64,000 nt of DNA from Rubrivirga sp. SAORIC476 (GTDB lineage Bacteria > Bacteroidota > Rhodothermia > Rhodothermales > Rubricoccaceae). The first letter of the stretch is position 1, and the number at the start of each line of letters is the position of its first letter. A program made the translations under genes and the position numbers. The stretch lies in the NCBI RefSeq assembly GCF_002283555.1, contig NZ_MVOI01000002.1, positions 248,001-312,000 on the forward strand, in the 5' to 3' direction. Below are positions 1-64,000 of this stretch, piece by piece. The notes under the pieces were generated by a model. The model was not told the DNA's origin. It ran no database searches and saw nothing but the letters and a program-made list of their open reading frames with translations.

Positions 1-421
1 CGACTCGGGCTGCCGTCTCATACTCGACCTCGATCACGTCGCCGTACTGGATCGCGGGCGGCTCGGAGGTATTGAGGAACGACTGAAGCGTCGCCTCATA
101 GACGGGCGTGCCGCGGCCGGCACGGTACAGCCGGAGGACCAGCTCCGGGTCGCCTTCCATGGGCGTGCGCTCGCTCGACACGCCCGCGAGCGTCAGGACC
201 CCCATCAGGTCGAACTCCGGCCCCAGGTCGTAGACGCCGGGTCGCGCGACGCGCCCCCAGACATTGACGCGGGTGATGGCCTGACCGGGCTGGGCGTTGA
301 CGAAGTATCCCCCGGGGGTGACCTGGCGTCCCTCGATGACCCCGAGCGAGCCCCCTTGCGTCGGGGGTTGCGCCGAGGCGGACGCGGTCAGGATCAGGGC
401 GAGGACGGCGAGAGCGCGCAT
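1..421 (-). CDS. Secreted SLBB-type polysaccharide-export-related protein (C-terminus beyond left edge)
   Basis: Read on the minus strand from ATG at 421 and open to the left edge, giving 140 residues. An N-terminal signal peptide (MRALAVLALILTASASA, then QPP) directs export. Residues about 45-75 carry a pattern (VNVWGRVARPGVYDL followed by MGVLTLAG) typical of SLBB repeats in outer-membrane polysaccharide export proteins. It starts 63 bp after the Wzc-type kinase stop on the same strand, the usual pairing of an export component with its co-polymerase. The missing C-terminus means I cannot tell a full Wza-type channel from a small periplasmic SLBB protein. Confidence 0.7.
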   Translation of the reverse strand, partial: MRALAVLALILTASASAQPPTQGGSLGVIEGRQVTPGGYFVNAQPGQAITRVNVWGRVARPGVYDLGPEFDLMGVLTLAGVSSERTPMEGDPELVLRLYRAGRGTPVYEATLQSFLNTSEPPAIQYGDVIEVEYETAARV

Positions 422-484
422 GGAGAGGGCTTCACGGCCATGGAATGGCCTACGGACAGAGGGAGGAAACGACGGGACTCCGCG

Positions 485-2854
485 TTATGCGTCGGGCTGG
501 TCGGCGGCCTTCGGGCTGCCGTATCCGTACGCGTTGCCATAGCGGTAGGCGTACTTGTAGCGGTAGCCGTACGCCTGGCGGACGTCGAACGCGTTGAGCA
601 CGAGGCCGCTCGGCTTGGTGCCGACGTCCTTCAGCGCGGCCAACGCCGAGTTGAGTTCGAAGTCCTTCGTCTGGCCCGCACGGGCGATCACGAGCGTCGC
701 GTCGCACTGGGTCGAGAGCAGCACGGCATCGGTCGCGGCCAGCACCGGCGGGGCGTCGAAGATGATGATGTCGAACTTGGTCCGCATGTCCGCGATCAGG
801 TCGCGCATCCGGCGCGAGCCGATCAGCTCGGACGGGTTCGGGGCGAGCGACCCGGCCGGGAGCACGTAGAGGTCGTCGGCCAGCTGGTCGAGGGTCGTTG
901 CCTGGATCGACTCGGACGAGAAGAGCTGCTGGACGAGGCCCGGCTCGCGAGAAATGCCCAGCTTCTTGTGGACCGTCGGGCGCCGGAGGTCGGCGTCGAC
1001 CAGGAGCACGCGGCGGCCTGCCTGCGCGAACACGACGGCCAAGTTGGACGACGTGACCGACTTACCCTCACTCGGATTGGAAGAGGTCACCAGGATCGTC
1101 TGGATGACCACGTCCGGGCGGCTGAACTGGATGTTCGTCCGCAGCGCGCGGTAGGACTCAGAGGCGGTGGCCATCGGGTTGAGCAGCGACACGACGTGCG
1201 TGTCCACCATCCGGCCGTTGACCTCGGCGACATCGGCCCCCCCGTACTCCTCCTTCACGAGCGCAGTCGTCGACGGCACCGTGCCGATGATGGCGTGGCC
1301 GAGCTTGGCGAGGTCGTCCGGCGTGTGGATCCGGTGGTCGAGGCGCACCTTGCCGATGGCGAGGAGCGAGCCGAAGACGAGGCCGCAGAGCAGCGCCAGG
1401 ATCGTGTTGCGGGCGCGGAGCGGCGAGAACGGCGCCGGGGTGGGGAACGCCGGGCGGATCACGCGGGCGTAGCCTAGCTGCGACTGCTCGGCGACGCGCG
1501 CCTGCTGGAGGTTCTGCTCCAGGGCGCCGTAGAGCGTCTCGGCGGCCTGCCGCTCGCGCTCCAGCTGCGCCAGCTCGATGGACTGCGCCGGGACGTTGGA
1601 CAGCTCGCTCTCGTACTGCCCGAGCCGGGAGCTGACCTGGCTCACTTCGGCCTCGAGGCCGCGGACGGCGACGCGAGCGGCCGAGATCTGGGCCCGGAGG
1701 TCGGCGGCGCGGACGAATCCGGAGCGTTGATCGTCCGGGCTGGAGCCCGAGGCGAGCGACTGCGCCGAGAGCTGCCGCGCGATGCGCTCCTGGTCCGCCT
1801 CGACGCGCGCGAGCTCCGTGCGGAGACGCGCGATGTTGGCCGGTGGGTTGGTGTCGTTGCGGAGTGCCGGGTTCTGACGGTAGAAGACCTCCAGCTCGGC
1901 GTTCAACTGCTGGATCCGCTCGCGGGCCGCGGCCAGCTCACTGTCGAGGTTGGACGAGAGGCGCGTCCCGAGTTGGCTCTCCAGGCGGGACAGCTCGCTC
2001 TGGAGCGCCGCCAGCTCCGCCCGCTTCGTGACGAGGTTGACCTGTGCCTGGTCGCGGCGCGCGTCGAGCGTCGCGATCTGGTCGACGAGGCGGGAGGTCT
2101 CCTCCTGAAGCGCCACGGCGCCCTCGCGAAGCATGTACTGCTCCACGGCCGCGTCGGTCTCCTGGAGGCGGTCGTTCTGCGTCTCCACCTGGTCCTCCAA
2201 AAACTCACGCGAGGCCGAGGCGCCGGAGCGGCTCTGGTCCTGCGTCAGTTGAGCGAAGGCCTCGGCATAGGTGTTGGAGATCAGCGCCGCCTCCTGAGGG
2301 TCCGTGCTGACCGCGTTGACGCGGATGGCGTCCGCGCCGCCGGTCTCCATGGTCGACTTGATGGAGCCGCGCTGGAGCCGGAAGGCGACCTCCTGGACCG
2401 TGAGCGGCGTCGAGGGGTCATCGTCCCTGAGGATCGGCAGGGGACGGTTGGTGCCCGGCACCGTCTCCGCCTCGATGAGCCGGGCGGCGACCGCTTCGGC
2501 GAGCGGCATCGACTGGTCGAGGACCAGCAGTTCGTTGCTGAGGTTGCGCTCCTGCCGCCAGAAGCCGGACGGCATCGCCTCCGGCAGCACGTCCGCGAGG
2601 TCCGTGTCGGTCTTGTCCACCAGAAGGATCGCGTACGAGCGGTACTTCGAGGGGCTCAGCATCGAGTACACCATCACCGGGATGGTGAGCGCGAGCACCG
2701 CACCGAGGATGATCCACTTGCCGCGGAGCAGGATGTCCAGGAGCGCCCGGAGGTCGATCCCGTCGCGATCTCCGTAGTAGAACGGGTCTTCTCCGCGAAC
2801 AGGGGCGCCGGGAGCGCCGCGGTCTGCCGCCGTCGGATACGGTTGATCGATCAT
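485..2854 (-). CDS. Wzc/GumC-type polysaccharide co-polymerase tyrosine autokinase
   Basis: A 789-residue inner-membrane protein controlling chain length and export of exopolysaccharide. A Wzz-like chain-length domain follows the first membrane segment (about 47-66), then a long periplasmic coiled coil (about 215-460), a second membrane segment (about 483-501) and a cytoplasmic BY-kinase domain. The kinase has Walker A SNPSEGKS (592-599), Walker A' LLVDADLRRP (617-626) and Walker B IIIFDAPP (696-703). The tail at 762-778 has eight tyrosines, nearly every second residue (YGYRYKYAYRYGNAYGYG), the autophosphorylation cluster of this family. It is first in an operon with the SLBB protein, and a TATATTCG -7-like element lies upstream. 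Family assignment is firm; the exported polymer is unknown, though gmd-fcl nearby suggest fucose. Confidence 0.93.
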   Translation of the reverse strand: MIDQPYPTAADRGAPGAPVRGEDPFYYGDRDGIDLRALLDILLRGKWIILGAVLALTIPVMVYSMLSPSKYRSYAILLVDKTDTDLADVLPEAMPSGFWRQERNLSNELLVLDQSMPLAEAVAARLIEAETVPGTNRPLPILRDDDPSTPLTVQEVAFRLQRGSIKSTMETGGADAIRVNAVSTDPQEAALISNTYAEAFAQLTQDQSRSGASASREFLEDQVETQNDRLQETDAAVEQYMLREGAVALQEETSRLVDQIATLDARRDQAQVNLVTKRAELAALQSELSRLESQLGTRLSSNLDSELAAARERIQQLNAELEVFYRQNPALRNDTNPPANIARLRTELARVEADQERIARQLSAQSLASGSSPDDQRSGFVRAADLRAQISAARVAVRGLEAEVSQVSSRLGQYESELSNVPAQSIELAQLERERQAAETLYGALEQNLQQARVAEQSQLGYARVIRPAFPTPAPFSPLRARNTILALLCGLVFGSLLAIGKVRLDHRIHTPDDLAKLGHAIIGTVPSTTALVKEEYGGADVAEVNGRMVDTHVVSLLNPMATASESYRALRTNIQFSRPDVVIQTILVTSSNPSEGKSVTSSNLAVVFAQAGRRVLLVDADLRRPTVHKKLGISREPGLVQQLFSSESIQATTLDQLADDLYVLPAGSLAPNPSELIGSRRMRDLIADMRTKFDIIIFDAPPVLAATDAVLLSTQCDATLVIARAGQTKDFELNSALAALKDVGTKPSGLVLNAFDVRQAYGYRYKYAYRYGNAYGYGSPKAADQPDA

Positions 2855-2883
2855 GGTGGGGAGGGGCTTTAGAGGAGCACACG

Positions 2884-2891
2884 CGAATATA
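2884..2891 (-). promoter_or_regulatory. Candidate -7 element (TATATTCG) for the wzc operon
   Basis: On the minus strand TATATTCG fits the Bacteroidota-type -7 pattern TAnnTTTG with one change and lies 30 bp before the wzc start. A GTG sits 19 bp further upstream where TTG would be expected. Prediction from pattern only. Confidence 0.4.
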
Positions 2892-2977
2892 GGCCGTAGC
2901 CGCCATCTGACACCCCGACGGAGGGTGTCCGGCCGGAACGGCAGGTAACTTCATAGGCCCTCGTCCGGACCTCCGTT

Positions 2978-3676
2978 TTGCTCGTCGCTGTTCTCTCTGA
3001 CATCCACGCCAACCTGCCTGCGCTGCGCACGGCTCTGCAGCTCGCCGAGGCTCGGGGCGCCGACGCGCTGGTCAACCTCGGCGACGTGGTCGGCTATGGC
3101 CCCTCCCCTTCGGAGTGCCTGGAAATCGTGCGGACGGAGTTCGCGGTCAACATCCTGGGCAACCACGACGCAGCGGTCGCGGGCTCCGACGACGAGGCGC
3201 TGCCCCGCGACGGCCGCGCCGCGGTCGACCTGCATCGGGCGATGCTCTCCGACGACCAGCGGGCGTGGCTGCGCGACCTGCCCCTCGTCGCCGAGGCCTT
3301 CGACGCCACGTTCGTCCACGCGGCGCCGTTCAAGCCCGAGAAGTGGCCGCGGCTGGAGTCGATGCGCGACACACAGATCCAGTTCGACGCCTTCGACACG
3401 CCGATTTGCTTCATCGGCCACTCCCACCGGCAGGCGATCGTGGCGGACACGCTGGGCGTTTTCCGCGTCCGCGAGGGGCACCGCTACCTCGTCAACGTGG
3501 GCAGCGTCGGGCAACCCCGCGACCGCGACCCGCGCCTCGGGTTCGCGCTGTTCGACACGGAGGCCTTCACGGTGGAGTTGCTCCGGGAGCACTACGACCG
3601 CGCCCAGACCGTCGCCGAGATCGCGAAGGTGGGCCTGCCCAAGGCGCTCGGGGACCGCCTCCAGCGCGGGGTCTGA
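2978..3676 (+). CDS. Calcineurin-like metallophosphoesterase (YfcE/MJ0936-like)
   Basis: A 232-residue cytosolic phosphoesterase. Metal-binding motifs are in the family order: SDIH (7-10), GDVVG (35-39), GNHD (61-64) and a later GHSH. The C-terminal half has the VNVGSVGQPRDRDPR signature of this subgroup. Translation must begin at TTG 2978: an in-frame TAG lies at 2954-2956 and no ATG or GTG lies between. It stands alone on the plus strand, divergent from wzc and convergent with gmd, with a perfect hairpin just after the stop. The substrate cannot be told from sequence. Confidence 0.85.
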   Translation: MLVAVLSDIHANLPALRTALQLAEARGADALVNLGDVVGYGPSPSECLEIVRTEFAVNILGNHDAAVAGSDDEALPRDGRAAVDLHRAMLSDDQRAWLRDLPLVAEAFDATFVHAAPFKPEKWPRLESMRDTQIQFDAFDTPICFIGHSHRQAIVADTLGVFRVREGHRYLVNVGSVGQPRDRDPRLGFALFDTEAFTVELLREHYDRAQTVAEIAKVGLPKALGDRLQRGV

Positions 3677-3681
3677 CCCGC

Positions 3682-3701
3682 CCGCCTCGGCACCGAGGCG
3701 G
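3682..3701. terminator. Bidirectional hairpin CCGCCTCGG-CA-CCGAGGCGG
   Basis: A perfect 9-bp inverted repeat with a two-base CA centre lies in the 39-bp gap between the convergent phosphoesterase and gmd genes. There is no T-tract. The same 20-mer recurs at 23512-23531 and, with a longer stem, at 20649-20674. Placement suggests a shared terminator or 3' end stabiliser. Confidence 0.6.
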
Positions 3702-3715
3702 AGCGGATCACGGCG

Positions 3716-4789
3716 CTACGCCACTTCCGGCTGGACGTGGGCGACGGCGAGGTCGGCGGTGACCATCTCGGCGGCCAGCTGCTCCACGGTCACCCCCGGC
3801 TCCCAGCCCAGCTCGCGCTTGGCCTTCGACGGGTCGCCGAGGAGCTGCTCGACCTCGGTCGGGCGGTAGTAGCGCGGATCGACGCGGACGATGGCTGCGC
3901 CGGTGTCCTCCCGGTACCCGACCTCCTCCTCGGCCTCGCCCTCCCAGCGCACCGCGATGCCGACGGCCTTGAAGGCCATGTCGCAGAAGTGGCGCACGGT
4001 CGTCATGTGGCCGGTCGCGAGCACCCAGTCGTCGGGCGTGTCGTGCTGCAGGATGCGCCACATGCCCTCGACGTAGTCGCGGGCGTGGCCCCAGTCGCGC
4101 TGGGCATCCATGTTGCCCAGGTAGAGCGTGTCCTGCAGGCCCAGCGAGATGCGGGCGGCGGCGCGCGTGATCTTGCGTGTCACGAACGTCTCGCCGCGCC
4201 GCGGCGACTCGTGGTTGAACAGGATGCCGTTGGTCGCGAACAGGTCGTACGCCTCGCGGTAGTTGACCGTGATCCAGTAGGCGTAGAGCTTGGCGACGGC
4301 GTAGGGCGAGCGCGGGTAGAACGGCGTCGTCTCGGACTGCGGCACCTCCTGCACCTTGCCGTACAGCTCACTCGTGGACGCCTGGTAGAAGCGCGTGTCG
4401 GTCAGGCCCAGGATGCGGATGGCCTCCAGCAGACGCAGCGTGCCGATGCCGTCGGCGTTGGCCGTGTACTCCGGGCTTTCGAAGCTGACCGCCACGTGGC
4501 TCATGGCCGCGAGGTTGTAGATCTCGTCCGGCTGGACCTCCTGCACGATCCGGATCAGGTTCGTGGAGTCCGTCAGGTCGCCGTAGTGGAGCTTGAACCG
4601 GACCTCCTCCTCGTGTGGATCCTGGTAGAGGTGGTCGATGCGCTGCGTGTTGAACGAAGACGCGCGGCGCTTCAGGCCGTGGACCTCGTAGCCCTTGGCG
4701 AGGAGCAGTTCGGCGAGGTAGGACCCGTCCTGGCCGGTCACGCCGGTGATGAGGGCGCGGCGGCGGGGTTGTGTGATCTCGGACATCAA
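3716..4789 (-). CDS. gmd: GDP-mannose 4,6-dehydratase
   Basis: Converts GDP-D-mannose to GDP-4-keto-6-deoxymannose, the first step to GDP-L-fucose. The 357-residue protein is an extended SDR with the NADP-binding motif G16-x-x-G19-x-x-G22 ([11 protein letters not shown]), a catalytic STSE at 138-141 and Y163-x3-K167 (YAVAK). The GMD-specific stretch [19 protein letters not shown] is intact. Its ATG overlaps the stop of fcl by 4 bp, so the two are translationally coupled and act consecutively. It lies near the wzc operon, consistent with feeding fucose into a surface polysaccharide. Confidence 0.96.
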
Positions 4790-5781
4790 GCGGTGGCCTC
4801 GACAGAGGCGGTGGAATCGAGGAACCAGTCGTAGGTGGAGGCGATGCCGTCCCGGAGGCCGACCGAGGCGGACCAGCCCAGGTCATGCAGGCGGCTCACG
4901 TCCAGCAGCTTGCGGGGCGTGCCGTCGGGCTTATCGGTATCCCAGCGCATCTCGCTCTCGGCGCCGACCACGTCGCGGATCAGCTCTGCGAGTTCGCGGA
5001 TCGACAGGTCGTCCCCGACGCCGACGTTGAGCAGGCCATCCGGCGCGGCGGCGCGCATCGTGGCCTCGTCGAGGTGGAGCACGAAGGCGACCGCGTCGGC
5101 GAGGTCGTCGGCGTGGAGGAACTCGCGCTTCGGGGAGCCGGTGCCCCAGAGCGTCACCGGCGCGTCGGAGCCGTCCGCCTCGGCGCCCTTGGCCTCGTGA
5201 AAGCGGCGGATCAGCGCCGGAAGCACGTGGCTCGACTGCAGGTCGAAGTTGTCGCCCGGGCCGTAGAGGTTGGTCGGCATCAGGTTGATGACGTCGTCCC
5301 CGTGCTGGCGGTGGAGCGCCTCGGCGATCTCGATGCCCGCGATCTTGGCGATGGCGTAGGGTCGGTTGGTCGGCTCCAGGGGCCCCGTCAGGAGGTGCTC
5401 CTCCTTCATAGGCTGGGGCGCCTCGCGTGGGTAGATGCAGGATGAGCCCAGGTTCACGACGCGCCCGGTTTCGCCCAGCCCGGCCTCGTGGGCGGCCATC
5501 AGCACCTGGTAGGCGATCGCGAGGTTGTCGCCCACGAAGTCGGCCGGGAAGTCGCGGTTGGCGAGGATGCCGCCCACCTTGGCCGCAGCCAGGACCACGT
5601 GCGTCGGCTGCTCGGCTTCGAAGAACGCGCGGACGGCGGCGCCGTCGCGCAGGTCGAGTTCGGCGCTCGTGCGCGTGACCATCTCGACGCCGTCGGCGGC
5701 GAGGCGGCGCACGACGGCGGAGCCGACGAGCCCGCGGTGGCCCGCGACGAAGACTCGGGAATCGGGAGTGAGTGCGGGCAT
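4786..5781 (-). CDS. fcl: GDP-L-fucose synthase
   Basis: Epimerises and reduces GDP-4-keto-6-deoxymannose to GDP-L-fucose using NADPH. The 331-residue SDR has G14-x-x-G17-x-x-G20, the active-site region LGSSCIYP (111-118), Y142-x3-K146 (YAIAK) and the family stretches [13 protein letters not shown] and [15 protein letters not shown]. It is the first gene of the fcl-gmd pair (4-bp overlap). A TAGTTTTG element lies about 24 bp upstream of the ATG. All catalytic residues are present. Confidence 0.96.
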
Positions 5782-5804
5782 GTCCGGGGGGAGGGCGAGG
5801 CCCC

Positions 5805-5812
5805 CAAAACTA
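5805..5812 (-). promoter_or_regulatory. Candidate -7 element (TAGTTTTG) for fcl-gmd
   Basis: An exact TAnnTTTG match on the minus strand, 23 bp before the fcl ATG. No TTG is seen 19-20 bp upstream, so only the -7 half is supported. Confidence 0.45.
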
Positions 5813-5886
5813 CACCGGGGGCGTTTCTGAGGGCGTGGTATCGCCTCCGCCCCCGTGAAGCTTGAGCGGACCTCGCACCTTCTCCC

Positions 5887-6190
5887 CTATCTCACGACGA
5901 CCAGCCGCTGGGTCTGCACGTCGCTCCCGGCCGTCAGCCGGACCGCGTACACGCCCGCCGCCAGCGACCCGGCGTCGACCTGCGCCTCATGCCGACCGGG
6001 CGTCAGCGTCGCCACCTCGCGGCCGCGCATGTCAACCATCGTCAGCCGAACCATGCCCGCCTCGGGCAGCGTGTTGGCCACCCGCGCGGTTTCGGCCGAG
6101 GGGTTCGGGCGCGGCGCCTCCAGACGGAGCGCGGTCGCGCCGTCGGGGTCCATCCCCGTCCAGACGCGCTCGCCGATCCTCAGCACGAAC
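5887..6190 (-). pseudogene. Orphan T9SS type A C-terminal sorting domain (3' remnant)
   Basis: On the minus strand the last ~100 codons before TAG at 5887-5889 encode a textbook T9SS sorting domain: APRPNPSAETARVANTLPEA, then VRLTMVDMRGREVATL, then LAAGVYAVRLTAGSDVQTQR and a terminal LVVVR. Upstream the frame stays open, but it overlaps the intact MFS gene in another frame and has no protein-like character, signal peptide or secreted body. The only internal ATG (6153) would give an unexported 88-residue peptide. The simplest reading is that a deletion or rearrangement removed the body of a T9SS substrate and left its tail beside the transporter gene. Confidence 0.6.
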
Positions 6191-7553
6191 CGGTCGTCGC
6201 GCCGCCGAGCAGTTGGCGCGCGACGACCGCCAGCACCACCGCGCCGACCGCGATCCACCCGAACCCCGCCTGGTACCCCGCCACCGCCGAGGCGGAGGAG
6301 GCCGCCAGCGCGGCCAGCGTCGCCGCGCCCACCAACTGGCCGACGCTCAGGAAGATGGTCGACAGTCCCTGGGCGACCGCGCGTTCGTCGGCCCCGGCCT
6401 CGGCGAGCAGGATGTAGGCCAGCGACGAGCCCAGGATGCCGGACAGCCCGAGCCCGAGGACGACCGTCCCCACGAGGTGGACCGCCAGCGACGGGGCCAG
6501 CGCAACGACGCCCATCCCGGCCGCGACCAGCCCCATCGCCACCGTCACGACCGAGCGCGCGCCGACGCGGTCCAGCATCCGCCCGGCTACCGGCGCGCCG
6601 ACCGTGACGCCCGCCACCAGCAGCAGCAGCAGGTAGCTCGCCGTGGACCGCTCGACGCCGAAGGCGGCGACCGCGTAGGACGACAGCAGCACGAACGTCG
6701 CCTCGACGATCCCCGCGCCGATGGCCAGCAGACAGGCGGCCTGCACGGGGCGGCGCGAGACGAGGCCCGGACGCAGGATCGGCGCCTCGGCCCGACGCTC
6801 GACGCTCACCAGCAGCACGAGCAGCGCAACCGCCAGGGCGAGCGGGAGCCAGACCCACGCCTCTGTCAGGCCGCCCCACGGGGCCGATGCGTCCAGCCCG
6901 CTCAGGCCCACCACGAGAGCCGCCAGCAGGGCCGCCAGCGTCGCCACGCCGGCCGCGTCGAAGGCACGCGGGGCCGCCGCCCGCGACTCCGGCAGCGTCC
7001 GCGCGCTCAACACGAACACCAGCAGGGCCAGCGGCAGGGACAGCGCGAAAAGCCACCGCCAGCTCGCGACCGCCAGCAGGATGCCGCCGAGCGCGGGACC
7101 GATCAGAAACGCGATCCCGAACACGGCCCCCAGCAGGCCGACGGCCCGCCCCCGCCGCTCGGGCGGAAACGTGTCCCCGACGACGGCCGTCGCCACGGGG
7201 AAGATGCCGGACGCCCCGAACCCCTGCACCACGCGCCCCGCAATCAGCACGCCGAACGACGGCGCCAGCGCGACGACGAGCGTGCCGACGGCGAAGAGGC
7301 CGATGTCGAACAGGTAGACGCGCTTCCGCCCCACGCGATCGGCGAGAGCGGCCATCACGGGAAGGCCGGTCAGGTTGGCGAGGACGAACGCCGTGAACGT
7401 CCACGCGACGGCGCGCTCGCTCAGCCCGAACGCCTCGCGGAGCGCGGGCAGCGCGGGACCGACCACGGCGATGTCGAGGGCGGCGAGCAGCGTCCCGAGG
7501 AACAGGACGCCGAGCAGGCGCTTCGGCGGGACGGGCGAAGAGGTCTCAGTCAT
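6180..7553 (-). CDS. MFS drug-resistance-type transporter (14-TMS, EmrB/DHA2-like)
   Basis: A 457-residue, strongly hydrophobic inner-membrane transporter. The N-terminal half has the family features: a helix-1 aspartate in LLAALDIAVVGPALPAL, the loop 2-3 motif ADRVGRKRVYL, and RVVQGFGASGIFPVATAVVGDTFPPERRG with GAVFGIAFLIGPALGG (motif C region). The substrate cannot be inferred. It starts 48 bp after hemL on the same strand, so it could be co-transcribed with the hemQ-hemL operon; porphyrin or heme efflux is possible but unproven. Its 3' end abuts the orphan T9SS domain. Confidence 0.85.
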   Translation of the reverse strand: MTETSSPVPPKRLLGVLFLGTLLAALDIAVVGPALPALREAFGLSERAVAWTFTAFVLANLTGLPVMAALADRVGRKRVYLFDIGLFAVGTLVVALAPSFGVLIAGRVVQGFGASGIFPVATAVVGDTFPPERRGRAVGLLGAVFGIAFLIGPALGGILLAVASWRWLFALSLPLALLVFVLSARTLPESRAAAPRAFDAAGVATLAALLAALVVGLSGLDASAPWGGLTEAWVWLPLALAVALLVLLVSVERRAEAPILRPGLVSRRPVQAACLLAIGAGIVEATFVLLSSYAVAAFGVERSTASYLLLLLVAGVTVGAPVAGRMLDRVGARSVVTVAMGLVAAGMGVVALAPSLAVHLVGTVVLGLGLSGILGSSLAYILLAEAGADERAVAQGLSTIFLSVGQLVGAATLAALAASSASAVAGYQAGFGWIAVGAVVLAVVARQLLGGATTGSC

Positions 7554-7601
7554 GTCGGGTCCCCGGGCGCGGTGCCGAGGTCAGAGGTCCCGGGGTCGGG
7601 A

Positions 7602-8891
7602 TCAGAGGGCGGCGAACGCCGAGCGGAAGGCCTCGGCCGCCTCGGCGACCACGTCGGGCGTGTGGGCGCTGGAGGTAAAGCAGGCCTCGAAGGGCGACGG
7701 CGGCAGGTACACGCCGCGGTCGAGCAGTAGGCCGTGCAGGCGGGCGAACGCCTCGCGGTCGCTCGTTGCGGCAGAGGCATAATCCATGACGGGGTTCGCG
7801 TTGAGGAAGAACCCGAACATGGCCCCTTCACTGGTGGTCTGAACCGGCACCCCCGCCGCGTCGGCGGCCGACTGGATGGCGGCGGCGGTGTCGCGCGCAG
7901 CGTCGGCCGCGAGTCGCCACGCCCCCGTCGCGTTGGCCTCGCGGAAGAGGGCGAGCCCGGCGGCCATCGCGAGCGGGTTGCCGGACAGCGTCCCGGCCTG
8001 GTAGACCGGGCCGGAGGGAGCCATCATCTCCATCACGTCGGCCCGGCCGCCGTACGCGCCGACCGGCAGGCCGCCGCCGATGACCTTGCCCAGGATCGTC
8101 ACGTCCGGCGTGACGCCGAACAGCGCCTGCGCGCCGCCCGGGTGGACGCGGAAGCCGACCATCACCTCGTCGAACACGAGCAGCGCGCCGTGCGCCTCGG
8201 TGATCTCGCGGAGGAAGGCCAGGAAGCCCTCGGCCGGCCGCACCATGCCCATGTTGCCCGCGATGGGCTCGACCAGCACGGCGGCGATCCGCTCACCCTC
8301 GGCCTCGAACACGGCCCGCAGCGCGGCGGGGTCGTTGAACGGCACCACCAGCGTGTCGGCGGTGACGGCGGCCGGGACGCCGGGCGAGTCGGGCAGGCCC
8401 AGCGTGGCGACGCCGCTGCCCGCCTTCGCCAGCAGCAGGTCCGCGTGGCCGTGGTAGTGGCCGTCGAACTTGACCACCTTGTCGCGCCGGGTGAAGGCCC
8501 GGGCAGCGCGGACGGCGCTCATCGCGCCCTCGGTGCCGGAGTTGACGAACCGGAGCCGCTCCATCGACGGGTAGACGGACCGGATGTGCTCGGCGAGGTC
8601 GCTCTCCAGCGGGCTCGGCGCGCCGAAGCTCGTCCCCCGCGCAGCCTGATCGGCGATGGCGCGCGTCACGGCCTCCGGCGCGTGGCCCAGCAGGAGCGGA
8701 CCAAACGACATCACGTAGTCGATCATCCGGTTGCCGTCCGCGTCGACGAGGTAGGCCCCTTCTCCCCGGTCGATGAAGCGCGGGACGCCGCCGACGGACT
8801 TGAAGGCGCGGACGGGCGACGACACGCCGCCGGGCATCAGCGCCTGAGCGTGGGCGAACAGGGTTTCGGACTGCGTGGTGGGCGAGGTCAT
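7602..8891 (-). CDS. hemL: Glutamate-1-semialdehyde 2,1-aminomutase
   Basis: PLP enzyme that makes 5-aminolevulinate, second step of the C5 route. From ATG 8891 it is 429 residues, a normal length. Visible features are MPGGVSSPVRAF near the start, the substrate loop VNSGTEGAMSAVRAARAFT (116-134), DEVMVGFR (241-248) and the PLP lysine K269 in TILGKVIGGGLPVGAYGG. The ATG overlaps the stop of hemY by 4 bp, making it last of five genes in the hemQ-E-H-Y-L operon. The longer upstream open frame has shadow composition and was rejected. Confidence 0.96.
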   Translation of the reverse strand: MTSPTTQSETLFAHAQALMPGGVSSPVRAFKSVGGVPRFIDRGEGAYLVDADGNRMIDYVMSFGPLLLGHAPEAVTRAIADQAARGTSFGAPSPLESDLAEHIRSVYPSMERLRFVNSGTEGAMSAVRAARAFTRRDKVVKFDGHYHGHADLLLAKAGSGVATLGLPDSPGVPAAVTADTLVVPFNDPAALRAVFEAEGERIAAVLVEPIAGNMGMVRPAEGFLAFLREITEAHGALLVFDEVMVGFRVHPGGAQALFGVTPDVTILGKVIGGGLPVGAYGGRADVMEMMAPSGPVYQAGTLSGNPLAMAAGLALFREANATGAWRLAADAARDTAAAIQSAADAAGVPVQTTSEGAMFGFFLNANPVMDYASAATSDREAFARLHGLLLDRGVYLPPSPFEACFTSSAHTPDVVAEAAEAFRSAFAAL

Positions 8892-10240
8892 CGGGTCGGG
8901 AGTGGAAGAGAGGTCAGGATGTCGTCGGCCGCGCGCTCCGCCCCGGCGATCACGTCCGGCAGGCCGACGCCGCGGAGCGAGGCCCCGGCGAATGCGAGGC
9001 CAGGGTGGCGGGACACGGCGGCGTCGAGTTGGGCCAGCCGGTCGAGGTGGCCGAGCGTGTAGCGAGGCATCGCCTCGGCCCATCGGTGAACGACGCCCCA
9101 GACCGGTGCCCCGACCGGACCGAGGTGCTGCCGAAGGTGGTCGACGGCGGCGCCGAGGCAGGCGGCCTCGTCGGCGGAGGCGGCGAACGGGGCGCGAAGG
9201 AAGACGCGCGCGAGATCATACCCTGAGGGAGCAACGCCCATATGCTTGCGCGACAACAGGGTCACGGCCTGGACCGGGCCGCCCTCCCGGCGGGGCACGA
9301 GCCAGCCGGACGAGTCCGGCACCCTCAGCCCGCCGGACGCGAAGCCGACGATCACGGCGGTGGCCGTGCCCATCGGGATGGCCGCCAGTGGCTCGGCGAG
9401 GGCAGGATCGAGCCGCCGGAGCACCGCCGCCGCCGCGGGCGCAGGCAGGGTCACCAGCAGCGCGCCGGCCGAGAGGGAGCGTCCGCCCCGAAGCCGAACG
9501 ACGAAGCCGGGCTCGACCGTCTCGACCGCCGCCTCGGTCTCGACGGCCACCCCCGCCTCGGCGACGGCGCGAGCGAGGGCGTCCGTCAGCGCGTCCATGC
9601 CTTCGACGGGGCGCGCGAACGGGGACGCCCCGGTCGGAGTCGCGCCGCCTCGGAGGGCGAGGAGCGGGCCCTGGCGCTCGCGGTCGTGCAGGTGCGGCAG
9701 CGTCGCCCGGAGCGAGATCGGCCCGTCGTCGGCGCCGTAGAGGCCGCCGAGCAGCGGCTCGATCAGTCCCTCGTAAGCGCCGCGGCCGAAGCGGCGGACG
9801 GCGAATGCCTCCAGGCTTTCATCCGTGTCGTCCGTGCGCGCGCCGACCCACGGCTCGGCGGCAGCGCGGAGCCGGGCGCCGAGCCCGAGCGCGGGCGTGC
9901 GCAGGAGCGGACCGAGGCGGCCGGGGACGAGGCCGGTCAGTCCGGCCGGGAGCGGGTGCAGCCGTCCGTTCCGCTGGATGAGCGCGCCGCCCCGTGGCGT
10001 CGCGGTCTCGACGCCGAGGCGCTCCACCAGACGCGCCGCGGCGGGCTTGCGGGTCAGGAACACGTCCGGCCCCACGTCGGCCGTGAAGCCGTCGTGGCGG
10101 AGCGTCTGCACCACGCCCCCGAGCCGCCCCGACGCCTCTGCTAGACGGACGCTCACGCCCGACTCGGCGAGGCGGAGCGCCGCCGCCAGCCCGGCGACGC
10201 CGCCGCCGAGCACGAGGACATCGGATCGGTCAGGGGTCAT
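8888..10240 (-). CDS. hemY: HemY-type porphyrinogen oxidase (probably coproporphyrinogen III oxidase, CgoX)
   Basis: FAD-dependent oxidase of 450 residues. The N-terminus has the dinucleotide motif GGGVAG (12-17) and an acidic residue ending strand 2 (E35), then GRLGGVVQT and DVGPDVFLTRKPAA of the HemG/HemY superfamily. The C-terminal MPRYTLGHLDRLAQLDAAV and GLAFAGASLRGVGLPDVIAGAE complete the fold. Sequence alone does not separate protoporphyrinogen from coproporphyrinogen oxidase. The operon also carries a coproheme decarboxylase (hemQ) and a Bacillus-like ferrochelatase, and no hemF or hemN is in the window, so the coproporphyrinogen role is favoured. It overlaps hemL by 4 bp. Confidence 0.88.
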   Translation of the reverse strand: MTPDRSDVLVLGGGVAGLAAALRLAESGVSVRLAEASGRLGGVVQTLRHDGFTADVGPDVFLTRKPAAARLVERLGVETATPRGGALIQRNGRLHPLPAGLTGLVPGRLGPLLRTPALGLGARLRAAAEPWVGARTDDTDESLEAFAVRRFGRGAYEGLIEPLLGGLYGADDGPISLRATLPHLHDRERQGPLLALRGGATPTGASPFARPVEGMDALTDALARAVAEAGVAVETEAAVETVEPGFVVRLRGGRSLSAGALLVTLPAPAAAAVLRRLDPALAEPLAAIPMGTATAVIVGFASGGLRVPDSSGWLVPRREGGPVQAVTLLSRKHMGVAPSGYDLARVFLRAPFAASADEAACLGAAVDHLRQHLGPVGAPVWGVVHRWAEAMPRYTLGHLDRLAQLDAAVSRHPGLAFAGASLRGVGLPDVIAGAERAADDILTSLPLPTR

Positions 10241-10279
10241 CCACGGGAGGGAGTGAGACGAGACACAGCACGCCCTGGA

Positions 10280-11320
10280 TCAGGCCGGGACGGAGGCGTC
10301 CAGCGTCCCCGCAGGCATCGGGAGGGTCGGCGCCCCCGCCGAGGCGGCGCGGACGGCCGAGTCGACCCAGCCCTCCTCGGCGGCCTGGCCCTCGACCAAC
10401 TCTGCCAGGAGGCGGACGAAGCGCGGGTCGTCGTTGAGCGACGGCGGGCGGACCAGCGTCATGCCGTTCTCCGTGGCCGCCCGCTGCGCCTCGATGTCGA
10501 TGTCGAACAGGATCTCGACGTGGTCGCTCACGAAGCCGATGGCGAGGCTCACCACCTTGTCGATGCCGCGCTCGGCCTTGAGCGCCGGAACGTGGTCCTC
10601 CAGCTGCGGCTGGAGCCACGGCTCCGGGCTGCGGCCCTCCGACTGGTAGCTCCAGCTCCACTGGTCCTCGCGGAGCCCAGCGCGCTCGGCGATCAGCCGG
10701 GCCGTCGTCCAGAGCTGGTCCTGGTACGGGTCGCCCATCGCGAGAATGCGGACGGGCAGGCTGTGTGCGCTCAGGACCACGTGCACGTCGTCCTGCTCGG
10801 CCTCGGGGAACTGCTCGATGCCCTCGCGGACGCGCGCGGCGAACGCGTCGATCAGCAGGTCCGCGTCGAAGTAGGCATCGACGTAGCTGAACGCGATGTC
10901 CCCGCGGTAAAGGTCCAGTCCCGCTTTGACTTTCGCCTGGTACTTCGCGATCGACATCGACGAGAAATGCGGGGCGAGGACGATGGCGACGGCGCGCTCG
11001 ATGCCGTCGTCCAGCATCTGGCCGACTGTCTCCTCGATCCACGGGGCCCAGTGGCGCATGCCGAGGTAGGCCTTGTAGCGCGCGGGCTCGCCGGGCGGGT
11101 TGAGGTGCGCCATCGCACCGTCGATCTGCGCCTGCGTCAGCCCCAGGATGGGCGACTGGCCACCGATCGAGCGGTAGTTGTTCGTGATCTCGTCCAGCAC
11201 GGCCGTCGTCGTCGGACGCCCGTGGCGGATGTCGGACAGGTAGCCGGGGATCTCGTCGAGCGACTCCGGGCCGCCGTAGGCCATGAAGAGAACGCCGATG
11301 GGCTTGGTCGGGTCAGGCAT
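10280..11320 (-). CDS. hemH: Ferrochelatase, coproporphyrin type (CpfC)
   Basis: Inserts Fe2+ into the porphyrin. The 346-residue protein follows the Bacillus subtilis HemH layout more closely than the enterobacterial one: MAYGGPES with Y15 at the place of the Bacillus Tyr13, YRSIGGQSPI (49-58), LAPHFSSMSI (115-124), the catalytic SAHSLP (H186) and GFVSDHVEILFDIDIE (262-277) with the conserved glutamate E269. Comparison is from memory of the family, not an alignment. It lies between hemE and hemY, both on the same strand. The MAYG signature supports use of coproporphyrin III rather than protoporphyrin IX. Confidence 0.93.
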   Translation of the reverse strand: MPDPTKPIGVLFMAYGGPESLDEIPGYLSDIRHGRPTTTAVLDEITNNYRSIGGQSPILGLTQAQIDGAMAHLNPPGEPARYKAYLGMRHWAPWIEETVGQMLDDGIERAVAIVLAPHFSSMSIAKYQAKVKAGLDLYRGDIAFSYVDAYFDADLLIDAFAARVREGIEQFPEAEQDDVHVVLSAHSLPVRILAMGDPYQDQLWTTARLIAERAGLREDQWSWSYQSEGRSPEPWLQPQLEDHVPALKAERGIDKVVSLAIGFVSDHVEILFDIDIEAQRAATENGMTLVRPPSLNDDPRFVRLLAELVEGQAAEEGWVDSAVRAASAGAPTLPMPAGTLDASVPA

Positions 11321-11417
11321 TGGGATGGGTCGTCAGGAATCGGGAAGGCGTGCGGTCGTCGGCCGCGGGCGGTTGGGTGCCGCGCGAAGGGTTTCAGGCG
11401 TACCCGACACCCGCGCG

Positions 11418-12440
11418 CTAGCGGCTCGTCTGCTCGCGGACGTAGTCGGTCAGCCGCGCGACCATATCGGGCGGGGTGGCCGGCACGAGGCCGTGGCCAG
11501 TGTTGAAGACGTAGCCGGTCGCGGGCGCCTCGGCGAGCACGCGGTCGGTCTGGGCCTTGAGCTCGCGCCAGGGCGCCTGGAGCAGGTACGGGTCCAGGTT
11601 GCCCTGGATGGGCAGGCCGCCGACGCGCTCGCGCGCCTCGGTGAGCGAGGGGCCGGAGTCGACCCCGATGGCGTCGCCGCCCGCCTTCGCGACGGCGTCG
11701 AGGTGGCCCGCGGTGCCGGTGGTGAAGTGGACGACGGGAAGGCCCGTCTTCTGGGCGATGGCGATCAACTTGGCCGTGTAGGGCGCCGCGTAGCGCTCGT
11801 AGTCGTAGCGCGAGAGCGCCCCGGCCCACGAGTCGAACACCTGGAGGGCGCTCGCCCCGGCCTTCGCCTGCTCGCTGAGGAAGCTGCCCGCCACCGTCAC
11901 CAGCTTGTCCATCAGGCGGGCCCAGGCGGCGGGCTCGGTGTACATGAACACGCGCGTCTTCTCGTACTTCTTCGACCCGCCCCCCTCGATGGCGTAGGCC
12001 GCGAGCGTGAACGGGGCGCCCGCGAAGCCGAGCACCGGGACGCCAAGCGGGTCCAACTCGGCCTTGACCAGACGGATCGCCTCGGGCGTGTACATCATCG
12101 TCTCCGAGGCGGGCGGCGTGGCCAGCAGGTCCACGTCCTTCGTCGACGAGATCGGGTTCTCGATGACCGGCCCGACGCCCTTCTCGAAGTGCAGCCCCAG
12201 CCCCATCGTCTGGAGCGGCGGCAGGAGGTCCGAGTAGATCACAGCCGCGTCGAGCCCGAACCGGCGGATCGGCTGGAGGGTGATCTCGGCCGCAATCTCG
12301 GGCGTCTTCACCATCGTCAGGAAGTCGTGCTTCTCACGGATGGCGCGGTACTCGGGCAGGTAGCGCCCGGCCTGGCGCATGAACCAGACGGGCGTGGCGT
12401 CGACGGGCTTGCCCGCGAGGGCGTCGAGGAATCGGGACAT
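11418..12440 (-). CDS. hemE: Uroporphyrinogen III decarboxylase
   Basis: Removes four acetate carboxyls to give coproporphyrinogen III, the branch point between the two heme routes. The 340-residue protein has the hallmark PVWFMRQAGRYLPEYR (residues 17-32, with R22 and R26) and IYSDLLPP with D71, both substrate-binding. Later the stretches NPISSTKDVDLL and FDSWAGALSRYDYE fit the family. It follows hemQ after an 84-bp gap holding a direct repeat and hairpin, and precedes hemH by 97 bp. Confidence 0.96.
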   Translation of the reverse strand: MSRFLDALAGKPVDATPVWFMRQAGRYLPEYRAIREKHDFLTMVKTPEIAAEITLQPIRRFGLDAAVIYSDLLPPLQTMGLGLHFEKGVGPVIENPISSTKDVDLLATPPASETMMYTPEAIRLVKAELDPLGVPVLGFAGAPFTLAAYAIEGGGSKKYEKTRVFMYTEPAAWARLMDKLVTVAGSFLSEQAKAGASALQVFDSWAGALSRYDYERYAAPYTAKLIAIAQKTGLPVVHFTTGTAGHLDAVAKAGGDAIGVDSGPSLTEARERVGGLPIQGNLDPYLLQAPWRELKAQTDRVLAEAPATGYVFNTGHGLVPATPPDMVARLTDYVREQTSR

Positions 12441-12444
12441 CGGA

Positions 12445-12503
12445 GGAGGTCAGGGTTCGGAGGTCAGGGTTCGGCGCCCAAGGCCTCAGGAGGCGAACCC
12501 TGA
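12445..12503 (-). repeat. Direct repeat (GGAGGTCAGGGTTC x2) forming a hairpin between hemQ and hemE
   Basis: Two tandem 14-bp copies at 12445-12458 and 12459-12472 are followed by an inverted partner, so TCAGGGTTCG (12464-12473) pairs perfectly with CGAACCCTGA (12494-12503) over a 20-base loop. It fills the hemQ-hemE gap. There is no T-tract, so it may stabilise or process the message rather than terminate it. Confidence 0.5.
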
Positions 12504-12524
12504 ACCCCGAACCCCGAACCGGAA

Positions 12525-13346
12525 TCAGTGGCCGGTGCCTTCGTGCTGCAGCGCCCAGGCGTAGGGCCCGGCGCTCTGCCAGACGGCGCGGCCGACGAAG
12601 AAGGGGCCCAGCTTCTCGATGAACTCGGCCGTCTGCCGGGTCGACCGCATCCGCTGGACGACGGCGGAGAGGGGGTGCAGGTCCTTTCCGACCAGCCCGG
12701 CGATGAAGTCGTTGTCGTTGGGATCGAGCCCATGGCACGCCAGACGGACGTCGCGCGCCAGACCGGCGCGGCCGAACGACCGCCCGATGCCGCCGTGCTC
12801 CATCAGCATCCGGCGCTGCTCGTCGCGCGGCTCGCGCTCGAAGCGGCCGCTCCGGCGGAGCGGGTACCAGACGGCCCACGGCCAGTCCGGGTCGGTCATG
12901 GTCTGCACCGGCTTCGCCACGAGCGCGCCCAGCAGGTCCTGCTCGTAGCCGATCGAGTACGTCCGCCCGAGCATGGTGAGCGCGGGGACCGGCGTCAGCC
13001 CGGCGAACGCGGCCGACGTGTGGAGCGCCCGGCCGTCCTCGACGAAGAAAGCGGCGTCCTCGTGGAAGAGCGCGACGCCGACGCCGCGCGGGTCCTGGGC
13101 GCTCGCGTAGACGACGCCCCCCACCCCCGCCGCCTCGGCGGCATCCGCGAGGCGGGCCGGGTCGGTGCAGTCGGTGTACGCCAGGAACTGGACGAACAGG
13201 CGCCGGTCGAGCGCCTGGGGCGCGCCGTCGGCCGTCTTGCCGCGCTCGGCGAGGCTGAGCCCTCCCCCGCTCTCGTCCGAGGCGGGCGCCCCGGAAGCGG
13301 CATCGGAAGGCGTCGGACGGACAGCGGGCTGGAGGTCGAGAGCCAT
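12525..13346 (-). CDS. hemQ: Coproheme decarboxylase (HemQ/ChdC), chlorite dismutase family
   Basis: Oxidatively decarboxylates coproheme III to heme b, last step of the coproporphyrin-dependent pathway. The 273-residue protein has a disordered first ~45 residues, then a duplicated chlorite-dismutase-like fold. Key positions agree with known ChdC enzymes: Y161 in WYPLRR at the place of the radical-forming tyrosine of the Firmicute YPMSK motif, and H184 in MEHGGIGRSFG as proximal heme ligand. The lysine four after that tyrosine is arginine here. It is first of the hemQ-E-H-Y-L operon. The ATG lies inside an ATTTTCA/TGAAAAT palindrome, suggesting control at this point. True chlorite dismutase is unlikely in this context. 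Confidence 0.92.
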   Translation of the reverse strand: MALDLQPAVRPTPSDAASGAPASDESGGGLSLAERGKTADGAPQALDRRLFVQFLAYTDCTDPARLADAAEAAGVGGVVYASAQDPRGVGVALFHEDAAFFVEDGRALHTSAAFAGLTPVPALTMLGRTYSIGYEQDLLGALVAKPVQTMTDPDWPWAVWYPLRRSGRFEREPRDEQRRMLMEHGGIGRSFGRAGLARDVRLACHGLDPNDNDFIAGLVGKDLHPLSAVVQRMRSTRQTAEFIEKLGPFFVGRAVWQSAGPYAWALQHEGTGH

Positions 13347-13366
13347 TTTCAGTGTCGGTTGAAAAT
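13345..13366 (-). promoter_or_regulatory. Palindrome over the hemQ start codon (ATTTTCA-N8-TGAAAAT)
   Basis: Perfect 7-bp arms at 13345-13351 and 13360-13366 flank eight bases, and the ATG (complement of 13344-13346) overlaps the inner arm. An AT-rich perfect palindrome is striking in this GC-rich sequence. It could be an operator or an RNA hairpin hiding the start. It differs from the GTAGGTT palindromes in front of merR. Confidence 0.45.
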
Positions 13367-13481
13367 CAGGTACGCGAGACGAGGAGCGGGGATCAGCGCG
13401 GACGCACCGTGGCGGACGGCTTCACCGAGAGTGCTTGTGGACGGGCCTCGACGCAGCGCAATCGGGAGTGCGTGCGAGGGG

Positions 13482-14489
13482 CTACTCGCCCTCTGCCAGC
13501 CAGCGTGCCGCCTCGGTCGCGTAGTAGGTGATGATGAGGTCGGCCCCGGCGCGGCGGATGCCGGTGAGCGCTTCGAGGACCGCCCGCCGCTCGTCCAGCC
13601 AGCCGCGCTCGGCGGCGGCCTTCAGCATGGCGTACTCGCCCGAGACGTGGTAGGCGCCCAGCGGGCGCTCGGGGAAGGCGTCGCGGATCTGCCGGATCAC
13701 GTCCAGGTAGGCGACCGCCGGCTTGACCATCAGCAGGTCCGCGCCCTGGGCCACGTCGAGCGCCGCCTCGCGCAGCGCCTCGCGGACGTTGCCGGGGTCC
13801 ATCTGGTGCGTCCGTCGGTCGCCGAAGGCGGGAGCGCTGTCGGCGGCGTCGCGGAACGGCCCGTAGAAGGCCGACGCGTACTTGACGGCGTAGCTGAAGA
13901 TGCCGACGTGTCCGAACCCGGCGCCGTCGAGCCCGGCGCGGATCGCCCCGACGACGCCGTCGATCATGGACGATGGCGCCACGAGGTCGGCTCCGGCGCG
14001 GGCGTGGCTGACGGCCGCGGCGACGTGGGCGGGCAGCGAGGCCTCCAGTTCCACCCCGCCGTCGAGCCCGAGGATGCCGCAGTGACCGTGGTCGGTGTAC
14101 TCGCACAGGCAGACGTCCGTGATCACAGCGAGATCGGGGAGCGCGGCCTTGATCGCCCGCGTGGCCCGCTGGACGGCCTCGCGGTCGTCGTGCGCGGCCG
14201 AGCCCTCGGCGTCTTTGTGCTCCGGGAGGCCGAACAGCAGCACGCCGGAGACGCCCACCTCGGCGGCGCGCTCGGCCTCGCGGACCGCCTCGTCGACGGA
14301 CAACTGGAAGACGCCGGGCATGGACGCGATCTCGTCTCGGAGCCCCTCCCCTGCCTTGACGAACAGCGGCAGGATCAGGTCGGCCGGGTGCAGCCGGGTC
14401 TCGCGGACGAGGCGCCGGACGGCGGCGGAAGCCCGGAGCCGCATCGGCCGGTCGGGGCCGAGCGAAACCGGAGGAGCGAGGTCGATCAT
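13482..14489 (-). CDS. hemB: Porphobilinogen synthase (5-aminolevulinate dehydratase)
   Basis: Condenses two 5-aminolevulinate molecules to porphobilinogen. The 335-residue protein has both Schiff-base lysines, K203 in [17 protein letters not shown] and K256 in [13 protein letters not shown]. It also has a cysteine-type zinc site: C127, C129 and C137 in [14 protein letters not shown]. Its ATG overlaps the hemD stop by 4 bp. It is last of the merR-hemA-C-D-B operon; 135 bp separate it from hemQ. An internal ATG at residue 16 is possible but the first is preferred. Confidence 0.97.
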
Positions 14490-15277
14490 GGGGTCGATGG
14501 GGTCTCGGCGTCCGCGGAGGTCGAGAACAGAGTGACGAGGGCGTCGAGGAGGCCCGGGATGGTGTAGTCCTCCGGAATCCGGGCGACGGGCAGCCCGGCG
14601 TCGGTCAGTGCCTCGGCGGTCACGGGACCGATGGGAACGAGCGGGATGCCGTCCAGCCGGCGCAGGTCGCCCACGCCCTTCAGAAACCCGCGGACGGTGG
14701 AGGGCGACGTGAACGTGATCGCGTCCGGACGGAGCATCAGCCCCATATCGACGCCGTGCGGGTCTGCGCCGACGCGTGTGCAGTACGCAGTCACGTCGCG
14801 GACGTCCGCGCCGCGCGCGGCGAGGCCCGTCGCGATGGCCTCGCGGCCGATGTGCGACCGCAACAGCACCACCCGGTCGCCGGGGCGGACGGGGAGCGTC
14901 GCGACGAGGGCGTCGCCACTGGCCTCAGGGGGCAGGAAGTCGACAGGTGCCCCCACCTCGGCGAGCGCGGAGGCGGTGCCAGAGCCGATGGCGGCGACGC
15001 CGATGCCCGCAGGCAGCCCGTCGGGCCACGCCTCGCGGATCGCCCCCCACCCCTGTTCCACCCCGGTCCCGCTGGTAAAGACGACCCACGCCGCCTCGTC
15101 GATGGATCGCGCCGCCTCGTGCAGCGGACCGAGGTCGTCGGGCGGCTCGAAAAAGATCGACGGGACGCCAGCCGGTTCGGCACCGAGCGCGCGCAGCCCG
15201 GCATCCAGCGATCCAGACTGCTCGAACGCTCGGGTGTTCAGGATGCGCCGGCCGGCGAGAGGACGCTCAGCGCTCAT
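14486..15277 (-). CDS. hemD: Uroporphyrinogen III synthase
   Basis: Closes hydroxymethylbilane with inversion of ring D. This family is poorly conserved. The 263-residue product shows the two-lobe pattern: an N-terminal [23 protein letters not shown] and [12 protein letters not shown], with [13 protein letters not shown] and [13 protein letters not shown] in the second lobe. Start ATG 15277 overlaps the hemC stop by 4 bp and the stop overlaps hemB by 4 bp. The longer upstream frame is a shadow of hemC. Position between hemC and hemB makes the call firm. Confidence 0.93.
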
Positions 15278-16191
15278 GGGAGCAGCACGCGGGCGCCGTC
15301 GGCGAGGGCAGCCTCGGCGAGGGCGTGGCCGAGATCGTGCGCGACGGTCGGGCCGAGCGGGAGGGCATCCTCCACCTCGACCGTCTGCGCGCCGTCCACC
15401 GAGCACACGCGCCCACGGAGATGGAGCCGGCCGCCGTCGACCGTGCCGAGGGCGGCGATGGGCGCGCTGCACCCGCCGCCGAGGGCCGTCAGGAAGTGGC
15501 GCTCGGCCTCGACGGCCTGACGGGTCGGCGCGTGGTCGACGGACGCGACGAGCCGACCCACACGATCGTCGTCGGCGCGGACCTGGACGCCCAGCGCCGC
15601 CTGCCCGGGAGCGGGCAGCATCGTGTCGAGGTCGAGGATCCCGGTCGCGTCGTCCATCCGCTTGAGCCGCGCCAGGCCCGCCACGGCCAGGACTGTCGCG
15701 TCGTAGCCACCGGTCGCCGTCTTCTCGATGCGCGTCTCCACCTTGCCGCGGATGGACCGAATCGTCAGGTCGGGCCGGACGCGCAGCAGTTGGGAGGCGC
15801 GCCGGAGGCTGCTCGTGCCCACGACCGCGCCCTCGGGCAGGTCCGCCAGGGAGTGGCCCGCCGGACAGACCCAGGCGTCGCGCGGGTCGGCCCGCTCAGT
15901 GATGGCGCCGAGAGCGAGGCCGTCCGGGTCGGCGGTCGGAAGGTCCTTGAGGGAGTGAACCGCGAGGTCGAGACGGCCTGCGAGCAAGTCCTCCTCCAGC
16001 TCCTGCGTGAAGAGCCCCTTCCCACCGATCTCGGGCAGCGGCTTGTCGAGCGTCCGATCCCCCTTCGTGACGAACGGCACGAGGGCGACGTGGAGGCCCG
16101 GCCACGCGGCTTCGAGGGCGCGGGCGACGTGGCTGGCCTGCCACATGGCGAGGGCCGATGTGCGGGTGCCGAGGCGGAGGATCTCAGCCAT
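15274..16191 (-). CDS. hemC: Hydroxymethylbilane synthase (porphobilinogen deaminase)
   Basis: Polymerises four porphobilinogens on a dipyrromethane cofactor. The 305-residue protein has the family start LRLGTRTSALAMWQA, the catalytic loop VHSLKDLP, arginine-rich GTSSLRRASQL (125-135) and IRGKVETRIEK, and the cofactor-attachment cysteine C241 in ALGGGCSAPIAA. It overlaps hemA by 8 bp upstream and hemD by 4 bp downstream. Confidence 0.97.
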   Translation of the reverse strand: MAEILRLGTRTSALAMWQASHVARALEAAWPGLHVALVPFVTKGDRTLDKPLPEIGGKGLFTQELEEDLLAGRLDLAVHSLKDLPTADPDGLALGAITERADPRDAWVCPAGHSLADLPEGAVVGTSSLRRASQLLRVRPDLTIRSIRGKVETRIEKTATGGYDATVLAVAGLARLKRMDDATGILDLDTMLPAPGQAALGVQVRADDDRVGRLVASVDHAPTRQAVEAERHFLTALGGGCSAPIAALGTVDGGRLHLRGRVCSVDGAQTVEVEDALPLGPTVAHDLGHALAEAALADGARVLLP

Positions 16192-17371
16192 CGTCGAGGG
16201 ACAGGAGCGCGCGGAGCGCGTCGTCGTCGGCCGGGGCCGAGCGGAGGGCGGCGGTCACGTCGTGGAGGAGGCGGTTGGTGAGCGTCCGCGAGAGCTGATC
16301 CAGGTCGTCGGCCTCGGTGGAGGCGAGGGTCTCCTGGCGGATGGCCTCGGCGCGGCGGCGGAAGTCGGCGACGAGGGCTTCCCGGCGGAGGCCCGCGAGC
16401 GCGTCGCGGAGCCCGCCGAGCGCCGTCTCGATGGCCGCCTCGACCTCCGGGATGGCCGCCTCGCGCGCCGCCAGCCCGGCGTCCACGACCGCGCCGAGCG
16501 CGTCGATGTCGGCCAGCGCGACGCCCGGCAAGCGCCCCACGGCGGGCGCGACGTTGCGAGGCACGCCGAGGTCAGCCACGACGCGTGGGCGTCCATCGGC
16601 CCAGGCCGAGCGGGCGAGGGCGAGCGGCAGGGCCAGCCGGTCGGTGGCGGTAAACACCACGCTGGCTCCGGGCAGGGCGTCGGCGAGCGCGTCGGGGTGG
16701 ACCACGGCGAACCCCTGGTGGGCGGGCGCGTGGGCCGATACGAGCGTTACCTCTGCCCCGGTGTCCGCCAATCGGCCCAGGAGCAGGCGGCCCATCTGGC
16801 CGCCTCCGAGCACCAGCACCGGCCGTCGGCTCCACGTACCGACGGCGTCCTCCACCCACTGCACCGCGGCCGAGGCAGTCGAGGCCGTGCCGCGCCCGAG
16901 GTCGGTCACGCGCCGCGCCCACTGGCCCGTGCGCACGGCCGTGTCGAAGGCGGCGCGGAGGGCGGGCCGCAGCACCCCGGCCGCCTCGGCGGCGGCGCGC
17001 GCGCGCCGGACCTGCCCCAGGATCTGGGCCTCTCCCAGTACGGCAGACTCCAGCCCCGCCGCGACGCGGAACAGGTGCCGGAGCGCGTCCTCGCCCTCGG
17101 CGTCGAGGAAGCCGTCGCGTGGCGCGTCGGGACGGGCCGTGGCCAGTTGCTCGCGCGCCCACGCCTTCAGCGCCTCGGCCGGACGGTCGCCGGACACAAA
17201 CAGCTCCACCCGGAAGCAGGTCGACACGAGGCACGCGCCGAGGCCTTCTTCGCGCGCCGCACGGGCCAGCCGGTCGGCGTCGAGCGCGTCCAGCGCCCAC
17301 GCCTCACGCACCTCGACCGGGCACGACGCCCCATCCAGCCAGACCGCGACGATGGACTCGTGGCTGCTCAT
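16184..17371 (-). CDS. hemA: Glutamyl-tRNA reductase
   Basis: Reduces glutamyl-tRNA(Glu) to glutamate-1-semialdehyde, the committed C5 step and usual control point of heme supply. From ATG 17371 it has 395 residues. The catalytic cysteine is C52 in LVSTCFRVELF; the usual asparagine after it (STCNR) is phenylalanine here. The NADPH domain has VLGGGQMGRLLLGRLADTG and ADLGVPRNVAPAV, and a C-terminal dimerisation helix follows. It overlaps merR by 4 bp and hemC by 8 bp. The upstream part of the open frame is a shadow of merR. Confidence 0.93.
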   Translation of the reverse strand: MSSHESIVAVWLDGASCPVEVREAWALDALDADRLARAAREEGLGACLVSTCFRVELFVSGDRPAEALKAWAREQLATARPDAPRDGFLDAEGEDALRHLFRVAAGLESAVLGEAQILGQVRRARAAAEAAGVLRPALRAAFDTAVRTGQWARRVTDLGRGTASTASAAVQWVEDAVGTWSRRPVLVLGGGQMGRLLLGRLADTGAEVTLVSAHAPAHQGFAVVHPDALADALPGASVVFTATDRLALPLALARSAWADGRPRVVADLGVPRNVAPAVGRLPGVALADIDALGAVVDAGLAAREAAIPEVEAAIETALGGLRDALAGLRREALVADFRRRAEAIRQETLASTEADDLDQLSRTLTNRLLHDVTAALRSAPADDDALRALLSLDDG

Positions 17372-18030
17372 TCCTCCAACTGGGCGTCCGACTCGTAGGC
17401 GCTCGCGATCGTGAGTTGCACGTCGTTCATGAACTCGTTGACACGGCGCATGAGCGCGATCTGGTCGGCGGCGGGCTTCTCGTCGAAGCGCGGGTAGTAG
17501 GCCGTCGATTCGGTGAGGATGTCGCGGAAGAAAAGCGTCGCCCGCAGCGCCTCGGTGAGCGGGAGGCCGCGGTCCTTCATGTCGAGCGCGTAGCCCCACG
17601 CCAGCCGGCGGACCTCGGCCTTGCGCGCGTCCGAGTCTCCCTGGTCGGCGACGTGGCGGAGCAGCAGCCCCACGAGCTGCCGGCCCGTCTCGCGACGGTG
17701 CGCCCGCTCGGTCGCGTCGAAGGCCTGGTTCCAGGGCGCGTCGCCGTTGGAGCGCACCTCGTAGCGCGCGTGGACGACCGCATGCTCGGCCCAGGCCTCA
17801 CTGGCGGGGTCCGAGGGCTCGGATGCCGCCAGGGCCGTCGGCTCCTCAGCCGTCGTGGCGCGCTCCCGGCGCAGCCGCTCGACAGCCTCGGCGGGGATCC
17901 GGCGGTGCCCACCGGGGGTTCGCACTTCGGGGAGTTGCCCGTCGTCCGTCCACCGCCGGACCGTGCCCACATGGACGCCCAATCGCGCCGCGGCGGCGCT
18001 GACGCTGAGCAGGAGAGGTCGGTCGGCCAC
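17368..18030 (-). CDS. MerR-type HTH transcriptional regulator heading the hemACDB operon
   Basis: Predicted DNA-binding regulator of 220 residues from GTG 18030. Residues 7-54 form a MerR/excisionase-like winged helix: LSVSAAAARLGVHVGTVRRW, then GQLPEVRTPGGHRRIPAEAVERLRR. The remaining ~150 residues are helical and resemble sensor domains of the RsbRD-N kind (RRLAWGYALDMKDRGLPLTEAL), with no B12 or metal-cysteine signature that I recognise. I chose GTG 18030 because the upstream frame lacks protein character and the palindrome GTAGGTTTCCAACCTAC sits 13 bp before it. The stop overlaps hemA by 4 bp, so the regulator is translated with the heme genes. A role in heme control is inferred from position and operator sites. 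Confidence 0.8.
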   Translation of the reverse strand: MADRPLLLSVSAAAARLGVHVGTVRRWTDDGQLPEVRTPGGHRRIPAEAVERLRRERATTAEEPTALAASEPSDPASEAWAEHAVVHARYEVRSNGDAPWNQAFDATERAHRRETGRQLVGLLLRHVADQGDSDARKAEVRRLAWGYALDMKDRGLPLTEALRATLFFRDILTESTAYYPRFDEKPAADQIALMRRVNEFMNDVQLTIASAYESDAQLEE

Positions 18031-18042
18031 AGGGAGGTTTGT

Positions 18043-18059
18043 GTAGGTTTCCAACCTAC
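18043..18059 (-). promoter_or_regulatory. Operator palindrome 1 (GTAGGTT-TCC-AACCTAC) before merR
   Basis: Perfect 7-bp arms around three bases, 13 bp upstream of the merR GTG. On the minus strand it includes TAGGTTGG (18051-18058), close to the -7 pattern TAnnTTTG, so a bound protein would cover the promoter. It matches the palindrome in front of the divergent peroxidase. Confidence 0.65.
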
Positions 18060-18241
18060 CCGCGCGGCAGAATCGGGGTCCATGAAGAGGGAGTGCGTCC
18101 ATCTCTCGGGGCCTGTGAATCCTCTCCTCCGGAGCACGAGCAGCAGCACGCGGTCCCACACCAGAGCAGAAGCCCGGAGGCAGTGCGGGACGCGCTCGGC
18201 CCGGCCGGGGGGCCGTTCCCAACCCGTCGGCCCTGTCCACC

Positions 18242-18259
18242 GTAGGTTTGCCTACCTAC
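18242..18259 (+). promoter_or_regulatory. Operator palindrome 2 (GTAGGTT-TGCC-TACCTAC) before the peroxidase
   Basis: Same half-site as the merR palindrome: GTAGGTT matches exactly and the second arm TACCTAC matches AACCTAC at 6 of 7, with a spacer of four. It contains TAGGTTTG (18243-18250), an exact TAnnTTTG -7 match, and ends 13 bp before the ATG at 18273. The paired sites suggest the MerR-type protein controls both its own heme operon and the peroxidase. Confidence 0.65.
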
Positions 18260-18272
18260 CGCCCCTGTCGGC

Positions 18273-19385
18273 ATGCTGCGTCTCGCTTCGCTCATCGTGT
18301 TCTCCGTGGTCGCCATCGGCGCGACCTTCGCGACCCGCTCAAGCGGGACGCCCGTGTTGCCCGCCACCCCCTACGACTACGAGGGCGTCGCGCTGCCCCT
18401 CCATCTCCAGGACAACTCGATCCTGCGCTGGGATTCCACCCCGGCCGACAACCCGATCACGGACGCGGGCGCCACGCTGGGGCGCGTGCTCTTCTACGAT
18501 GTGCGGCTGTCCCGCAACGAGACGGTGTCGTGCGCCTCGTGTCACCGCCAGGAGCACGGTTTTTCAGACCCGAGGCCGCTGAGCGTCGGGTTCCAGGGCG
18601 AGCCGACCGATCGCAATTCGATGACCCTCTCCTTCGCCCGGTACGACCGCACCCAGCGGTTCTTCTGGGACGTCCGCACCCGGTCGCTGGAGACGTTGGC
18701 CCTGGAGCCCATCCAGAACCCGGTCGAGATGGGCCTGACGCTGGACGAGATGACGACCCGCCTCCAGGCGACCGACTTTTACCCGGGCCTGTTCGCGGAC
18801 GCTTTCGGCACGCCCGAGATTACGAGCGACCGGGTCGCGCGGGCCCTGTCGCAGTTCGTCCGCTCCATCGTGGCCTCCAACTCTCGCTACGATGCCGCCC
18901 GCGAGGCCCAGGTGGACGTGTTCGGGCGGCCCCTGGATGGGCTGACAGAGCAGGAGAACCAGGGGCTGGAGCTGTTCTTCGGTCGCGGACGCTGTGAGGA
19001 ATGCCACTCCGGCGACATGTTCATGGGCACCGGCCCCACCGACAACGGCCTGGACGCGACGGTCCCCGAGGGGAGCAGCGGCCGGGGCGTCTTCAAGACG
19101 GTGTCGCTCCGCAACGTGGCGCTCACGGCGCCCTACATGCATGACGGCCGCTTCGCGACGCTGGAAGAGGTGGTGGACCACTACAGTTCGGGCATCCAGC
19201 CCAGCCCCCGCCTGGACCCCCGCCTCCGGGGACGCGACGGAGAACCGAAGCAGAGGAACTTCAGCGACGAGGAGCGCGCCGCTCTCGTGGCGTTCCTGAA
19301 CACGCTCACCGACACCACGCTCGCGACCGACCCGAGGTGGTCGGACCCGTTCGCCGTCGGGTCGGCAGAGGGGGCGCGCCCCTGA
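18273..19385 (+). CDS. Di-heme cytochrome c peroxidase (CcpA/MauG-type)
   Basis: Exported 370-residue peroxidase that reduces H2O2 with electrons from small cytochromes. A hydrophobic N-terminus (about 2-20) serves as signal or anchor. Two c-type heme sites are present: C87-A-S-C90-H91 and C241-E-E-C244-H245. Typical flanking motifs follow: GRVLFYDVRLSRNETVSCASCH, a central SLETLALEPIQNPVEMG, and FKTVSLRNVALTAPYMHDGRF near the second domain end. It is divergent from the merR-heme operon and shares its palindrome, which links a heme-requiring enzyme to heme supply. MauG-like oxidation of a protein partner cannot be excluded. Confidence 0.92.
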   Translation: MLRLASLIVFSVVAIGATFATRSSGTPVLPATPYDYEGVALPLHLQDNSILRWDSTPADNPITDAGATLGRVLFYDVRLSRNETVSCASCHRQEHGFSDPRPLSVGFQGEPTDRNSMTLSFARYDRTQRFFWDVRTRSLETLALEPIQNPVEMGLTLDEMTTRLQATDFYPGLFADAFGTPEITSDRVARALSQFVRSIVASNSRYDAAREAQVDVFGRPLDGLTEQENQGLELFFGRGRCEECHSGDMFMGTGPTDNGLDATVPEGSSGRGVFKTVSLRNVALTAPYMHDGRFATLEEVVDHYSSGIQPSPRLDPRLRGRDGEPKQRNFSDEERAALVAFLNTLTDTTLATDPRWSDPFAVGSAEGARP

Positions 19386-19402
19386 CCTCTGCCTGCCCGC
19401 CT

Positions 19403-19419
19403 CGGTCGGTCGGCGACCG
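19403..19419 (+). terminator. Weak hairpin after the peroxidase (CGGTCG-GTCGG-CGACCG)
   Basis: A 6-bp stem with a five-base loop lies 18 bp after the stop, with no T-tract. It is a plausible but unproven terminator. Confidence 0.3.
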
Positions 19420-19540
19420 AAGAGGGGTCGGGAGGCCGGGTCCGTCGGAGCACCACCCCGTAGAGGCCCTGCGGCGTGGAATGAGGGCACATCGGGTTCC
19501 GTCCATCAACGGGCATGCACCGATTCCCGCCCCATCCACA

Positions 19541-19570
19541 TTGCTCGCACAGTGCCGCCGGGTACCTTCG
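19541..19570 (+). promoter_or_regulatory. Promoter TTG-N19-TACCTTCG for the gene at 19591
   Basis: TTG at 19541-19543 and TACCTTCG at 19563-19570 with a 19-bp spacer closely match the Bacteroidota primary-sigma pattern. The ATG is 20 bp downstream, giving a very short leader. Confidence 0.6.
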
Positions 19571-19590
19571 GTGCCCGTCTCCACGACCCC

Positions 19591-20646
19591 ATGCGCTGGC
19601 TCCTCTTCCTCCTCGTCCTCGCCCCATCGGTCGGGACGGCACAGTCTGTCGTTCTCGACCTCCCCCGCCCGACTCCTCTTTCCGGCGAGCCTGAGATCAT
19701 GGTCATCCGCGTCCTTGATCTGCGAGCCGACACGACGACGGTCGGCGAGGCGAAGGTCGGCCTCTTCAACCGGCGCCGGACGGTCGAGATGGACGGCGGG
19801 ACTCTGCCCGCCCTCGCCTCATACCTCCAGGCCCTCCTCCCGGAGGCTCCTGGGCGGCGTCCCATCGTCGTCGGGGTCGAGGTGCTCTACGTGAGTGAGC
19901 AGACCACGGCAGCCGCCGAGTTTGGGCGCGCCGAGGTCCAGCTTCGCTTTTTCGAGGAGACGAGCGAGGGCCTCGCCGACCTGGGGAGGGGGCAGGCGAT
20001 GGTCGAAGAATCGGCGTTGGACGTGACCCGGCGCCATGCGGCTCGGATGGCTCAGGCACTCCACCAGGCGGTCGTGACCTTCCTGTCGAGTGCCCCGCTC
20101 GACCGGGAGGAGAGCCCCGTCGTCCGCACCCTGGCCGAGCTGGCGGCCGACACCACGGCTGCGCCCGTCTCATCGCCCTCCCCCCTCGCGGAAGCCGCCG
20201 AGCAGTCGATCCGCTCGTTCGTCAGCGGCGGGCCACTGGTGGGGGCGAACGGCGTGGGCGGCCGCATCGGGTACGGCATCCGGTCGGCGAACGCCCAGAC
20301 CTGGCTCGTTCCCGCTGCCTTCGAACTCTCGGTGCTCCAGACGGAGAATCCGGACCGCGGTATCGACGGTGTGTTCGCGGCGTTCGGCGGCTCGATCCAG
20401 GTCGCGCGCCGTCTCGGACAGAGCCCGGCCTACCTGCAGGGCGGGCTCGTGATCTCCAGCGGGACCGAGACCATCGGGTCCGAGAGCCAGTTCTTCCTCG
20501 GGGGACGCCTCAGCGCCGAGATCGTGCGCTACCCCACCGACCGGGGCGCGATCCTGGGGCTGGGCGTCTACGGGTCGCGGCTGTTCGGGTCGGCACTGTA
20601 CCCGCGCGACGCGGGCGTGGCGCTGACGCTCGGCCGCCAGTTCTAG
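19591..20646 (+). CDS. Secreted protein of unknown function, possible outer-membrane barrel C-terminus
   Basis: From ATG 19591 (351 residues) it begins with signal peptide MRWLLFLLVLAPSVGTAQ. I favour this start over an in-frame ATG 39 bp upstream, which would lie ahead of the promoter and before the signal. Residues about 20-160 look like a small lipoprotein-like domain (VIRVLDLRADTTTVGEAKVGLFNRR). The C-terminal ~150 residues alternate hydrophobic and polar positions and end in GVALTLGRQF, an aromatic terminus suggestive of a beta-barrel. I do not recognise the family. Confidence 0.6.
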   Translation: MRWLLFLLVLAPSVGTAQSVVLDLPRPTPLSGEPEIMVIRVLDLRADTTTVGEAKVGLFNRRRTVEMDGGTLPALASYLQALLPEAPGRRPIVVGVEVLYVSEQTTAAAEFGRAEVQLRFFEETSEGLADLGRGQAMVEESALDVTRRHAARMAQALHQAVVTFLSSAPLDREESPVVRTLAELAADTTAAPVSSPSPLAEAAEQSIRSFVSGGPLVGANGVGGRIGYGIRSANAQTWLVPAAFELSVLQTENPDRGIDGVFAAFGGSIQVARRLGQSPAYLQGGLVISSGTETIGSESQFFLGGRLSAEIVRYPTDRGAILGLGVYGSRLFGSALYPRDAGVALTLGRQF

Positions 20647-20648
20647 CT

Positions 20649-20674
20649 CCCCCGCCTCGGCACCGAGGCGGGGG
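20649..20674. terminator. Bidirectional hairpin, 12-bp stem with CA loop
   Basis: CCCCCGCCTCGG at 20649-20660 pairs perfectly with CCGAGGCGGGGG at 20663-20674 in the 37-bp gap between convergent genes. It is an extended copy of the recurring terminator-like 20-mer. Confidence 0.65.
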
Positions 20675-20683
20675 CGTCACTCG

Positions 20684-21313
20684 CTACGCCGCTGCGGGTG
20701 GGAAGAGCGAGTAGATGGTCGCCACCGGGGCCGGCTCCGGCGCACGCTCCTCCGCGACCGGCCGCGCGGCGAGCTGGGCCACCTGCCGACGGATGCGGCG
20801 GCTGCGGCGTCGCGACGCGCGGTTCAGGATCGAGTTGAGCTGGAGGCGGATCGCCTCGACGGTGCGGGGCCCGATGCCGTCGAGACCGAGGAGGCGGCCG
20901 TCGTGCGCGGCGCGCTCCAACTCGGCGAACGAGCGGATGCCGAGGTCGTCGACGAACCGCCGCGCGAGGCGCGGGCTGACGCCCGGGAGGGTCGCCAGGA
21001 GCGCGACCGGGTCGTCGGCGCGGAGGAGGCGATCGCGCAGACCGATGCGGCCCGTCTCGATGTAGTCTGCGATGTGGCGGCCGATGGCGACGCCGATGCC
21101 CGGCAGCGCGCGGAGCGCCGCGATGCCGCCCTCTCCATAGAGACGCACGACAGGCTCGTCGAGGTCACGCACCAGTGCGGCGGCCTGGAGGTAGGCCTGG
21201 ACGCGGTACGGGTTGGGCTCCCCACGCCGGAGGAGCACCTCGGCCATCTGATCGAGGGCGTCGGCGAGTTCGATGTTGGTCGGTCCGATGGGAGTCATGA
21301 TGTGCGAGGTCAA
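20684..21313 (-). CDS. Helix-hairpin-helix DNA-binding protein related to the PolX N-terminal domain
   Basis: A 209-residue protein whose N-terminal ~150 residues match the HhH region of family X DNA polymerases. It starts with NIELADALDQMAEVLLRRGE and PYRVQAYLQAAALVRDLD, then has hairpins at IAALRALPGIGVAIGRHIADYIETG, VALLATLPGVSPRLARRFVDDLGI and LLGLDGIGPRTVEAIRLQL. No polymerase palm or PHP phosphoesterase domain follows; it ends in an arginine-rich stretch and a variable tail. Probably binds DNA. An alternative start at residue 6 (21298) cannot be excluded. Confidence 0.75.
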   Translation of the reverse strand: MTSHIMTPIGPTNIELADALDQMAEVLLRRGEPNPYRVQAYLQAAALVRDLDEPVVRLYGEGGIAALRALPGIGVAIGRHIADYIETGRIGLRDRLLRADDPVALLATLPGVSPRLARRFVDDLGIRSFAELERAAHDGRLLGLDGIGPRTVEAIRLQLNSILNRASRRRSRRIRRQVAQLAARPVAEERAPEPAPVATIYSLFPPAAA

Positions 21314-21419
21314 TGTGGCTCAATCTCGCAACCGGCAGTGCCACCGGTTTGTCACACCAAACGCCCCGACTGAATCGGCTTCTCGAGCTGCCCAGGCCCG
21401 ATTCGAACCTCCCCCCCGC

Positions 21420-22067
21420 TCACTCGAACTGTGCTCGGAAAGCGGTCATCTCGGCGCGCAGGCGCTCGACTTCCGCCTCCAGTTCGGCGACCCGTTCGGC
21501 CAGCGTCGCCCCCCCCGCGACGGGCAGCGCGTCCGTCTCGGCCTGCTCGTCGGGGGGCGCCACGTCGATGTCCCCCGAGAGCAGATGCGCCACGCGGTCG
21601 GCCGACTGGCCTGGCTCCCGCGGCAGGCGAACCACGAGGGGCTCGTCGCGGTCGGCGAGCATCCACAGCGCCTCCTCGGCGTCGTCCACGCTGGCGAAAT
21701 CGGCGAGGCGGGACGTCCGGGTGCGGATCTCACCGGGCGTCTGCGGGCCGCGCAGCATCAGCACGGCCAGTGCGGCCAGTTCTCTGCGCGACAGGTCGAG
21801 CGCCCGGTCCAGCGTGTGGCGGAACTTGGCGACGCGGTGTCCGGCCCCGGCCGTCGTCCCGGCCAGCCCACGGCGCATCAGCCGCTCCGCCGCGTCCCGG
21901 ACCTCGCGCTCGGAGTACGCCGTCACCGGGTCACGGGATGACTTCTGGTTGCACGCCGCGACGAGGCTGTTGAGCGTAAGGGGGTAGTGGTCGGGCGTGG
22001 CGAGGGCCTTTTCGGCGAGCGCGCCCGCGACGCGGGTTTCGATGGGGTCGAGCGTGGGGCGAGACAT
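21420..22067 (-). CDS. YceH-family (DUF480) protein
   Basis: From ATG 22067 it is 215 residues of the YceH/UPF0502 family, predicted cytosolic proteins with two winged-helix domains. Characteristic stretches are IETRVAGALAEKALATPDHYPLTLNSLVAACNQKSSRDPV near the N-terminus and LAALAVLMLRGPQTPGEIRTRTSRL in the second domain. It ends with a predicted coiled coil (LAERVAELEAEVERLRAEM). The ATG is preceded directly by seven-plus copies of a heptamer. An upstream in-frame ATG (22151) would translate through it as APRSTLH repeats, which I regard as spurious unless the repeat is a contingency switch. Function unknown. Confidence 0.82.
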   Translation of the reverse strand: MSRPTLDPIETRVAGALAEKALATPDHYPLTLNSLVAACNQKSSRDPVTAYSEREVRDAAERLMRRGLAGTTAGAGHRVAKFRHTLDRALDLSRRELAALAVLMLRGPQTPGEIRTRTSRLADFASVDDAEEALWMLADRDEPLVVRLPREPGQSADRVAHLLSGDIDVAPPDEQAETDALPVAGGATLAERVAELEAEVERLRAEMTAFRAQFE

Positions 22068-22123
22068 GGAGCGTGGAGCGTGGAGCGTGGAGCGTGGAGC
22101 GTGGAGCGTGGAGCGTGGAGCGA
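22068..22123. repeat. Heptamer tandem repeat (GGAGCGT)x7 plus a partial copy
   Basis: Seven perfect GGAGCGT copies run from 22068 to 22116, followed by GGAGCGA. The array touches the ATG of the YceH-like gene (minus strand) and lies 114 bp before the lipoprotein ATG (plus strand). A 7-bp unit is not a multiple of three, so copy-number change would shift any frame crossing it and change leader length. Confidence 0.9.
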
Positions 22124-22236
22124 AGGTGAGCCCGTTCGCTGCGATCGGCAAGCACGAAGCGGAGCGCCTCCCCGGCAGCGGGGACGCCCGGCCCGAGCGG
22201 ACCCGGCATTATGCGACTCTCCCTCCTCCGGTTCTG

Positions 22237-22695
22237 ATGCGCACGATCCTGTTCTCCGCCCTTCTCGCCACGCTCGCGCTCGGCTGCGACAGCACCGAGC
22301 CCGCAGAAGGCACCGGATCGCCCTGTCCCGGCACCGGGAGCCTGACCGCGACCATCGACGGCGTGCCGTTCGCGTCGACCTGCGTGGGCGGCGTGGGAAG
22401 CAGCGGCTCGCTCGTCCTGACGGCGCGGGAGTCGGCAGACAGCGGGTCTCTGACGCTTCTCTTTTCCGCCGCGCCGCTGGCCGCCGGCCAGCCGTTTACG
22501 TTGTTCAACGGCACGGCTCAGGTCCTCTACGCAGGCGACGCGAGCGACGGCACCGAGACGGCGTCCTCGACCGGCGGCACACTGACCGTCGCCAGCCTGT
22601 CCTCTGGGGGCGCGAGCGGCACGTTCGCCTTCGATGCGTTCGTCGCAGGCCGGACCGTTCGGGTGACGGGGGGTGAGTTCTCGGTCGCGTTCTAG
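22237..22695 (+). CDS. Small lipoprotein of unknown function (DUF6252-like)
   Basis: From ATG 22237 it encodes 152 residues with a lipoprotein signal (MRTILFSALLATLALGC), predicted lipidated cysteine C17. The mature part begins acidic and is then a beta-rich domain (LTATIDGVPFASTC, then repeated SGSLTL / GTFAFDAF strands) as seen in many small Bacteroidota envelope lipoproteins. Its stop overlaps the stop of the convergent pseudouridine synthase gene by 4 bp. No function can be given. Confidence 0.7.
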   Translation: MRTILFSALLATLALGCDSTEPAEGTGSPCPGTGSLTATIDGVPFASTCVGGVGSSGSLVLTARESADSGSLTLLFSAAPLAAGQPFTLFNGTAQVLYAGDASDGTETASSTGGTLTVASLSSGGASGTFAFDAFVAGRTVRVTGGEFSVAF

Positions 22696-23426
22696 CGCGC
22701 GCCCACCGCCATCGCGACGGCCCGGTCGAAGTGTCCGCGCCAGGACACCGGAGGCTTCGCCACGAACGTCATGGCCTCCTTCCGCGTCGGGTGCTCCACG
22801 GTCAGGCGGACGGCGTGCAGCGCGATGCCGTGCCCGTCCGCAAACGGCGTCGGGCGGCCGTAGCGGAAGTCGCCCAGCACCGAGGCCCCGCGCGCGGCGA
22901 GTTGCGCCCGGATCTGGTGCCTGCGCCCGGTCAGCAGTTCCACCTCGACGAGGCTGCGGGTCCCGTCGGCGGCTAGCATCCGGACGCGGAGGCGCGCGGC
23001 CTTGCTGCCCGTGGACCCGACCGGCACAACGCGCACCCCGCCCCCGTCGCGTTCGAGGATGCCGTCCTCCAGCTCCATCCAGTCCGGCGAGTCGCCGAGG
23101 CGGCCGTCGAGCACGGCGAGGTAGGTCTTGTCGGGCCCGCGCTGCTGGAACTGGCGGCTCAGCCGGGCCGCGGCCTTCGACGTGCGCGCCAGCACGACCA
23201 CCCCGCTCGTGGGCCGGTCGAGGCGGTGCACGAGACCCACGAACACGTTGCCTGGCTTGTCGAACCGCTCCTTGAGGTACGCCTTCGCGAGCGTCACGAG
23301 GTCCGGGTCGCCGGTCTTGTCCTCCTGCGACAGCATCCCCGCGGGCTTGTTGACGACGAGGAGGTGGTTGTCGAGGTAGAGCGGAGTCACAGCGTTCGGT
23401 GGGAGGAGGCGCGCAAGATGCCTCAT
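22692..23426 (-). CDS. RluD-family RNA pseudouridine synthase
   Basis: From ATG 23426 the product has 244 residues with the RluA/RluD catalytic core. It starts LYLDNHLLVVNKPAGMLSQ, has the catalytic aspartate D70 in VGLVHRLDRPTSGVVVLA, then KTYLAVLDG, and the uridine-binding LLTGRRHQIRAQLAARGASVLGD. There is no N-terminal S4 domain, so it is a short form; the rRNA or tRNA target is unknown. GTG at 23387 is an alternative start. It sits downstream of a copy of the recurring hairpin. Confidence 0.88.
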   Translation of the reverse strand: MRHLARLLPPNAVTPLYLDNHLLVVNKPAGMLSQEDKTGDPDLVTLAKAYLKERFDKPGNVFVGLVHRLDRPTSGVVVLARTSKAAARLSRQFQQRGPDKTYLAVLDGRLGDSPDWMELEDGILERDGGGVRVVPVGSTGSKAARLRVRMLAADGTRSLVEVELLTGRRHQIRAQLAARGASVLGDFRYGRPTPFADGHGIALHAVRLTVEHPTRKEAMTFVAKPPVSWRGHFDRAVAMAVGAR

Positions 23427-23511
23427 GCGGGTCCCCGAAAGGCGCCGCCGAGCCGGGTCTTCGGCAGCCCCCGACGATTCATCCGGCCCACACGCGCGAC
23501 CGTCGGCCCGA

Positions 23512-23531
23512 CCGCCTCGGCACCGAGGCGG
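23512..23531. terminator. Hairpin CCGCCTCGG-CA-CCGAGGCGG between two minus-strand genes
   Basis: An identical 20-mer to that at 3682-3701. It lies in the 120-bp gap after the NhaC antiporter stop and before the pseudouridine synthase start, where a terminator for nhaC-upp is expected. Confidence 0.6.
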
Positions 23532-23546
23532 ACGCACCGGGACCGA

Positions 23547-25424
23547 CTACGCCTCCGCCACGACGTCCGGGTCCTCCACCGGCTGGCCGATGAAGCGGAT
23601 GATGGCGAACAGCACCGCGGCGCAAATCGGCAGCATCACCCACCAGGGCACGTTGTAGCCCGTCGGGACCGTCCCCAGCAGCAGGCCCACGACGCCGACC
23701 GTCAGCGCGTACGGCAACTGGGTGCGAACGTGATCGATGTGGTCGCACTGCGAAGCCAGCGACGACAGGATGGTCGTGTCCGAGATCGGCGAGCAGTGGT
23801 CGCCCCAGACGGCGCCCGCGAGGACGGCGCTGACGGTCGAGTAGATGATATGCGTGTAGTCGCCGGACGTGTGGAGGCCGTCGGCGGCGAGTACGCCCCA
23901 GGCCAGCGGGATCACGAGCGGCATCAGGATGCCCATCGTGCCCCACGAAGAGCCCGTCGCGAAGGCCGTCGCTGCGGCGAGCAGGAAGACGAGGGCCGGG
24001 ACGATGCCCGGGGAGAGTGTGCCCGAGAGCCGCTCCGTCAGCCACGTCGCCGTGCCCAGCGCGTCGTTGACGTTCGAGAGCGACCACGCCAGGATCAGGA
24101 TGATGACCGCGAGCAGCATCGACCGCATGCCAGCGTACCAGGCGTCCATCGCCTCCTCCAGCGTCAGGATGCGCTGGGCCACCGACAGGAGCACCGCCAC
24201 CACCACCGACGCCAGCGATGCCCACATCATGGCGGTGTACGAGTTCGCCGACCCGACGATGTTCTGGAGCGTCATCTCCAGCCCCTCCTCCGCGACGGCC
24301 GCCCGGCCCGTGATCCACAGCCCGATGAGGACGCCGGCCACCAGCACCCCGATGGGCAGCAACGCGTTGATGAGCCGCTTCGGCGCGTCGGCCGGGGGCT
24401 CCAGCAACTCCGACTCGGCCTGGGCCGCCTCGGCCGTCGAGCCGGGGCGGAAGAGCTGTCCCGTCTGGCGGGCGCGGCGCTCGGCGGCCAGCATCGGCCC
24501 GAAGTCGCGCTTCGTGAGCGTGATCGTGAAGACGAAGAAGAGCGCCAGCAGCGGGTAGAACGAGTACGGGATGGACCCGAGGAAGATGGAGTACGCCGCC
24601 TCGTCGTAACCCGGGAGCTTCGCCACCGCGTCGCCGATGAGGCCCACCTCGTAGCCGATCCACGTCGTCACGAAGGCGAGGCAGGCGACCGGCGCCGCCG
24701 TCGAGTCGACGAGGTAGGCCAGCTTCTCACGGCTGATGCGGAGCCGGTCCGTGATGGGGCGCATGGTGCCGCCCACGATGAGCGTGTTGGCGTAGTCGTC
24801 GAAGAAGACCGTCACGCCGAGGACGGCCGTCGCGAACTGGCCCCGCCCGGCGGACCGCGCCCACTTCGTCACCACGTCCACGATGGCGGCCGTGCCGCCG
24901 TTCTTCTGGATCAGCCCGACCGTCCCGCCGATCATCATCGAGAAGATCAGGATGGCGGCGTGGTCGGAGTCGGCGAGTGCGGGCAGGATGTACGCCACGA
25001 TGGTCGAGAACAGGCCCGTGAACCACCCCGTCAGCACGTCGCCGGAAACGATCCAGGCGCCGACCCACACGCCGAGGAACAGCGCCACGATGACCTGTCG
25101 GAACAGCAGCGCCGCCGCGATTGCGAGCAGGGCCGGCACGATGGCCAGCCACCCCACGTCGGGCGTCGCCTCCTCCGGCTCCGCCGCCTCGGCGCTTTCG
25201 ACCGGGGCAGCCTCGACCGGGACCGGTACCGCCTCGGAATTCGTGGCGGGCTCCCCGTCAAGCGTCACCGGCGCTTCCACGGCCGACGAGTCGACCGCGG
25301 CAGGCACGCCCACGTCCTGCGCCTGCCCGCCGACCGCCAGCAGAAGCCCCAGCGCAAGCATCACCACGGAGCGCCGCGCGCCCCTCCCCTCTCGACACGT
25401 GCCTGCGAACGGAGTGAGCATCAA
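23547..25424 (-). CDS. NhaC-family Na+/H+ antiporter with a long N-terminal extension
   Basis: A 625-residue inner-membrane antiporter. The N-terminus has a signal-like segment (MLALGLLLAVGGQAQ) and an acidic Ala/Val/Glu-rich stretch to about residue 88, unusual for NhaC, which normally begins with a membrane helix. The rest has about 12 hydrophobic segments with VFFDDYANTLIVGGTMRPITDRLRISREKLAYLVDSTAAPVA and GDHCSPISDTTILSSLASQCDHIDHVRTQLPYA, both NhaC signatures. It overlaps upp by 4 bp. An internal start at residue 22 would keep the signal-like segment. Confidence 0.88.
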   Translation of the reverse strand: MMLTPFAGTCREGRGARRSVVMLALGLLLAVGGQAQDVGVPAAVDSSAVEAPVTLDGEPATNSEAVPVPVEAAPVESAEAAEPEEATPDVGWLAIVPALLAIAAALLFRQVIVALFLGVWVGAWIVSGDVLTGWFTGLFSTIVAYILPALADSDHAAILIFSMMIGGTVGLIQKNGGTAAIVDVVTKWARSAGRGQFATAVLGVTVFFDDYANTLIVGGTMRPITDRLRISREKLAYLVDSTAAPVACLAFVTTWIGYEVGLIGDAVAKLPGYDEAAYSIFLGSIPYSFYPLLALFFVFTITLTKRDFGPMLAAERRARQTGQLFRPGSTAEAAQAESELLEPPADAPKRLINALLPIGVLVAGVLIGLWITGRAAVAEEGLEMTLQNIVGSANSYTAMMWASLASVVVAVLLSVAQRILTLEEAMDAWYAGMRSMLLAVIILILAWSLSNVNDALGTATWLTERLSGTLSPGIVPALVFLLAAATAFATGSSWGTMGILMPLVIPLAWGVLAADGLHTSGDYTHIIYSTVSAVLAGAVWGDHCSPISDTTILSSLASQCDHIDHVRTQLPYALTVGVVGLLLGTVPTGYNVPWWVMLPICAAVLFAIIRFIGQPVEDPDVVAEA

Positions 25425-26041
25425 GTCGTCCCGAAGATGCGGTCCCCGGCGTCGCCGAGGCCCGGGCGGATGAAGGCGTTCTCGTCGAGCTGGCGATCCA
25501 ACGCGGCGGTGTAGATCGGCACGTCGGGGTGGTAGTCGGTCAGCCGGGCGACGCCCTCGGGGGCGGCCACGAGGCAGACGAACGAGAGGTCCTTCGCGCC
25601 GCGGCTCTTGAGGTGGTTGATGGCGCCCGAGGCCGACCCGCCCGTCGCCAGCATCGGGTCCACCACGAACACGCGCGCGTCGCTGACCTGCGGCGGCACG
25701 TTGGAGTAGTAGTCGACCGGCTCGTGCGACTGCTCGTCGCGGTACATCCCCAGGTGCCCCACCCGCGCCTCGGGCACGAAGCGGACGAACCCATCCACGA
25801 GGCCGAGGCCGGCGCGGAGCACCGGGACCACCACGACCTCGCGGGCCAACCGGTAGCCGACCGTCTCTTCCAGCGGTGTCTGCACGGTCGTCTCCTCGAC
25901 GGGCAACGTCCGCAGCGCCTCGTACGCCAGGATGGACGACACGTCGGAGAGCGTCCGCCGGAACTGGCCGTACGGCGTGGACACGTCGCGCAGCGTGGTC
26001 AGCGCGCGGTTGAGAAGCGGGTGGTCGACGACGGTCAGCAA
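25421..26041 (-). CDS. upp: Uracil phosphoribosyltransferase
   Basis: Salvages uracil with PRPP to give UMP. The 206-residue cytosolic protein has the start LTVVDHPLLNRALTTLRD, VVPVLRAGLGLVDG, the PRPP loop FVVDPMLATGGSASGAINHL and the C-terminal uracil-binding NAFIRPGLGDAGDRIFGTT. It is the first gene of upp-nhaC (4-bp overlap), an uncommon pairing with no obvious metabolic link. Confidence 0.96.
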   Translation of the reverse strand: MLTVVDHPLLNRALTTLRDVSTPYGQFRRTLSDVSSILAYEALRTLPVEETTVQTPLEETVGYRLAREVVVVPVLRAGLGLVDGFVRFVPEARVGHLGMYRDEQSHEPVDYYSNVPPQVSDARVFVVDPMLATGGSASGAINHLKSRGAKDLSFVCLVAAPEGVARLTDYHPDVPIYTAALDRQLDENAFIRPGLGDAGDRIFGTT

Positions 26042-26123
26042 GGGATAGGGGGCTGTGGCACGGGGCGGGGGTGAGCGAGAGGCGGGGAACAGGCCTCGGG
26101 CCCCGTCCCCCTGGCCTCGCGCC

Positions 26124-27833
<1,710 letters not shown>

Positions 27834-27864
27834 GGGGCGGACGAGGGGGTGAGGACGGAAGCCG

Positions 27865-27872
27865 CGAAGATA
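27865..27872 (-). promoter_or_regulatory. Candidate -7 element (TATCTTCG) for the AGCS gene
   Basis: A TAnnTTCG match on the minus strand, 31 bp before the ATG at 27833. No TTG at the expected -33 spacing. Confidence 0.4.
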
Positions 27873-27938
27873 GGGCCGTTCCCTGCACCTGCGCGCTCGA
27901 CGCACGCAGAGACATCGCGACATCCCTCCACCATTTGA

Positions 27939-27951
27939 CGCCTCTGAGGCG
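27939..27951. terminator. Short hairpin CGCCTC-T-GAGGCG
   Basis: A compact relative of the recurring GCCTCGG hairpin, 10 bp after the TPR lipoprotein stop (minus strand) and upstream of the AGCS promoter. Confidence 0.45.
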
Positions 27952-27960
27952 GGCCGTCCG

Positions 27961-28593
27961 CTACCGCGCCGCGGTGCGGGCAGGCGTCAGATCCTCCAGC
28001 AGCCTCTCCACCACGGCACGCCGTGCGGGGTCGCTCACCTCGAACGAGTCGGCCAGCACGAGGTACTGCTCCAGGTCGGACCGCGCGGCCAGCGTGTCGC
28101 CGAGGTAAGACTGGACGACGCCGCGGTCGAGGATGTGACGTGGCTCGTCGGGCTCCAGGGTGACCGCCTGGTCGAGGTCCTCCAGCGTCCGCACCCAGCC
28201 GTCGTCGAGGGTCTGGGCGACGAAGGCGCGGTGGCTGTAGATCTCGTCGAGCGCCGATCCACGCGCAGGCGTGCCCGCCTCGACGGCCTCGATCGCGGAC
28301 GTGAGGTCGTCGTAGGCCGCCTGCACATCGTCAAGGGCCTCCCGGTCCTCCGAGCGAGCCCAGCGGCAGAGGCCGCGCGCGACGAGCGCGTCCGGGGCGC
28401 CCGGCGACTGCGCCAGCACCGAGTCCAACGACGCGACGCCCTCGTCCACGGCCCCGTCGAGGCAGGCGTCGTAGGCCCGCTCGACGGCCGCAAAGTCCAC
28501 CTCGGACGTGCCCACCGGCCCGGCCTCGGGCGGCGCGTCGCCACACCCGGTGGCGACGAGGAGGGCGAGAACGACGGACCCGAAGCGCGTCAC
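27961..28593 (-). CDS. TPR lipoprotein
   Basis: From GTG 28593 (210 residues) it has a lipoprotein signal (TRFGSVVLALLVATGC) with lipidated cysteine near residue 17. The mature part is alpha-helical with TPR-like units (DACLDGAVDEGVASLDSVLAQSPGAPDALVARGLCRWA; EDLDQAVTLEPDEPRHILDRGVVQSYLGD). The GTG shares one base with the TAG stop of the FtsE-like gene (TAGTG), so translation is probably coupled. Upstream parts of the frame are shadow sequence. Probably an envelope scaffold; partner unknown. Confidence 0.72.
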   Translation of the reverse strand: MTRFGSVVLALLVATGCGDAPPEAGPVGTSEVDFAAVERAYDACLDGAVDEGVASLDSVLAQSPGAPDALVARGLCRWARSEDREALDDVQAAYDDLTSAIEAVEAGTPARGSALDEIYSHRAFVAQTLDDGWVRTLEDLDQAVTLEPDEPRHILDRGVVQSYLGDTLAARSDLEQYLVLADSFEVSDPARRAVVERLLEDLTPARTAAR

Positions 28594-29372
28594 TACAGCG
28601 ACGCCGGGTCGACTTCGATGAGCCGGCCGCGCACGAGCGCGAGCGTCCGCGCCGGGAAGGCCTTCACGAGGCGATAGTCGTGGGTCGCCATCAGGAGCGC
28701 CGTCCCCTGGCGGTTGACCTTGACGAGCAGCTTCTGGATCTCGTCGGCCACGCGGGGGTCGAGGTTGCCCGTCGGCTCGTCGGCCAGGAGGAGGCGCGGG
28801 TGGTTGACGAGCGCCCGCGCGATGCACGCGCGCTGCTGCTCACCGCCCGACATCTCGCTCGGCCGCGCCTTCGCGCGGTGTCCCAGCCCGACCTCCGACA
28901 GCGCCTGCAGCGCCCGCTCCTTGACCTCCTTGCCCCGCTTGCCGGTCGCGTAGAGCGCGAAGGCCACGTTCTCGTACGCGCTCCGGTCGGGCAGCAACTG
29001 GAAGTCCTGGAACACAATGCCCAGCATCCGCCGCAGCAAGGGAATGTCGTTCGGCTTGGTCGTGTCCGACTGGTACGGCCCCACGCGGACGAGCCCGTAC
29101 TCGGGCATCACGTCCATGTAGAGCAGCTTCAGGATGGTCGACTTGCCACTCCCGGTCGGACCGATGAGGTAGGCCATCTCGCCCCGATTGAGCGTCAGGC
29201 TGAGGTCGGACGTGACCTCGACGCGCGAGCCATTGGGGTCGGTGTAGCCCGCGGCCACGTTGCGGATCTCCACGAGCGGACGCTCGCGCGGCGCACCGGC
29301 CGACGGCGGCGCGGAAGAATCGGGGGCAGAGTCGACGGCGGGGTCCACGGAGGCGAAAGAGAGAGCGCCCAA
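28593..29372 (-). CDS. FtsE-like ABC transporter ATP-binding protein
   Basis: A 259-residue ATPase. After a ~30-residue disordered N-terminus it has Walker A GPTGSGKS (71-78), Q-loop Q122, signature MSGGEQQR (174-181), Walker B LLLADEPT (194-201) and a switch histidine in MATHDYRLV. The fold and VGPYQSDTTKPNDIPLLRR insertion resemble FtsE of Bacteroidota. No FtsX-type permease is adjacent; instead it lies between a methyltransferase (1-bp gap) and the TPR lipoprotein. FtsE is favoured over LolD because of the insertion, but this is tentative. Confidence 0.8.
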   Translation of the reverse strand: MGALSFASVDPAVDSAPDSSAPPSAGAPRERPLVEIRNVAAGYTDPNGSRVEVTSDLSLTLNRGEMAYLIGPTGSGKSTILKLLYMDVMPEYGLVRVGPYQSDTTKPNDIPLLRRMLGIVFQDFQLLPDRSAYENVAFALYATGKRGKEVKERALQALSEVGLGHRAKARPSEMSGGEQQRACIARALVNHPRLLLADEPTGNLDPRVADEIQKLLVKVNRQGTALLMATHDYRLVKAFPARTLALVRGRLIEVDPASL

Positions 29373-29373
29373 G

Positions 29374-30147
29374 CTACGCCGCCTCGACCACGTCGTCCGC
29401 TCGGGCGAACACCCAGTGGACGCGCTCGCTGGTCTCGTCGGCGTCCTCCTCCTCGAAGCCGTCGTAGGCCGCGACGGGCACGAGCCCGGCCGCCTCGGCC
29501 GCCGCCTGGACCTCGTCGAGCGTGTACGCCCGCTGGTGGTGCGTCTCGGTGACCTCGCGCCCGTCGGGAAGCGTCAACACGAAGTCGGTCGTGTGGAGGC
29601 GCGTCTCGGGGTCGTAGCGGCTCGTGCGCTGGTACGCGAACGCGTCCGTCTCGCCCGCGTCGTCGAACCCGTCGGCGTGGTTCTCCGAGTTGGCCGGGGT
29701 GGACTGGTCGATGATCGCGACGCCGCCCGGCGCGAGCGCGTCGCGGATGCTGGCGAGGAGGGCGGTGACTGCGTCGAGGTCGAGGAGGTAGTTCAGGCCG
29801 TCGTACACGAGCACCACCACGTCGGCGGGCGGGCCGGGGACCGCGTCGCCGAACGCGAGCGTGCCGAGCGCCACCGGCCGACCGGCCTGACGCACGCGCT
29901 CGCGGGCGACCTCGACCATGGCCTCGGAGCCGTCGTAGGCGCGGTAGGCGTAGCCGCCCGGGGGCGGACCGTACGGCTGGAGCGACACGGCCAGCGCGCC
30001 GGTGCCGCAGCCCAGTTCGACGAGGGTCTCCGCCTCGGGGTGATGCTCGCGCAGGAGCGACTGGAGGTAGGCCGCCCAGAACGGGTAGTCGACGTGCGCC
30101 ATGACGGCGTCGTAGCCGGGGGCGAGGGCGGTGTAGGGAGCGGGCAC
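29374..30147 (-). CDS. SAM-dependent methyltransferase, class I
   Basis: From GTG 30147 it is 257 residues. It begins with a small-molecule-methyltransferase-like PYTALAPGYDAVMAHVDYPFWAAYL; SAM motif I is VELGCGTGALAVSL (43-56), with DGSEAMVEVARERV and PADVVVLVYDGLNYLLD following. The open frame extends to 30375 but that part runs into the divergent gene and lacks protein character. It heads the methyltransferase / FtsE-like / TPR-lipoprotein operon. The substrate is unknown. Confidence 0.82.
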   Translation of the reverse strand: MPAPYTALAPGYDAVMAHVDYPFWAAYLQSLLREHHPEAETLVELGCGTGALAVSLQPYGPPPGGYAYRAYDGSEAMVEVARERVRQAGRPVALGTLAFGDAVPGPPADVVVLVYDGLNYLLDLDAVTALLASIRDALAPGGVAIIDQSTPANSENHADGFDDAGETDAFAYQRTSRYDPETRLHTTDFVLTLPDGREVTETHHQRAYTLDEVQAAAEAAGLVPVAAYDGFEEEDADETSERVHWVFARADDVVEAA

Positions 30148-30261
30148 GGGTCGGGCGGGGTGCGCTGCAAGGTCGGGCCAGGGGAGCACGCGGCGGCGGA
30201 AAATGCCGTGATACCTGTTCGGCCCAGATCGCGCATGAACGATCGACCCTCCCTCCTCCCC

Positions 30262-32091
30262 ATGCTCCGCGCCCTTCCGCTCCTCCTCGCCCTCGTCCTC
30301 GCCACGGCGGCCCACGCCCAGCACGCGACGGCCTACCCCAACCCCCTCGGCGCCGGTCCGCTCACGGTCCAGCACGACGCCGAGGCGGCCGAGGTCGAAC
30401 TATACGACGTGCTCGGCCGCCGCCTCGACCCGCGCTCCGACCTCGCGGCGGGCGTCTACCTCTGGCGCCTCCGCCTCGCCGACGGCACGGCCACGCCCGC
30501 CCAGTCGCTCACGAAGCTGGCGGCGGGACCGCTCGACGTGCACCTCGTCCGCGAGGCCCGCCCGGCCGCCCGGCTGGGGGCCATCGCCGAGGCGACGGTG
30601 GCCGACCGTGAGGGCTGCCGCGTGGCGGCGCCCGCGTTCGGCGGGTTGCAGCACGAGGGCCTGCGCGGGTCCACGCTCACACCCGTCGCTGGGGGCCTCG
30701 GCGTCTCGGGCGGACCGGCCTACGCGGCGCTCCTGACCTGCCTCCAGAACAGCGGCGGCGTGTCGTACGCCTTCCCGCAGGGCGCGTCGCCGTTCGCGAC
30801 CGGCACCAGCCGTTTCGAGGCCGGGGCGATGGGCGCCGCCGGGACCGGCTTCCTCGACTCCGTCGCGGTCAACCTCCGCTCCGTCAGCGGCGGCTTCGCC
30901 GACCTCCGGTTCGGGACCGACGCCCAGTCCGCTCGTGCGCGCATGGTCTACGTGCTCGATTTCCTGCCGGATGGCGGCGTGGCGTTCCTCGACTCGGCGT
31001 TCGTCGCGCCGGGCACCCCCGTCACCCGGCGCATCGCGCGGATGTGGGGCGACGAGGGGCCGCTCGAGCTGTCCGGCCTCGCGTTCTCCAGCCGGCTGGA
31101 GCGGCCGGGCGGCGCGCTCCTCGACTCGGCCCTCGTCGCCGTCGCGGCGTTCCGCACATCTGACCCGAAGGGCGTGATGATCCAGATCGAGGGCGCGACG
31201 CTCCAGGGCGACGCCGTCGCCGTCGCCATCGCGCAGGTGGAGACCGCGATCCCGGCCGTGTTCGAGAAAGCGCTCCTGCAGACGACCGACGCCCAGTTCG
31301 GCGTCGAGGACCTCTCGTTCATGGCAGCCACCGGCGGCGACCCCACGCTCCAGGCGCCCGCCGTGCCCCGGCCGATGTGGCTCCAGCCGGCCGACCCCAA
31401 CGGGCTGATGACCGACGCCGGGACGATGGAGATCCGCTGCGCGCGGGGCCGCTCGTGCAGCACTTACGGCGTCGTCGCCGTCCCGTCGCTCTACTCGACG
31501 TCAGGCATGGGCACCGAGGGGCTCGGCAACGGCTCGGCGCTAGCGGCGTCCGTGCAGGCGGGCGGGTTCGCGACCCGGAACGGGCGCGGCCTCGTCTTCA
31601 GCCCCGGCTCCCAGTTCGCGACCGAGGCCGTCTTCGTTCAGGAGATGCCGTCCGGCGCGACCACGACCGGCGCCGTGCGCGTGGTGGCCGGGACGCCGGG
31701 CAGCAGCAGCCTCGTGGTCGGCGTGCAGGACACCGGCGCCACGCCGACGGTCACGGGCGGCGAGGTCGTCTACCTCCGCGACGGCGTCGTCCGCCGCCAG
31801 TTCGACCTCACGCCCGGGACGCCCGTGAACCTCGGCCTCCGCGTCGAGCTCTCCGGCGCGTTCATCTCCATCCAGGCCGGCGGCGACCCCACGCTCGCGC
31901 CGTCGGGCCGGCTCGTGTTCCGTTACGTGGACGCGCTCCGGGCGAACAGCGCCGTCGAGGTCCGCCTCGACCTCGGCGACCGGACGCCGGAGGGGTACTA
32001 CACGATCACGATGGAGCACCTGACGCCCTGGTCGCTCGACTTCATCGCGGTGAACGGCGGCGGCGATCCGACGTTCTCGGCCGGGCCCTGA
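30262..32091 (+). CDS. Large secreted protein with an N-terminal T9SS-sorting-domain-like module
   Basis: From ATG 30262 (609 residues) the signal peptide is MLRALPLLLALVLATAAHAQ. I prefer this to ATG 30235, which would put nine hydrophilic residues before it. Residues about 24-87 read like a T9SS type A sorting domain (YPNPLGAGPLTV, AEVELYDVLGRRL, LAAGVYLWRLRLADG), yet sit at the N-terminus rather than the C-terminus. The rest is a repetitive beta-rich region with three GGDPT motifs, the last near the end (GGGDPTFSAGP). I recognise no catalytic domain. It is divergent from the methyltransferase operon. Confidence 0.65.
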   Translation: MLRALPLLLALVLATAAHAQHATAYPNPLGAGPLTVQHDAEAAEVELYDVLGRRLDPRSDLAAGVYLWRLRLADGTATPAQSLTKLAAGPLDVHLVREARPAARLGAIAEATVADREGCRVAAPAFGGLQHEGLRGSTLTPVAGGLGVSGGPAYAALLTCLQNSGGVSYAFPQGASPFATGTSRFEAGAMGAAGTGFLDSVAVNLRSVSGGFADLRFGTDAQSARARMVYVLDFLPDGGVAFLDSAFVAPGTPVTRRIARMWGDEGPLELSGLAFSSRLERPGGALLDSALVAVAAFRTSDPKGVMIQIEGATLQGDAVAVAIAQVETAIPAVFEKALLQTTDAQFGVEDLSFMAATGGDPTLQAPAVPRPMWLQPADPNGLMTDAGTMEIRCARGRSCSTYGVVAVPSLYSTSGMGTEGLGNGSALAASVQAGGFATRNGRGLVFSPGSQFATEAVFVQEMPSGATTTGAVRVVAGTPGSSSLVVGVQDTGATPTVTGGEVVYLRDGVVRRQFDLTPGTPVNLGLRVELSGAFISIQAGGDPTLAPSGRLVFRYVDALRANSAVEVRLDLGDRTPEGYYTITMEHLTPWSLDFIAVNGGGDPTFSAGP

Positions 32092-32105
32092 CCCACCGGC
32101 TCCCT

Positions 32106-32125
32106 CCGCCTCGGCATCGAGGCGG
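32106..32125. terminator. Bidirectional hairpin CCGCCTCGG-CA-TCGAGGCGG
   Basis: Variant of the recurring 20-mer with one G-T pair, in the 39-bp gap between the convergent secreted-protein and pdxA genes. Confidence 0.6.
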
Positions 32126-32130
32126 GGGCA

Positions 32131-33129
32131 TCAGCCGGCGCGGCGGGCGGCCATCTGGGCCGCCATCCGGATCGCGGCGATCATCGACGATGCGTCGGCC
32201 ACGTTTTTCCCAGCCACGTCGAACGCCGTCCCGTGGTCCGGGCTCGTGCGCACGATGGGGAGCCCGAGCGTGACGTTCACGCCGGCCCCCTGCGCGAGCG
32301 CCTTGAACGGGGCGAGGCCCTGGTCGTGGTACATCGCCACGACGGCGTCGGCGTGGCGCCAGCCGCCCCGGCCAAAGAACGCGTCGGCCGGGTGCGGGCC
32401 GGACACGTCGAGCCCGTCGACCCGGAGCGCGTCGAGCGCCGGGCGGATCGTGTCGATCTCCTCCGTCCCGATCACGCCGCCGTCGCCCGCGTGCGGGTTG
32501 AGGCCGAGCACGGCGAGGCGGGGCGCGGGGATGCCGAGGTCGGCGTGGAGCGCGTCGGCGAGCGTGCGGCAGACGCGCTGGATGCGGTCCGGCGAGACGA
32601 GCGCCGGGACGGCGGAGACCGGGACGTGGATCGTCACCAGCGCGACGCGGAGCGGCCCGGCAGGGAGGTCCGCCGCGAGGACCATCACGACGGTCGACGC
32701 GCCCGTCCGCTGCTGCAAGAACTCGGTGTGGCCGGGCACGGTGTAGCCCGCGAGTTGGATCGCCTCCTTCGAGATCGGCGCCGTGACGATCCCGTCCACG
32801 TCGCCCGCCAGCGCCAGGTCGATGGCGCACGCGACGGCCTCCATCGCGCGCCGCCCCCCCTCCGCCGTCGTCTGACCGACGTCGAGCACCGGCTCGCTGC
32901 CCGGGTCGGGGTCGAGGATGGCGAGCCCCTCCCCCGCCGCTTGGTCCGCATGGGTCACCTCGCGGACCGGCCCGAGGCCGAGCGCCTCGGCCTGTGCGCC
33001 CAGCACCGCCGCGCTACCCACCACGAGCAGGTCGGCCCCGAGATCGGACGGAGCGGCTTTCAGGATCACCTCGGGACCGATCCCGTTGGGATCGCCCAGG
33101 CTGACGGCGAGAAGAGGGCGGTCGCGCAT
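32131..33129 (-). CDS. pdxA: 4-hydroxythreonine-4-phosphate dehydrogenase
   Basis: NAD-dependent oxidative decarboxylation in DXP-dependent vitamin B6 synthesis. The 332-residue protein has GDPNGIGPEV (12-21), metal and substrate histidines H134 (PGHTEFLQ), H213 (NPHAGDGG) and H268 (MYHDQGLAPFKAL), and TAPISKEA. It shares one base with the pepA stop-start junction. The window also has dxr, the other enzyme using DXP, at 40178. Confidence 0.95.
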   Translation of the reverse strand: MRDRPLLAVSLGDPNGIGPEVILKAAPSDLGADLLVVGSAAVLGAQAEALGLGPVREVTHADQAAGEGLAILDPDPGSEPVLDVGQTTAEGGRRAMEAVACAIDLALAGDVDGIVTAPISKEAIQLAGYTVPGHTEFLQQRTGASTVVMVLAADLPAGPLRVALVTIHVPVSAVPALVSPDRIQRVCRTLADALHADLGIPAPRLAVLGLNPHAGDGGVIGTEEIDTIRPALDALRVDGLDVSGPHPADAFFGRGGWRHADAVVAMYHDQGLAPFKALAQGAGVNVTLGLPIVRTSPDHGTAFDVAGKNVADASSMIAAIRMAAQMAARRAG

Positions 33130-34631
33130 CAGGAGGAGGTCCAGGGGCCGGGTTCAGATGCGAGGCGCGCATCCCCCCCGGCCTCGTCCACCAACAGGTC
33201 CAGCAGCAGGCGGACGCCGAAGCCGCTCGCGCCCTTCGGCCGGTAGCCGTAGGCCGCGTTGAGGAAGGACGGCCGCGCGAGGTCGACGTGGACCCACGGA
33301 TACGCCGGGTCGCCCGCCGCGTCGCGCGTGAACGCCTCCAGGAACGCCGCCGCGGTGATGGTCCCCGCCATTCGCCCCCCGACGTTCTTCAGGTCCGCGA
33401 TGTCGCTCGTCAACTGCTCGCGGTAGTGCGGGTAGAGCGGCAGCACCCACGACAGGTCGCCTGTGGCGTCGCCCGCGCGGTGGACGCGGTCGGCGAGGTC
33501 GCGGTCCTCGTGCCGTGCGAGGACGGCCGCGACGCGCTCGCCGAGGGCGACGCCCTGCGCGCCGGTCAGCGTAGCCGCGTCGAGCACCCAGCGCGGGTCG
33601 AGCCGCTGGGCGAGGCTGAGCGCGTCGGCGAGGATGAGGCGCCCCTCGGCGTCCGTGTTGAGGACCTCGACAGTGGCCCCCGAGTGCATCGTGAGCACGT
33701 CGCCGGGCGCGAAGGCGCGTCCGCCCGGTCGGTTGTCGGTCATCGGCAGCAGCCCGATCACGCGGAGCGGCAGCCCCAACCGCGCGGCGCCGACGACGGC
33801 CGCGGCGACCGCCGCCCCGCCCGCCATGTCGGCCTTCATGAAGTCCATCGAGTCCTTGGTCGGCTTCAGCGACAGCCCGCCGGTGTCGTAGGTCACCGTC
33901 TTGCCCACCAGGACGACCGGCGCGTCCGCTTCGGTGCCCTCGGGCGTCCACTCCAGCGTCACGAAGCGGGGCGGGTCGAGGCTGCCACGGTTGACGCCGA
34001 GCACGCCACCCAGCCGCTCGGCTTCGATCCGGTCCTTGTCCCAGACCTCGCAGCGGACGCCCGCGTCCTCGGCCACCTCGGCGACCAGGTCGGCCAGCGC
34101 CGCCGGCATCTTGGCGTCGGGCGGGAGGTTGACGAGGTCGCGGCACCAGGCCGTCGCCTCGGCGCGGACCGCCGCGCGCCCCACCGCTGCCGTCAGGCCG
34201 TCGGACGGGGTCTCCGCCCACAGCCCGAGCGCGACGGGGTCCTGCGGGTCCTCCGACCGGCACGCGTCGAACCGGTACCCGCCGAGCAGGAAGCCCTCCA
34301 CGAGGGCCGCCGCCACGTCAGCGGATTCCCCCGGGGGGAGCGCCAGCACGGCGCGGTCGAGGTCGAGGCTGTCCGCCTGCCGAGCCGCCGCCGCCGCCGC
34401 CCAGCGCCAGCGCTCCAGGCCGGGTTCGTCGCCGAGGCGGACGACCAGCACGCGCGAGCCGTCAGGGCGGATGAGCATGGCCGGACGCTTCGCCGCCGCT
34501 GCGTCCGTCCGCGCGGTCTCATATGCGGGGCCGAGCGCCGCGCGCCACGCCTCCGGTCCGTCGCCGTCGACGGGGAGCACGAGGAGCCCGGTCGGGGAAT
34601 CGAGGAGGTCGCCGGAGACGAGGTGGATCAT
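33129..34631 (-). CDS. pepA: Leucyl aminopeptidase (M17, PepA)
   Basis: A 500-residue, two-metal, cytosolic aminopeptidase. The divergent N-terminal macro-like domain (1-150) is followed by the catalytic domain: the first metal site reads VGKTVTYDTGGLSLKPT (242-258), with threonine where glycine usually follows K244, then MKADMAGGAAV, and the M17 signature NTDAEGRL (325-332). The C-terminal VDLARPSFLNAAYGYRPKGASGFGVRLLLDLL is typical. First of pepA-pdxA; a 149-bp gap separates it from nrnA. Confidence 0.94.
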   Translation of the reverse strand: MIHLVSGDLLDSPTGLLVLPVDGDGPEAWRAALGPAYETARTDAAAAKRPAMLIRPDGSRVLVVRLGDEPGLERWRWAAAAAARQADSLDLDRAVLALPPGESADVAAALVEGFLLGGYRFDACRSEDPQDPVALGLWAETPSDGLTAAVGRAAVRAEATAWCRDLVNLPPDAKMPAALADLVAEVAEDAGVRCEVWDKDRIEAERLGGVLGVNRGSLDPPRFVTLEWTPEGTEADAPVVLVGKTVTYDTGGLSLKPTKDSMDFMKADMAGGAAVAAAVVGAARLGLPLRVIGLLPMTDNRPGGRAFAPGDVLTMHSGATVEVLNTDAEGRLILADALSLAQRLDPRWVLDAATLTGAQGVALGERVAAVLARHEDRDLADRVHRAGDATGDLSWVLPLYPHYREQLTSDIADLKNVGGRMAGTITAAAFLEAFTRDAAGDPAYPWVHVDLARPSFLNAAYGYRPKGASGFGVRLLLDLLVDEAGGDARLASEPGPWTSS

Positions 34632-34780
34632 GAGAGCGTGGGGGCGAGCGGCAGGCTCGGGTGTCGAGAGGCTGCCAGGATCCCGCCTTCGGGTTCGGGA
34701 CGAGACGGAGGAGATGAGGGGCCGGCGAATCCGGCGCAGACCGCACCGCCCTGCATGCCGGCACAGGCCACCACGCGGGA

Positions 34781-35890
34781 TCAGTCGATCGATCCCTTAA
34801 ACTGGGCGAGCAGGGCGAGGTCTGCCTCAGAAAGTCCCCCGTCGTCATCGTCGTCCTCCGTCGCGCCCGGTGCGACGATGTGCATCGGGGCCGAGTCCAC
34901 GACGTCCTTGATCGTGCGCGAGAGCTGGCCGTCCTTGACGAAGGCCCCGGATGCGTTGGCGTGCCCACCGCCGCCGAACCGGCTCGCCCACTGGTTGATC
35001 GGGCAGTCGCCCTTGGAGCGGAACGACAGCTTGACGCCGGACGACAGCTCCAGGAAGATGACTGCCGCGAGGACGCCGTCCAGCGACAGGCCGTAGTTGA
35101 TCAGCCCCTCGGTCTCGTCGAAGAAGGCGCCCGACTGGCGGAGCATGTCCTGGGTGACGAACATCGTCGCCAGTCGGCCCTCGTAGTGGGTGGTGATGGT
35201 GGCGAGCGAGGCGCTCAGCAGCGCCAGCCCCTCGCGGCTGCGGCCGTCGAAGATCGAGATGTGGATCGGCTCCGGCGCCACGTCGCCGCGCTCCAGGATG
35301 TCGGCCACGATGGCGTGCGTCCGCGGCGTCGTCGCGCTGTAGCGGAACGAGCCGGTGTCGGTCATGATGCCGACGTAGAGCGCCGTCGCCACCGCCCGGT
35401 CGACCAGGGCCGGGTCGATGCCCGCGATCAGTTCGTAGGCGATCTCGGCCGCCGAGGCCGTGTCGGTACGCACGCAGGGCGCGTCGAACCACGTCTCCGG
35501 GTCCGGGTGGTGGTCGATCAGCAGCACCGGTCGCCCCGACTTGCGGAACACGTCTCCGACGGCCCCGAGGCGGTGAGCCGCGTTGGCGTCGACCACCAGG
35601 AGCGCGTCTGCCTCGGCGACGGCCTGGGCCTGGGCGAGGTCGCCGGACTCGTAGACCGCCATCAGGCCCGCCGGCTGCTCCTCGGCGAGCCAGTCGAGGT
35701 TGCGCGGCACCTTGTCGGTGTTCAGCACGAGGACGGTCTTGCCGAGCGCCTGGAGGGCGCGAGCGACCGCGATCTCCGTGCCGATGGCGTCGCCGTCGGG
35801 CCGGAGGTGCGTCGTGATGACGACGCGGTCGGCAGCGACGAGGGCGTCGCGGACGGCGGCGAGGGCGGGCGAATCGTGAACGGGGATCAT
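34781..35890 (-). CDS. DHH-family NrnA-type oligoribonuclease / pAp phosphatase
   Basis: From ATG 35890 it is 369 residues. It degrades short RNA oligomers and probably 3'-phosphoadenosine 5'-phosphate. DHH-domain motifs are THLRPDGDAIGTE (27-39), VVDAN (99-103), LIDHHPDPETW with D126-H127-H128 and IMTDTGSFRYS. The C-terminal DHHA1 domain has FGGGGHANASGA. A poly-aspartate tract lies near the end (EDDDDDGG). The ATG overlaps ndh by 4 bp. Confidence 0.92.
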   Translation of the reverse strand: MIPVHDSPALAAVRDALVAADRVVITTHLRPDGDAIGTEIAVARALQALGKTVLVLNTDKVPRNLDWLAEEQPAGLMAVYESGDLAQAQAVAEADALLVVDANAAHRLGAVGDVFRKSGRPVLLIDHHPDPETWFDAPCVRTDTASAAEIAYELIAGIDPALVDRAVATALYVGIMTDTGSFRYSATTPRTHAIVADILERGDVAPEPIHISIFDGRSREGLALLSASLATITTHYEGRLATMFVTQDMLRQSGAFFDETEGLINYGLSLDGVLAAVIFLELSSGVKLSFRSKGDCPINQWASRFGGGGHANASGAFVKDGQLSRTIKDVVDSAPMHIVAPGATEDDDDDGGLSEADLALLAQFKGSID

Positions 35891-37212
35891 GCGTCTGGCG
35901 CGGCGGGGGAAGCTACGCGCGCCGGTCGGCGCGGCGCCCCGAGGATGAGCCGCGGGCCGCGGTCGTAGGTGAGGTAGTTGTAGAACCAGTTGCCGAAGAC
36001 GGCCGCACGGTTCCGGAAGCCCACCAGGCTCACGAGGTGGACGAGCAGCCACCCGACCCAGGCCAGGAAGCCGGTCAGCGTGAAGCCGCTGGGCAGCTGC
36101 AGGATGGCCGCGTTCCGGCCGATGGTCGCCATCTGGCCGAGGTCGTCGTACACGAACGGCTCGTCGATGGCGGCGAGGTCGCCCGAGTCCATCGCCTCGA
36201 TCAGCTTTGCGGCGTGCTTGCCCTGCTGGATGGCCACCTGCGCGACCTGCGGGTAGAGCGCGCCCTCGGCGTCCGTCGCCCCGGCCGCATCCCCCACGAC
36301 GAACACGCGGTCGTGACCGGGTGGGCGAAGCGTCTCATCGACCACGAGCCGCGCACCGCGGGTCTGCTCCAGCCCCAGCGCGTCGGCGAGCGGGTGGGCG
36401 CGGATGCCCGCAGCCCAGACGACCGTCTTCGCAGCGATGCGTTGCCCGTCGGCCAGCGTCACGCCGTCCGCGTCGACCGTGGCCACGTTGACGCCGAGGC
36501 GGACCTCGGCGCCTTTGCCCACGAGCGTCTCGCGGGCGTACTCGCGCAGCGACGGGTCGTAGCCGGAGAGCGGCAGCCGGTCCCCGTCGACCAGCACCAC
36601 GTGGGCCCGGTCCACCTCGACCGCGGGAAAGTCCTTCGACAACACCCCGAACAACTCGCGCAGCGCGCCCGACATCTCGACGCCGGTCGGGCCACCGCCC
36701 ACCACCACGGTCGTCAGCGCCCCCGTGTCGAGCAGCGACGGGTCGGACGCGACCGCCTCGAACTGGCGGAGGACGTGCGACCGGAGCGCGACCGCGTCGC
36801 CGACGCTCTTGAGTGGGAAGCCGTGCTCCTCGGCCCCCTCGACGCCGAAGTAGGCCGTCGCCGCCCCCGGTGCCAGCACGAGCACGTCGTACGGGATCGT
36901 CCCCCCGTCGGCCAGCGCCAGCGTCCGCGCCTCGAAGTCGGCACCGACGACCGTGCCCATCCGGACTTCGGTGTTCGCCTGGGAGCGGACGATGTGGCGG
37001 ATCGGCTGCGTGATGTCGTTCACGTCCAGCCCCGCCGTCGCGACCTGGTACAGCAGCGGCTGGAACGTGTGGAAGTTGTTCTGATCCACCAGGAGCACGT
37101 CTACGGCCGCGCTCTCCAGCGCGAGCACGCATTCCAGCCCGCCGTGCCCTGAGCCGACGACGACCACGCGAGGGCGGACTCCGGGTGCGAGATCGAGCGC
37201 GGCGCGAGGCAT
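35887..37212 (-). CDS. ndh: Type II NADH dehydrogenase (NDH-2)
   Basis: Non-pumping NADH:quinone oxidoreductase of 441 residues, peripherally bound to the inner membrane. FAD-binding VVVVGSGHGGLE (16-27) and NADH-binding TTVVVGGGPTGVEMSG are both present, with QPLLYQVATAGLD and VFVVGDAAG. The C-terminal ~60 residues have a hydrophobic amphipathic anchor (FLAWVGWLLVHLVSLVGFRNR). First of ndh-nrnA (4-bp overlap). Confidence 0.94.
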   Translation of the reverse strand: MPRAALDLAPGVRPRVVVVGSGHGGLECVLALESAAVDVLLVDQNNFHTFQPLLYQVATAGLDVNDITQPIRHIVRSQANTEVRMGTVVGADFEARTLALADGGTIPYDVLVLAPGAATAYFGVEGAEEHGFPLKSVGDAVALRSHVLRQFEAVASDPSLLDTGALTTVVVGGGPTGVEMSGALRELFGVLSKDFPAVEVDRAHVVLVDGDRLPLSGYDPSLREYARETLVGKGAEVRLGVNVATVDADGVTLADGQRIAAKTVVWAAGIRAHPLADALGLEQTRGARLVVDETLRPPGHDRVFVVGDAAGATDAEGALYPQVAQVAIQQGKHAAKLIEAMDSGDLAAIDEPFVYDDLGQMATIGRNAAILQLPSGFTLTGFLAWVGWLLVHLVSLVGFRNRAAVFGNWFYNYLTYDRGPRLILGAPRRPARVASPAAPDA

Positions 37213-37295
37213 GGCATCAGCGGGGAGGGGCGCCGCCTACGCTCCGCGCACGCACCGGGTTGATCGGAGTGCGTGAAGCCTGAGGGGACCTCCCG

Positions 37296-38336
37296 TCAGA
37301 AGCCCTGTGGGTTGGTCAGCAAGACGCGCCATGCCCCCGCCACGTCTCGACGCACCGTGACGGCCGTCACCGCCGAGGTGCCACCATCGAGGCCGTCCGG
37401 GGCGCGCAGCAGCACGTGTGTTACTGGCCCATCGGCGAGTTCGCCGACCACCGACACCGGCGGACCGGGCGGCCCCCACACTCCCAGCACGTCGAGGCCG
37501 GCGAGGTAGAGCGCCGCCAGGTCGCGGTCGGATAGTCGACCGAGGTCTGCGGGCGCAGTCCCCGTCAGCACCGACGCGAACGCGAACGCCCCTTCCTGCA
37601 GGCCGTCGCGGACGATCACCGTCGGTCCGTCGAGGCGGAGCAGGCCGATTGCATCCTCCCGGAGCGCGGCCTGGGCGTCGGGGTGGAGCCGGTCGGCAGC
37701 GCGGCCCCACGCCTGCCCGTCAATGGCTTCCACGAACGCCCGTGCGGCCACCGACGGACCATCCGAGGCGGACAGAGGCGTGCGGTCCAGCGGCTCGTCG
37801 GTGGGAGTCGGGCGCTCCCAGGGGGCGAGGGGCTCGTCGGCGGGCGTAGCGGGGGGCGCCTGAGAGACGCTCCGCCCCCACGGGCGAGGCGGGGAGTGCG
37901 TCACCGGCCGGGCCGGCTCTGAAGGCGGGAGACTCGGCACGACCGCTTCGTCCCCCCGTAGCGACGCCGCCAGCGCCTCCGCGTCGGCCTGGGAGAACCC
38001 GGGGAGCGTCACCAATCCGTTCGGCACCGTGGACGCGATGCGCGGCATCGCCAGCACGCGCCCGCCATGCGTCACCGCGACGACGGAGCCCGCCTTCGCC
38101 GTCGTCACCCGCGCCAGATCGGCGGCGGGGCCGCTTTCCAGCCAGACCGTGACTGCAAACGTGCCATCGGCATCCTCCTCCAGCCCGACGGTCGCGATGG
38201 CGGTCAGCGGCAGGTCGAGCAGGACCTCCTGTAGCGTCTCGCTGCCGTCAGCCACCGCGTGGAGCTTTAGCCCCTCCTGGGCGCAGACGGACGACGCGAA
38301 CAGCAAGGCGAGGCAGGCGACGGAAACGAGGCGCAT
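37296..38336 (-). CDS. Secreted protein with a SecD-P1-head-like domain and a C-terminal NTF2-like region
   Basis: From ATG 38336 (346 residues) with signal peptide MRLVSVACLALLFASSVCAQ. Residues about 58-128 closely follow the SecDF P1-head pattern: FAVTVWLESGPAADLARVT, then AVTHGGRVLAMPRIASTV, then GFSQADAEALAASLRG. No SecD membrane helices follow. A Pro-rich linker (about 135-200) leads to a C-terminal domain (VAARAFVEAIDGQAWGRAADRL) resembling DUF4878/NTF2-like folds. The upstream 16 codons were dropped in favour of the signal peptide start. Function unknown. Confidence 0.68.
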   Translation of the reverse strand: MRLVSVACLALLFASSVCAQEGLKLHAVADGSETLQEVLLDLPLTAIATVGLEEDADGTFAVTVWLESGPAADLARVTTAKAGSVVAVTHGGRVLAMPRIASTVPNGLVTLPGFSQADAEALAASLRGDEAVVPSLPPSEPARPVTHSPPRPWGRSVSQAPPATPADEPLAPWERPTPTDEPLDRTPLSASDGPSVAARAFVEAIDGQAWGRAADRLHPDAQAALREDAIGLLRLDGPTVIVRDGLQEGAFAFASVLTGTAPADLGRLSDRDLAALYLAGLDVLGVWGPPGPPVSVVGELADGPVTHVLLRAPDGLDGGTSAVTAVTVRRDVAGAWRVLLTNPQGF

Positions 38337-38385
38337 GGATCCAGGGGAGACGGTCCTCCAACGGACGGGGCGTCTGGATCGCACG

Positions 38386-38664
38386 TCACTCGGCGTCGTC
38401 GCCCTCGATGGGCTCGTGGCCGTGGTGGTCGCCGTGCGCCTTCACGTAGCGGCGGTTGTACTCGCGCTCGTACTCCATGTCCACGTCCTTGCTCTGCTGG
38501 ACGCGGTCGAAGGCCGGGTTCGACGGGTCGAGGCGGACGTCGTCCTCGGTGGGCTCGTTGAAGAGCCGCATCGCCTGCGGGGCCTCGTCGCCGGACACCT
38601 CGGGATCGCGGTCGTCGATGGGGTCGGGGCCGTCGATGGGGGTCGAGTCGGGGTCGGTGCTCAT
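38386..38664 (-). CDS. Small acidic hypothetical protein
   Basis: A 92-residue, strongly acidic protein with no signal peptide or membrane segment. The first half is Asp/Pro-rich and disordered; the second half (SKDVDMEYEREYNRRYVKAHGDHHGH) is charged and helical with a His/Asp cluster. It lies between rseP and the SecD-P1-like gene, all on the minus strand. Composition fits a real gene, but I recognise no family. Confidence 0.55.
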   Translation of the reverse strand: MSTDPDSTPIDGPDPIDDRDPEVSGDEAPQAMRLFNEPTEDDVRLDPSNPAFDRVQQSKDVDMEYEREYNRRYVKAHGDHHGHEPIEGDDAE

Positions 38665-38719
38665 GGGTCCGGGGGTCTGGCTTGTTCCAATGCCCGGCCT
38701 CCGAAAACGTTCACCCGGC

Positions 38720-40153
38720 TCAGCCGAACCAGCGGACAGCGTCGTTGAAGATGACGAACACCATCAGCGCCAGGATCAGCGCGACGCCGAGCTGCTGCAC
38801 CACCAGCCGCACCTTGAGCGACGGCTCGCGGCGGACGACGGCCTCGTAGGCGAGGAACACCAGGTGCCCGCCGTCGAGGGCCGGGATGGGCAAAATGTTG
38901 AACACTGCGAGCGCGATCGACAGGTAGGCCACGAACTCCCAGAACACGCGCAGCCCGCGGTCGGCGGCCTCCTTGGACTGCTTCGCGATCATGAGCGGCC
39001 CGCCGACGTTGTCGCGGACGCTCTCGCGGCCGGTCACCAGCTTGCCGATGAAGCCGAAGGTCGCCGTCACGTTGCCCACTGTGCGGTCGACGCCCGAGGC
39101 CAGCGCGGCGCCGAGGCCGAGGGTCTCGGTGCGCTGCCCGATGGCCGTCGCGTCCAGCAGAACGCCCAGCTGGTAGGTCTCGCCCGACGCGCGGGGGGCG
39201 ATCTCGGCTGCGTAAACGTTGGCGGCGCCCCGGCGCTCGACGAGCCGGGCGGGCGGGCGGGCCGCGCCGAGGGAGTCGGGACGTGCCCAGACGACCTCGA
39301 CGGGCTGGCCGCCGCTGGTCTGCACCTGCTCGGTGAGGCGGTCCCAGGACACCGTCGGCTGCCCGCCGATGGACAGGATGCGGTCTCCGGCCTGGAGCCC
39401 CGCCTCGTCGGCAGCCGACCCGGCCGAGACGGATGCCAGCACGGGCGGGAGCCGCAGCGAGATGCCGAAGACGGACTCCAGCGAGGCGTCGTCGCCCGCC
39501 CGCTCCACCTCGGTCGACAGGCGCGACAGCTGCGATGCGAGGCCCTCGGGACCCGTCAGCACGGCCTCGCCGTCGGCGCGGAGCACGGTCAGTTCGAAGG
39601 GGTCGCCCGCGAGCGACTCCGGCGTGAACACCTCCTCGAAGCGCTCGATGCGCTCGCCGTTGACGGCCACGACCCGGTCGCCCGACTGGAGCCCCATCTC
39701 GGCCGCCACCGAGCCCTCCGCGATCTCCAGCGGCACGTTCTCGGCGGGCGTGTAGGAGCGGCCGTAGGCCAGCGCCAGCGCCGCGAACAGGATGACGGCG
39801 AAGACGAGGTTGAAGATGACCCCCGCCGAGATCACGATGCTGCGCTGCCAGACCGGCTTCGACCGGAACTCGTCCGGCTCCGGGTCGCTTTCGAGCCCCT
39901 CCGCGTCCATGCTCTCGTCCACCATGCCCGCGATCTTGACGTAGCCGCCGAGCGGGATCGCGCCCAGCCGGTACTCCGTCTGGCCCACCTTCTTGTAGAG
40001 GAGGTTCGGCGGGAAGCCGAGCGAGAACGCGTCCACGCGCATCCCGAACAGGCGCGCGGCCAGGAAGTGGCCCAGCTCGTGGACGAACACGAGCACGCCG
40101 AGCGCGAGCGCGACCCACAGGAAGTAGGACAGCGAGTTGAAAATGGCCTCCAT
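38720..40153 (-). CDS. rseP: Site-2 intramembrane metalloprotease RseP
   Basis: Inner-membrane zinc protease (477 residues) that cleaves membrane-bound regulators. The active site VHELGH (H25, E26, H29) lies in the first helix, and the second site is IPALDGGHLVF in the third. Two PDZ domains lie between (around MGLQSGDRVVAVNGERI and AGLQAGDRILSIGGQPT). It follows dxr by 24 bp, the conserved dxr-rseP arrangement. No anti-sigma substrate is visible in the window. Confidence 0.95.
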   Translation of the reverse strand: MEAIFNSLSYFLWVALALGVLVFVHELGHFLAARLFGMRVDAFSLGFPPNLLYKKVGQTEYRLGAIPLGGYVKIAGMVDESMDAEGLESDPEPDEFRSKPVWQRSIVISAGVIFNLVFAVILFAALALAYGRSYTPAENVPLEIAEGSVAAEMGLQSGDRVVAVNGERIERFEEVFTPESLAGDPFELTVLRADGEAVLTGPEGLASQLSRLSTEVERAGDDASLESVFGISLRLPPVLASVSAGSAADEAGLQAGDRILSIGGQPTVSWDRLTEQVQTSGGQPVEVVWARPDSLGAARPPARLVERRGAANVYAAEIAPRASGETYQLGVLLDATAIGQRTETLGLGAALASGVDRTVGNVTATFGFIGKLVTGRESVRDNVGGPLMIAKQSKEAADRGLRVFWEFVAYLSIALAVFNILPIPALDGGHLVFLAYEAVVRREPSLKVRLVVQQLGVALILALMVFVIFNDAVRWFG

Positions 40154-40177
40154 CAGGTACGGGGGACGGCCGGGCCG

Positions 40178-41377
40178 TCAGACAGTGTAGGGAGCGCGGG
40201 CCTCAGAGGCCGCGCGGCGGGCGTCCCGGTCAACGGCGAGCAGGTCGTCGAGCGTGCCCGCGGGGCGGGCCACCGCGAGACCGGCCTCGACGAGGCGGGG
40301 GACGTCGGGAAAGCGGATCGAGCCGTCGAGGAAGCGGGCGACCGCGACCTCGTTGGCAGCATTCAGTGCAGCCGGGGACGAGCCGTCCGCACGCAACGCG
40401 GCGTAGGCCAGGCCCAGGCAGGGGAATCGGTCGGTGTCGGCCGCCTCGAACGTGAGGGGACCGGTGCGGGTCCAGTCGAGGCGCGGATGGTCGGCGGGCC
40501 AACGGTCCGGGAACGAGAGCGCGACCTGGATGGGCACCCGCATGTCGGGCGGCCCCACCTGCGCCTTCGACGAGCCATCCACGAACTCGACCACCGAGTG
40601 GATGATCGATTCGGGGTGGACGACCACGTCGATCCGGTCCGCCGGGATGTCGAACAGCCAGTGCGCCTCGATGACTTCGAGCCCCTTGTTCATCATCGTC
40701 GCCGAGTCGACGGAGATCTTCGCCCCCATCGACCAGTTGGGGTGGGCGACGGCCTCGGCGGGGGTGATGGCGCCGAAGGTGGACGCCGGGCGCTCGCGGA
40801 ACGGGCCGCCCGAGGCGGTCAGGACGAGACGGTCGACACAGCCCTCCGGCTCGCCGACGAGGCACTGAAACAGCGCCGAGTGCTCGGAGTCGACCGGGAT
40901 CACGACCGCGCCGGACCGCGCCGCGGCGTCGCGGACGAGCGCGCCCGCCACCACGAGCGACTCCTTGTTGGCCAGCGCGATGGTCTTGCCCGACTCGGCG
41001 GCTGCGAGCGTCGGCCGGAGCCCCGCGGCGCCCACGATGGCGGCGACGACGATCTCGGCACCCGAGTCCTCGGCGAGGGCGCGGACGGCCTCCGCCCCTG
41101 CGGCCACGTCGATCCCAGTGCCAGCGAGCGCGCCGCGGAGGGACGCGTAGGCGCTCTCGTCCGCGATCACGACCCGTTCCGGGCGGACGGCCCGGGCCTG
41201 CTCGGCCAGCGTCTCCCAGCGCGTGCCCGCGGCCAGCGACACGACGCGCAGCCGGTCCGGGAAGCGCGCGGCCACCTCCAGCGTCTGGACGCCGATGGAG
41301 CCCGTCGAGCCGAGGACGGCGACGCCGCGAGGGTCGGCGCCGGGGCGCGGCGCGGGCGGGCGAAGGTCGGGGAGCAT
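40178..41377 (-). CDS. dxr: 1-deoxy-D-xylulose-5-phosphate reductoisomerase
   Basis: First committed step of the MEP isoprenoid pathway. From ATG 41377 it is 399 residues (an ATG 15 bp upstream is possible). NADPH motif GSTGSIG lies near 22-28, with LANKESLVVAG, VDSEHSALFQCL, TASGGPFR, HPNWSMGAKISVDSATMMNKGLE and VHPESIIHSVVEF, all active-site blocks. Upstream of rseP in an apparent operon. TATCTTGG (41426-41433) is a candidate -7 element. Confidence 0.97.
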   Translation of the reverse strand: MLPDLRPPAPRPGADPRGVAVLGSTGSIGVQTLEVAARFPDRLRVVSLAAGTRWETLAEQARAVRPERVVIADESAYASLRGALAGTGIDVAAGAEAVRALAEDSGAEIVVAAIVGAAGLRPTLAAAESGKTIALANKESLVVAGALVRDAAARSGAVVIPVDSEHSALFQCLVGEPEGCVDRLVLTASGGPFRERPASTFGAITPAEAVAHPNWSMGAKISVDSATMMNKGLEVIEAHWLFDIPADRIDVVVHPESIIHSVVEFVDGSSKAQVGPPDMRVPIQVALSFPDRWPADHPRLDWTRTGPLTFEAADTDRFPCLGLAYAALRADGSSPAALNAANEVAVARFLDGSIRFPDVPRLVEAGLAVARPAGTLDDLLAVDRDARRAASEARAPYTV

Positions 41378-41425
41378 AGAGCGGCGCCGCACGAACGGCG
41401 CGTCCGGGGCGTTGACGGCGGGCGC

Positions 41426-41464
41426 CCAAGATAGCGGTGCCCACGCCGGGCCTCCCTACCTTGC
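41426..41464. promoter_or_regulatory. Divergent promoter region of dxr-rseP and the TPR gene
   Basis: On the minus strand TATCTTGG (41426-41433) lies 48 bp before the dxr start. On the plus strand TACCTTGC (41457-41464) lies 20 bp before the TPR-gene GTG. Both resemble TAnnTTTG; no clear TTG at -33. Confidence 0.35.
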
Positions 41465-41484
41465 CGACCCGCCCCCGCCCGTCC

Positions 41485-43407
41485 GTGCTGACTCCGTCGA
41501 CCTCCCGGCTCCGATTCGCTCTCCTGGCCGCGTCGCTCGGGGTGACCACGTGGACGAGCCCGGCCGCCTCGGCGCAGGTCCCGATCCCCCGCCCGCGCCC
41601 GATCGTGGACGCCGCCCCGACGGGCTCGCAGGCCTACGCGCTCGCGGCGACGCTCCTCGCCAACGGCCGCGTCGACGAGGCGACGGCGCTCCTGGAGGAC
41701 CTGCTCGCCCAGAGCCCCGCCGACGTGGCCGTCCTGATCAAGCTGGAAGAGGCCTACGTCGCCGCCCGCCGCTTCGACGACGTGGTCGCCCTGGTGGAGC
41801 GCCGCATCGAGCGGGAAGGCCCGTCGCCGGCCTTGCTCGCCTCTCGCGGCACGGCCCTCTACCGCGCCGACCGCACCGAGGAGGCCGACCGTGCCTTCGC
41901 CGAGGCCGTAGACCTCGCGCCGGACGACGCGCAGACCTACCGCCTCGTGGTCAACGAACTGGGCACGCTTCGGCTCTTCGACCGGGCGGCGGCCATCCTG
42001 CAGCAGGGCCGCGACCGCCTCGGCGATGCCATCGCGTCGGTCGAGCTGGCGCACGTCTACGGCCTCGCGCTCGACTACCCCCGCGCGGTCGCGCTGTACC
42101 TGGAGGCGCTCGCTGGCGACCCGGCGCTCCGCCCCGTCGTCCAGGCCCGGCTGACGCGGATGGTCACCGGGCAGGGCGCTCCCGAAGCGTTCGCGACGGC
42201 CTTCGCGCGAGCCGCCGCGCTCGACCCGTTGGACCGGAGCGTCCGGGAGTTGCAGGCGTGGCTGGCGCTGGAACAGGGCGAGTACGACGTGGCGCTCGAC
42301 GCCGTCCGGGCGCTGGACCGGCTGGAGCAGGACGAGGGGGAGTCGCTGGTGATCTTCGCCGCTCAGGCCGCCGCCGCGGGCGCTCCCGAGGCCGCCGCCC
42401 GCGCCCTCGACGAGGTACTGGACCGGCACCCCGACCGCCCCGCAGCGCGGACTGCGCTGTTCGCGCGCGCGCGCCTCTGGGACGAACAGGCCCGCGACGA
42501 CCGCGAACGCGCCGACCTCGGCCCCACACCCGCGGCGGACTCGGCGAAGGCTGCCTACACGGCCTACCTCAACCGCTACCCCATCAGCGACCAGCGCCCG
42601 CGCACGGCGCTCCTCCTCGCCGACCTGCTGCGCGATGTCTATCGGGACTTCGATGGGTCGGAGGCCCGGCTCACCGAGGCCGCTGCGGGGCGCGACGTCG
42701 GCATCGCCAACCGCGCCCGGCTGATGCTGGGGGAAGTCGCCCTTCGCCGCGGCGACCTCGACACGGCCCGCCAGCGCTTCGCGGACGTGGACGAGTCCGT
42801 GCGAATCGGCCCGCTCGCGGAGCAGGCGCGCTACGAGCTGGCGCTGATCGACTTCTACGAGGGCTTTATGTACTCCGCCCTCGCCCGCGCCGAGGCCCTC
42901 GACGAGGACACGGCCGCCGAGGCCGCCAATGACGCCATCGCCCTCCGCGTGACGCTCAACGATGCCCTTGACCCCGACGTGCTGCCGGGCCCCGACGTCG
43001 ACCTCTCCGCCGATCCGCTGTACGTCTACGGCCGCGCCGCGCTCCGCCACCGCCGCGGCCTCTCGGCCGAGGCCCTGGCGACACTCGACTCCCTCGACGC
43101 CGACCTTCCCCCCGCGCACGCGCTTGCCGACGAGTCCCTCTACCTCCGTGCCTCCGTGCTCCTCGAGCGCGGCGAGCCCGCCGAGGCCGTCGCCGTGCTG
43201 GATGCCCTCCTCTCCCAGCAGCCGATGTCGTTCTTCCTGGACCGAGCCCTGCGCCTCCAGGCGCGGACCTACGAGGGCGAACTGAGCGACCCGGCGACCG
43301 CCGCCGAGCGGTACGACAGGCTTCTGGAGCGCTTCCCCGGCTCCCCGCTGGCGCCCGAGGCGCGGGAGGCGCTGCGCCGGCTCCGCGCCACGCTGGGGGC
43401 CTCCTAG
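41485..43407 (+). CDS. Exported TPR-repeat protein
   Basis: From GTG 41485 it is 640 residues. I prefer this start because a signal-like stretch (LRFALLAASLGVTTWTSPAASAQ) follows and the -7 element lies just upstream. The mature protein is almost entirely TPR helices (ANGRVDEATALLEDLLAQSP; EAVAVLDALLSQQP), ending with a Tol-Pal/YbgF-like repeat (AAERYDRLLERFPGSPLAPEAREALRRL). It is followed 18 bp later by a conserved secreted protein on the same strand. Probably a periplasmic scaffold. Confidence 0.75.
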   Translation: MLTPSTSRLRFALLAASLGVTTWTSPAASAQVPIPRPRPIVDAAPTGSQAYALAATLLANGRVDEATALLEDLLAQSPADVAVLIKLEEAYVAARRFDDVVALVERRIEREGPSPALLASRGTALYRADRTEEADRAFAEAVDLAPDDAQTYRLVVNELGTLRLFDRAAAILQQGRDRLGDAIASVELAHVYGLALDYPRAVALYLEALAGDPALRPVVQARLTRMVTGQGAPEAFATAFARAAALDPLDRSVRELQAWLALEQGEYDVALDAVRALDRLEQDEGESLVIFAAQAAAAGAPEAAARALDEVLDRHPDRPAARTALFARARLWDEQARDDRERADLGPTPAADSAKAAYTAYLNRYPISDQRPRTALLLADLLRDVYRDFDGSEARLTEAAAGRDVGIANRARLMLGEVALRRGDLDTARQRFADVDESVRIGPLAEQARYELALIDFYEGFMYSALARAEALDEDTAAEAANDAIALRVTLNDALDPDVLPGPDVDLSADPLYVYGRAALRHRRGLSAEALATLDSLDADLPPAHALADESLYLRASVLLERGEPAEAVAVLDALLSQQPMSFFLDRALRLQARTYEGELSDPATAAERYDRLLERFPGSPLAPEAREALRRLRATLGAS

Positions 43408-43425
43408 ATTACATGCAATAACGGA

Positions 43426-44673
43426 ATGAGAGCCTACGTCCTCCTGTTCGTCGCCCTCCTCGCCCTGCCCGCCGCGGCGCAGGACCTGCTCATCCCCATG
43501 GACGACGCGCAGGCGGATCACCTCCGCGCCTACGGCGCCGTCTACGTCGCCCTCGATCGCGGCCTCGACGTGGACTGGCTGCTGAACGTCCGCGGCGGGT
43601 CGTTCGTCGTCCCCGCCGAGGCGGACCTGCAGACCGAGCTTCGGGCGCGCGGCGTGAGCTTCGAGCGGGTAAACGGAACCCAGGCCGTCGCCGACGCCGA
43701 GTCGCCCGCGGCCAACACGTCGGTCGTCCGGCTGGAGAAGGCGCCGACCATCGCCGTCTACGCGCCCGACCAGACCCTCCCCTGGGACGACGCCGTCCTG
43801 CTGGCGCTGACCTACGCCGAGGTGCCCTACGAGACGATCTACGACGCCGACGTGCTCGCCGGGCGGCTCGGCGAGTTCGACTGGGTGCACCTCCACCACG
43901 AGGACTTTTCGGGGCAGTACGGCAAGTTCTTCTCGGCCTACGGCGCGACGGCCTGGTACCAGCAGCAGCAGCAGGAGGCCGAGGCATCGGCGCGAGCGTT
44001 CGGATTCGCGAAGGTGAGCCAGCTCAAGCTGGCCGTCGCGCAGGCCATCCGCCAGTACGTCGTCGAGGGCGGCTTCCTGTTCGCGATGTGCTCCGGCGCC
44101 GACACGTTCGACCTCGCGCTCGCCGCCGCCGGGCTCGACATCGTCCCGGCCGAGATCGACGGCGACGGGCAGACGCCGGGCGTCCGCGGGATGCTCGACT
44201 ACTCCGGCACGCTCGCCTTCCAGGACTTCCATCCCGAACTCAACGTGATGGAATACGAGCACGCCGACATCGACGACCCGCCGCCGCCCGCTCTCCGCAA
44301 CCCGCTCACGGACTACTTCACGCTCTTCGAGTTCTCCGCCCGCTGGGACCCCGTCCCCACCATGCTGACGCAGAACCACGTCGCCAGCGTGCGCGGCTTC
44401 ATGGGCCAGACGACGGCCTTCCAGCCGGAGATGATCAAGCCCGGCGTGGTCGTGCTCGCGAAGAGCCCCACCACGGACGCGGTCCGCTACCTCTACGGCC
44501 CGGCCGGTCAGGGCTTCTTCGCCTTCTACGGCGGCCACGACCCGGAGGACTACCAGCACTACGTCGGCGACCCGCCGACGGACCTGTCGCTGCACCGCAA
44601 CTCGCCCGGCTACCGGCTGATCCTCAACAACGTCCTCTTCCCGGCCGCGAAGAAGCAGCCGCAGAAGACCTGA
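43426..44673 (+). CDS. Conserved secreted GATase1-like protein (often labelled asparagine synthetase B in related genomes)
   Basis: A 415-residue protein with signal peptide MRAYVLLFVALLALPAAAQ. The mature protein starts LLIPMDDAQADHLRAYGAVYVAL and DVDWLLNVRGGSFVVP, a block I recall from many Bacteroidota and Chlorobi genomes under the label asparagine synthetase B. The region FLFAMCSGADTFDLALAAAG looks like a class I glutamine-amidotransferase-like nucleophile elbow with a cysteine. There is no ATP-pyrophosphatase domain and the protein is exported, so asparagine synthesis is implausible. Paired with the TPR gene. Its TGA abuts the TGA of the convergent gene. Confidence 0.7.
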   Translation: MRAYVLLFVALLALPAAAQDLLIPMDDAQADHLRAYGAVYVALDRGLDVDWLLNVRGGSFVVPAEADLQTELRARGVSFERVNGTQAVADAESPAANTSVVRLEKAPTIAVYAPDQTLPWDDAVLLALTYAEVPYETIYDADVLAGRLGEFDWVHLHHEDFSGQYGKFFSAYGATAWYQQQQQEAEASARAFGFAKVSQLKLAVAQAIRQYVVEGGFLFAMCSGADTFDLALAAAGLDIVPAEIDGDGQTPGVRGMLDYSGTLAFQDFHPELNVMEYEHADIDDPPPPALRNPLTDYFTLFEFSARWDPVPTMLTQNHVASVRGFMGQTTAFQPEMIKPGVVVLAKSPTTDAVRYLYGPAGQGFFAFYGGHDPEDYQHYVGDPPTDLSLHRNSPGYRLILNNVLFPAAKKQPQKT

Positions 44674-45642
44674 TCACGCATGGGCGGCGACGGCCGGCAC
44701 CCGCTGAGGTGCAGGCGCCGTGCTCGCCTCGGACACCACCTCGGCGGCCTCGGTCGCGGGGGCGGCCCTGCGGAGCGCGAGGTCCCAGTGGGCCCAGGCC
44801 CACGGCTCGGCCCGGATGAACGCCTCCATGCGGTCCAGCACCGCGCGCTCGTGGCTCGGGATCGGCCCCTCGACGTCCACCCACGGGACGCCATCCTGAA
44901 TGCCACCGGTGAGGACGTAGACCGGCGCGTCCGCGGCACGCGCGAGGCGGGCGGCGCCGGTGGGAAGGGGCACCGACAGGCCGAGAAGCGACTGGTTCGG
45001 CACGGCGCCCGGCTCGACGATTACGTCCTGCAGGATGAGCAGCGGCGTGCCCGAGCGCAGCGCCCGGAGGTACTGCGTCACGCTTCCGCCAGGGACCAGC
45101 TGGGTGGCCGAGAAGGCCTCGTCGCGAACTCGCGCCTTCTCGGCGATCCAGCGCTGCGTGACGTCCGGCACCTCCGACGGCAACGCCCCCCCCTCACCAC
45201 TGAACGGAATCCGGACGAAGCGGCACCGGGTCTCCGTCGTCCAGATGCCCATGCGGACGGTCCCGAAGGCGCTCCACGACACGAGAACGGACGCACCCTC
45301 CAGCTCGGCCCAGGCGGCAGCGCCGGGCCGAACCTGGATCGGCACGTCAGGCTGGAGGTAGCTGAAGGTCTCGCGGAGCCGCGACCGCACTTCCCGGATG
45401 CAGTAGCGGATCAGCGGGAGTCCCGTCGCCGGCTCGCCCAGTTGCCGCAGATAGCGGCGCCGATGGTGCCCCCCGAACAGAACGAGCAGCAGCCCCATCG
45501 GGACGGCCAGTACCCCACCGAGGCGGTCCAGCGTCCGGAACGGCACTCGTTGTGCGAGCGGGCGCACGCCGAGGTAGAACACTCCGTGCACGGCTCTCCA
45601 GAGAACCCGCTTCAGTCGGAGTGAGGGGGAAACGTTGGCCAT
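44674..45642 (-). CDS. LpxL/HtrB-like acyltransferase-family protein with a degenerate active-site motif
   Basis: From ATG 45642 it is 322 residues. The layout resembles lipid A lauroyl acyltransferases: N-terminal RAVHGVFYLGVRPLAQRVPFRTLDRLGG, a middle VLVSWSAFGTVRM, and a later PVYVLTGGIQDGVPWVDVEGPIP. In functional members the middle segment has the HX4(D/E) dyad (HFGNWE). Here the aligned residues are A125 and R130, so both catalytic residues seem to be lost. It may be a pseudoenzyme or may use other residues. The C-terminal ~30 residues are Ala-rich. Confidence 0.6.
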   Translation of the reverse strand: MANVSPSLRLKRVLWRAVHGVFYLGVRPLAQRVPFRTLDRLGGVLAVPMGLLLVLFGGHHRRRYLRQLGEPATGLPLIRYCIREVRSRLRETFSYLQPDVPIQVRPGAAAWAELEGASVLVSWSAFGTVRMGIWTTETRCRFVRIPFSGEGGALPSEVPDVTQRWIAEKARVRDEAFSATQLVPGGSVTQYLRALRSGTPLLILQDVIVEPGAVPNQSLLGLSVPLPTGAARLARAADAPVYVLTGGIQDGVPWVDVEGPIPSHERAVLDRMEAFIRAEPWAWAHWDLALRRAAPATEAAEVVSEASTAPAPQRVPAVAAHA

Positions 45643-45766
45643 GCGCGTAGAAGGGACAGCCGTCTCTCCCCGCGAATCCCGTCCCAGGCCCGGAGTCGGC
45701 CCCGGCACGAGCCTAGTTTGTCACGTTCCGGTTCCCCTCTGCCTCCATACGCCCCCCTCCGCTACC

Positions 45767-46321
45767 GTGACTGCAAAGCCGCCCTCCGTCGGCACGTGTC
45801 GAATGAACGAGCTCGTGTTGCCGAACGACACCAACACGCTCGGCAACCTGATGGGAGGGCGGCTGCTGCACTTCATGGACGTGTGCGCCGCCATCGCCGC
45901 CCAACGCCACTCCAACCGGACGGTCGTGACGGCGAGCGTGGACTCGGTCGACTTCCGCGCCGCGGTTCGTCTCGGGGAAGTCGTGGTGCTGGAGGCGGCC
46001 GTCACGCGCGCGTTCACGACCTCGATGGAGGTCGGCATCGAGGTCTGGGCCGAGGACAACGCGACGGGCGAGCGCCGCCACTGCAACCGGGCGTTCTACA
46101 CCTTCGTGGCGGTCGACCAGAGCGGACGCCCGATCCCGGTGCCGCCGCTGGCCCCCGAGACCGACGAGGAGCAGGCGCGCTACGACGCCGCCGCCCGGCG
46201 CCGCGAGCTGCGCCTCGTCCTGGCCGGTCGCCTCCGCCTCGACGAGGCCGACGACCTCCGGGAGCACCTCAATGCGCTCCCTCTCGACCCACCGGAGAGC
46301 GAGAGGGAGCCCGGCGGCTGA
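45767..46321 (+). CDS. Acyl-CoA thioesterase (hotdog fold, YciA/BACH-like)
   Basis: From GTG 45767 it is 184 residues, cytosolic. Family pattern: MNELVLPNDTNTLGNLMGGRLLHFMDVCAAIAAQRHS near the start, with the catalytic Asn/Asp and the GG loop, then VDSVDFRAAVRLGEVVVLEAAVTRAFTTSMEVGIEVWAED. GTG is preferred because TAKPPSV before the core is the usual N-terminus of these enzymes. TAGTTTG upstream (45714-45720) may be part of a -7 element. Confidence 0.87.
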   Translation: MTAKPPSVGTCRMNELVLPNDTNTLGNLMGGRLLHFMDVCAAIAAQRHSNRTVVTASVDSVDFRAAVRLGEVVVLEAAVTRAFTTSMEVGIEVWAEDNATGERRHCNRAFYTFVAVDQSGRPIPVPPLAPETDEEQARYDAAARRRELRLVLAGRLRLDEADDLREHLNALPLDPPESEREPGG

Positions 46322-46361
46322 CTGCGCGTTGATGGGGGCCCACCACCCTTCCCCTCTCTCC

Positions 46362-46784
46362 ATGCGTCCTCTCTTCGTTCTCACGCTGGCTCTCGTCTTC
46401 GCCGCCCCCGCCTCCGCCCAGTTCGCCATCGGCGGCCAGGTCGGCGACCCGACGGGCCTCTCTCTCAAGTTCGGCCAGGGGGCTGGCTCCGTGATCCTGG
46501 CGGTCGGCTGGGACCTCGACGAGTCGGTCTCCGCTGAAGGCCACTACCTGCTCCGCGAGCGCCGTCTCCAGGGATCGCGGACTGCGTCCGTGTTCTACGG
46601 CCCCGGCCTGTTCGTCCGCACCGGCGGCCCGACCGACGACTTCGGCGTGAGCCTGGGAGTCGGCCTGGAAGTCGACCTGGTCCCTGAGATCGAGATCTAC
46701 GGCCTCGTCTCCCCGCGCCTCCAGCTGATCGAGGACACCGACTTCGACCTCGGAGCCGGGCTCGGCCTCCGGTTCAAGCTGTAG
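46362..46784 (+). CDS. Small outer-membrane-like beta protein
   Basis: From ATG 46362 it is 140 residues with signal peptide MRPLFVLTLALVFAAPASAQ. The mature part has alternating beta strands (FAIGGQVGDPTGLSLKFG, SVILAVGWDLDESVSAEGHYLL, SVFYGPGLFVRTG) and ends GAGLGLRFKL, like a short membrane barrel or a fragment of one. Downstream of the thioesterase and 8 bp before the B12-binding gene. Confidence 0.65.
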   Translation: MRPLFVLTLALVFAAPASAQFAIGGQVGDPTGLSLKFGQGAGSVILAVGWDLDESVSAEGHYLLRERRLQGSRTASVFYGPGLFVRTGGPTDDFGVSLGVGLEVDLVPEIEIYGLVSPRLQLIEDTDFDLGAGLGLRFKL

Positions 46785-46792
46785 GTTCCAGC

Positions 46793-47215
46793 ATGCCCGA
46801 CACGCTCTCCCGCCCGATCCGCGTCCTCATCGCCAAGGTCGGCCTCGACGGCCACGACCGCGGGGCCAAGGTGGTCGCTGCCGCCCTCCGCGACGCGGGG
46901 ATGGAGGTGATCTACACCGGCCTCCGCAAGACGCCCGAGGTGGTCGTCCGCGCGGCCGAGGAGGAGGACGTGGACGCGGTCGGCGTGTCGATCCTGTCGG
47001 GCGCCCACGGTACCGTGCTGCCCCGCGTGCGGGCGCTGCTCGACGACGCCGGGCTGGACGACGTGCTGCTGGTCGCCGGCGGCACCATCCCATCCGACGA
47101 CGCCGACGACCTGATGGCGCGCGGCATCGTGGACCACGTCTTCACGCCGGGCGCCTCGCTGGCGTCCATCGCCGAGGCCCTGGCGGCCTCCGTCGCCGAG
47201 CGCCGGGGCGACTGA
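46793..47215 (+). CDS. Cobalamin (B12)-binding protein, methylmalonyl-CoA mutase C-terminal-domain type
   Basis: A 140-residue protein with the base-off cobalamin motif D-x-H-x2-G in VGLDGHDRGAKVV (16-28), then VIYTGLRKTPEVVVRAA, VSILSGAHGTVLPRV and the DVLLVAGGTIP strand. No mutase catalytic subunit, MeaB or epimerase lies nearby, so it is a stand-alone domain here, either serving a mutase encoded elsewhere or acting as a B12 sensor. The following SDR begins one base after its stop. Confidence 0.88.
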   Translation: MPDTLSRPIRVLIAKVGLDGHDRGAKVVAAALRDAGMEVIYTGLRKTPEVVVRAAEEEDVDAVGVSILSGAHGTVLPRVRALLDDAGLDDVLLVAGGTIPSDDADDLMARGIVDHVFTPGASLASIAEALAASVAERRGD

Positions 47216-47216
47216 C

Positions 47217-48137
47217 GTGTTCCCGCCCCGCATCCTGATCACGGGCGCCAACGGGCTCGTGGGGCAGGCGCTCACGCGCGCTGCCGCCCGCCTGCCCGGC
47301 GCCGACGTGCTGGCGACCTCGCTGAGCACGGCGGTCGTCCGCACGCGCGGCGGCACGGCCCGCCTCGACGTGCTCGACGGCGACGCGGTGGAGCGAATGA
47401 TCCAGGACTTCGCGCCCGACGTGGTGCTCCACGCCGCCGGGCTGGCGCAGGTGGAAGCCTGCGAGGCCGACCGGGAGGCCTGCTGGGCCCTCAACGTGGA
47501 CGCCGTCGCGACGATGGCGGCGGCCTGCCAGCGCCACGGCGCGCGCCTCGTGCTGCCGTCGACCGACTTCGTGTTCGACGGCACCGCCGGGCCCTACGCG
47601 GAGACCGCACGCCCGGCGCCGCTCAACGCGTACGGACGCTCGAAGCTGGCCGCCGAGAACGCCCTCAAGGCGTCGCGGCTGACCGACTGGGCCGTCGCGC
47701 GGACGACGCTCGTGTTCGGCGCCCCTGCGGGCGTCGTGCCGCGGCTCGACCTCGTCCGCTGGCTGATCCGCGAGTTGCGCGCCGGGCGCCCCGTCCGCGT
47801 CGCCGCCGACCAGCTCCGCACCCCGACCTACGACGACGACCTCGCCGACGGCATCCTGCGGATCGTGCGCTTCCGGCGCTCGGGCGTGTTCCACCTCTCG
47901 GGCCGCGAGAGCCTGTCCATCCTCGGCGTGGCCCACCGCGTCGCCGAGGCGTTCGACCTCGACGCCGGGCTGATCGCGCCCGCGACGACCGCCGCGTTGC
48001 ATCCGGGCGCGCCGCGTCCGCTCCAGGGCGGCCTGCTGATCCTTCGCGCGGAGAGCGAGTTGGGCTTCCGTCCCCGCTCACTGGACGCCGCGCTCGACGC
48101 CGTCCGCGACCGGCTCGGGCTGGACGCTCCCGCCTGA
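47217..48137 (+). CDS. RfbD-like NAD(P)-dependent sugar-nucleotide oxidoreductase (SDR)
   Basis: From GTG 47217 it is 306 residues. The Rossmann motif ILITGANGLVGQAL, the substrate region VVLHAAGLAQVEACEADRE, catalytic Y-x3-K in NAYGRSKLAAE, and LPSTDFVFDGTAGPY match dTDP-4-dehydrorhamnose reductase-like proteins. It could reduce a deoxysugar nucleotide for surface polysaccharide. No RmlA/B/C genes are here, so the exact substrate is unknown. Confidence 0.82.
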   Translation: MFPPRILITGANGLVGQALTRAAARLPGADVLATSLSTAVVRTRGGTARLDVLDGDAVERMIQDFAPDVVLHAAGLAQVEACEADREACWALNVDAVATMAAACQRHGARLVLPSTDFVFDGTAGPYAETARPAPLNAYGRSKLAAENALKASRLTDWAVARTTLVFGAPAGVVPRLDLVRWLIRELRAGRPVRVAADQLRTPTYDDDLADGILRIVRFRRSGVFHLSGRESLSILGVAHRVAEAFDLDAGLIAPATTAALHPGAPRPLQGGLLILRAESELGFRPRSLDAALDAVRDRLGLDAPA

Positions 48138-48141
48138 CCTA

Positions 48142-48549
48142 CTACTGGTCGGCCGGGACGAAGAAGACCTGGGCGTCCACGCTGTCCGGGAGAACGACCA
48201 AGAAGGCGCCCTCGCGCCGCAGCACGGACGTCCCGCTGAGGTAACGCTCCAGCTCGACCGTACCGACCGGGCAGCCCCGCCGCGTGCACGCCAGCGCGTC
48301 GGTGACCGTGAGCACGCTGTCGCGGACCGTGTAGCGACCCGAGCACTGGTTGCAGGAGGCGATCGCGAGCGAGCCCTCCGGCCCGAACGAAACCTGCTGG
48401 CCCGACCCGCGCACCACCGCGGCATCCGTCGGGACGATCCGTTCGAGCGACCAGGTGGTGCCCGGCAGGTCAGAGGCCGCGCCGACGGCCGGGGCAGGCT
48501 GGCACGCCGCGAGGAGCAGAACGGGGACGAGAGCGAGGAGGACGCGCAC
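48142..48549 (-). CDS. META-domain (HslJ-like) lipoprotein
   Basis: From GTG 48549 it is 135 residues with a lipoprotein signal (VRVLLALVPVLLLAACQ) and lipidated cysteine C16. The mature part has the META pattern: GTTWSLERIVP, then VSFGPEGSLAIASCNQCSGRYTVRDSVLTVTDALACTRRGC, with four cysteines in two pairs that probably form disulfides. It converges with the SDR gene (4-bp gap). Often stress-related, but no function can be assigned. Confidence 0.78.
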   Translation of the reverse strand: MRVLLALVPVLLLAACQPAPAVGAASDLPGTTWSLERIVPTDAAVVRGSGQQVSFGPEGSLAIASCNQCSGRYTVRDSVLTVTDALACTRRGCPVGTVELERYLSGTSVLRREGAFLVVLPDSVDAQVFFVPADQ

Positions 48550-48671
48550 GGGAGGCTCGGGGGGAGACGCCGAAAGGTACTGGAGAGCCGGACCTGGATC
48601 CCAGCGTCCGTCCCCCGGGCGGAGAGCCTGCGAAGGCGCCCGCCTCGGGGCCGCCGCCGACCGAGCCGGGC

Positions 48672-48679
48672 TAGCTTTG
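48672..48679 (+). promoter_or_regulatory. -7 element (TAGCTTTG) for serS
   Basis: Exact TAnnTTTG match 23 bp before the serS ATG. It sits immediately after an imperfect GCCCG-C-CTCGG / CCGAG-C-CGGGC inverted repeat (48639-48671). Confidence 0.55.
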
Positions 48680-48702
48680 CGCACCGCTTCTCCCCGACCG
48701 TG

Positions 48703-49977
48703 ATGATCGACCTCGACCTCCTCCGCGACGACCCCGACCGCGTGCGCCGCTCGATGGAGGCCAAGCGCCTCGGCGACCCCGCCACCGTCGGCCTGGCGCT
48801 CGACCTCGACACGCGCCGCCGCGAGGCCGTCACCACGCTCAACCGCGTCCAGCAGCGCCAGGGCGAGTTGGGCCGCGAGATCGGCCCGCTGATGAAGGCG
48901 GGCAAGCGCGACGAGGCCGCCTCGCTCCTGGCCGAGTCGAACGCGGTCAAGGCCCAGGCCAGGGACCTGGAAGAGACCGTCCGCGGGCTGGACGCCGAGT
49001 TGCGGGACGCCATGCTGGCCATCCCCAACCCGATCCACGAGAGCGTGCCGGTCGGCGGCGAGGACGCCAACGTGGTCGAGGCCGAGATCGGCGAGGTCCC
49101 GACGTTCGACTTCGAGCCCCTCCCCCACTGGGACCTCTGCGAGCGCCACGGGCTGGTCGACTTCGAGCGTGGCGCCAAGGTCACCGGCGCGGGCTTCCCG
49201 TTCTACATCGGCCAGGGCGCGCGGCTGCAGCGGGCGCTCATCGCCCTCTTCCTCGACCTCGCCACCGAGGCGGGCTACACCGAGGTGCAGGCGCCGATCC
49301 TGGTCAATGAGGCCTCGGGCATCGGGACGGGGCAGCTCCCGGACAAGGAGGGGCAGATGTACCACACGGCCGCCGACGACCTCTACATGGTCCCGACCGC
49401 CGAGGTGCCGCTGACCAACTACCTCCGCGACGAGATCCTGCCGCCGGACGTCCTCCCCATCAAGTACACCGGCTACACGCCCTGCTTTCGCCGCGAGGCG
49501 GGCAGCTACGGCAAGGACGTGCGCGGGCTAAACCGGCTCCACCAGTTCGACAAGGTCGAGCTGGTCCGGTTCGTCCGCCCCGAGGAGAGCTACGACCACC
49601 TGGAGCAGCTTCGCGAGGACGCCGAGCGCGCGGTGCAGGCGCTGGACCTCCCCTACCGCCGCCTCGTGCTCGCCTCGGGCGACCTCGGCGTGACGCAGGC
49701 CAAGACGTACGACCTGGAGGTCTGGAGCGCGGGCCAGGGCCGCTGGCTGGAGGTCTCGTCGGTGTCCAACTTCGAGTCCTACCAGGCGCGACGGGCCAAC
49801 GTGCGCTTCCGCCCGGCCGAGGGCGAGAAGCCGCAGTTCGTCCACACCCTCAACGGGTCGGGGCTGGCGCTGCCGCGCATCGTGGCGGCGCTGCTGGAGA
49901 ACGGCCAGCAGGCCGATGGCTCCATCGTGCTGCCCGAGCGCCTGGCGGCGTACGCCGGATTCGACCGGATCGGCTAG
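48703..49977 (+). CDS. serS: Seryl-tRNA synthetase
   Basis: Class II synthetase of 424 residues from ATG 48703 (a GTG directly before it could also serve). The N-terminal coiled-coil arm for tRNA(Ser) spans about 28-100 (VGLALDLDTRRREAVTTLNRVQQRQ). The catalytic core has motif 2 YTPCFRREAGSYGKDVRGLNRLHQFDKVELVRF and motif 3 TLNGSGLALPRIVAALLEN, both intact. Monocistronic, ending at the 12-bp-stem terminator. Confidence 0.97.
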   Translation: MIDLDLLRDDPDRVRRSMEAKRLGDPATVGLALDLDTRRREAVTTLNRVQQRQGELGREIGPLMKAGKRDEAASLLAESNAVKAQARDLEETVRGLDAELRDAMLAIPNPIHESVPVGGEDANVVEAEIGEVPTFDFEPLPHWDLCERHGLVDFERGAKVTGAGFPFYIGQGARLQRALIALFLDLATEAGYTEVQAPILVNEASGIGTGQLPDKEGQMYHTAADDLYMVPTAEVPLTNYLRDEILPPDVLPIKYTGYTPCFRREAGSYGKDVRGLNRLHQFDKVELVRFVRPEESYDHLEQLREDAERAVQALDLPYRRLVLASGDLGVTQAKTYDLEVWSAGQGRWLEVSSVSNFESYQARRANVRFRPAEGEKPQFVHTLNGSGLALPRIVAALLENGQQADGSIVLPERLAAYAGFDRIG

Positions 49978-49983
49978 CCCCAT

Positions 49984-50015
49984 CGCCCGCCTCGGCACGA
50001 CGGCCGAGGCGGGCG
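49984..50015. terminator. Bidirectional terminator hairpin, 12-bp stem
   Basis: CGCCCGCCTCGG (49984-49995) pairs perfectly with CCGAGGCGGGCG (50004-50015) over an 8-base loop, between the convergent serS and mscL genes. It is the longest-looped member of the recurring family. Confidence 0.7.
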
Positions 50016-50022
50016 GGGTCGG

Positions 50023-50457
50023 CTACGGCTGCCGGGCGACGAGCGCGTCGCGGATCTCGGTGAGCAACACCTGATCGGCCGTCAGCTCCGGGGCGGCCTC
50101 GGTCTCGGGCGTCTCCTCCTTCTGGAGGTTGTTGATCCAGCGGACCACGAAGAAGATCGAGAGCGCGACCAGGAAGAAGGTCACGATGCTGTTGATCAGC
50201 GTGCCCCACTGGAGCACGACGGCGCCCGCCTCCTGAGCGGCGGCCAGCGTGGCGTAGGGCCCCGGCGTCGCGCCCTCCTTGAGGACGGAGAAGATGTTGG
50301 TGAAGTCGACCCCGCCGATCAGCAGCCCGACGAGCGGCATCACAATGCCGTCGACGAGCGACGAGACGATGGTCGCGAACGCCGCGCCGAGCACGAGGCC
50401 AACGGCCAGGTCGATGACGTTGCCTTTCACGGCGAACGTCTTGAACTCATTCCACAT
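50023..50457 (-). CDS. mscL: Large-conductance mechanosensitive channel
   Basis: From ATG 50457 it is 144 residues. MscL layout: amphipathic N-helix MWNEFKTFAVKGNVIDLAVGLVLGAAFATIVSSLV with pore-lining TM1, a periplasmic loop, TM2 (GTLINSIVTFFLVALSIFFVVRWINNLQK) and a C-terminal helix (ADQVLLTEIRDALVAR). Releases solutes on osmotic downshock. The TTG-N20-CATCTTCC promoter lies upstream. Confidence 0.96.
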   Translation of the reverse strand: MWNEFKTFAVKGNVIDLAVGLVLGAAFATIVSSLVDGIVMPLVGLLIGGVDFTNIFSVLKEGATPGPYATLAAAQEAGAVVLQWGTLINSIVTFFLVALSIFFVVRWINNLQKEETPETEAAPELTADQVLLTEIRDALVARQP

Positions 50458-50482
50458 AAGGAGAGTGGTGGGTGAAGGAGCC

Positions 50483-50513
50483 GGAAGATGCGCCCGTCCC
50501 GCGCTCTTGCCAA
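50483..50513 (-). promoter_or_regulatory. Promoter TTG-N20-CATCTTCC for mscL
   Basis: Minus-strand TTG at 50511-50513 and CATCTTCC at 50483-50490, separated by 20 bp, 26 bp before the mscL ATG. The -7 half departs from TAnnTTTG at the first T and the end. Confidence 0.4.
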
Positions 50514-50591
50514 CTCTGGCGCTCACTGCCCCGGATGGGTGACTGGCTCGGCATCCCTCGGAGCGCGACGACAGGCGGCACCGACGACAAA

Positions 50592-50624
50592 GCGCCCGCC
50601 CCGGCACGAAGCCGAGGCGGGCGC
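50592..50624 (-). terminator. Terminator after pnp (9-bp stem plus inner 4-bp stem)
   Basis: GCGCCCGCC pairs with GGCGGGCGC, and inside it CGGC pairs with GCCG. On the minus strand it is followed by TTTG, 36 bp after the pnp stop. It shares the GCCGAGGCGGGCG core of the recurring hairpin. Confidence 0.6.
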
Positions 50625-50659
50625 AGTCCTGTCAGCGGACGAGCCGCTGGGGTCGAGGC

Positions 50660-52912
50660 TTAGTCGCGGCGACGGCCACGACCGCGGCCACCGCCGCTCC
50701 GGCCACCGCCGTCACGGCTGCCCCGCTCCTCGCGGCGCTTCGCCATCTCGGCCTTCTCCTCCTCGGTGGGCTCCGGGAGGAACGGCTTGCGGCTGACGCG
50801 CAGCTTGCCACCGTCGCGGATCTCGATGAGCTGGACCTCCAGCTTGTCGCCCACCTGGCACTCGTCGGCCGGGTCGTTGACGTAGCCGTGGGCCATCTCG
50901 GAGACGTGCAGCATGGCCTCCTTGCCCGGCATGATCTCGAGGATCGCGCCGAAGGGCAGCAGGTTCTTGACTGTGCCGGTGTACTTCTCACCGACCTCCG
51001 GCTGCGTCACGATGCCACGGATGATGTCCACGGCCGCGTAGGCCGCATCCATGTCCGGGGCGGCGACGGTCACGTAGCCCTTGCCGTCGCGCTCGTCGAT
51101 GTTGATCTGGGCGCCCGTGTCGGCCTGGATGCCCTTGATGATCTTGCCGCCGGGCCCGATGATGGCGCCGATGAAGTCCTGGTCGATGACGACCTGGATG
51201 AGACGCGGGGCCGAGGGCGAGATGTCCTCGCGGGGCTCGGCGATCGTCTTGGCCATCTCGCCGAGGATGTGCAGGCGACCGGCCTTGGCCTGCTCCAGCG
51301 CGTCGCGCATGGTGCTCATGGCCAGCCCGTCGATCTTGATGTCCATCTGGCAGGCCGTGATGCCGTCCTCGGTGCCACAGAGCTTGAAGTCCATGTCGCC
51401 GAGGTGATCCTCGGTGCCGAGGATGTCGCTCAGGATCTGGATCTTGTCGCCCTCGGCGATCAGGCCCATCGCGATGCCCGCGACCGGCTTGTGGATCGGG
51501 ATGCCCGCGGCCATCATGGCCAGCGAGCCGCCACAGACCGACGCCATCGACGAGGAGCCGTTGGACTCCAGCACGTCCGAGATGATGCGGACGGTGTAGG
51601 GGAACTCCTCCTCACCCGGCATCACCTTCGACAGCGCGCGCTCGGCGAGCATGCCGTGACCGATCTCGCGACGGCTCGGGCCGCGCAGGAACTTGGTCTC
51701 GCCGACGGAGAACGGCGGGAAGCTGTAGTGGAGGTAGAACCGCTTGTCGGTCTGGTCGAAGAGCTGGTCGACGGCCTGGACGTCCCGGCCGGTGCCGAGC
51801 GTGACCATGACGAGCGTCTGCGTCTCGCCGCGGGTGAACACGGCCGAGCCGTGCACCTTCGGGAGGTAGTCGACCTCGGTCCAGATGTCGCGGATCTCAT
51901 CGGTCTTGCGACCGTCGAGGCGTCGGCCCTCGTCGAGGATCATCTCGCGCATCACGCGGGACTCGGCGGCCTTGAACGCCTCCTTGACCTCGCCGACGCC
52001 GAAGCCACCCTCGATCTCAGCGACGGCGTCGTCGCCCTCGCCGAAGAGCTTCGTGATCAGGTTGTCGCGGATCTCCTTGACGCCGCCATAGAAGGCTTCC
52101 TTGGAGTACTCCGAGCGCAGGTGCGCGTCGACGTCGTCCTTGATGTGGCCGTAGATGGTCTCGACGAGCGAGTCGTCCGGGGCGACCGTGCTGTACTCCA
52201 GCGGGGCCGGGGCGCCGTTCTGCTCGTCGCGCTTCCCGACGAACTCGGTGATGCCGGCGACAATGGTCTTGATGGCCTCGAAGCCGAACTCCAGCGCGGC
52301 GACCATGTCGTCCTCGCTGATCTCATCCATCTCGCCCTCGACCATCGCGATCGCGTCGGCCTTGCCGGCCACGATCAAGTCGATATCGGACGCGGTCCGC
52401 TCCTCCGCCGTCGGGAAGAGGATGAACTCACCGTCGACGCGGCCGACGCGGACGTGCGCGGTCGGGCCGTCGAACGGGCTGCCGGAGAGGCTGAGCGCGG
52501 CCGAGGAGCCGATGCCCGCGATCACGTCGGCGTCCATCTCGACGTCAGCGGCCAGGACGTAGTTGAGGACCTGGACCTCGTTCCGGAAGCCGTCCGGGAA
52601 GAGGGGCCGGATGGTGCGGTCGATGAGACGCGCGGTGAGGGTCTCCTTGTCGGAGGGCCGGGCCTCGCGCTTGAAGAAGCCGCCGGGGAAGGCGCCCTTC
52701 GCGGAGAAGCGCTCGCGGTAGTCGACCGTGAGCGGGAAGAAGTGCTGACCGTCGCGGAGGTTGCGGTCGGTGACCGCCGTCGAGAGCACGACGGTGTCGC
52801 CGAGCGAGGTGACGACGGCGCCGTCGGCCTGCTTGGCGAGCTTGCCGGTCTCGAGCGTGATGGTCTTGCCGCCGACCTCGATGGTCTGCGTGATAGCCTG
52901 GGGGGCTGCCAT
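50660..52912 (-). CDS. pnp: Polyribonucleotide nucleotidyltransferase (PNPase)
   Basis: Phosphorolytic 3'-5' exoribonuclease of 750 residues. Two RNase PH domains (first with [42 protein letters not shown]; second with [25 protein letters not shown]) flank a helical linker, followed by a KH domain ([21 protein letters not shown]) and an S1 domain ([20 protein letters not shown]). The extreme C-terminus is Gly/Arg-rich ([19 protein letters not shown]), a probable RNA-binding tail. It follows rpsO, but a strong terminator separates them, so it must have its own promoter or rely on read-through. Confidence 0.97.
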
Positions 52913-53098
52913 GAAGTGTTGGGGTGCGGGCCGGTCTTGTTCGGGCCCTGATGATGCGGACGGTTCGCCGGGGAGTCCGGGAATCCGTTCTCGCGCGCGT
53001 CGGCCCCGGCGTCTCCGAGGCGGGCGGGTGCGAGAACCGATCGCCGGGGGGCGGTCGTCACGCGGAAACGTCCGGCGACCCGAGTGGCGGCCGGAACG

Positions 53099-53133
53099 AA
53101 AACCGGCGGCGCCCCACAGAGAGGCGCCGCCGG
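53099..53133 (-). terminator. Intrinsic terminator between rpsO and pnp
   Basis: CCGGCGGCGCC (53103-53113) pairs perfectly with GGCGCCGCCGG (53123-53133): 11-bp stem, 9-base loop. On the minus strand it is followed by TTTTCGTT. It begins 8 bp after the rpsO stop. Confidence 0.85.
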
Positions 53134-53140
53134 AGGCGGT

Positions 53141-53407
53141 TTAGCGACGGAGACCGAGCTCCGCGATGATGGCGCGGTAGCGGTCGATGTGGTTGTCGCT
53201 GAGGTAGCGGAGCAGGCGGCGCCGCTTGCCGACCATCTTGAGCAGGCCCAGGCGGGACGTGTGGTCCTTCTTGTGGGTCTTGAGGTGCTCGGTCAGCTCG
53301 TTGATGCGAGCCGTGAAGATGGCGATCTGGACTTCCGGCTTGCCGGTGTCCTGGCCGCTCTCTCCGTGCTGCTCGATGATGGTCTGCTTCTTGTCCTTGG
53401 TGATCAT
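53141..53407 (-). CDS. rpsO: 30S ribosomal protein S15
   Basis: From ATG 53407 it is 88 residues, the normal size. Sequence blocks [48 protein letters not shown] and a final [12 protein letters not shown] are diagnostic. S15 binds 16S rRNA early in assembly and in many bacteria represses its own mRNA. The leader here contains two hairpins (53408-53497), compatible with autoregulation. Confidence 0.97.
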
Positions 53408-53497
53408 GGTCGATCCTCTGCCGATCTTCGATACGGGAGAAGACCGCCCCCCCGATCGGGTTGGGGGGGACAGTCGGGGCACCCTCGTGGTGCGCCC
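53408..53497 (-). promoter_or_regulatory. Structured 5' leader of rpsO (candidate S15 autoregulatory element)
   Basis: The predicted ~85-base leader starts with a hairpin (GGGGCGCACC / GGGTGCCCC, imperfect, 53476-53497). It then has a C-run/G-run hairpin (CCCCCC CAACCCGAT GGGGGG, about 53446-53468) about 40 bases before the ATG. The position matches S15 translational operators in other bacteria; the fold itself is my inference. Confidence 0.45.
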
Positions 53498-53505
53498 CAA
53501 AGGTA
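53498..53505 (-). promoter_or_regulatory. -7 element (TACCTTTG) for rpsO
   Basis: Exact TAnnTTTG match on the minus strand, 91 bp before the rpsO ATG. It sets the start of the structured leader. No clear TTG at -33. Confidence 0.5.
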
Positions 53506-53549
53506 CCGGGACGCGATTCCGGAGGCCTGCCCACGGTCTTCACGCCGCC

Positions 53550-54716
53550 CTACGCCCGCACGAACACCATCCGGAAGCCGACTGCGGTGGTGGCCGCCGT
53601 GCCTCCGAAGAGAGGGGCCGTCATGTACCCCGAGAGGGGCTGGTACACGATCCTGGCGTTGCCGTTGAAGTTGACCGTCCCGCGCGTCGTCACCGGACCG
53701 GTGAGCACGGTGCTGCCACTCAGCTGGATGTTCTGGTTGTTCATCAGCGACCCCGTGATCTGGGCGGACCCGTTGATGCTGATGTCGCGCTCGGAGTACA
53801 GCGACAGCGTGCTCCCCGCGGCCGTCTGCAGCGACCCGTTGACGTTGATGTTTCCCGACGCGATGATGTTGACGAACCCCTTGACCTCGACCGACTTCCC
53901 ACCGTTGATGTTGAGGTCCCCGCGGATGACCCAGACGGCCGGGTTCTCGGCCGTGCTGGTCGCCGAGAAGTCGATCACGCCACCGGACGGCTGCACGTTG
54001 GTCGCAGAGACCAGGGTCGCCTTCGACAGATAGTCCGCCACCCGGATCACGGGGATCTCGATGCGCTCGACCGTCTGGTAGACCGCCAGTCCTGAGGGGT
54101 TGGCGTTCGGCCGGAAGGCCCGCGCCAGGCGGTCCTTCTGCCACTGCTGCGTGGGCGGCGTCACGGACTGGTAGAAGCCCTGGATGCCCGCGTTCTCGGT
54201 GATGTTGACGTAGCTACCGCCGTTGGTGTGGATGTTCGCGTTGAGCGCGGGGTCTGCCGAGAGCACGCGCTGCGACGTGTTCATGGTCAGGCTCTGCTCC
54301 AGCGTGAGCGCCTGCCCCAGGAACCGGGCAACGGGAGGCGCGCCGGACGTGCTCGCCCTCAACTCGAACGTCGCCTCACGCGTGTGGCGGACCGTGCCCT
54401 CCCGCCCGACGCCCGTGACCTCCCCCACCGAGGTGACGGTCAGCAAACGGGGCGGCGTCGGAACGATCTGGACGGTGTACGTCCCCCCGTCCAACTCCCC
54501 GCGGAGGGTGCTGGTGGCAGGAAGACCCGTCAGGGTCGACACCAGCTCGGTGGCCTCTTCGAGGCCAGTCTCGGAGAGGCGCTCCGCGACGACGATGCCG
54601 AGGTGGTTCTGCGCGAGCGCATTGCCTCCGGCGCGGGCGTCGAGCCCGCGGTTGGCCAGGACCGAGCCAGTGGTCAGGCTGGACGCCGCGACGAGGAGAA
54701 GAAGGAACCGTCCCAT
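53550..54716 (-). CDS. Pilin-associated-like (PilX-like) envelope protein with a beta-solenoid C-terminus
   Basis: From ATG 54716 it is 388 residues. A hydrophobic N-terminus (GRFLLLLVAASSLTTGSVLA) leads into a helix (LGIVVAERLSETGLEEATELVSTL), as in PilX-type minor pilins, but there is no prepilin-peptidase motif (G-F-T-x-x-E). The C-terminal ~150 residues are repeated short strands (VIRGDLNINGG, VNIIASGNINVNG, DISINGSAQITGS), a bactofilin/polymer-forming-like beta-solenoid. It starts 2 bp after the preceding gene ends. Last of three. Confidence 0.62.
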   Translation of the reverse strand: MGRFLLLLVAASSLTTGSVLANRGLDARAGGNALAQNHLGIVVAERLSETGLEEATELVSTLTGLPATSTLRGELDGGTYTVQIVPTPPRLLTVTSVGEVTGVGREGTVRHTREATFELRASTSGAPPVARFLGQALTLEQSLTMNTSQRVLSADPALNANIHTNGGSYVNITENAGIQGFYQSVTPPTQQWQKDRLARAFRPNANPSGLAVYQTVERIEIPVIRVADYLSKATLVSATNVQPSGGVIDFSATSTAENPAVWVIRGDLNINGGKSVEVKGFVNIIASGNINVNGSLQTAAGSTLSLYSERDISINGSAQITGSLMNNQNIQLSGSTVLTGPVTTRGTVNFNGNARIVYQPLSGYMTAPLFGGTAATTAVGFRMVFVRA

Positions 54717-54718
54717 GA

Positions 54719-55312
54719 TCAGGCGGAGGTCCGGAGGACCTGGTTGACGAGCCGGTAGTACCGGTCGAGAGAAATGGGAAGCCGGCGAGGGTCGGTGGCC
54801 GTGGTGTTCGGGCGAAGCTCGGGGGCAGGGAGAACGATGCGAATCGAGACCCCGGTCGCGTCGGCGACCGGTCCTGTCGGCGTGAGCGAGACCTGGACCG
54901 TATCCACCTCCATGTCGACTCCGGACACGGCATAGCCGCTCCCGGTCCAGGTCTGTCTCTGGAGGCGCCAGCAGGTGCTCGCGTCGGAGGTGGTGCAGGC
55001 CGTTCGTGTGGCGAGGTAGCGGATGCGGTCCACCGTGCCCGCCTCGTGGACTGCCCCCCGGAACTCGAACGTGCGGGTGGTGCCGGTCCACGACCAGCCC
55101 AGGATCGCGGCCTCGGACGGGTCGACGTCGGCGCCGAGGCGGGCCATGTCGCGATCGAGGGTCTCGCGGACCACCTCGATGCGCGCCCGGTCGCGGTACG
55201 TGTTGGTGGTCGCCACCGCGGAGACCTGATTGCGGTACCAGATGGCCGCGAGGATGAGGATCACGACGCCAGCCATCAGGATGGACGTCAGATGATCGAG
55301 CCAGACACTCAT
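54719..55312 (-). CDS. PilW-like membrane-anchored envelope protein
   Basis: From ATG 55312 it is 197 residues. One N-terminal membrane helix (LTSILMAGVVILILAAIWYRNQVSAV, about 8-33) is followed by a helix and a beta domain (RIEVVRETLDRDMARLGADV; VDMEVDTVQVSLTPTG). Two cysteines at ATRTACTTSDASTC suggest a disulfide. The topology fits a minor pilin of the PilW kind without the class III signal. It lies 2 bp from both neighbours. Confidence 0.6.
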   Translation of the reverse strand: MSVWLDHLTSILMAGVVILILAAIWYRNQVSAVATTNTYRDRARIEVVRETLDRDMARLGADVDPSEAAILGWSWTGTTRTFEFRGAVHEAGTVDRIRYLATRTACTTSDASTCWRLQRQTWTGSGYAVSGVDMEVDTVQVSLTPTGPVADATGVSIRIVLPAPELRPNTTATDPRRLPISLDRYYRLVNQVLRTSA

Positions 55313-55314
55313 GA

Positions 55315-55794
55315 CTACTGGCCCTCCGCGGTGTAGACGCTCGTGAGCGTCGCGGCGAAGGAGTCCGGACCGGTGGTGGTCAGTGTTAACCGTTTGAAGT
55401 AAGTCCGCCGCGGCACCTCCCGCCACGTCCCGCCGCTCTTCTCGACGTAGGCGACCTCCGCCGCCAGCGTGTAGTCCAGACCTCCCCCGGACGCTCCCTG
55501 CAGGCGACGCGTCACCGTCGCCCCATCGAGATCGTCGAGGTCGGTGGCCGCGTCCCACGAGGCGGCCCCTCCGAACTGAGTCGGACCGGTGAGGTCGTTG
55601 GCGGAGGCGGGCTGCGCGACCGCGTCGAACGGGAGCGCGGCAATCTGCTCGAACGTGCTCTGGATCAGGTCGCCGCCCAGCGACTCGATCTCCTCGGCCA
55701 TGAGGTCCTGTCCGACCTCGATGTCCGCGCGGTGGGTGTTGAAGTTGAGGAGGGAGGCGAGCGCGAGGGCTGCGAGAGCGAGGATGCGTTCCAT
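55315..55794 (-). CDS. PilV-like small envelope protein, first of the pilin-like operon
   Basis: From ATG 55794 it is 159 residues. It starts with a short hydrophobic helix (ERILALAALALASLLNFNTHRADIEVGQDLMAEEIESLGG) that runs into an amphipathic helix, as in type IV pilin N-termini, then a globular domain. The usual G-F/M-T-L-x-E processing site is absent. Upstream (55795-56013) is 219 bp with no gene; it holds a GGCCA-AA-TGGCC repeat at 55859-55870 but no convincing -7 element. Confidence 0.58.
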   Translation of the reverse strand: MERILALAALALASLLNFNTHRADIEVGQDLMAEEIESLGGDLIQSTFEQIAALPFDAVAQPASANDLTGPTQFGGAASWDAATDLDDLDGATVTRRLQGASGGGLDYTLAAEVAYVEKSGGTWREVPRRTYFKRLTLTTTGPDSFAATLTSVYTAEGQ

Positions 55795-56013
55795 GGCCGC
55801 GCGGACGCGGAGGGCTTGTGATGACTCGCCATCTGCACAGCCCATACCACGTCCTCGGGGCCAAATGGCCGATCCAAACAGCCGCCTTCTCTGGAACGCC
55901 GACGCGTCACAATCGGCCTCGGCTCAAGGCGTCGCGCCCCGCCGGTTTCCGCGCCCGATCTCGGCCCCCGCGGCGAGCTTCGGAGGCTCAGAAACGACCT
56001 CTCGTAGAAGTGA

Positions 56014-56943
56014 TTACTGCTCCAGCACGGCCACGGCAGCCGCCCGATCTCGGCCCAACTGTGCGACCAGCGCGTCCACCCCGCCGAAGCGCTGTTCCTC
56101 CCGGAGGCGCGCGACCAGGTCCACGGTCAGCGTCTGGCCGTAGAGGTCGCGGTCGACCTCGAACAGGTGGGCTTCAAGAGTCCGCGTGCCGTCGGTCTCG
56201 AAGGTGGGGCGGCGACCGACGTTCATCATGCCGCCCCCCTCGGTGCCGTCTGCGAGCCTCGCGCGGATGGCGTAGACCCCGAGCGCTGGGACGAGCTTCC
56301 GGGCGTCCACTGGGCGCAGGTTGGCCGTCGGGTAGCCGATGGTGCGGCCCCGTGCATCCCCGCGGACGACGGTGCCGGAGATCCGGTAGGGGCGGCCGAG
56401 CAGGTGGCTCGCCCGCTCGGCGTCTCCCTCGTCGGCCAGCAGACGGCGGATCTCAGTGGACGACACCGTCACGTCGTCCTCGATCTGCTCCGGGATCACG
56501 TCCACAGAGAAACCCAGGCGGGCGCCGAGGCGCTCCAGCAGGGCGCGGTCGCCCCGCGCCTTCCGCCCGAACCGATGGTCGTACCCGATCACGATCTCCC
56601 GCATGCCGACCGTCCCCAGCAGCACGTCGGCGACGTAGTCCTCGGGCTCCAGCAGCGACAGGTCGCGCGAGAACGGCAGCACGACGAACCGTTCCACACC
56701 GAGCGCCTCCAGCGCGTCGGCTCGCTCGTCGAGCGACGTCAGGAGCGGGATGGCGTGGCCGGTCAGGATCTCGCGCGGGTGCGGGTCGAACGTCACCACC
56801 GTCGGCACGCCGCCCGTCTCGGCCGCCCGCGCCACGAGGTAGCGGATGATGGCCTGGTGCCCCAGGTGGACCCCGTCGAACGTGCCGGTCGTGACCACCG
56901 AGCGAGGGTCTGCACGAACCGAGGCACCGTGTTCGCGCGTCAT
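56014..56943 (-). CDS. ribF: Bifunctional riboflavin kinase / FMN adenylyltransferase
   Basis: From ATG 56943 it is 309 residues. The N-terminal FAD synthetase domain has GTFDGVHLGHQAII (20-33), VVTFDPHPREIL and IGYDHRFGRKARGD. The C-terminal kinase domain has GRTIGYPTANL, GVYAIRARL and the MNVGRRPTFETDGTRTLEAHLF block. The ATG overlaps truB by 4 bp; last gene of rimP-nusA-infB-rbfA-truB-ribF. Confidence 0.96.
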   Translation of the reverse strand: MTREHGASVRADPRSVVTTGTFDGVHLGHQAIIRYLVARAAETGGVPTVVTFDPHPREILTGHAIPLLTSLDERADALEALGVERFVVLPFSRDLSLLEPEDYVADVLLGTVGMREIVIGYDHRFGRKARGDRALLERLGARLGFSVDVIPEQIEDDVTVSSTEIRRLLADEGDAERASHLLGRPYRISGTVVRGDARGRTIGYPTANLRPVDARKLVPALGVYAIRARLADGTEGGGMMNVGRRPTFETDGTRTLEAHLFEVDRDLYGQTLTVDLVARLREEQRFGGVDALVAQLGRDRAAAVAVLEQ

Positions 56944-57653
56944 GCGGGCTCTCGGGCTGCCTCCATGAGGTCGTTCAGATCGAACGCCTCGGAGGCCTGG
57001 AACGGACCGATGGCCTCGCGCCGGAGCGCGACGAGGTGCCCGCCCACGCCGAGCGCCTGACCGAGGTCGTGGGCGAGGGAGCGCACGTAAGTCCCCTTCG
57101 AGCACTCCACGCGCACGTCCACGTCGTCGCCGCGGCGATCCAGCACGTCGAACGCGTAGACCGACGTGGGACGGGCCTCGATCTCGACCTCCTCTCCCCT
57201 CCGCGCCTTCTTGTAGAGCCGCTCGCCGTCCTTCTTGATGGCCGAGAAGATGGGCGGGCGCTGGAGGATGTCGCCACGGAAGCCGACCAGGGCCGCCTCG
57301 ATGGCGTCGTCGGACACGCCCGTGGCGTCCACCTCGGTCTCGATGTCGCCCTCGGCGTCGTAGGTGGTCGTGGTCTGCCCGAGGCGGACCGTCGCGGTGT
57401 AGGTCTTCGGCAGGCCCATGAAGCGGTCCTGCTGGCGCGTCGCGTTCCGTCCGACCAGCACGATCAGGAGCCCCGTCGCCATCGGGTCGAGCGTGCCCGC
57501 GTGGCCGACCTTCTTGACCCGCAGGGCCCAGCGGACCGTCTTGACGACGCCGAACGACGTGATGCCGCCCGGCTTGTCGACCAGCACGGCGGCTGGCTCG
57601 ACGGGCCGCGCGAGCGACTCGCCCGCGGTGACGATCCGGAGGTCATCCACCAC
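56940..57653 (-). CDS. truB: tRNA pseudouridine-55 synthase
   Basis: Makes pseudouridine 55 in the T-loop of tRNAs. The 237-residue protein has DKPGGITSFGVVKTVR, the catalytic aspartate D56 in HAGTLDPMATGLLIV, QRPPIFSAIKKDGERLYKKAR and CSKGTYVRSLAHDLG. It lacks a C-terminal PUA domain (short form). 2 bp after rbfA. Confidence 0.96.
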   Translation of the reverse strand: MVDDLRIVTAGESLARPVEPAAVLVDKPGGITSFGVVKTVRWALRVKKVGHAGTLDPMATGLLIVLVGRNATRQQDRFMGLPKTYTATVRLGQTTTTYDAEGDIETEVDATGVSDDAIEAALVGFRGDILQRPPIFSAIKKDGERLYKKARRGEEVEIEARPTSVYAFDVLDRRGDDVDVRVECSKGTYVRSLAHDLGQALGVGGHLVALRREAIGPFQASEAFDLNDLMEAAREPA

Positions 57654-57655
57654 GC

Positions 57656-58063
57656 CTAATACTCGCCGCGCGACGGCGTCTCGTCGTCCGCCTCGGGCGC
57701 GTCGTCGGCCGGGCGGTCAGCAGCGATCTGAGCGAAGATGTCGTCCAGGCGCTCGCGACGCTGGGCGCCCTCGTCGAGGAAGAACTTGAGGTCCGGCATC
57801 CGCTTGAGCTGGTGGCGGATGCGCTGCGCGAGCGCATGGCGGATCTCGCTGGACTGCGCGTCGAGGCGCGCCAGCGCGGTCTTGCGCTGGAGGTCGTCGG
57901 CGCCAAGCACCGACACGTCCACGTAGGCCGTGCCGAGGTCGTCCGTCATGCGGACGCCGGTGACGGTCACGAGGGACTGGCTGGCCTCGCCGAAATCGGT
58001 CACGAGGAGGTCGGCCACCTCGCGCTGGATCATGCGGCCGACCCGATCGGTGCGGATGGACAT
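57656..58063 (-). CDS. rbfA: 30S ribosome-binding factor RbfA
   Basis: From ATG 58063 it is 135 residues, a single KH-like domain protein for late 30S maturation. RTDRVGRMIQREVADLLVTDF, TVTGVRMTDDLGTAYVDVSVLG and LKRMPDLKFFLDEGAQRRERLDDIF are typical. It ends in an acidic tail (PADDAPEADDETPSRGEY). A 76-bp gap with a 13-bp hairpin separates it from infB. Confidence 0.94.
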   Translation of the reverse strand: MSIRTDRVGRMIQREVADLLVTDFGEASQSLVTVTGVRMTDDLGTAYVDVSVLGADDLQRKTALARLDAQSSEIRHALAQRIRHQLKRMPDLKFFLDEGAQRRERLDDIFAQIAADRPADDAPEADDETPSRGEY

Positions 58064-58087
58064 GAGGGATGGGGGATGCGGGATGCA

Positions 58088-58129
58088 GAGGGAGGAGGGA
58101 GAAGCCATGGGCCCCATCCCTCCTCCCTC
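58088..58129 (-). repeat. Perfect 13-bp inverted repeat between infB and rbfA
   Basis: GAGGGAGGAGGGA (58088-58100) pairs perfectly with TCCCTCCTCCCTC (58117-58129) over a 16-base loop. It is all purine on one arm and pyrimidine on the other, with no T-tract on the minus strand. Possibly an RNA processing or attenuation site within the operon. Confidence 0.6.
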
Positions 58130-58139
58130 CCACCCTCGT

Positions 58140-61001
58140 TTAAACCGTGAGCTTCCGCTTCTCTTCGGTGACGGTGTAGGTCTCGAACTGATCGCCGACC
58201 TTGATGTCGTTGTAGTTCTTGACCGTGACGCCGCACTCGTAGCCCGCCGCGACGTCCTTCACGTCCTCCTTGAAGCGGCGGAGCGTGTCGATCACGCCCT
58301 GGTAGATCACGACGCCGTCGCGCACGATGCGGAGGCGGTCGCCACGCGACACCTTGCCCTCCACGACGTAGGAGCCGGCAATGGTGCCCACCTTCGGCGC
58401 CTTGAACGTCTCGCGGACCTCGATGGTCGACGTGACGGTCTCCTTCTCCTCTGGCTCCAGGAGGCCTTCGAGCGCATCGCGGACATCCTCGATGGCGTCG
58501 TAGATGACGGAGTAGAGCTGGATGTCGATCTCCTCGCGCTCGGCCATGGCGCGGACACCGGCGACCGGGCGCACCTGGAAGCCGATGATGATGGCGTCCG
58601 AGGCGATGGCCAGCATCACGTCCGACTCGGTGATCGCGCCGACGCCCGAGTGGACGATCTGCACGGCGACCTCGTCGTTGGAGAGCTTCAGCAGCGAGTC
58701 GCTGAGGGCCTCGACCGAGCCACCCACGTCGCCCTTAACGACGAGGTTGAGGTTCGTGATCTCGCCCAGCGCCATGCGGCGGCTGAGGTCGGCGAGCGTC
58801 ACGTGGCGACGCTGGTGGAGCGTCTGCTCGCGGATGAGCTGCTGGCGCTTGGACGCGATCTCGCGGGCCTCGCGCTCGTCTTCGAGCACGATCAGGCGGT
58901 CGCCGACGGCGGGCGCAGCGCTCAGGCCGAGCACCTGCACCGGCGTCGCCGGGCCGGCCACCTTGACACGCTCGTCGCGCTCGTTGAACATCGCTCGGAC
59001 GCGGCCGGACGTGAGGCCGACGACGTAGGCGTCGCCTTCCTCCAGCGTGCCGTTCTCGACGAGCACGGTCGCGACCACGCCCCGGCCCTTGTCGAGGCGA
59101 GCCTCGACGACCGTCCCGACGCCGTAACGGTCCGGGTTGGCCGTCAACTCCAACAGGTCAGCTTCGAGCTGGACCTTCTCCAGCAGCGAGTCCACGTTGG
59201 TGCCGTTCATGGCCGAGATGAGCTCGCACTGGACGGAGCCGCCGTACTGCTCGACCTGCACGCCCTGCTCGGCGAGCTGGGCCATGATCTTGTCCGGGTT
59301 CGCCGTCTCGCGGTCGATCTTGTTGATCGCGATCACCATTGGCACCTCGGCGGCGCGCGAGTGGTTGATGGCCTCGATCGTCTGCGGCATCACCGCGTCG
59401 TCGGCTGCGACGACCACAATGACGAGGTCGGTGACCTGGGCGCCACGCGCACGCATGGCGGTGAACGCCTCGTGACCGGGGGTGTCCAAGAAGGTCATCT
59501 TCTTGTCCTCCGACGTCGTGATCTGGTAGGCGCCGATGTGCTGAGTGATGCCACCCGCCTCACCCGCGACCACGTTGGCCTCACGGATGTAGTCGAGCAG
59601 CGACGTCTTGCCGTGGTCGACGTGGCCCATGATGGTCACGATCGGCGGACGCGGCACGAGGTCCTCCTCGGCGTCCTCGGTCACGAGGTCAAACTCCTCC
59701 TCAATGTCGTCCATGAACTCAACCTCGAAGTCGAACTCGTCGGCGAGGAGGACGATGGCGTCGGCGTCAAGGCGCTGGTTGATGGAGACCATCATGCCGA
59801 GCCCGAAGCCCTTCGAGATGACTTCCGTCACCGGGATGTTCATCGCCTCGGCGAGGTCGCCGGTGGAGATGAACTCCATGACCCGGAGGACGGAGGCCTG
59901 CTCCATCATCTCCTGATCGCGTGCCTCGCGGATGGCGGCGCGCTCGTCGCGACGGGCGCGGCGGCGCTTCTGACGGGTCCGCTTGGTGCCCGAGCCGGAC
60001 GCCTTCTGGAGCGTCTCGGAGACGTTCTTCTGGACCTCGCCCTGGTCGACGGACCGCTTCCCCTTCTTGGCCTTGCCCGACTTGGAGCGGGCGGGCTTGC
60101 CACCGCCGGCGGCTCCCGGTGCGGGCGGCGCCGAGGCGGGCTCGTCGTTGTTGCGCTTGCGCTTGCGACGACGACCAGTCTCCAGACCGGAGATGTCGAT
60201 CTTGCCGAGCACCTTGGTGCCCGTCAGGCCGTACCGGTTCGCGCGGACGACACCGCCATCGTCGGCAGCCGGGGCGGGCTCGTCGACATCCATCGCGCCC
60301 TGCGTGACGGGGTCGGGCGCTGCCTCCGGCACCGGCGTCGCCTCGGCGACCGGCTCGGAGGTCTCCGCGACGGGCTCCGTCTCGGCGACGGGTGCAGCCT
60401 CGGCAGCAGGCGCGGGCGTCACGTCGGGAGCAGACTGAGGGGTTGCCTCCGCGACCGGCTCCGGAGCCGTCTCGGCGACGGGCTCAGGGGTCGGCTCTGC
60501 GACGGGCGGGGCGACAGGCGCCGTCTCGGCGACAGGCTCGGGCGTTGCCACCGGCTCCGGGGCGGGGGCGGGGGGTGTCTCGATCACCGGCTCCGCCGGG
60601 GCGACCGGCGTCTCGGCAGGAGCGGGAGTCTGGACGACCGGCTCGGCGGGGGCGACGGGCGTCTCGGCGACAGGCGCTTCCGCGACGGGTGCCGGCGGCT
60701 CAGCAGACACGGCCTCGGCCGGCTCCTCGGCCTCCGCCTCGGCGGATGCGAGTTGCTGGCGACGCTCGCGGACGCGCGCCTTGGCGTCGGCATCGTCGGA
60801 GTACGTCTCGATGAGAACGTCGTACATCTCCGGCGACAGCCGACCGTTGGGGTCGCCTGCAGCCAGCTTGTCGTCGAGCTCGAAGCCGCGCTCGGTCAGC
60901 GCCGACACGATGGTGTCGGTCGCGATGTTGAGTTCGCGGGAGGCCTTGAAGAGCTGAACGCGCTTCGGCTGGTCGGTACGTCGCTTGCGCGGGGTGGGCA
61001 T
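58140..61001 (-). CDS. infB: Translation initiation factor IF-2
   Basis: A 953-residue GTPase placing initiator tRNA. It has an N-terminal IF2_N helix-rich domain (1-85), then a long Ala/Pro/Glu/Val-rich linker (85-250) built from EPVAETAP-like repeats, a basic segment (270-350), a second IF2_N domain (about 365-440), and the G domain with G1 GHVDHGKT (459-466), G3 DTPGHEAF and G4 NKID. The C-terminal half ends at the fMet-tRNA domain. The repeat-rich linker is a low-complexity tract at DNA level too (about 60250-60750). Confidence 0.97.
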   Translation of the reverse strand: MPTPRKRRTDQPKRVQLFKASRELNIATDTIVSALTERGFELDDKLAAGDPNGRLSPEMYDVLIETYSDDADAKARVRERRQQLASAEAEAEEPAEAVSAEPPAPVAEAPVAETPVAPAEPVVQTPAPAETPVAPAEPVIETPPAPAPEPVATPEPVAETAPVAPPVAEPTPEPVAETAPEPVAEATPQSAPDVTPAPAAEAAPVAETEPVAETSEPVAEATPVPEAAPDPVTQGAMDVDEPAPAADDGGVVRANRYGLTGTKVLGKIDISGLETGRRRKRKRNNDEPASAPPAPGAAGGGKPARSKSGKAKKGKRSVDQGEVQKNVSETLQKASGSGTKRTRQKRRRARRDERAAIREARDQEMMEQASVLRVMEFISTGDLAEAMNIPVTEVISKGFGLGMMVSINQRLDADAIVLLADEFDFEVEFMDDIEEEFDLVTEDAEEDLVPRPPIVTIMGHVDHGKTSLLDYIREANVVAGEAGGITQHIGAYQITTSEDKKMTFLDTPGHEAFTAMRARGAQVTDLVIVVVAADDAVMPQTIEAINHSRAAEVPMVIAINKIDRETANPDKIMAQLAEQGVQVEQYGGSVQCELISAMNGTNVDSLLEKVQLEADLLELTANPDRYGVGTVVEARLDKGRGVVATVLVENGTLEEGDAYVVGLTSGRVRAMFNERDERVKVAGPATPVQVLGLSAAPAVGDRLIVLEDEREAREIASKRQQLIREQTLHQRRHVTLADLSRRMALGEITNLNLVVKGDVGGSVEALSDSLLKLSNDEVAVQIVHSGVGAITESDVMLAIASDAIIIGFQVRPVAGVRAMAEREEIDIQLYSVIYDAIEDVRDALEGLLEPEEKETVTSTIEVRETFKAPKVGTIAGSYVVEGKVSRGDRLRIVRDGVVIYQGVIDTLRRFKEDVKDVAAGYECGVTVKNYNDIKVGDQFETYTVTEEKRKLTV

Positions 61002-61065
61002 GCGGTGAGGCGTGGGGAGAGACGGCGGAGCCGTCGGAAATCTAGGGTGCCGGGGTTGCTCTCGG

Positions 61066-62517
61066 CTAAGCGGTCGGCTCGTCGGTCAGGGGCTCCTCCT
61101 CAGACGACGAGTCGTCGGCCGGGGATTCCGGGTCGGCATCGGGCTCGACCTCCGAGGCGGCCTCGGGGGCCACATCGGCGTCGTCGGCAGAAGCGACCTC
61201 ATCCGAAGGCACGTCGGCGTCCTCGTCCGCGGTCGCGAGCGGCTTGCCATCGACGGTGGCGTCGGGGTCGCGCTCGAACTCGGCTTCCATGAGCCAGGTG
61301 ATCTTCTGCGCCTGCTCCTCCGAAAGGTCGGTACGGCGGGCCAGCTCTGAGGGCTGCAGCTCCAGCACCGCCTTGGCGGTGTCGCAGCCGATGTCCTTGA
61401 GCTTCTGGATGATCTCCGGCGGGATGGCGTCCGAGAACTCCTCGATGTCGACGTCCTCCTCGTCCGACTTGATGTCGCGGTAGACGTCCAGCTCGAAGCC
61501 GGTCAGCATCGACGCGAGGCGGATGTTCTGGCCGCCGCGGCCGATGGCCATCGAGACCTCGTCGGCCGGGACGGTAACGCGGGCGCGGGGCGGGACCAGC
61601 TCGTGGTTGAGCTCGACCGCGATCGGCTTGGCCGGGGCCAGCGACCGCTTGATGAAGTCGATCGTGTTGTCGGTCCACGGCACCACGTCGATGTTCTCGC
61701 CGCCCAGTTCGCGGACGACCGCGTGGATGCGGGAGCCCTTCACGCCGACGCACGCGCCGACGGGGTCGACCCGGTCGTCGTGGCTCAGAACGGCCATCTT
61801 GGCGCGCTCGCCGGGCAGGCGGACGATCTTCTTGATCTCGATGATGCCGTCGTAGATCTCGGGCACCTCCAGCTCGAACAGGCGCTCGATGAAGACCGGC
61901 GCAGTGCGCGAGATGATGACCTGCGGGGAGGCGCCGGCGTCACGGTCGACGTCGAGCACGACCGCGCGGAGCATGTCGCCCTTGCGGTAGCGGTCCTTCT
62001 GGATCTGCTCCTGGCGCGGCAACACCAGCTCCGTCTTGTTGTGGAGCACGAGCACCTCGCGGCGCCGCGTCTGGTAGATCTCGCCGACGACGATCTCGTC
62101 GATCAGCTCGGAGTACTCGCGGTGGATGTTCTCCTTCTCGATGTCGCGGATCCGCTGGCGGAACGTCTGGAGCGCGGCCTGGACGGCGCGGCGGCCGAAG
62201 TCCTCGATGTGGATCTGGACGGCCACCTCGTCCTCGATGTCATACTCCTCGTCGATCTGGACCGCGTCGGTGTACTCGATCTGGAGGACGGGGTCCTCGA
62301 GGTCGTAGTCCTCCACCACCTCGCGGACGTGGAGGATCTGGTAGTCGCCGTTGTCGGGGTTGAAGACGATCTGGAACGCCTCCGGGTCGTCGGCGCCGTA
62401 GCGCTTCTTGATCATCGCCCGGAACACGTCCTCGATGATCACCTGGAGCGTGTCGCGGTCGATCTCCTTCTCGCGCGCGATCTCGGCGAAGGAAGAGACG
62501 AGGACGGTGGACTGCAT
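61066..62517 (-). CDS. nusA: Transcription elongation/termination factor NusA
   Basis: A 483-residue protein. N-terminal domain (1-130), S1 domain (about 135-205), two KH domains (with VGVKGSRIHAVVRELGGENIDVVPW and the GxxG of AIGRGGQNIRLASMLTG), then a helix-hairpin-helix-like region and an acidic C-terminal tail (about 420-483, Asp/Glu-rich). It regulates pausing, termination and antitermination. The rimP start region upstream carries a terminator-like hairpin NusA might act on. Confidence 0.96.
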   Translation of the reverse strand: MQSTVLVSSFAEIAREKEIDRDTLQVIIEDVFRAMIKKRYGADDPEAFQIVFNPDNGDYQILHVREVVEDYDLEDPVLQIEYTDAVQIDEEYDIEDEVAVQIHIEDFGRRAVQAALQTFRQRIRDIEKENIHREYSELIDEIVVGEIYQTRRREVLVLHNKTELVLPRQEQIQKDRYRKGDMLRAVVLDVDRDAGASPQVIISRTAPVFIERLFELEVPEIYDGIIEIKKIVRLPGERAKMAVLSHDDRVDPVGACVGVKGSRIHAVVRELGGENIDVVPWTDNTIDFIKRSLAPAKPIAVELNHELVPPRARVTVPADEVSMAIGRGGQNIRLASMLTGFELDVYRDIKSDEEDVDIEEFSDAIPPEIIQKLKDIGCDTAKAVLELQPSELARRTDLSEEQAQKITWLMEAEFERDPDATVDGKPLATADEDADVPSDEVASADDADVAPEAASEVEPDADPESPADDSSSEEEPLTDEPTA

Positions 62518-62598
62518 AGAGTTGTCGGTGGTCGGTTTCCGGCGGGCGAAGGGCGTCGTTGTCAGGCGGGCGACCGAGGGCCGGTCACCGGAAACGGG

Positions 62599-63069
62599 TT
62601 ACCAGGGAAGGACGACGCGGGCGTCGCGGATGGCATCGAAGGGGATGGGCGCCGTCTCGCCGTCGAGCACCAGCGCGCCGTCCTCGACGGCGAGCAGCTC
62701 GCCCTGAACGGTCACGAGTTCGCTCTCGGCCCGCTCGACGGACACGGCGAGCGTGCGGCCGACGTGCTGCGGGTACTGGCGCGGATCGGCGATGGGACGG
62801 TCGGCCCCCGGCGTCGATACGTCGAGGCGGTACGTGCCCTTGACGACGTCCTCGGTGTCGAGCAGGAAGCCGAGCGAGCGGCTCAGCGCCGTCAGGTCGT
62901 CGGAGCCGGCGCCCGTCGGAGAGTCGACGAAGACCTCCACGACGCGGCTGCCCTGAAAGCCACGCACCTCCACACCGAGCACGAACAGGTCGGTGTCGGC
63001 GACGGCTTCCTCGGCGAAGCCGCGGATGCGGTCGGCGAGAGAGGGGGTGACGGGGGGCTGGACGGACAC
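62599..63069 (-). CDS. rimP: Ribosome maturation factor RimP
   Basis: From GTG 63069 it is 156 residues; no ATG is available and upstream codons are non-coding in character. DRIRGFAEEAVADTDLFVLGVEVRGFQGSRVVEVFVD, DLTALSRSLGFLLDTED and YRLDVSTPGADRPI are family blocks, followed by an SH3-like C-terminal domain. First of the nusA operon; 81 bp separate it from nusA. Confidence 0.9.
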   Translation of the reverse strand: MSVQPPVTPSLADRIRGFAEEAVADTDLFVLGVEVRGFQGSRVVEVFVDSPTGAGSDDLTALSRSLGFLLDTEDVVKGTYRLDVSTPGADRPIADPRQYPQHVGRTLAVSVERAESELVTVQGELLAVEDGALVLDGETAPIPFDAIRDARVVLPW

Positions 63070-63098
63070 GTGGGCGAAAACGGAGGAGGGGGAGACGG

Positions 63099-63124
63099 AA
63101 AACGCCCGTTCGGCGGAACGGGCG
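63099..63124 (-). terminator. Terminator-like hairpin with T4 tract in the rimP-nusA leader
   Basis: CGCCCGTTC (63103-63111) pairs perfectly with GAACGGGCG (63116-63124) over a 4-base loop; on the minus strand TTTTCC follows. It ends 29 bases before the rimP GTG, inside the leader set by the promoter at 63223-63254, so transcription would have to pass it. A strong attenuator candidate. Confidence 0.7.
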
Positions 63125-63176
63125 TCGCTCGGGCGGCCGGACGGGGGTGAGACCCGGGCGGGGCGCCAAACACAAC

Positions 63177-63195
63177 GGACGGCCGAGGGCCGTCC
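63177..63195 (-). promoter_or_regulatory. Leader hairpin GGACGGCC-GAG-GGCCGTCC upstream of the rimP terminator
   Basis: Perfect 8-bp stem with a 3-base loop near the predicted 5' end of the rimP transcript; on the minus strand GTTGTGTTTGG follows. It could instead be a terminator for the upstream TPR gene. Confidence 0.5.
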
Positions 63196-63222
63196 AGGCT
63201 GCTCGCTCTGCCGAGGAGCGTC

Positions 63223-63254
63223 CGAAAGGTACGGACGAGGCTCGGGCGTCGCAA
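63223..63254 (-). promoter_or_regulatory. Promoter TTG-N20-TACCTTTC for rimP-nusA-infB-rbfA-truB-ribF
   Basis: Minus-strand TTG at 63252-63254 and TACCTTTCG at 63223-63231 with a 20-bp spacer, matching the Bacteroidota pattern in all but one -7 base. The predicted transcript has a leader of about 145 bases before the rimP GTG. Confidence 0.6.
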
Positions 63255-63308
63255 TCCATCCAACACCCCGAGACCTCCCCAGATCCGCGCTTTCGTGTGC
63301 ATAATGCG

Positions 63309-64000
63309 TTATGTCCCGTCCCGGACGACCGCGACGCGCCGGACCGCCCCGCCCGCCTGGACCACGTAGAGCCCAGCTCCCAGATCGCGAGCGACGCCCG
63401 GCCAGCGACCCCGGGCCAGGGGGGTTCCGGACGAGGAGTAGACCCCGGCATCGGACCCTAGGGGCACCGCGTCGGCGCGCGGCCACCCGAACACCGTCGG
63501 CGCGGTCCAGAGCGGGACGACGGTCTCCCCCACCCGGACGCCCGCCGACAGCGGCCCCACCAGATCGGGATCGAGGCGGACTGCTTCGCGCCAGTCGTCG
63601 GCGGGGTCGAGGCCGTTCATCGTCTGCACGATGCCCAGCAGCAGCCTGGTCTCGGCGTCCCACGGGTCGAGTCTGGCGGCCTCCCCCAGTTCTGGCTCCG
63701 CCCGGTCGAGCCGTCCCTGGCCCAGGAGAAAGCGTCCGTGCTCGCGCCGGGTCTCGGGCCGACGCGGCTGGGCCGACACGGCCTCGATGAAACGACTCTT
63801 CGCCCCGAGGTCCGATCCGGCGTCGGCGAGGGCGCGGGCGAGGGTTTCGAGGCGCTGAGGGCGCGTGCGGGCGTCCGCCAGGGCGACGGCCTGCTCCAGC
63901 GGCCCGACGGCGTCTGGCGCGCGGCCGGCCTGGAGGAGCGCGACGCCCAGCAGGAAGCGCGCGTCCCCCCAGTCGGCGGGTGCGTCGAGGCGGTCCAGCG
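63309..64000 (-). CDS. TPR protein with a T9SS-like C-terminal tail (N-terminus beyond right edge)
   Basis: Open on the minus strand from the right edge to TAA at 63309-63311, about 230 residues seen. Helical TPR-like repeats read FLLGVALLQAGRAPDAVGPLEQAVALAD and FLLGQGRLDRAEPELGEAARLDPWDAETRLLLGIVQ. The last ~45 residues (GVYSSSGTPLARGRWPGVARDLGAGLYVVQ, then AVRRVAVVRDGT) follow the end of a T9SS type A sorting domain. It is therefore probably exported by T9SS and surface-attached. The internal GTG at 63779 is not its start. Confidence 0.72.
   Translation of the reverse strand, partial: LDRLDAPADWGDARFLLGVALLQAGRAPDAVGPLEQAVALADARTRPQRLETLARALADAGSDLGAKSRFIEAVSAQPRRPETRREHGRFLLGQGRLDRAEPELGEAARLDPWDAETRLLLGIVQTMNGLDPADDWREAVRLDPDLVGPLSAGVRVGETVVPLWTAPTVFGWPRADAVPLGSDAGVYSSSGTPLARGRWPGVARDLGAGLYVVQAGGAVRRVAVVRDGT

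Follow-up and report, generated by a model that had tools for sequence, protein, structure and literature searches.

The closest described relatives of the locus reported here are the type II secretion system (T2SS), in which GspI, GspJ and GspK form a tip complex that starts filament assembly and which has no PilT/PilU retraction ATPase, and the type IVa pilus (PilA, PilB, PilC, PilT, PilMNO and PilQ, with FimU-PilVWXE). Pilins are described as having to lose their leader to a prepilin peptidase before they can assemble (PMC10191384), and in a survey Nanoarchaeota was the one listed phylum where prepilins were not accompanied by the peptidase (PMC4471445); both accounts make the peptidase a core component. 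The Cytophaga T2SS has a prepilin peptidase (PMC5553014). The locus of MSH pili contains no peptidase gene, and genomes with MSH pili always encode one in another system (PMC6668835). The mitochondrial T2SS has no GspO homologue, and its GspG keeps a leader, polar anchor and Glu5, with peptides that suggest processing (PMC8134430). In Melioribacter roseus, pilT, pilQ, pilB and pilC were reported and pilA and pilD were not found, which the authors took as an incomplete set (PMC3534657). Our search of the open-access literature (subscription journals and preprints lay outside it) returned no description of leaderless pilins, so we make no claim to priority.

We analysed a window of 64,000 nucleotides from Rubrivirga sp. 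SAORIC476 (contig NZ_MVOI01000002.1, positions 248,001 to 312,000 of the forward strand) that contains three minus-strand genes, here called A, B and C, separated by gaps of 2 bp each (Table 1). Reading from genes and models, we consider it likely, with good confidence, that this triplet encodes the parts of an alternative tip complex, serving a filament that resembles the type IVa pilus and is independent of prepilin peptidase. The genes have a third-position GC content of 0.88-0.92, and each product has one N-terminal hydrophobic segment starting within residues 1-8 and no second strong one. The tight packing and the missing processing site reported in a first-pass annotation of this DNA both held: on inspection of the sequences, none of the three proteins has the prepilin cleavage site G-F/M-T-L-x-E, and all three start directly with the hydrophobic segment in place of a class III signal peptide.

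Table 1. Features of the window and related features elsewhere in the genome (G000). Positions without a contig label are those of the window.
Feature	Location	Strand	Length	Description
Gene A	55315-55794	-	159 aa	Leaderless putative minor pilin in PilV/GspI position; N-terminus MERILALAALALASLLNFNTHRADIEVG
Gene B	54719-55312	-	197 aa	Leaderless putative minor pilin with predicted GspJ/PilW fold; helix 2-57, then beta domain (AlphaFold2)
Gene C	53550-54716	-	388 aa	Leaderless GspK/PilX-like putative minor pilin; C-terminal repeat domain ~264-374
rpsO	53141-53407	-	88 aa	S15; downstream flank of insertion; found in 37/40 relatives
ribF	56014-56943	-		Upstream flank of insertion; truB-ribF-rpsO-pnp order in relatives
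A-B-C triplet	C3 ~338-341 kb			Further copy
A-B-C triplet	C3 374.7-377.6 kb (G000:C3 374718-377635; L076:6719-9636)			Copy in the machine cluster
A-B-C triplets	C3 1,120.8-1,128.6 kb			Tandem pair
pilB	G000:C3:377891-379072			Extension ATPase of the machine cluster
PF00437 match	G000:C7:98110-98673 (L313)			Third match in the genome

The triplet interrupts the truB-ribF-rpsO-pnp block, which is otherwise conserved in relatives. The annotation was right that ribF and rpsO are usually neighbours, ribF being directly upstream of rpsO or at most 1.5 kb away in 26 of the 29 relatives that have rpsO. Conservation of the triplet at this site, which it had named as a check, was rejected: none of the 29 relatives whose rpsO locus was read carries A, B or C between the two genes, so the insertion is private to this genome. 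The gap looks like a place where insertions are tolerated within a housekeeping block that is fixed in other respects, and the window copy would be a detached minor-pilin set that landed there. Since no close orthologue of the window triplet was found and window B is a long branch that stays unplaced in the B tree, the sequences suggest that this copy could be decaying or newly specialized. In other relatives, the ribF-rpsO gap contains different, unrelated secreted or repeat-rich proteins (L310:1546-3345, L311:5052-6461, L312:4315-4740).

Outside this site the three families are widespread. Single-protein searches of 60 relatives found homologues of A, B and C alike, and in the sampled loci the three genes are adjacent and in the same order almost without exception, in many genomes of the order. 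This recurrence of homologous triplets in one order makes the grouping in the window more than chance. At least five A-B-C triplets lie on contigs C2 and C3 of this genome, the window copy among them (Table 1), and loci in three other genomes (G043, G005 and G189) have two or three between pilB and pilT or beside pilB, with three inside the machine cluster of G043.

No Pfam or NCBIfam family matches A, B or C above cutoff, and profile searches gave nothing significant against PDB sequences (the best match of the major pilin-like protein P, described below, was the type IV pilin PilE1, E 1.1). Comparison of the A and B families with single E. coli GspI and GspJ sequences (hhalign) was likewise insignificant. 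We place A in the PilV/GspI slot by position, from gene order, size and the motif of its 52 aligned members (MxQTLLA..N..R ... FG...DDxDDFxG...VxYVD...KEVT). The C-family HMM matches a leader-bearing GspK/PilX-like protein in one relative (G028) over HMM positions 4-345 (E 2e-37), and also matches leader-bearing relatives at peptidase-bearing loci in G004, G119 and G077; judged by these profile matches, the homology between C and the leader-bearing GspK/PilX-like proteins at conventional loci spans almost the whole of C. The C-terminal repeat domain of window C is compatible with a predicted beta-solenoid, as indicated by weak, sub-cutoff Pfam matches to Bactofilin (E 0.008) and DUF7305 (E 0.0065); within the C family, DUF7305 occurs in 6 of 28 members (best E 3.4e-9) and Bactofilin, weakly, in 7. 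Apparently complete C proteins range from about 340 to 790 aa, and Pfam scans found no adhesin domain in the larger ones. The tails of C differ strongly from set to set, the C protein of this genome's machine-cluster triplet having an acidic, Asp/Pro-rich one.

That triplet belongs to a cluster of three P genes, pilC, pilB, A, B, C, pilT, a gene in pilM/N position, a gene in pilO position and a secretin gene. The order P-(P)-pilC-pilB-A-B-C-pilT-pilM/N-pilO-secretin is common to this genome and its relatives; it is shared by complete and draft genomes from several families of the order and from other orders of the class, and recurs with some gaps in other families of our phylum sample and in contigs of Ignavibacteriales, Melioribacteraceae and candidate division KSB1. 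Of the 36 PilC loci sampled for this machine, 35 have P adjoining pilC, those from the latter three groups included. PilT scores above the NCBIfam PilT/PilU cutoff (TIGR01420, 329.2 bits against 319.1), and PilB, PilC and the secretin are good matches to type IV pilus/T2SS models, below the NCBIfam equivalog cutoffs. By Pfam, the cluster encodes a PilB-type extension ATPase (PF00437, 322 bits), a PilC/GspF platform protein (PF00482 in two stretches, E 8e-28) and an outer-membrane secretin (PF00263, 104 bits). The pilM/N and pilO genes are in the right place without a convincing family match and are named by position. The likeness to the type IVa pilus thus extends to assembly and retraction ATPases, platform protein, secretin and clustered minor pilins; the differences are that neither major nor minor pilins have a class III leader here, that there is no PilD, and that many detached triplets occur in one genome. 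The Melioribacteraceae contig (L244) carries P-P-pilC. For Melioribacter roseus, we propose that the missing pilA is the leaderless MGQQQ protein and that the missing pilD is unneeded.

Predicted structures of B and P have the long alpha-1 helix and beta-sheet head of pilins. Foldseek against the PDB returned nothing significant for either protein; the matches below come from a second look with VIA-align. The AlphaFold2 model of window B has a pLDDT of 82, and minor pilins or pseudopilins occupy all five top places: 2ret_H (EpsJ, Z 10.4, 132 residues at 3.2 A), 9a1f_S (XcpW in an XcpGHIJK filament model, Z 10.3, 161 residues, model residues 1-194 on chain residues 1-199), 3cfi_B (EpsJ, Z 9.9), 6utu_E (XcpW, Z 9.4) and 5g23_B (TTHA1219, Z 8.7), the next entry falling to Z 5.3. 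We read these chains as EpsJ and XcpW on the basis of the titles of the entries and what they are known to contain. On this model, the predicted fold of window B is of the GspJ/PilW type. The model of this genome's own P (pLDDT 93) consists of a helix at residues 2-55 and four strands, and every one of its 11 best entries is a type IV pilin or pseudopilin, with PilE (4noa, Z 9.3), PilV (5v23, Z 8.9) and full-length PAK pilin (1oqw, Z 8.0) in the lead; residue 4 of P aligns with residue 1 of the mature pilins.

The absence of any curated family above cutoff and the long branch of window B are what one might expect if the window triplet were degenerate, or a set of unrelated single-pass membrane proteins with an accidental resemblance to pilins. 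We regard this as very improbable, given that the genes are open, GC3-biased and tightly spaced, that family membership and gene order are conserved, and that the predicted B has a GspJ fold with a clear gap to the next match. The proposal in the first-pass annotation that these are PilV/PilW/PilX-like minor pilins is thus supported, by predicted fold for B, by homology for C and by slot for A. For the families, we found neither of the outcomes it had named as fatal to this reading, namely a lack of pilin-like folds or absence from all relatives.

The major pilin-like proteins themselves are leaderless. Those of this genome start MGQQQLLLLVLG directly at the initiator methionine. Taking all loci together, we obtained 176 distinct P proteins; 170 begin with MGQQQ, and in 168 there is no in-frame start between the preceding stop and the methionine at the MGQQQ position, so that a leader has no place in the reading frame there. 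The Glu5 of mature non-cap subunits is missing as well: an acidic residue at positions 3-12 occurs in only 2 of the 176, and window A and B have none in their N-terminal hydrophobic stretch. Pfam scans of P gave no curated match; matches to MacB_PCD in 10 members were dismissed as membrane-helix similarity. At conventional loci in the same class, the major pseudopilins read GFSLTELMVVLVIVGILALLAIP and GFTLPELLIVLVIIGILVMIAIP and sit beside a peptidase gene.

One feature of these starts could indicate a peptidase that was replaced rather than lost. Nearly all P proteins have Gly2, and the aligned C proteins have it without exception; it could be the relic Gly(-1) of a two-residue leader. An enzyme that is no relative of Peptidase_A24 might then cut a minimal Met-Gly leader behind Gly2. 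The last residue of a canonical leader is Gly or Ala (PMC10191384), and for the mitochondrial T2SS, which lacks GspO, a different peptidase has been suggested (PMC8134430). The likeness to that system ends at the missing peptidase homologue, as mitochondrial GspG keeps the leader features that P lacks. Replacement is quite unlikely in our judgement: Gly2 is unconserved in A and B, the leader would comprise two residues without a basic one (basic residues at positions 1-8 occur in only 2 of 176 P proteins), and we recognised no further peptidase gene within the conserved cluster.

We searched for the peptidase with one Pfam family, Peptidase_A24 (PF01478), which detects divergent members in the same class and was positive in 12 of 14 control genomes, archaea included. 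This genome (97.5% complete) has no PF01478 match and no N_methyl motif. In the class (244 genomes), a homologue of this PilC is present in 163, PF01478 in 19 and N_methyl in 28; 147 of the 163 are without the peptidase and 139 are without both. Peptidase and N_methyl co-occur (16 of 19 genomes, Fisher p = 6e-15), whereas peptidase and this PilC show no association (p = 0.13), both tests being descriptive and ignoring phylogeny. Since the peptidase tracks N_methyl and not this PilC, it is part of another, conventional system that is present in some genomes and absent from others. Such sporadic T2SS-like loci, with leader-bearing pseudopilins and Peptidase_A24, were found in L157 (G004:C11) and L158 (G077:C1), for example, and about one in ten PilC-bearing genomes of the class has them together with the leaderless system. 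In a sample of 395 genomes from the phylum, 129 have P and 51 have PF01478; 114 of the 129 have no PF01478 match, and 15 genomes have both leaderless pilins and the peptidase. A peptidase gene is missing from the locus here as it is for MSH pili, and, unlike genomes with MSH pili, most of these have no PF01478 match elsewhere. The idea that the triplet serves a structure that does not use prepilin peptidase, already raised in the first-pass annotation, gains support from the presence of ATPases, platform protein and secretin in a genome where peptidase and N_methyl prepilins went undetected. The machine cluster, the leaderless major pilins and the spread across taxa go beyond what that annotation had before it.

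What the machine does bears on a further reading, in which it is a T2SS-like pseudopilus secretion system and the triplets are substrate-selecting tips; this overlaps with the pilus reading and differs from it in function only. T2SS pseudopilins are the nearest counterparts of B and of the I-J-K order, and the P profile resembles E. coli GspG (hhalign E 5.5e-4, at a probability of only 30%). The triplet is like GspI-GspJ-GspK (EpsI/EpsJ, XcpV/W/X) in gene order, sizes, N-terminal helix plus beta domain and predicted B fold, and differs in having no leader, Glu5 or prepilin peptidase and a sequence similarity undetectable by Pfam. A T2SS-like set is needed for cellulose utilisation in Cytophaga (PMC5553014). 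We nevertheless find a secretion system rather unlikely, as the cluster includes a PilT/PilU retraction ATPase above the curated cutoff, its secretin is nearer to PilQ than to GspD, and conventional T2SS-like loci, in which a peptidase accompanies leader-bearing pseudopilins, occur separately in the class. PilT points to a pilus that can retract and away from a system for secretion alone.

For a type IVa-pilus-like filament, the parts could work as follows. The subunits would be made without a class III leader and, lacking it, would not be cut by prepilin peptidase; each would enter the inner membrane as a single-pass N-in/C-out anchor from its initiator methionine, which methionine aminopeptidase may remove where residue 2 is Gly, Pro, Ala or Ser. 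The triplet proteins would be the equivalents of GspI-J-K or PilV-W-X and, by analogy with GspIJK and from the modelled fold of B, may form a tip complex that primes the filament. PilC and PilB, both present as genes, would add leaderless major pilins (MGQQQ...), PilT would retract the filament, and the PilQ-like secretin would provide the outer-membrane gate. With several triplets in one genome (at least five here) and a very variable C, which may be the exposed part, the tips would be interchangeable. More broadly, the machines of Rhodothermota/Balneolota, Ignavibacteria and KSB1 probably make up a branch of type IV filaments whose subunits are leaderless, unprocessed and presumably non-methylated, so that the peptidase would not be a universal core component of the superfamily and the triplets would multiply as interchangeable tips.

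If so, leader cleavage, a step of pilus assembly taught as essential, may be dispensable. A widely conserved machine free of leader and peptidase would open the question of why cleavage and Glu5 exist to direct tests, in which natural leaderless pilins are set against processed ones. It would also explain genomes like that of Melioribacter roseus, with an apparent pilus machine and neither pilA nor pilD, and would allow many proteins now called hypothetical to be annotated from their MGQQQ signature.

Two observations concern further ATPase genes. The third PF00437 match in this genome was set aside because it sits among conjugation-type genes, a group found on a smaller contig that may be a plasmid or an integrated element. 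Some of the distant genomes in the phylum sample have a second PilB-like gene immediately beyond the leaderless pilus cluster (L269:7207-9042, L278:9782-11593).
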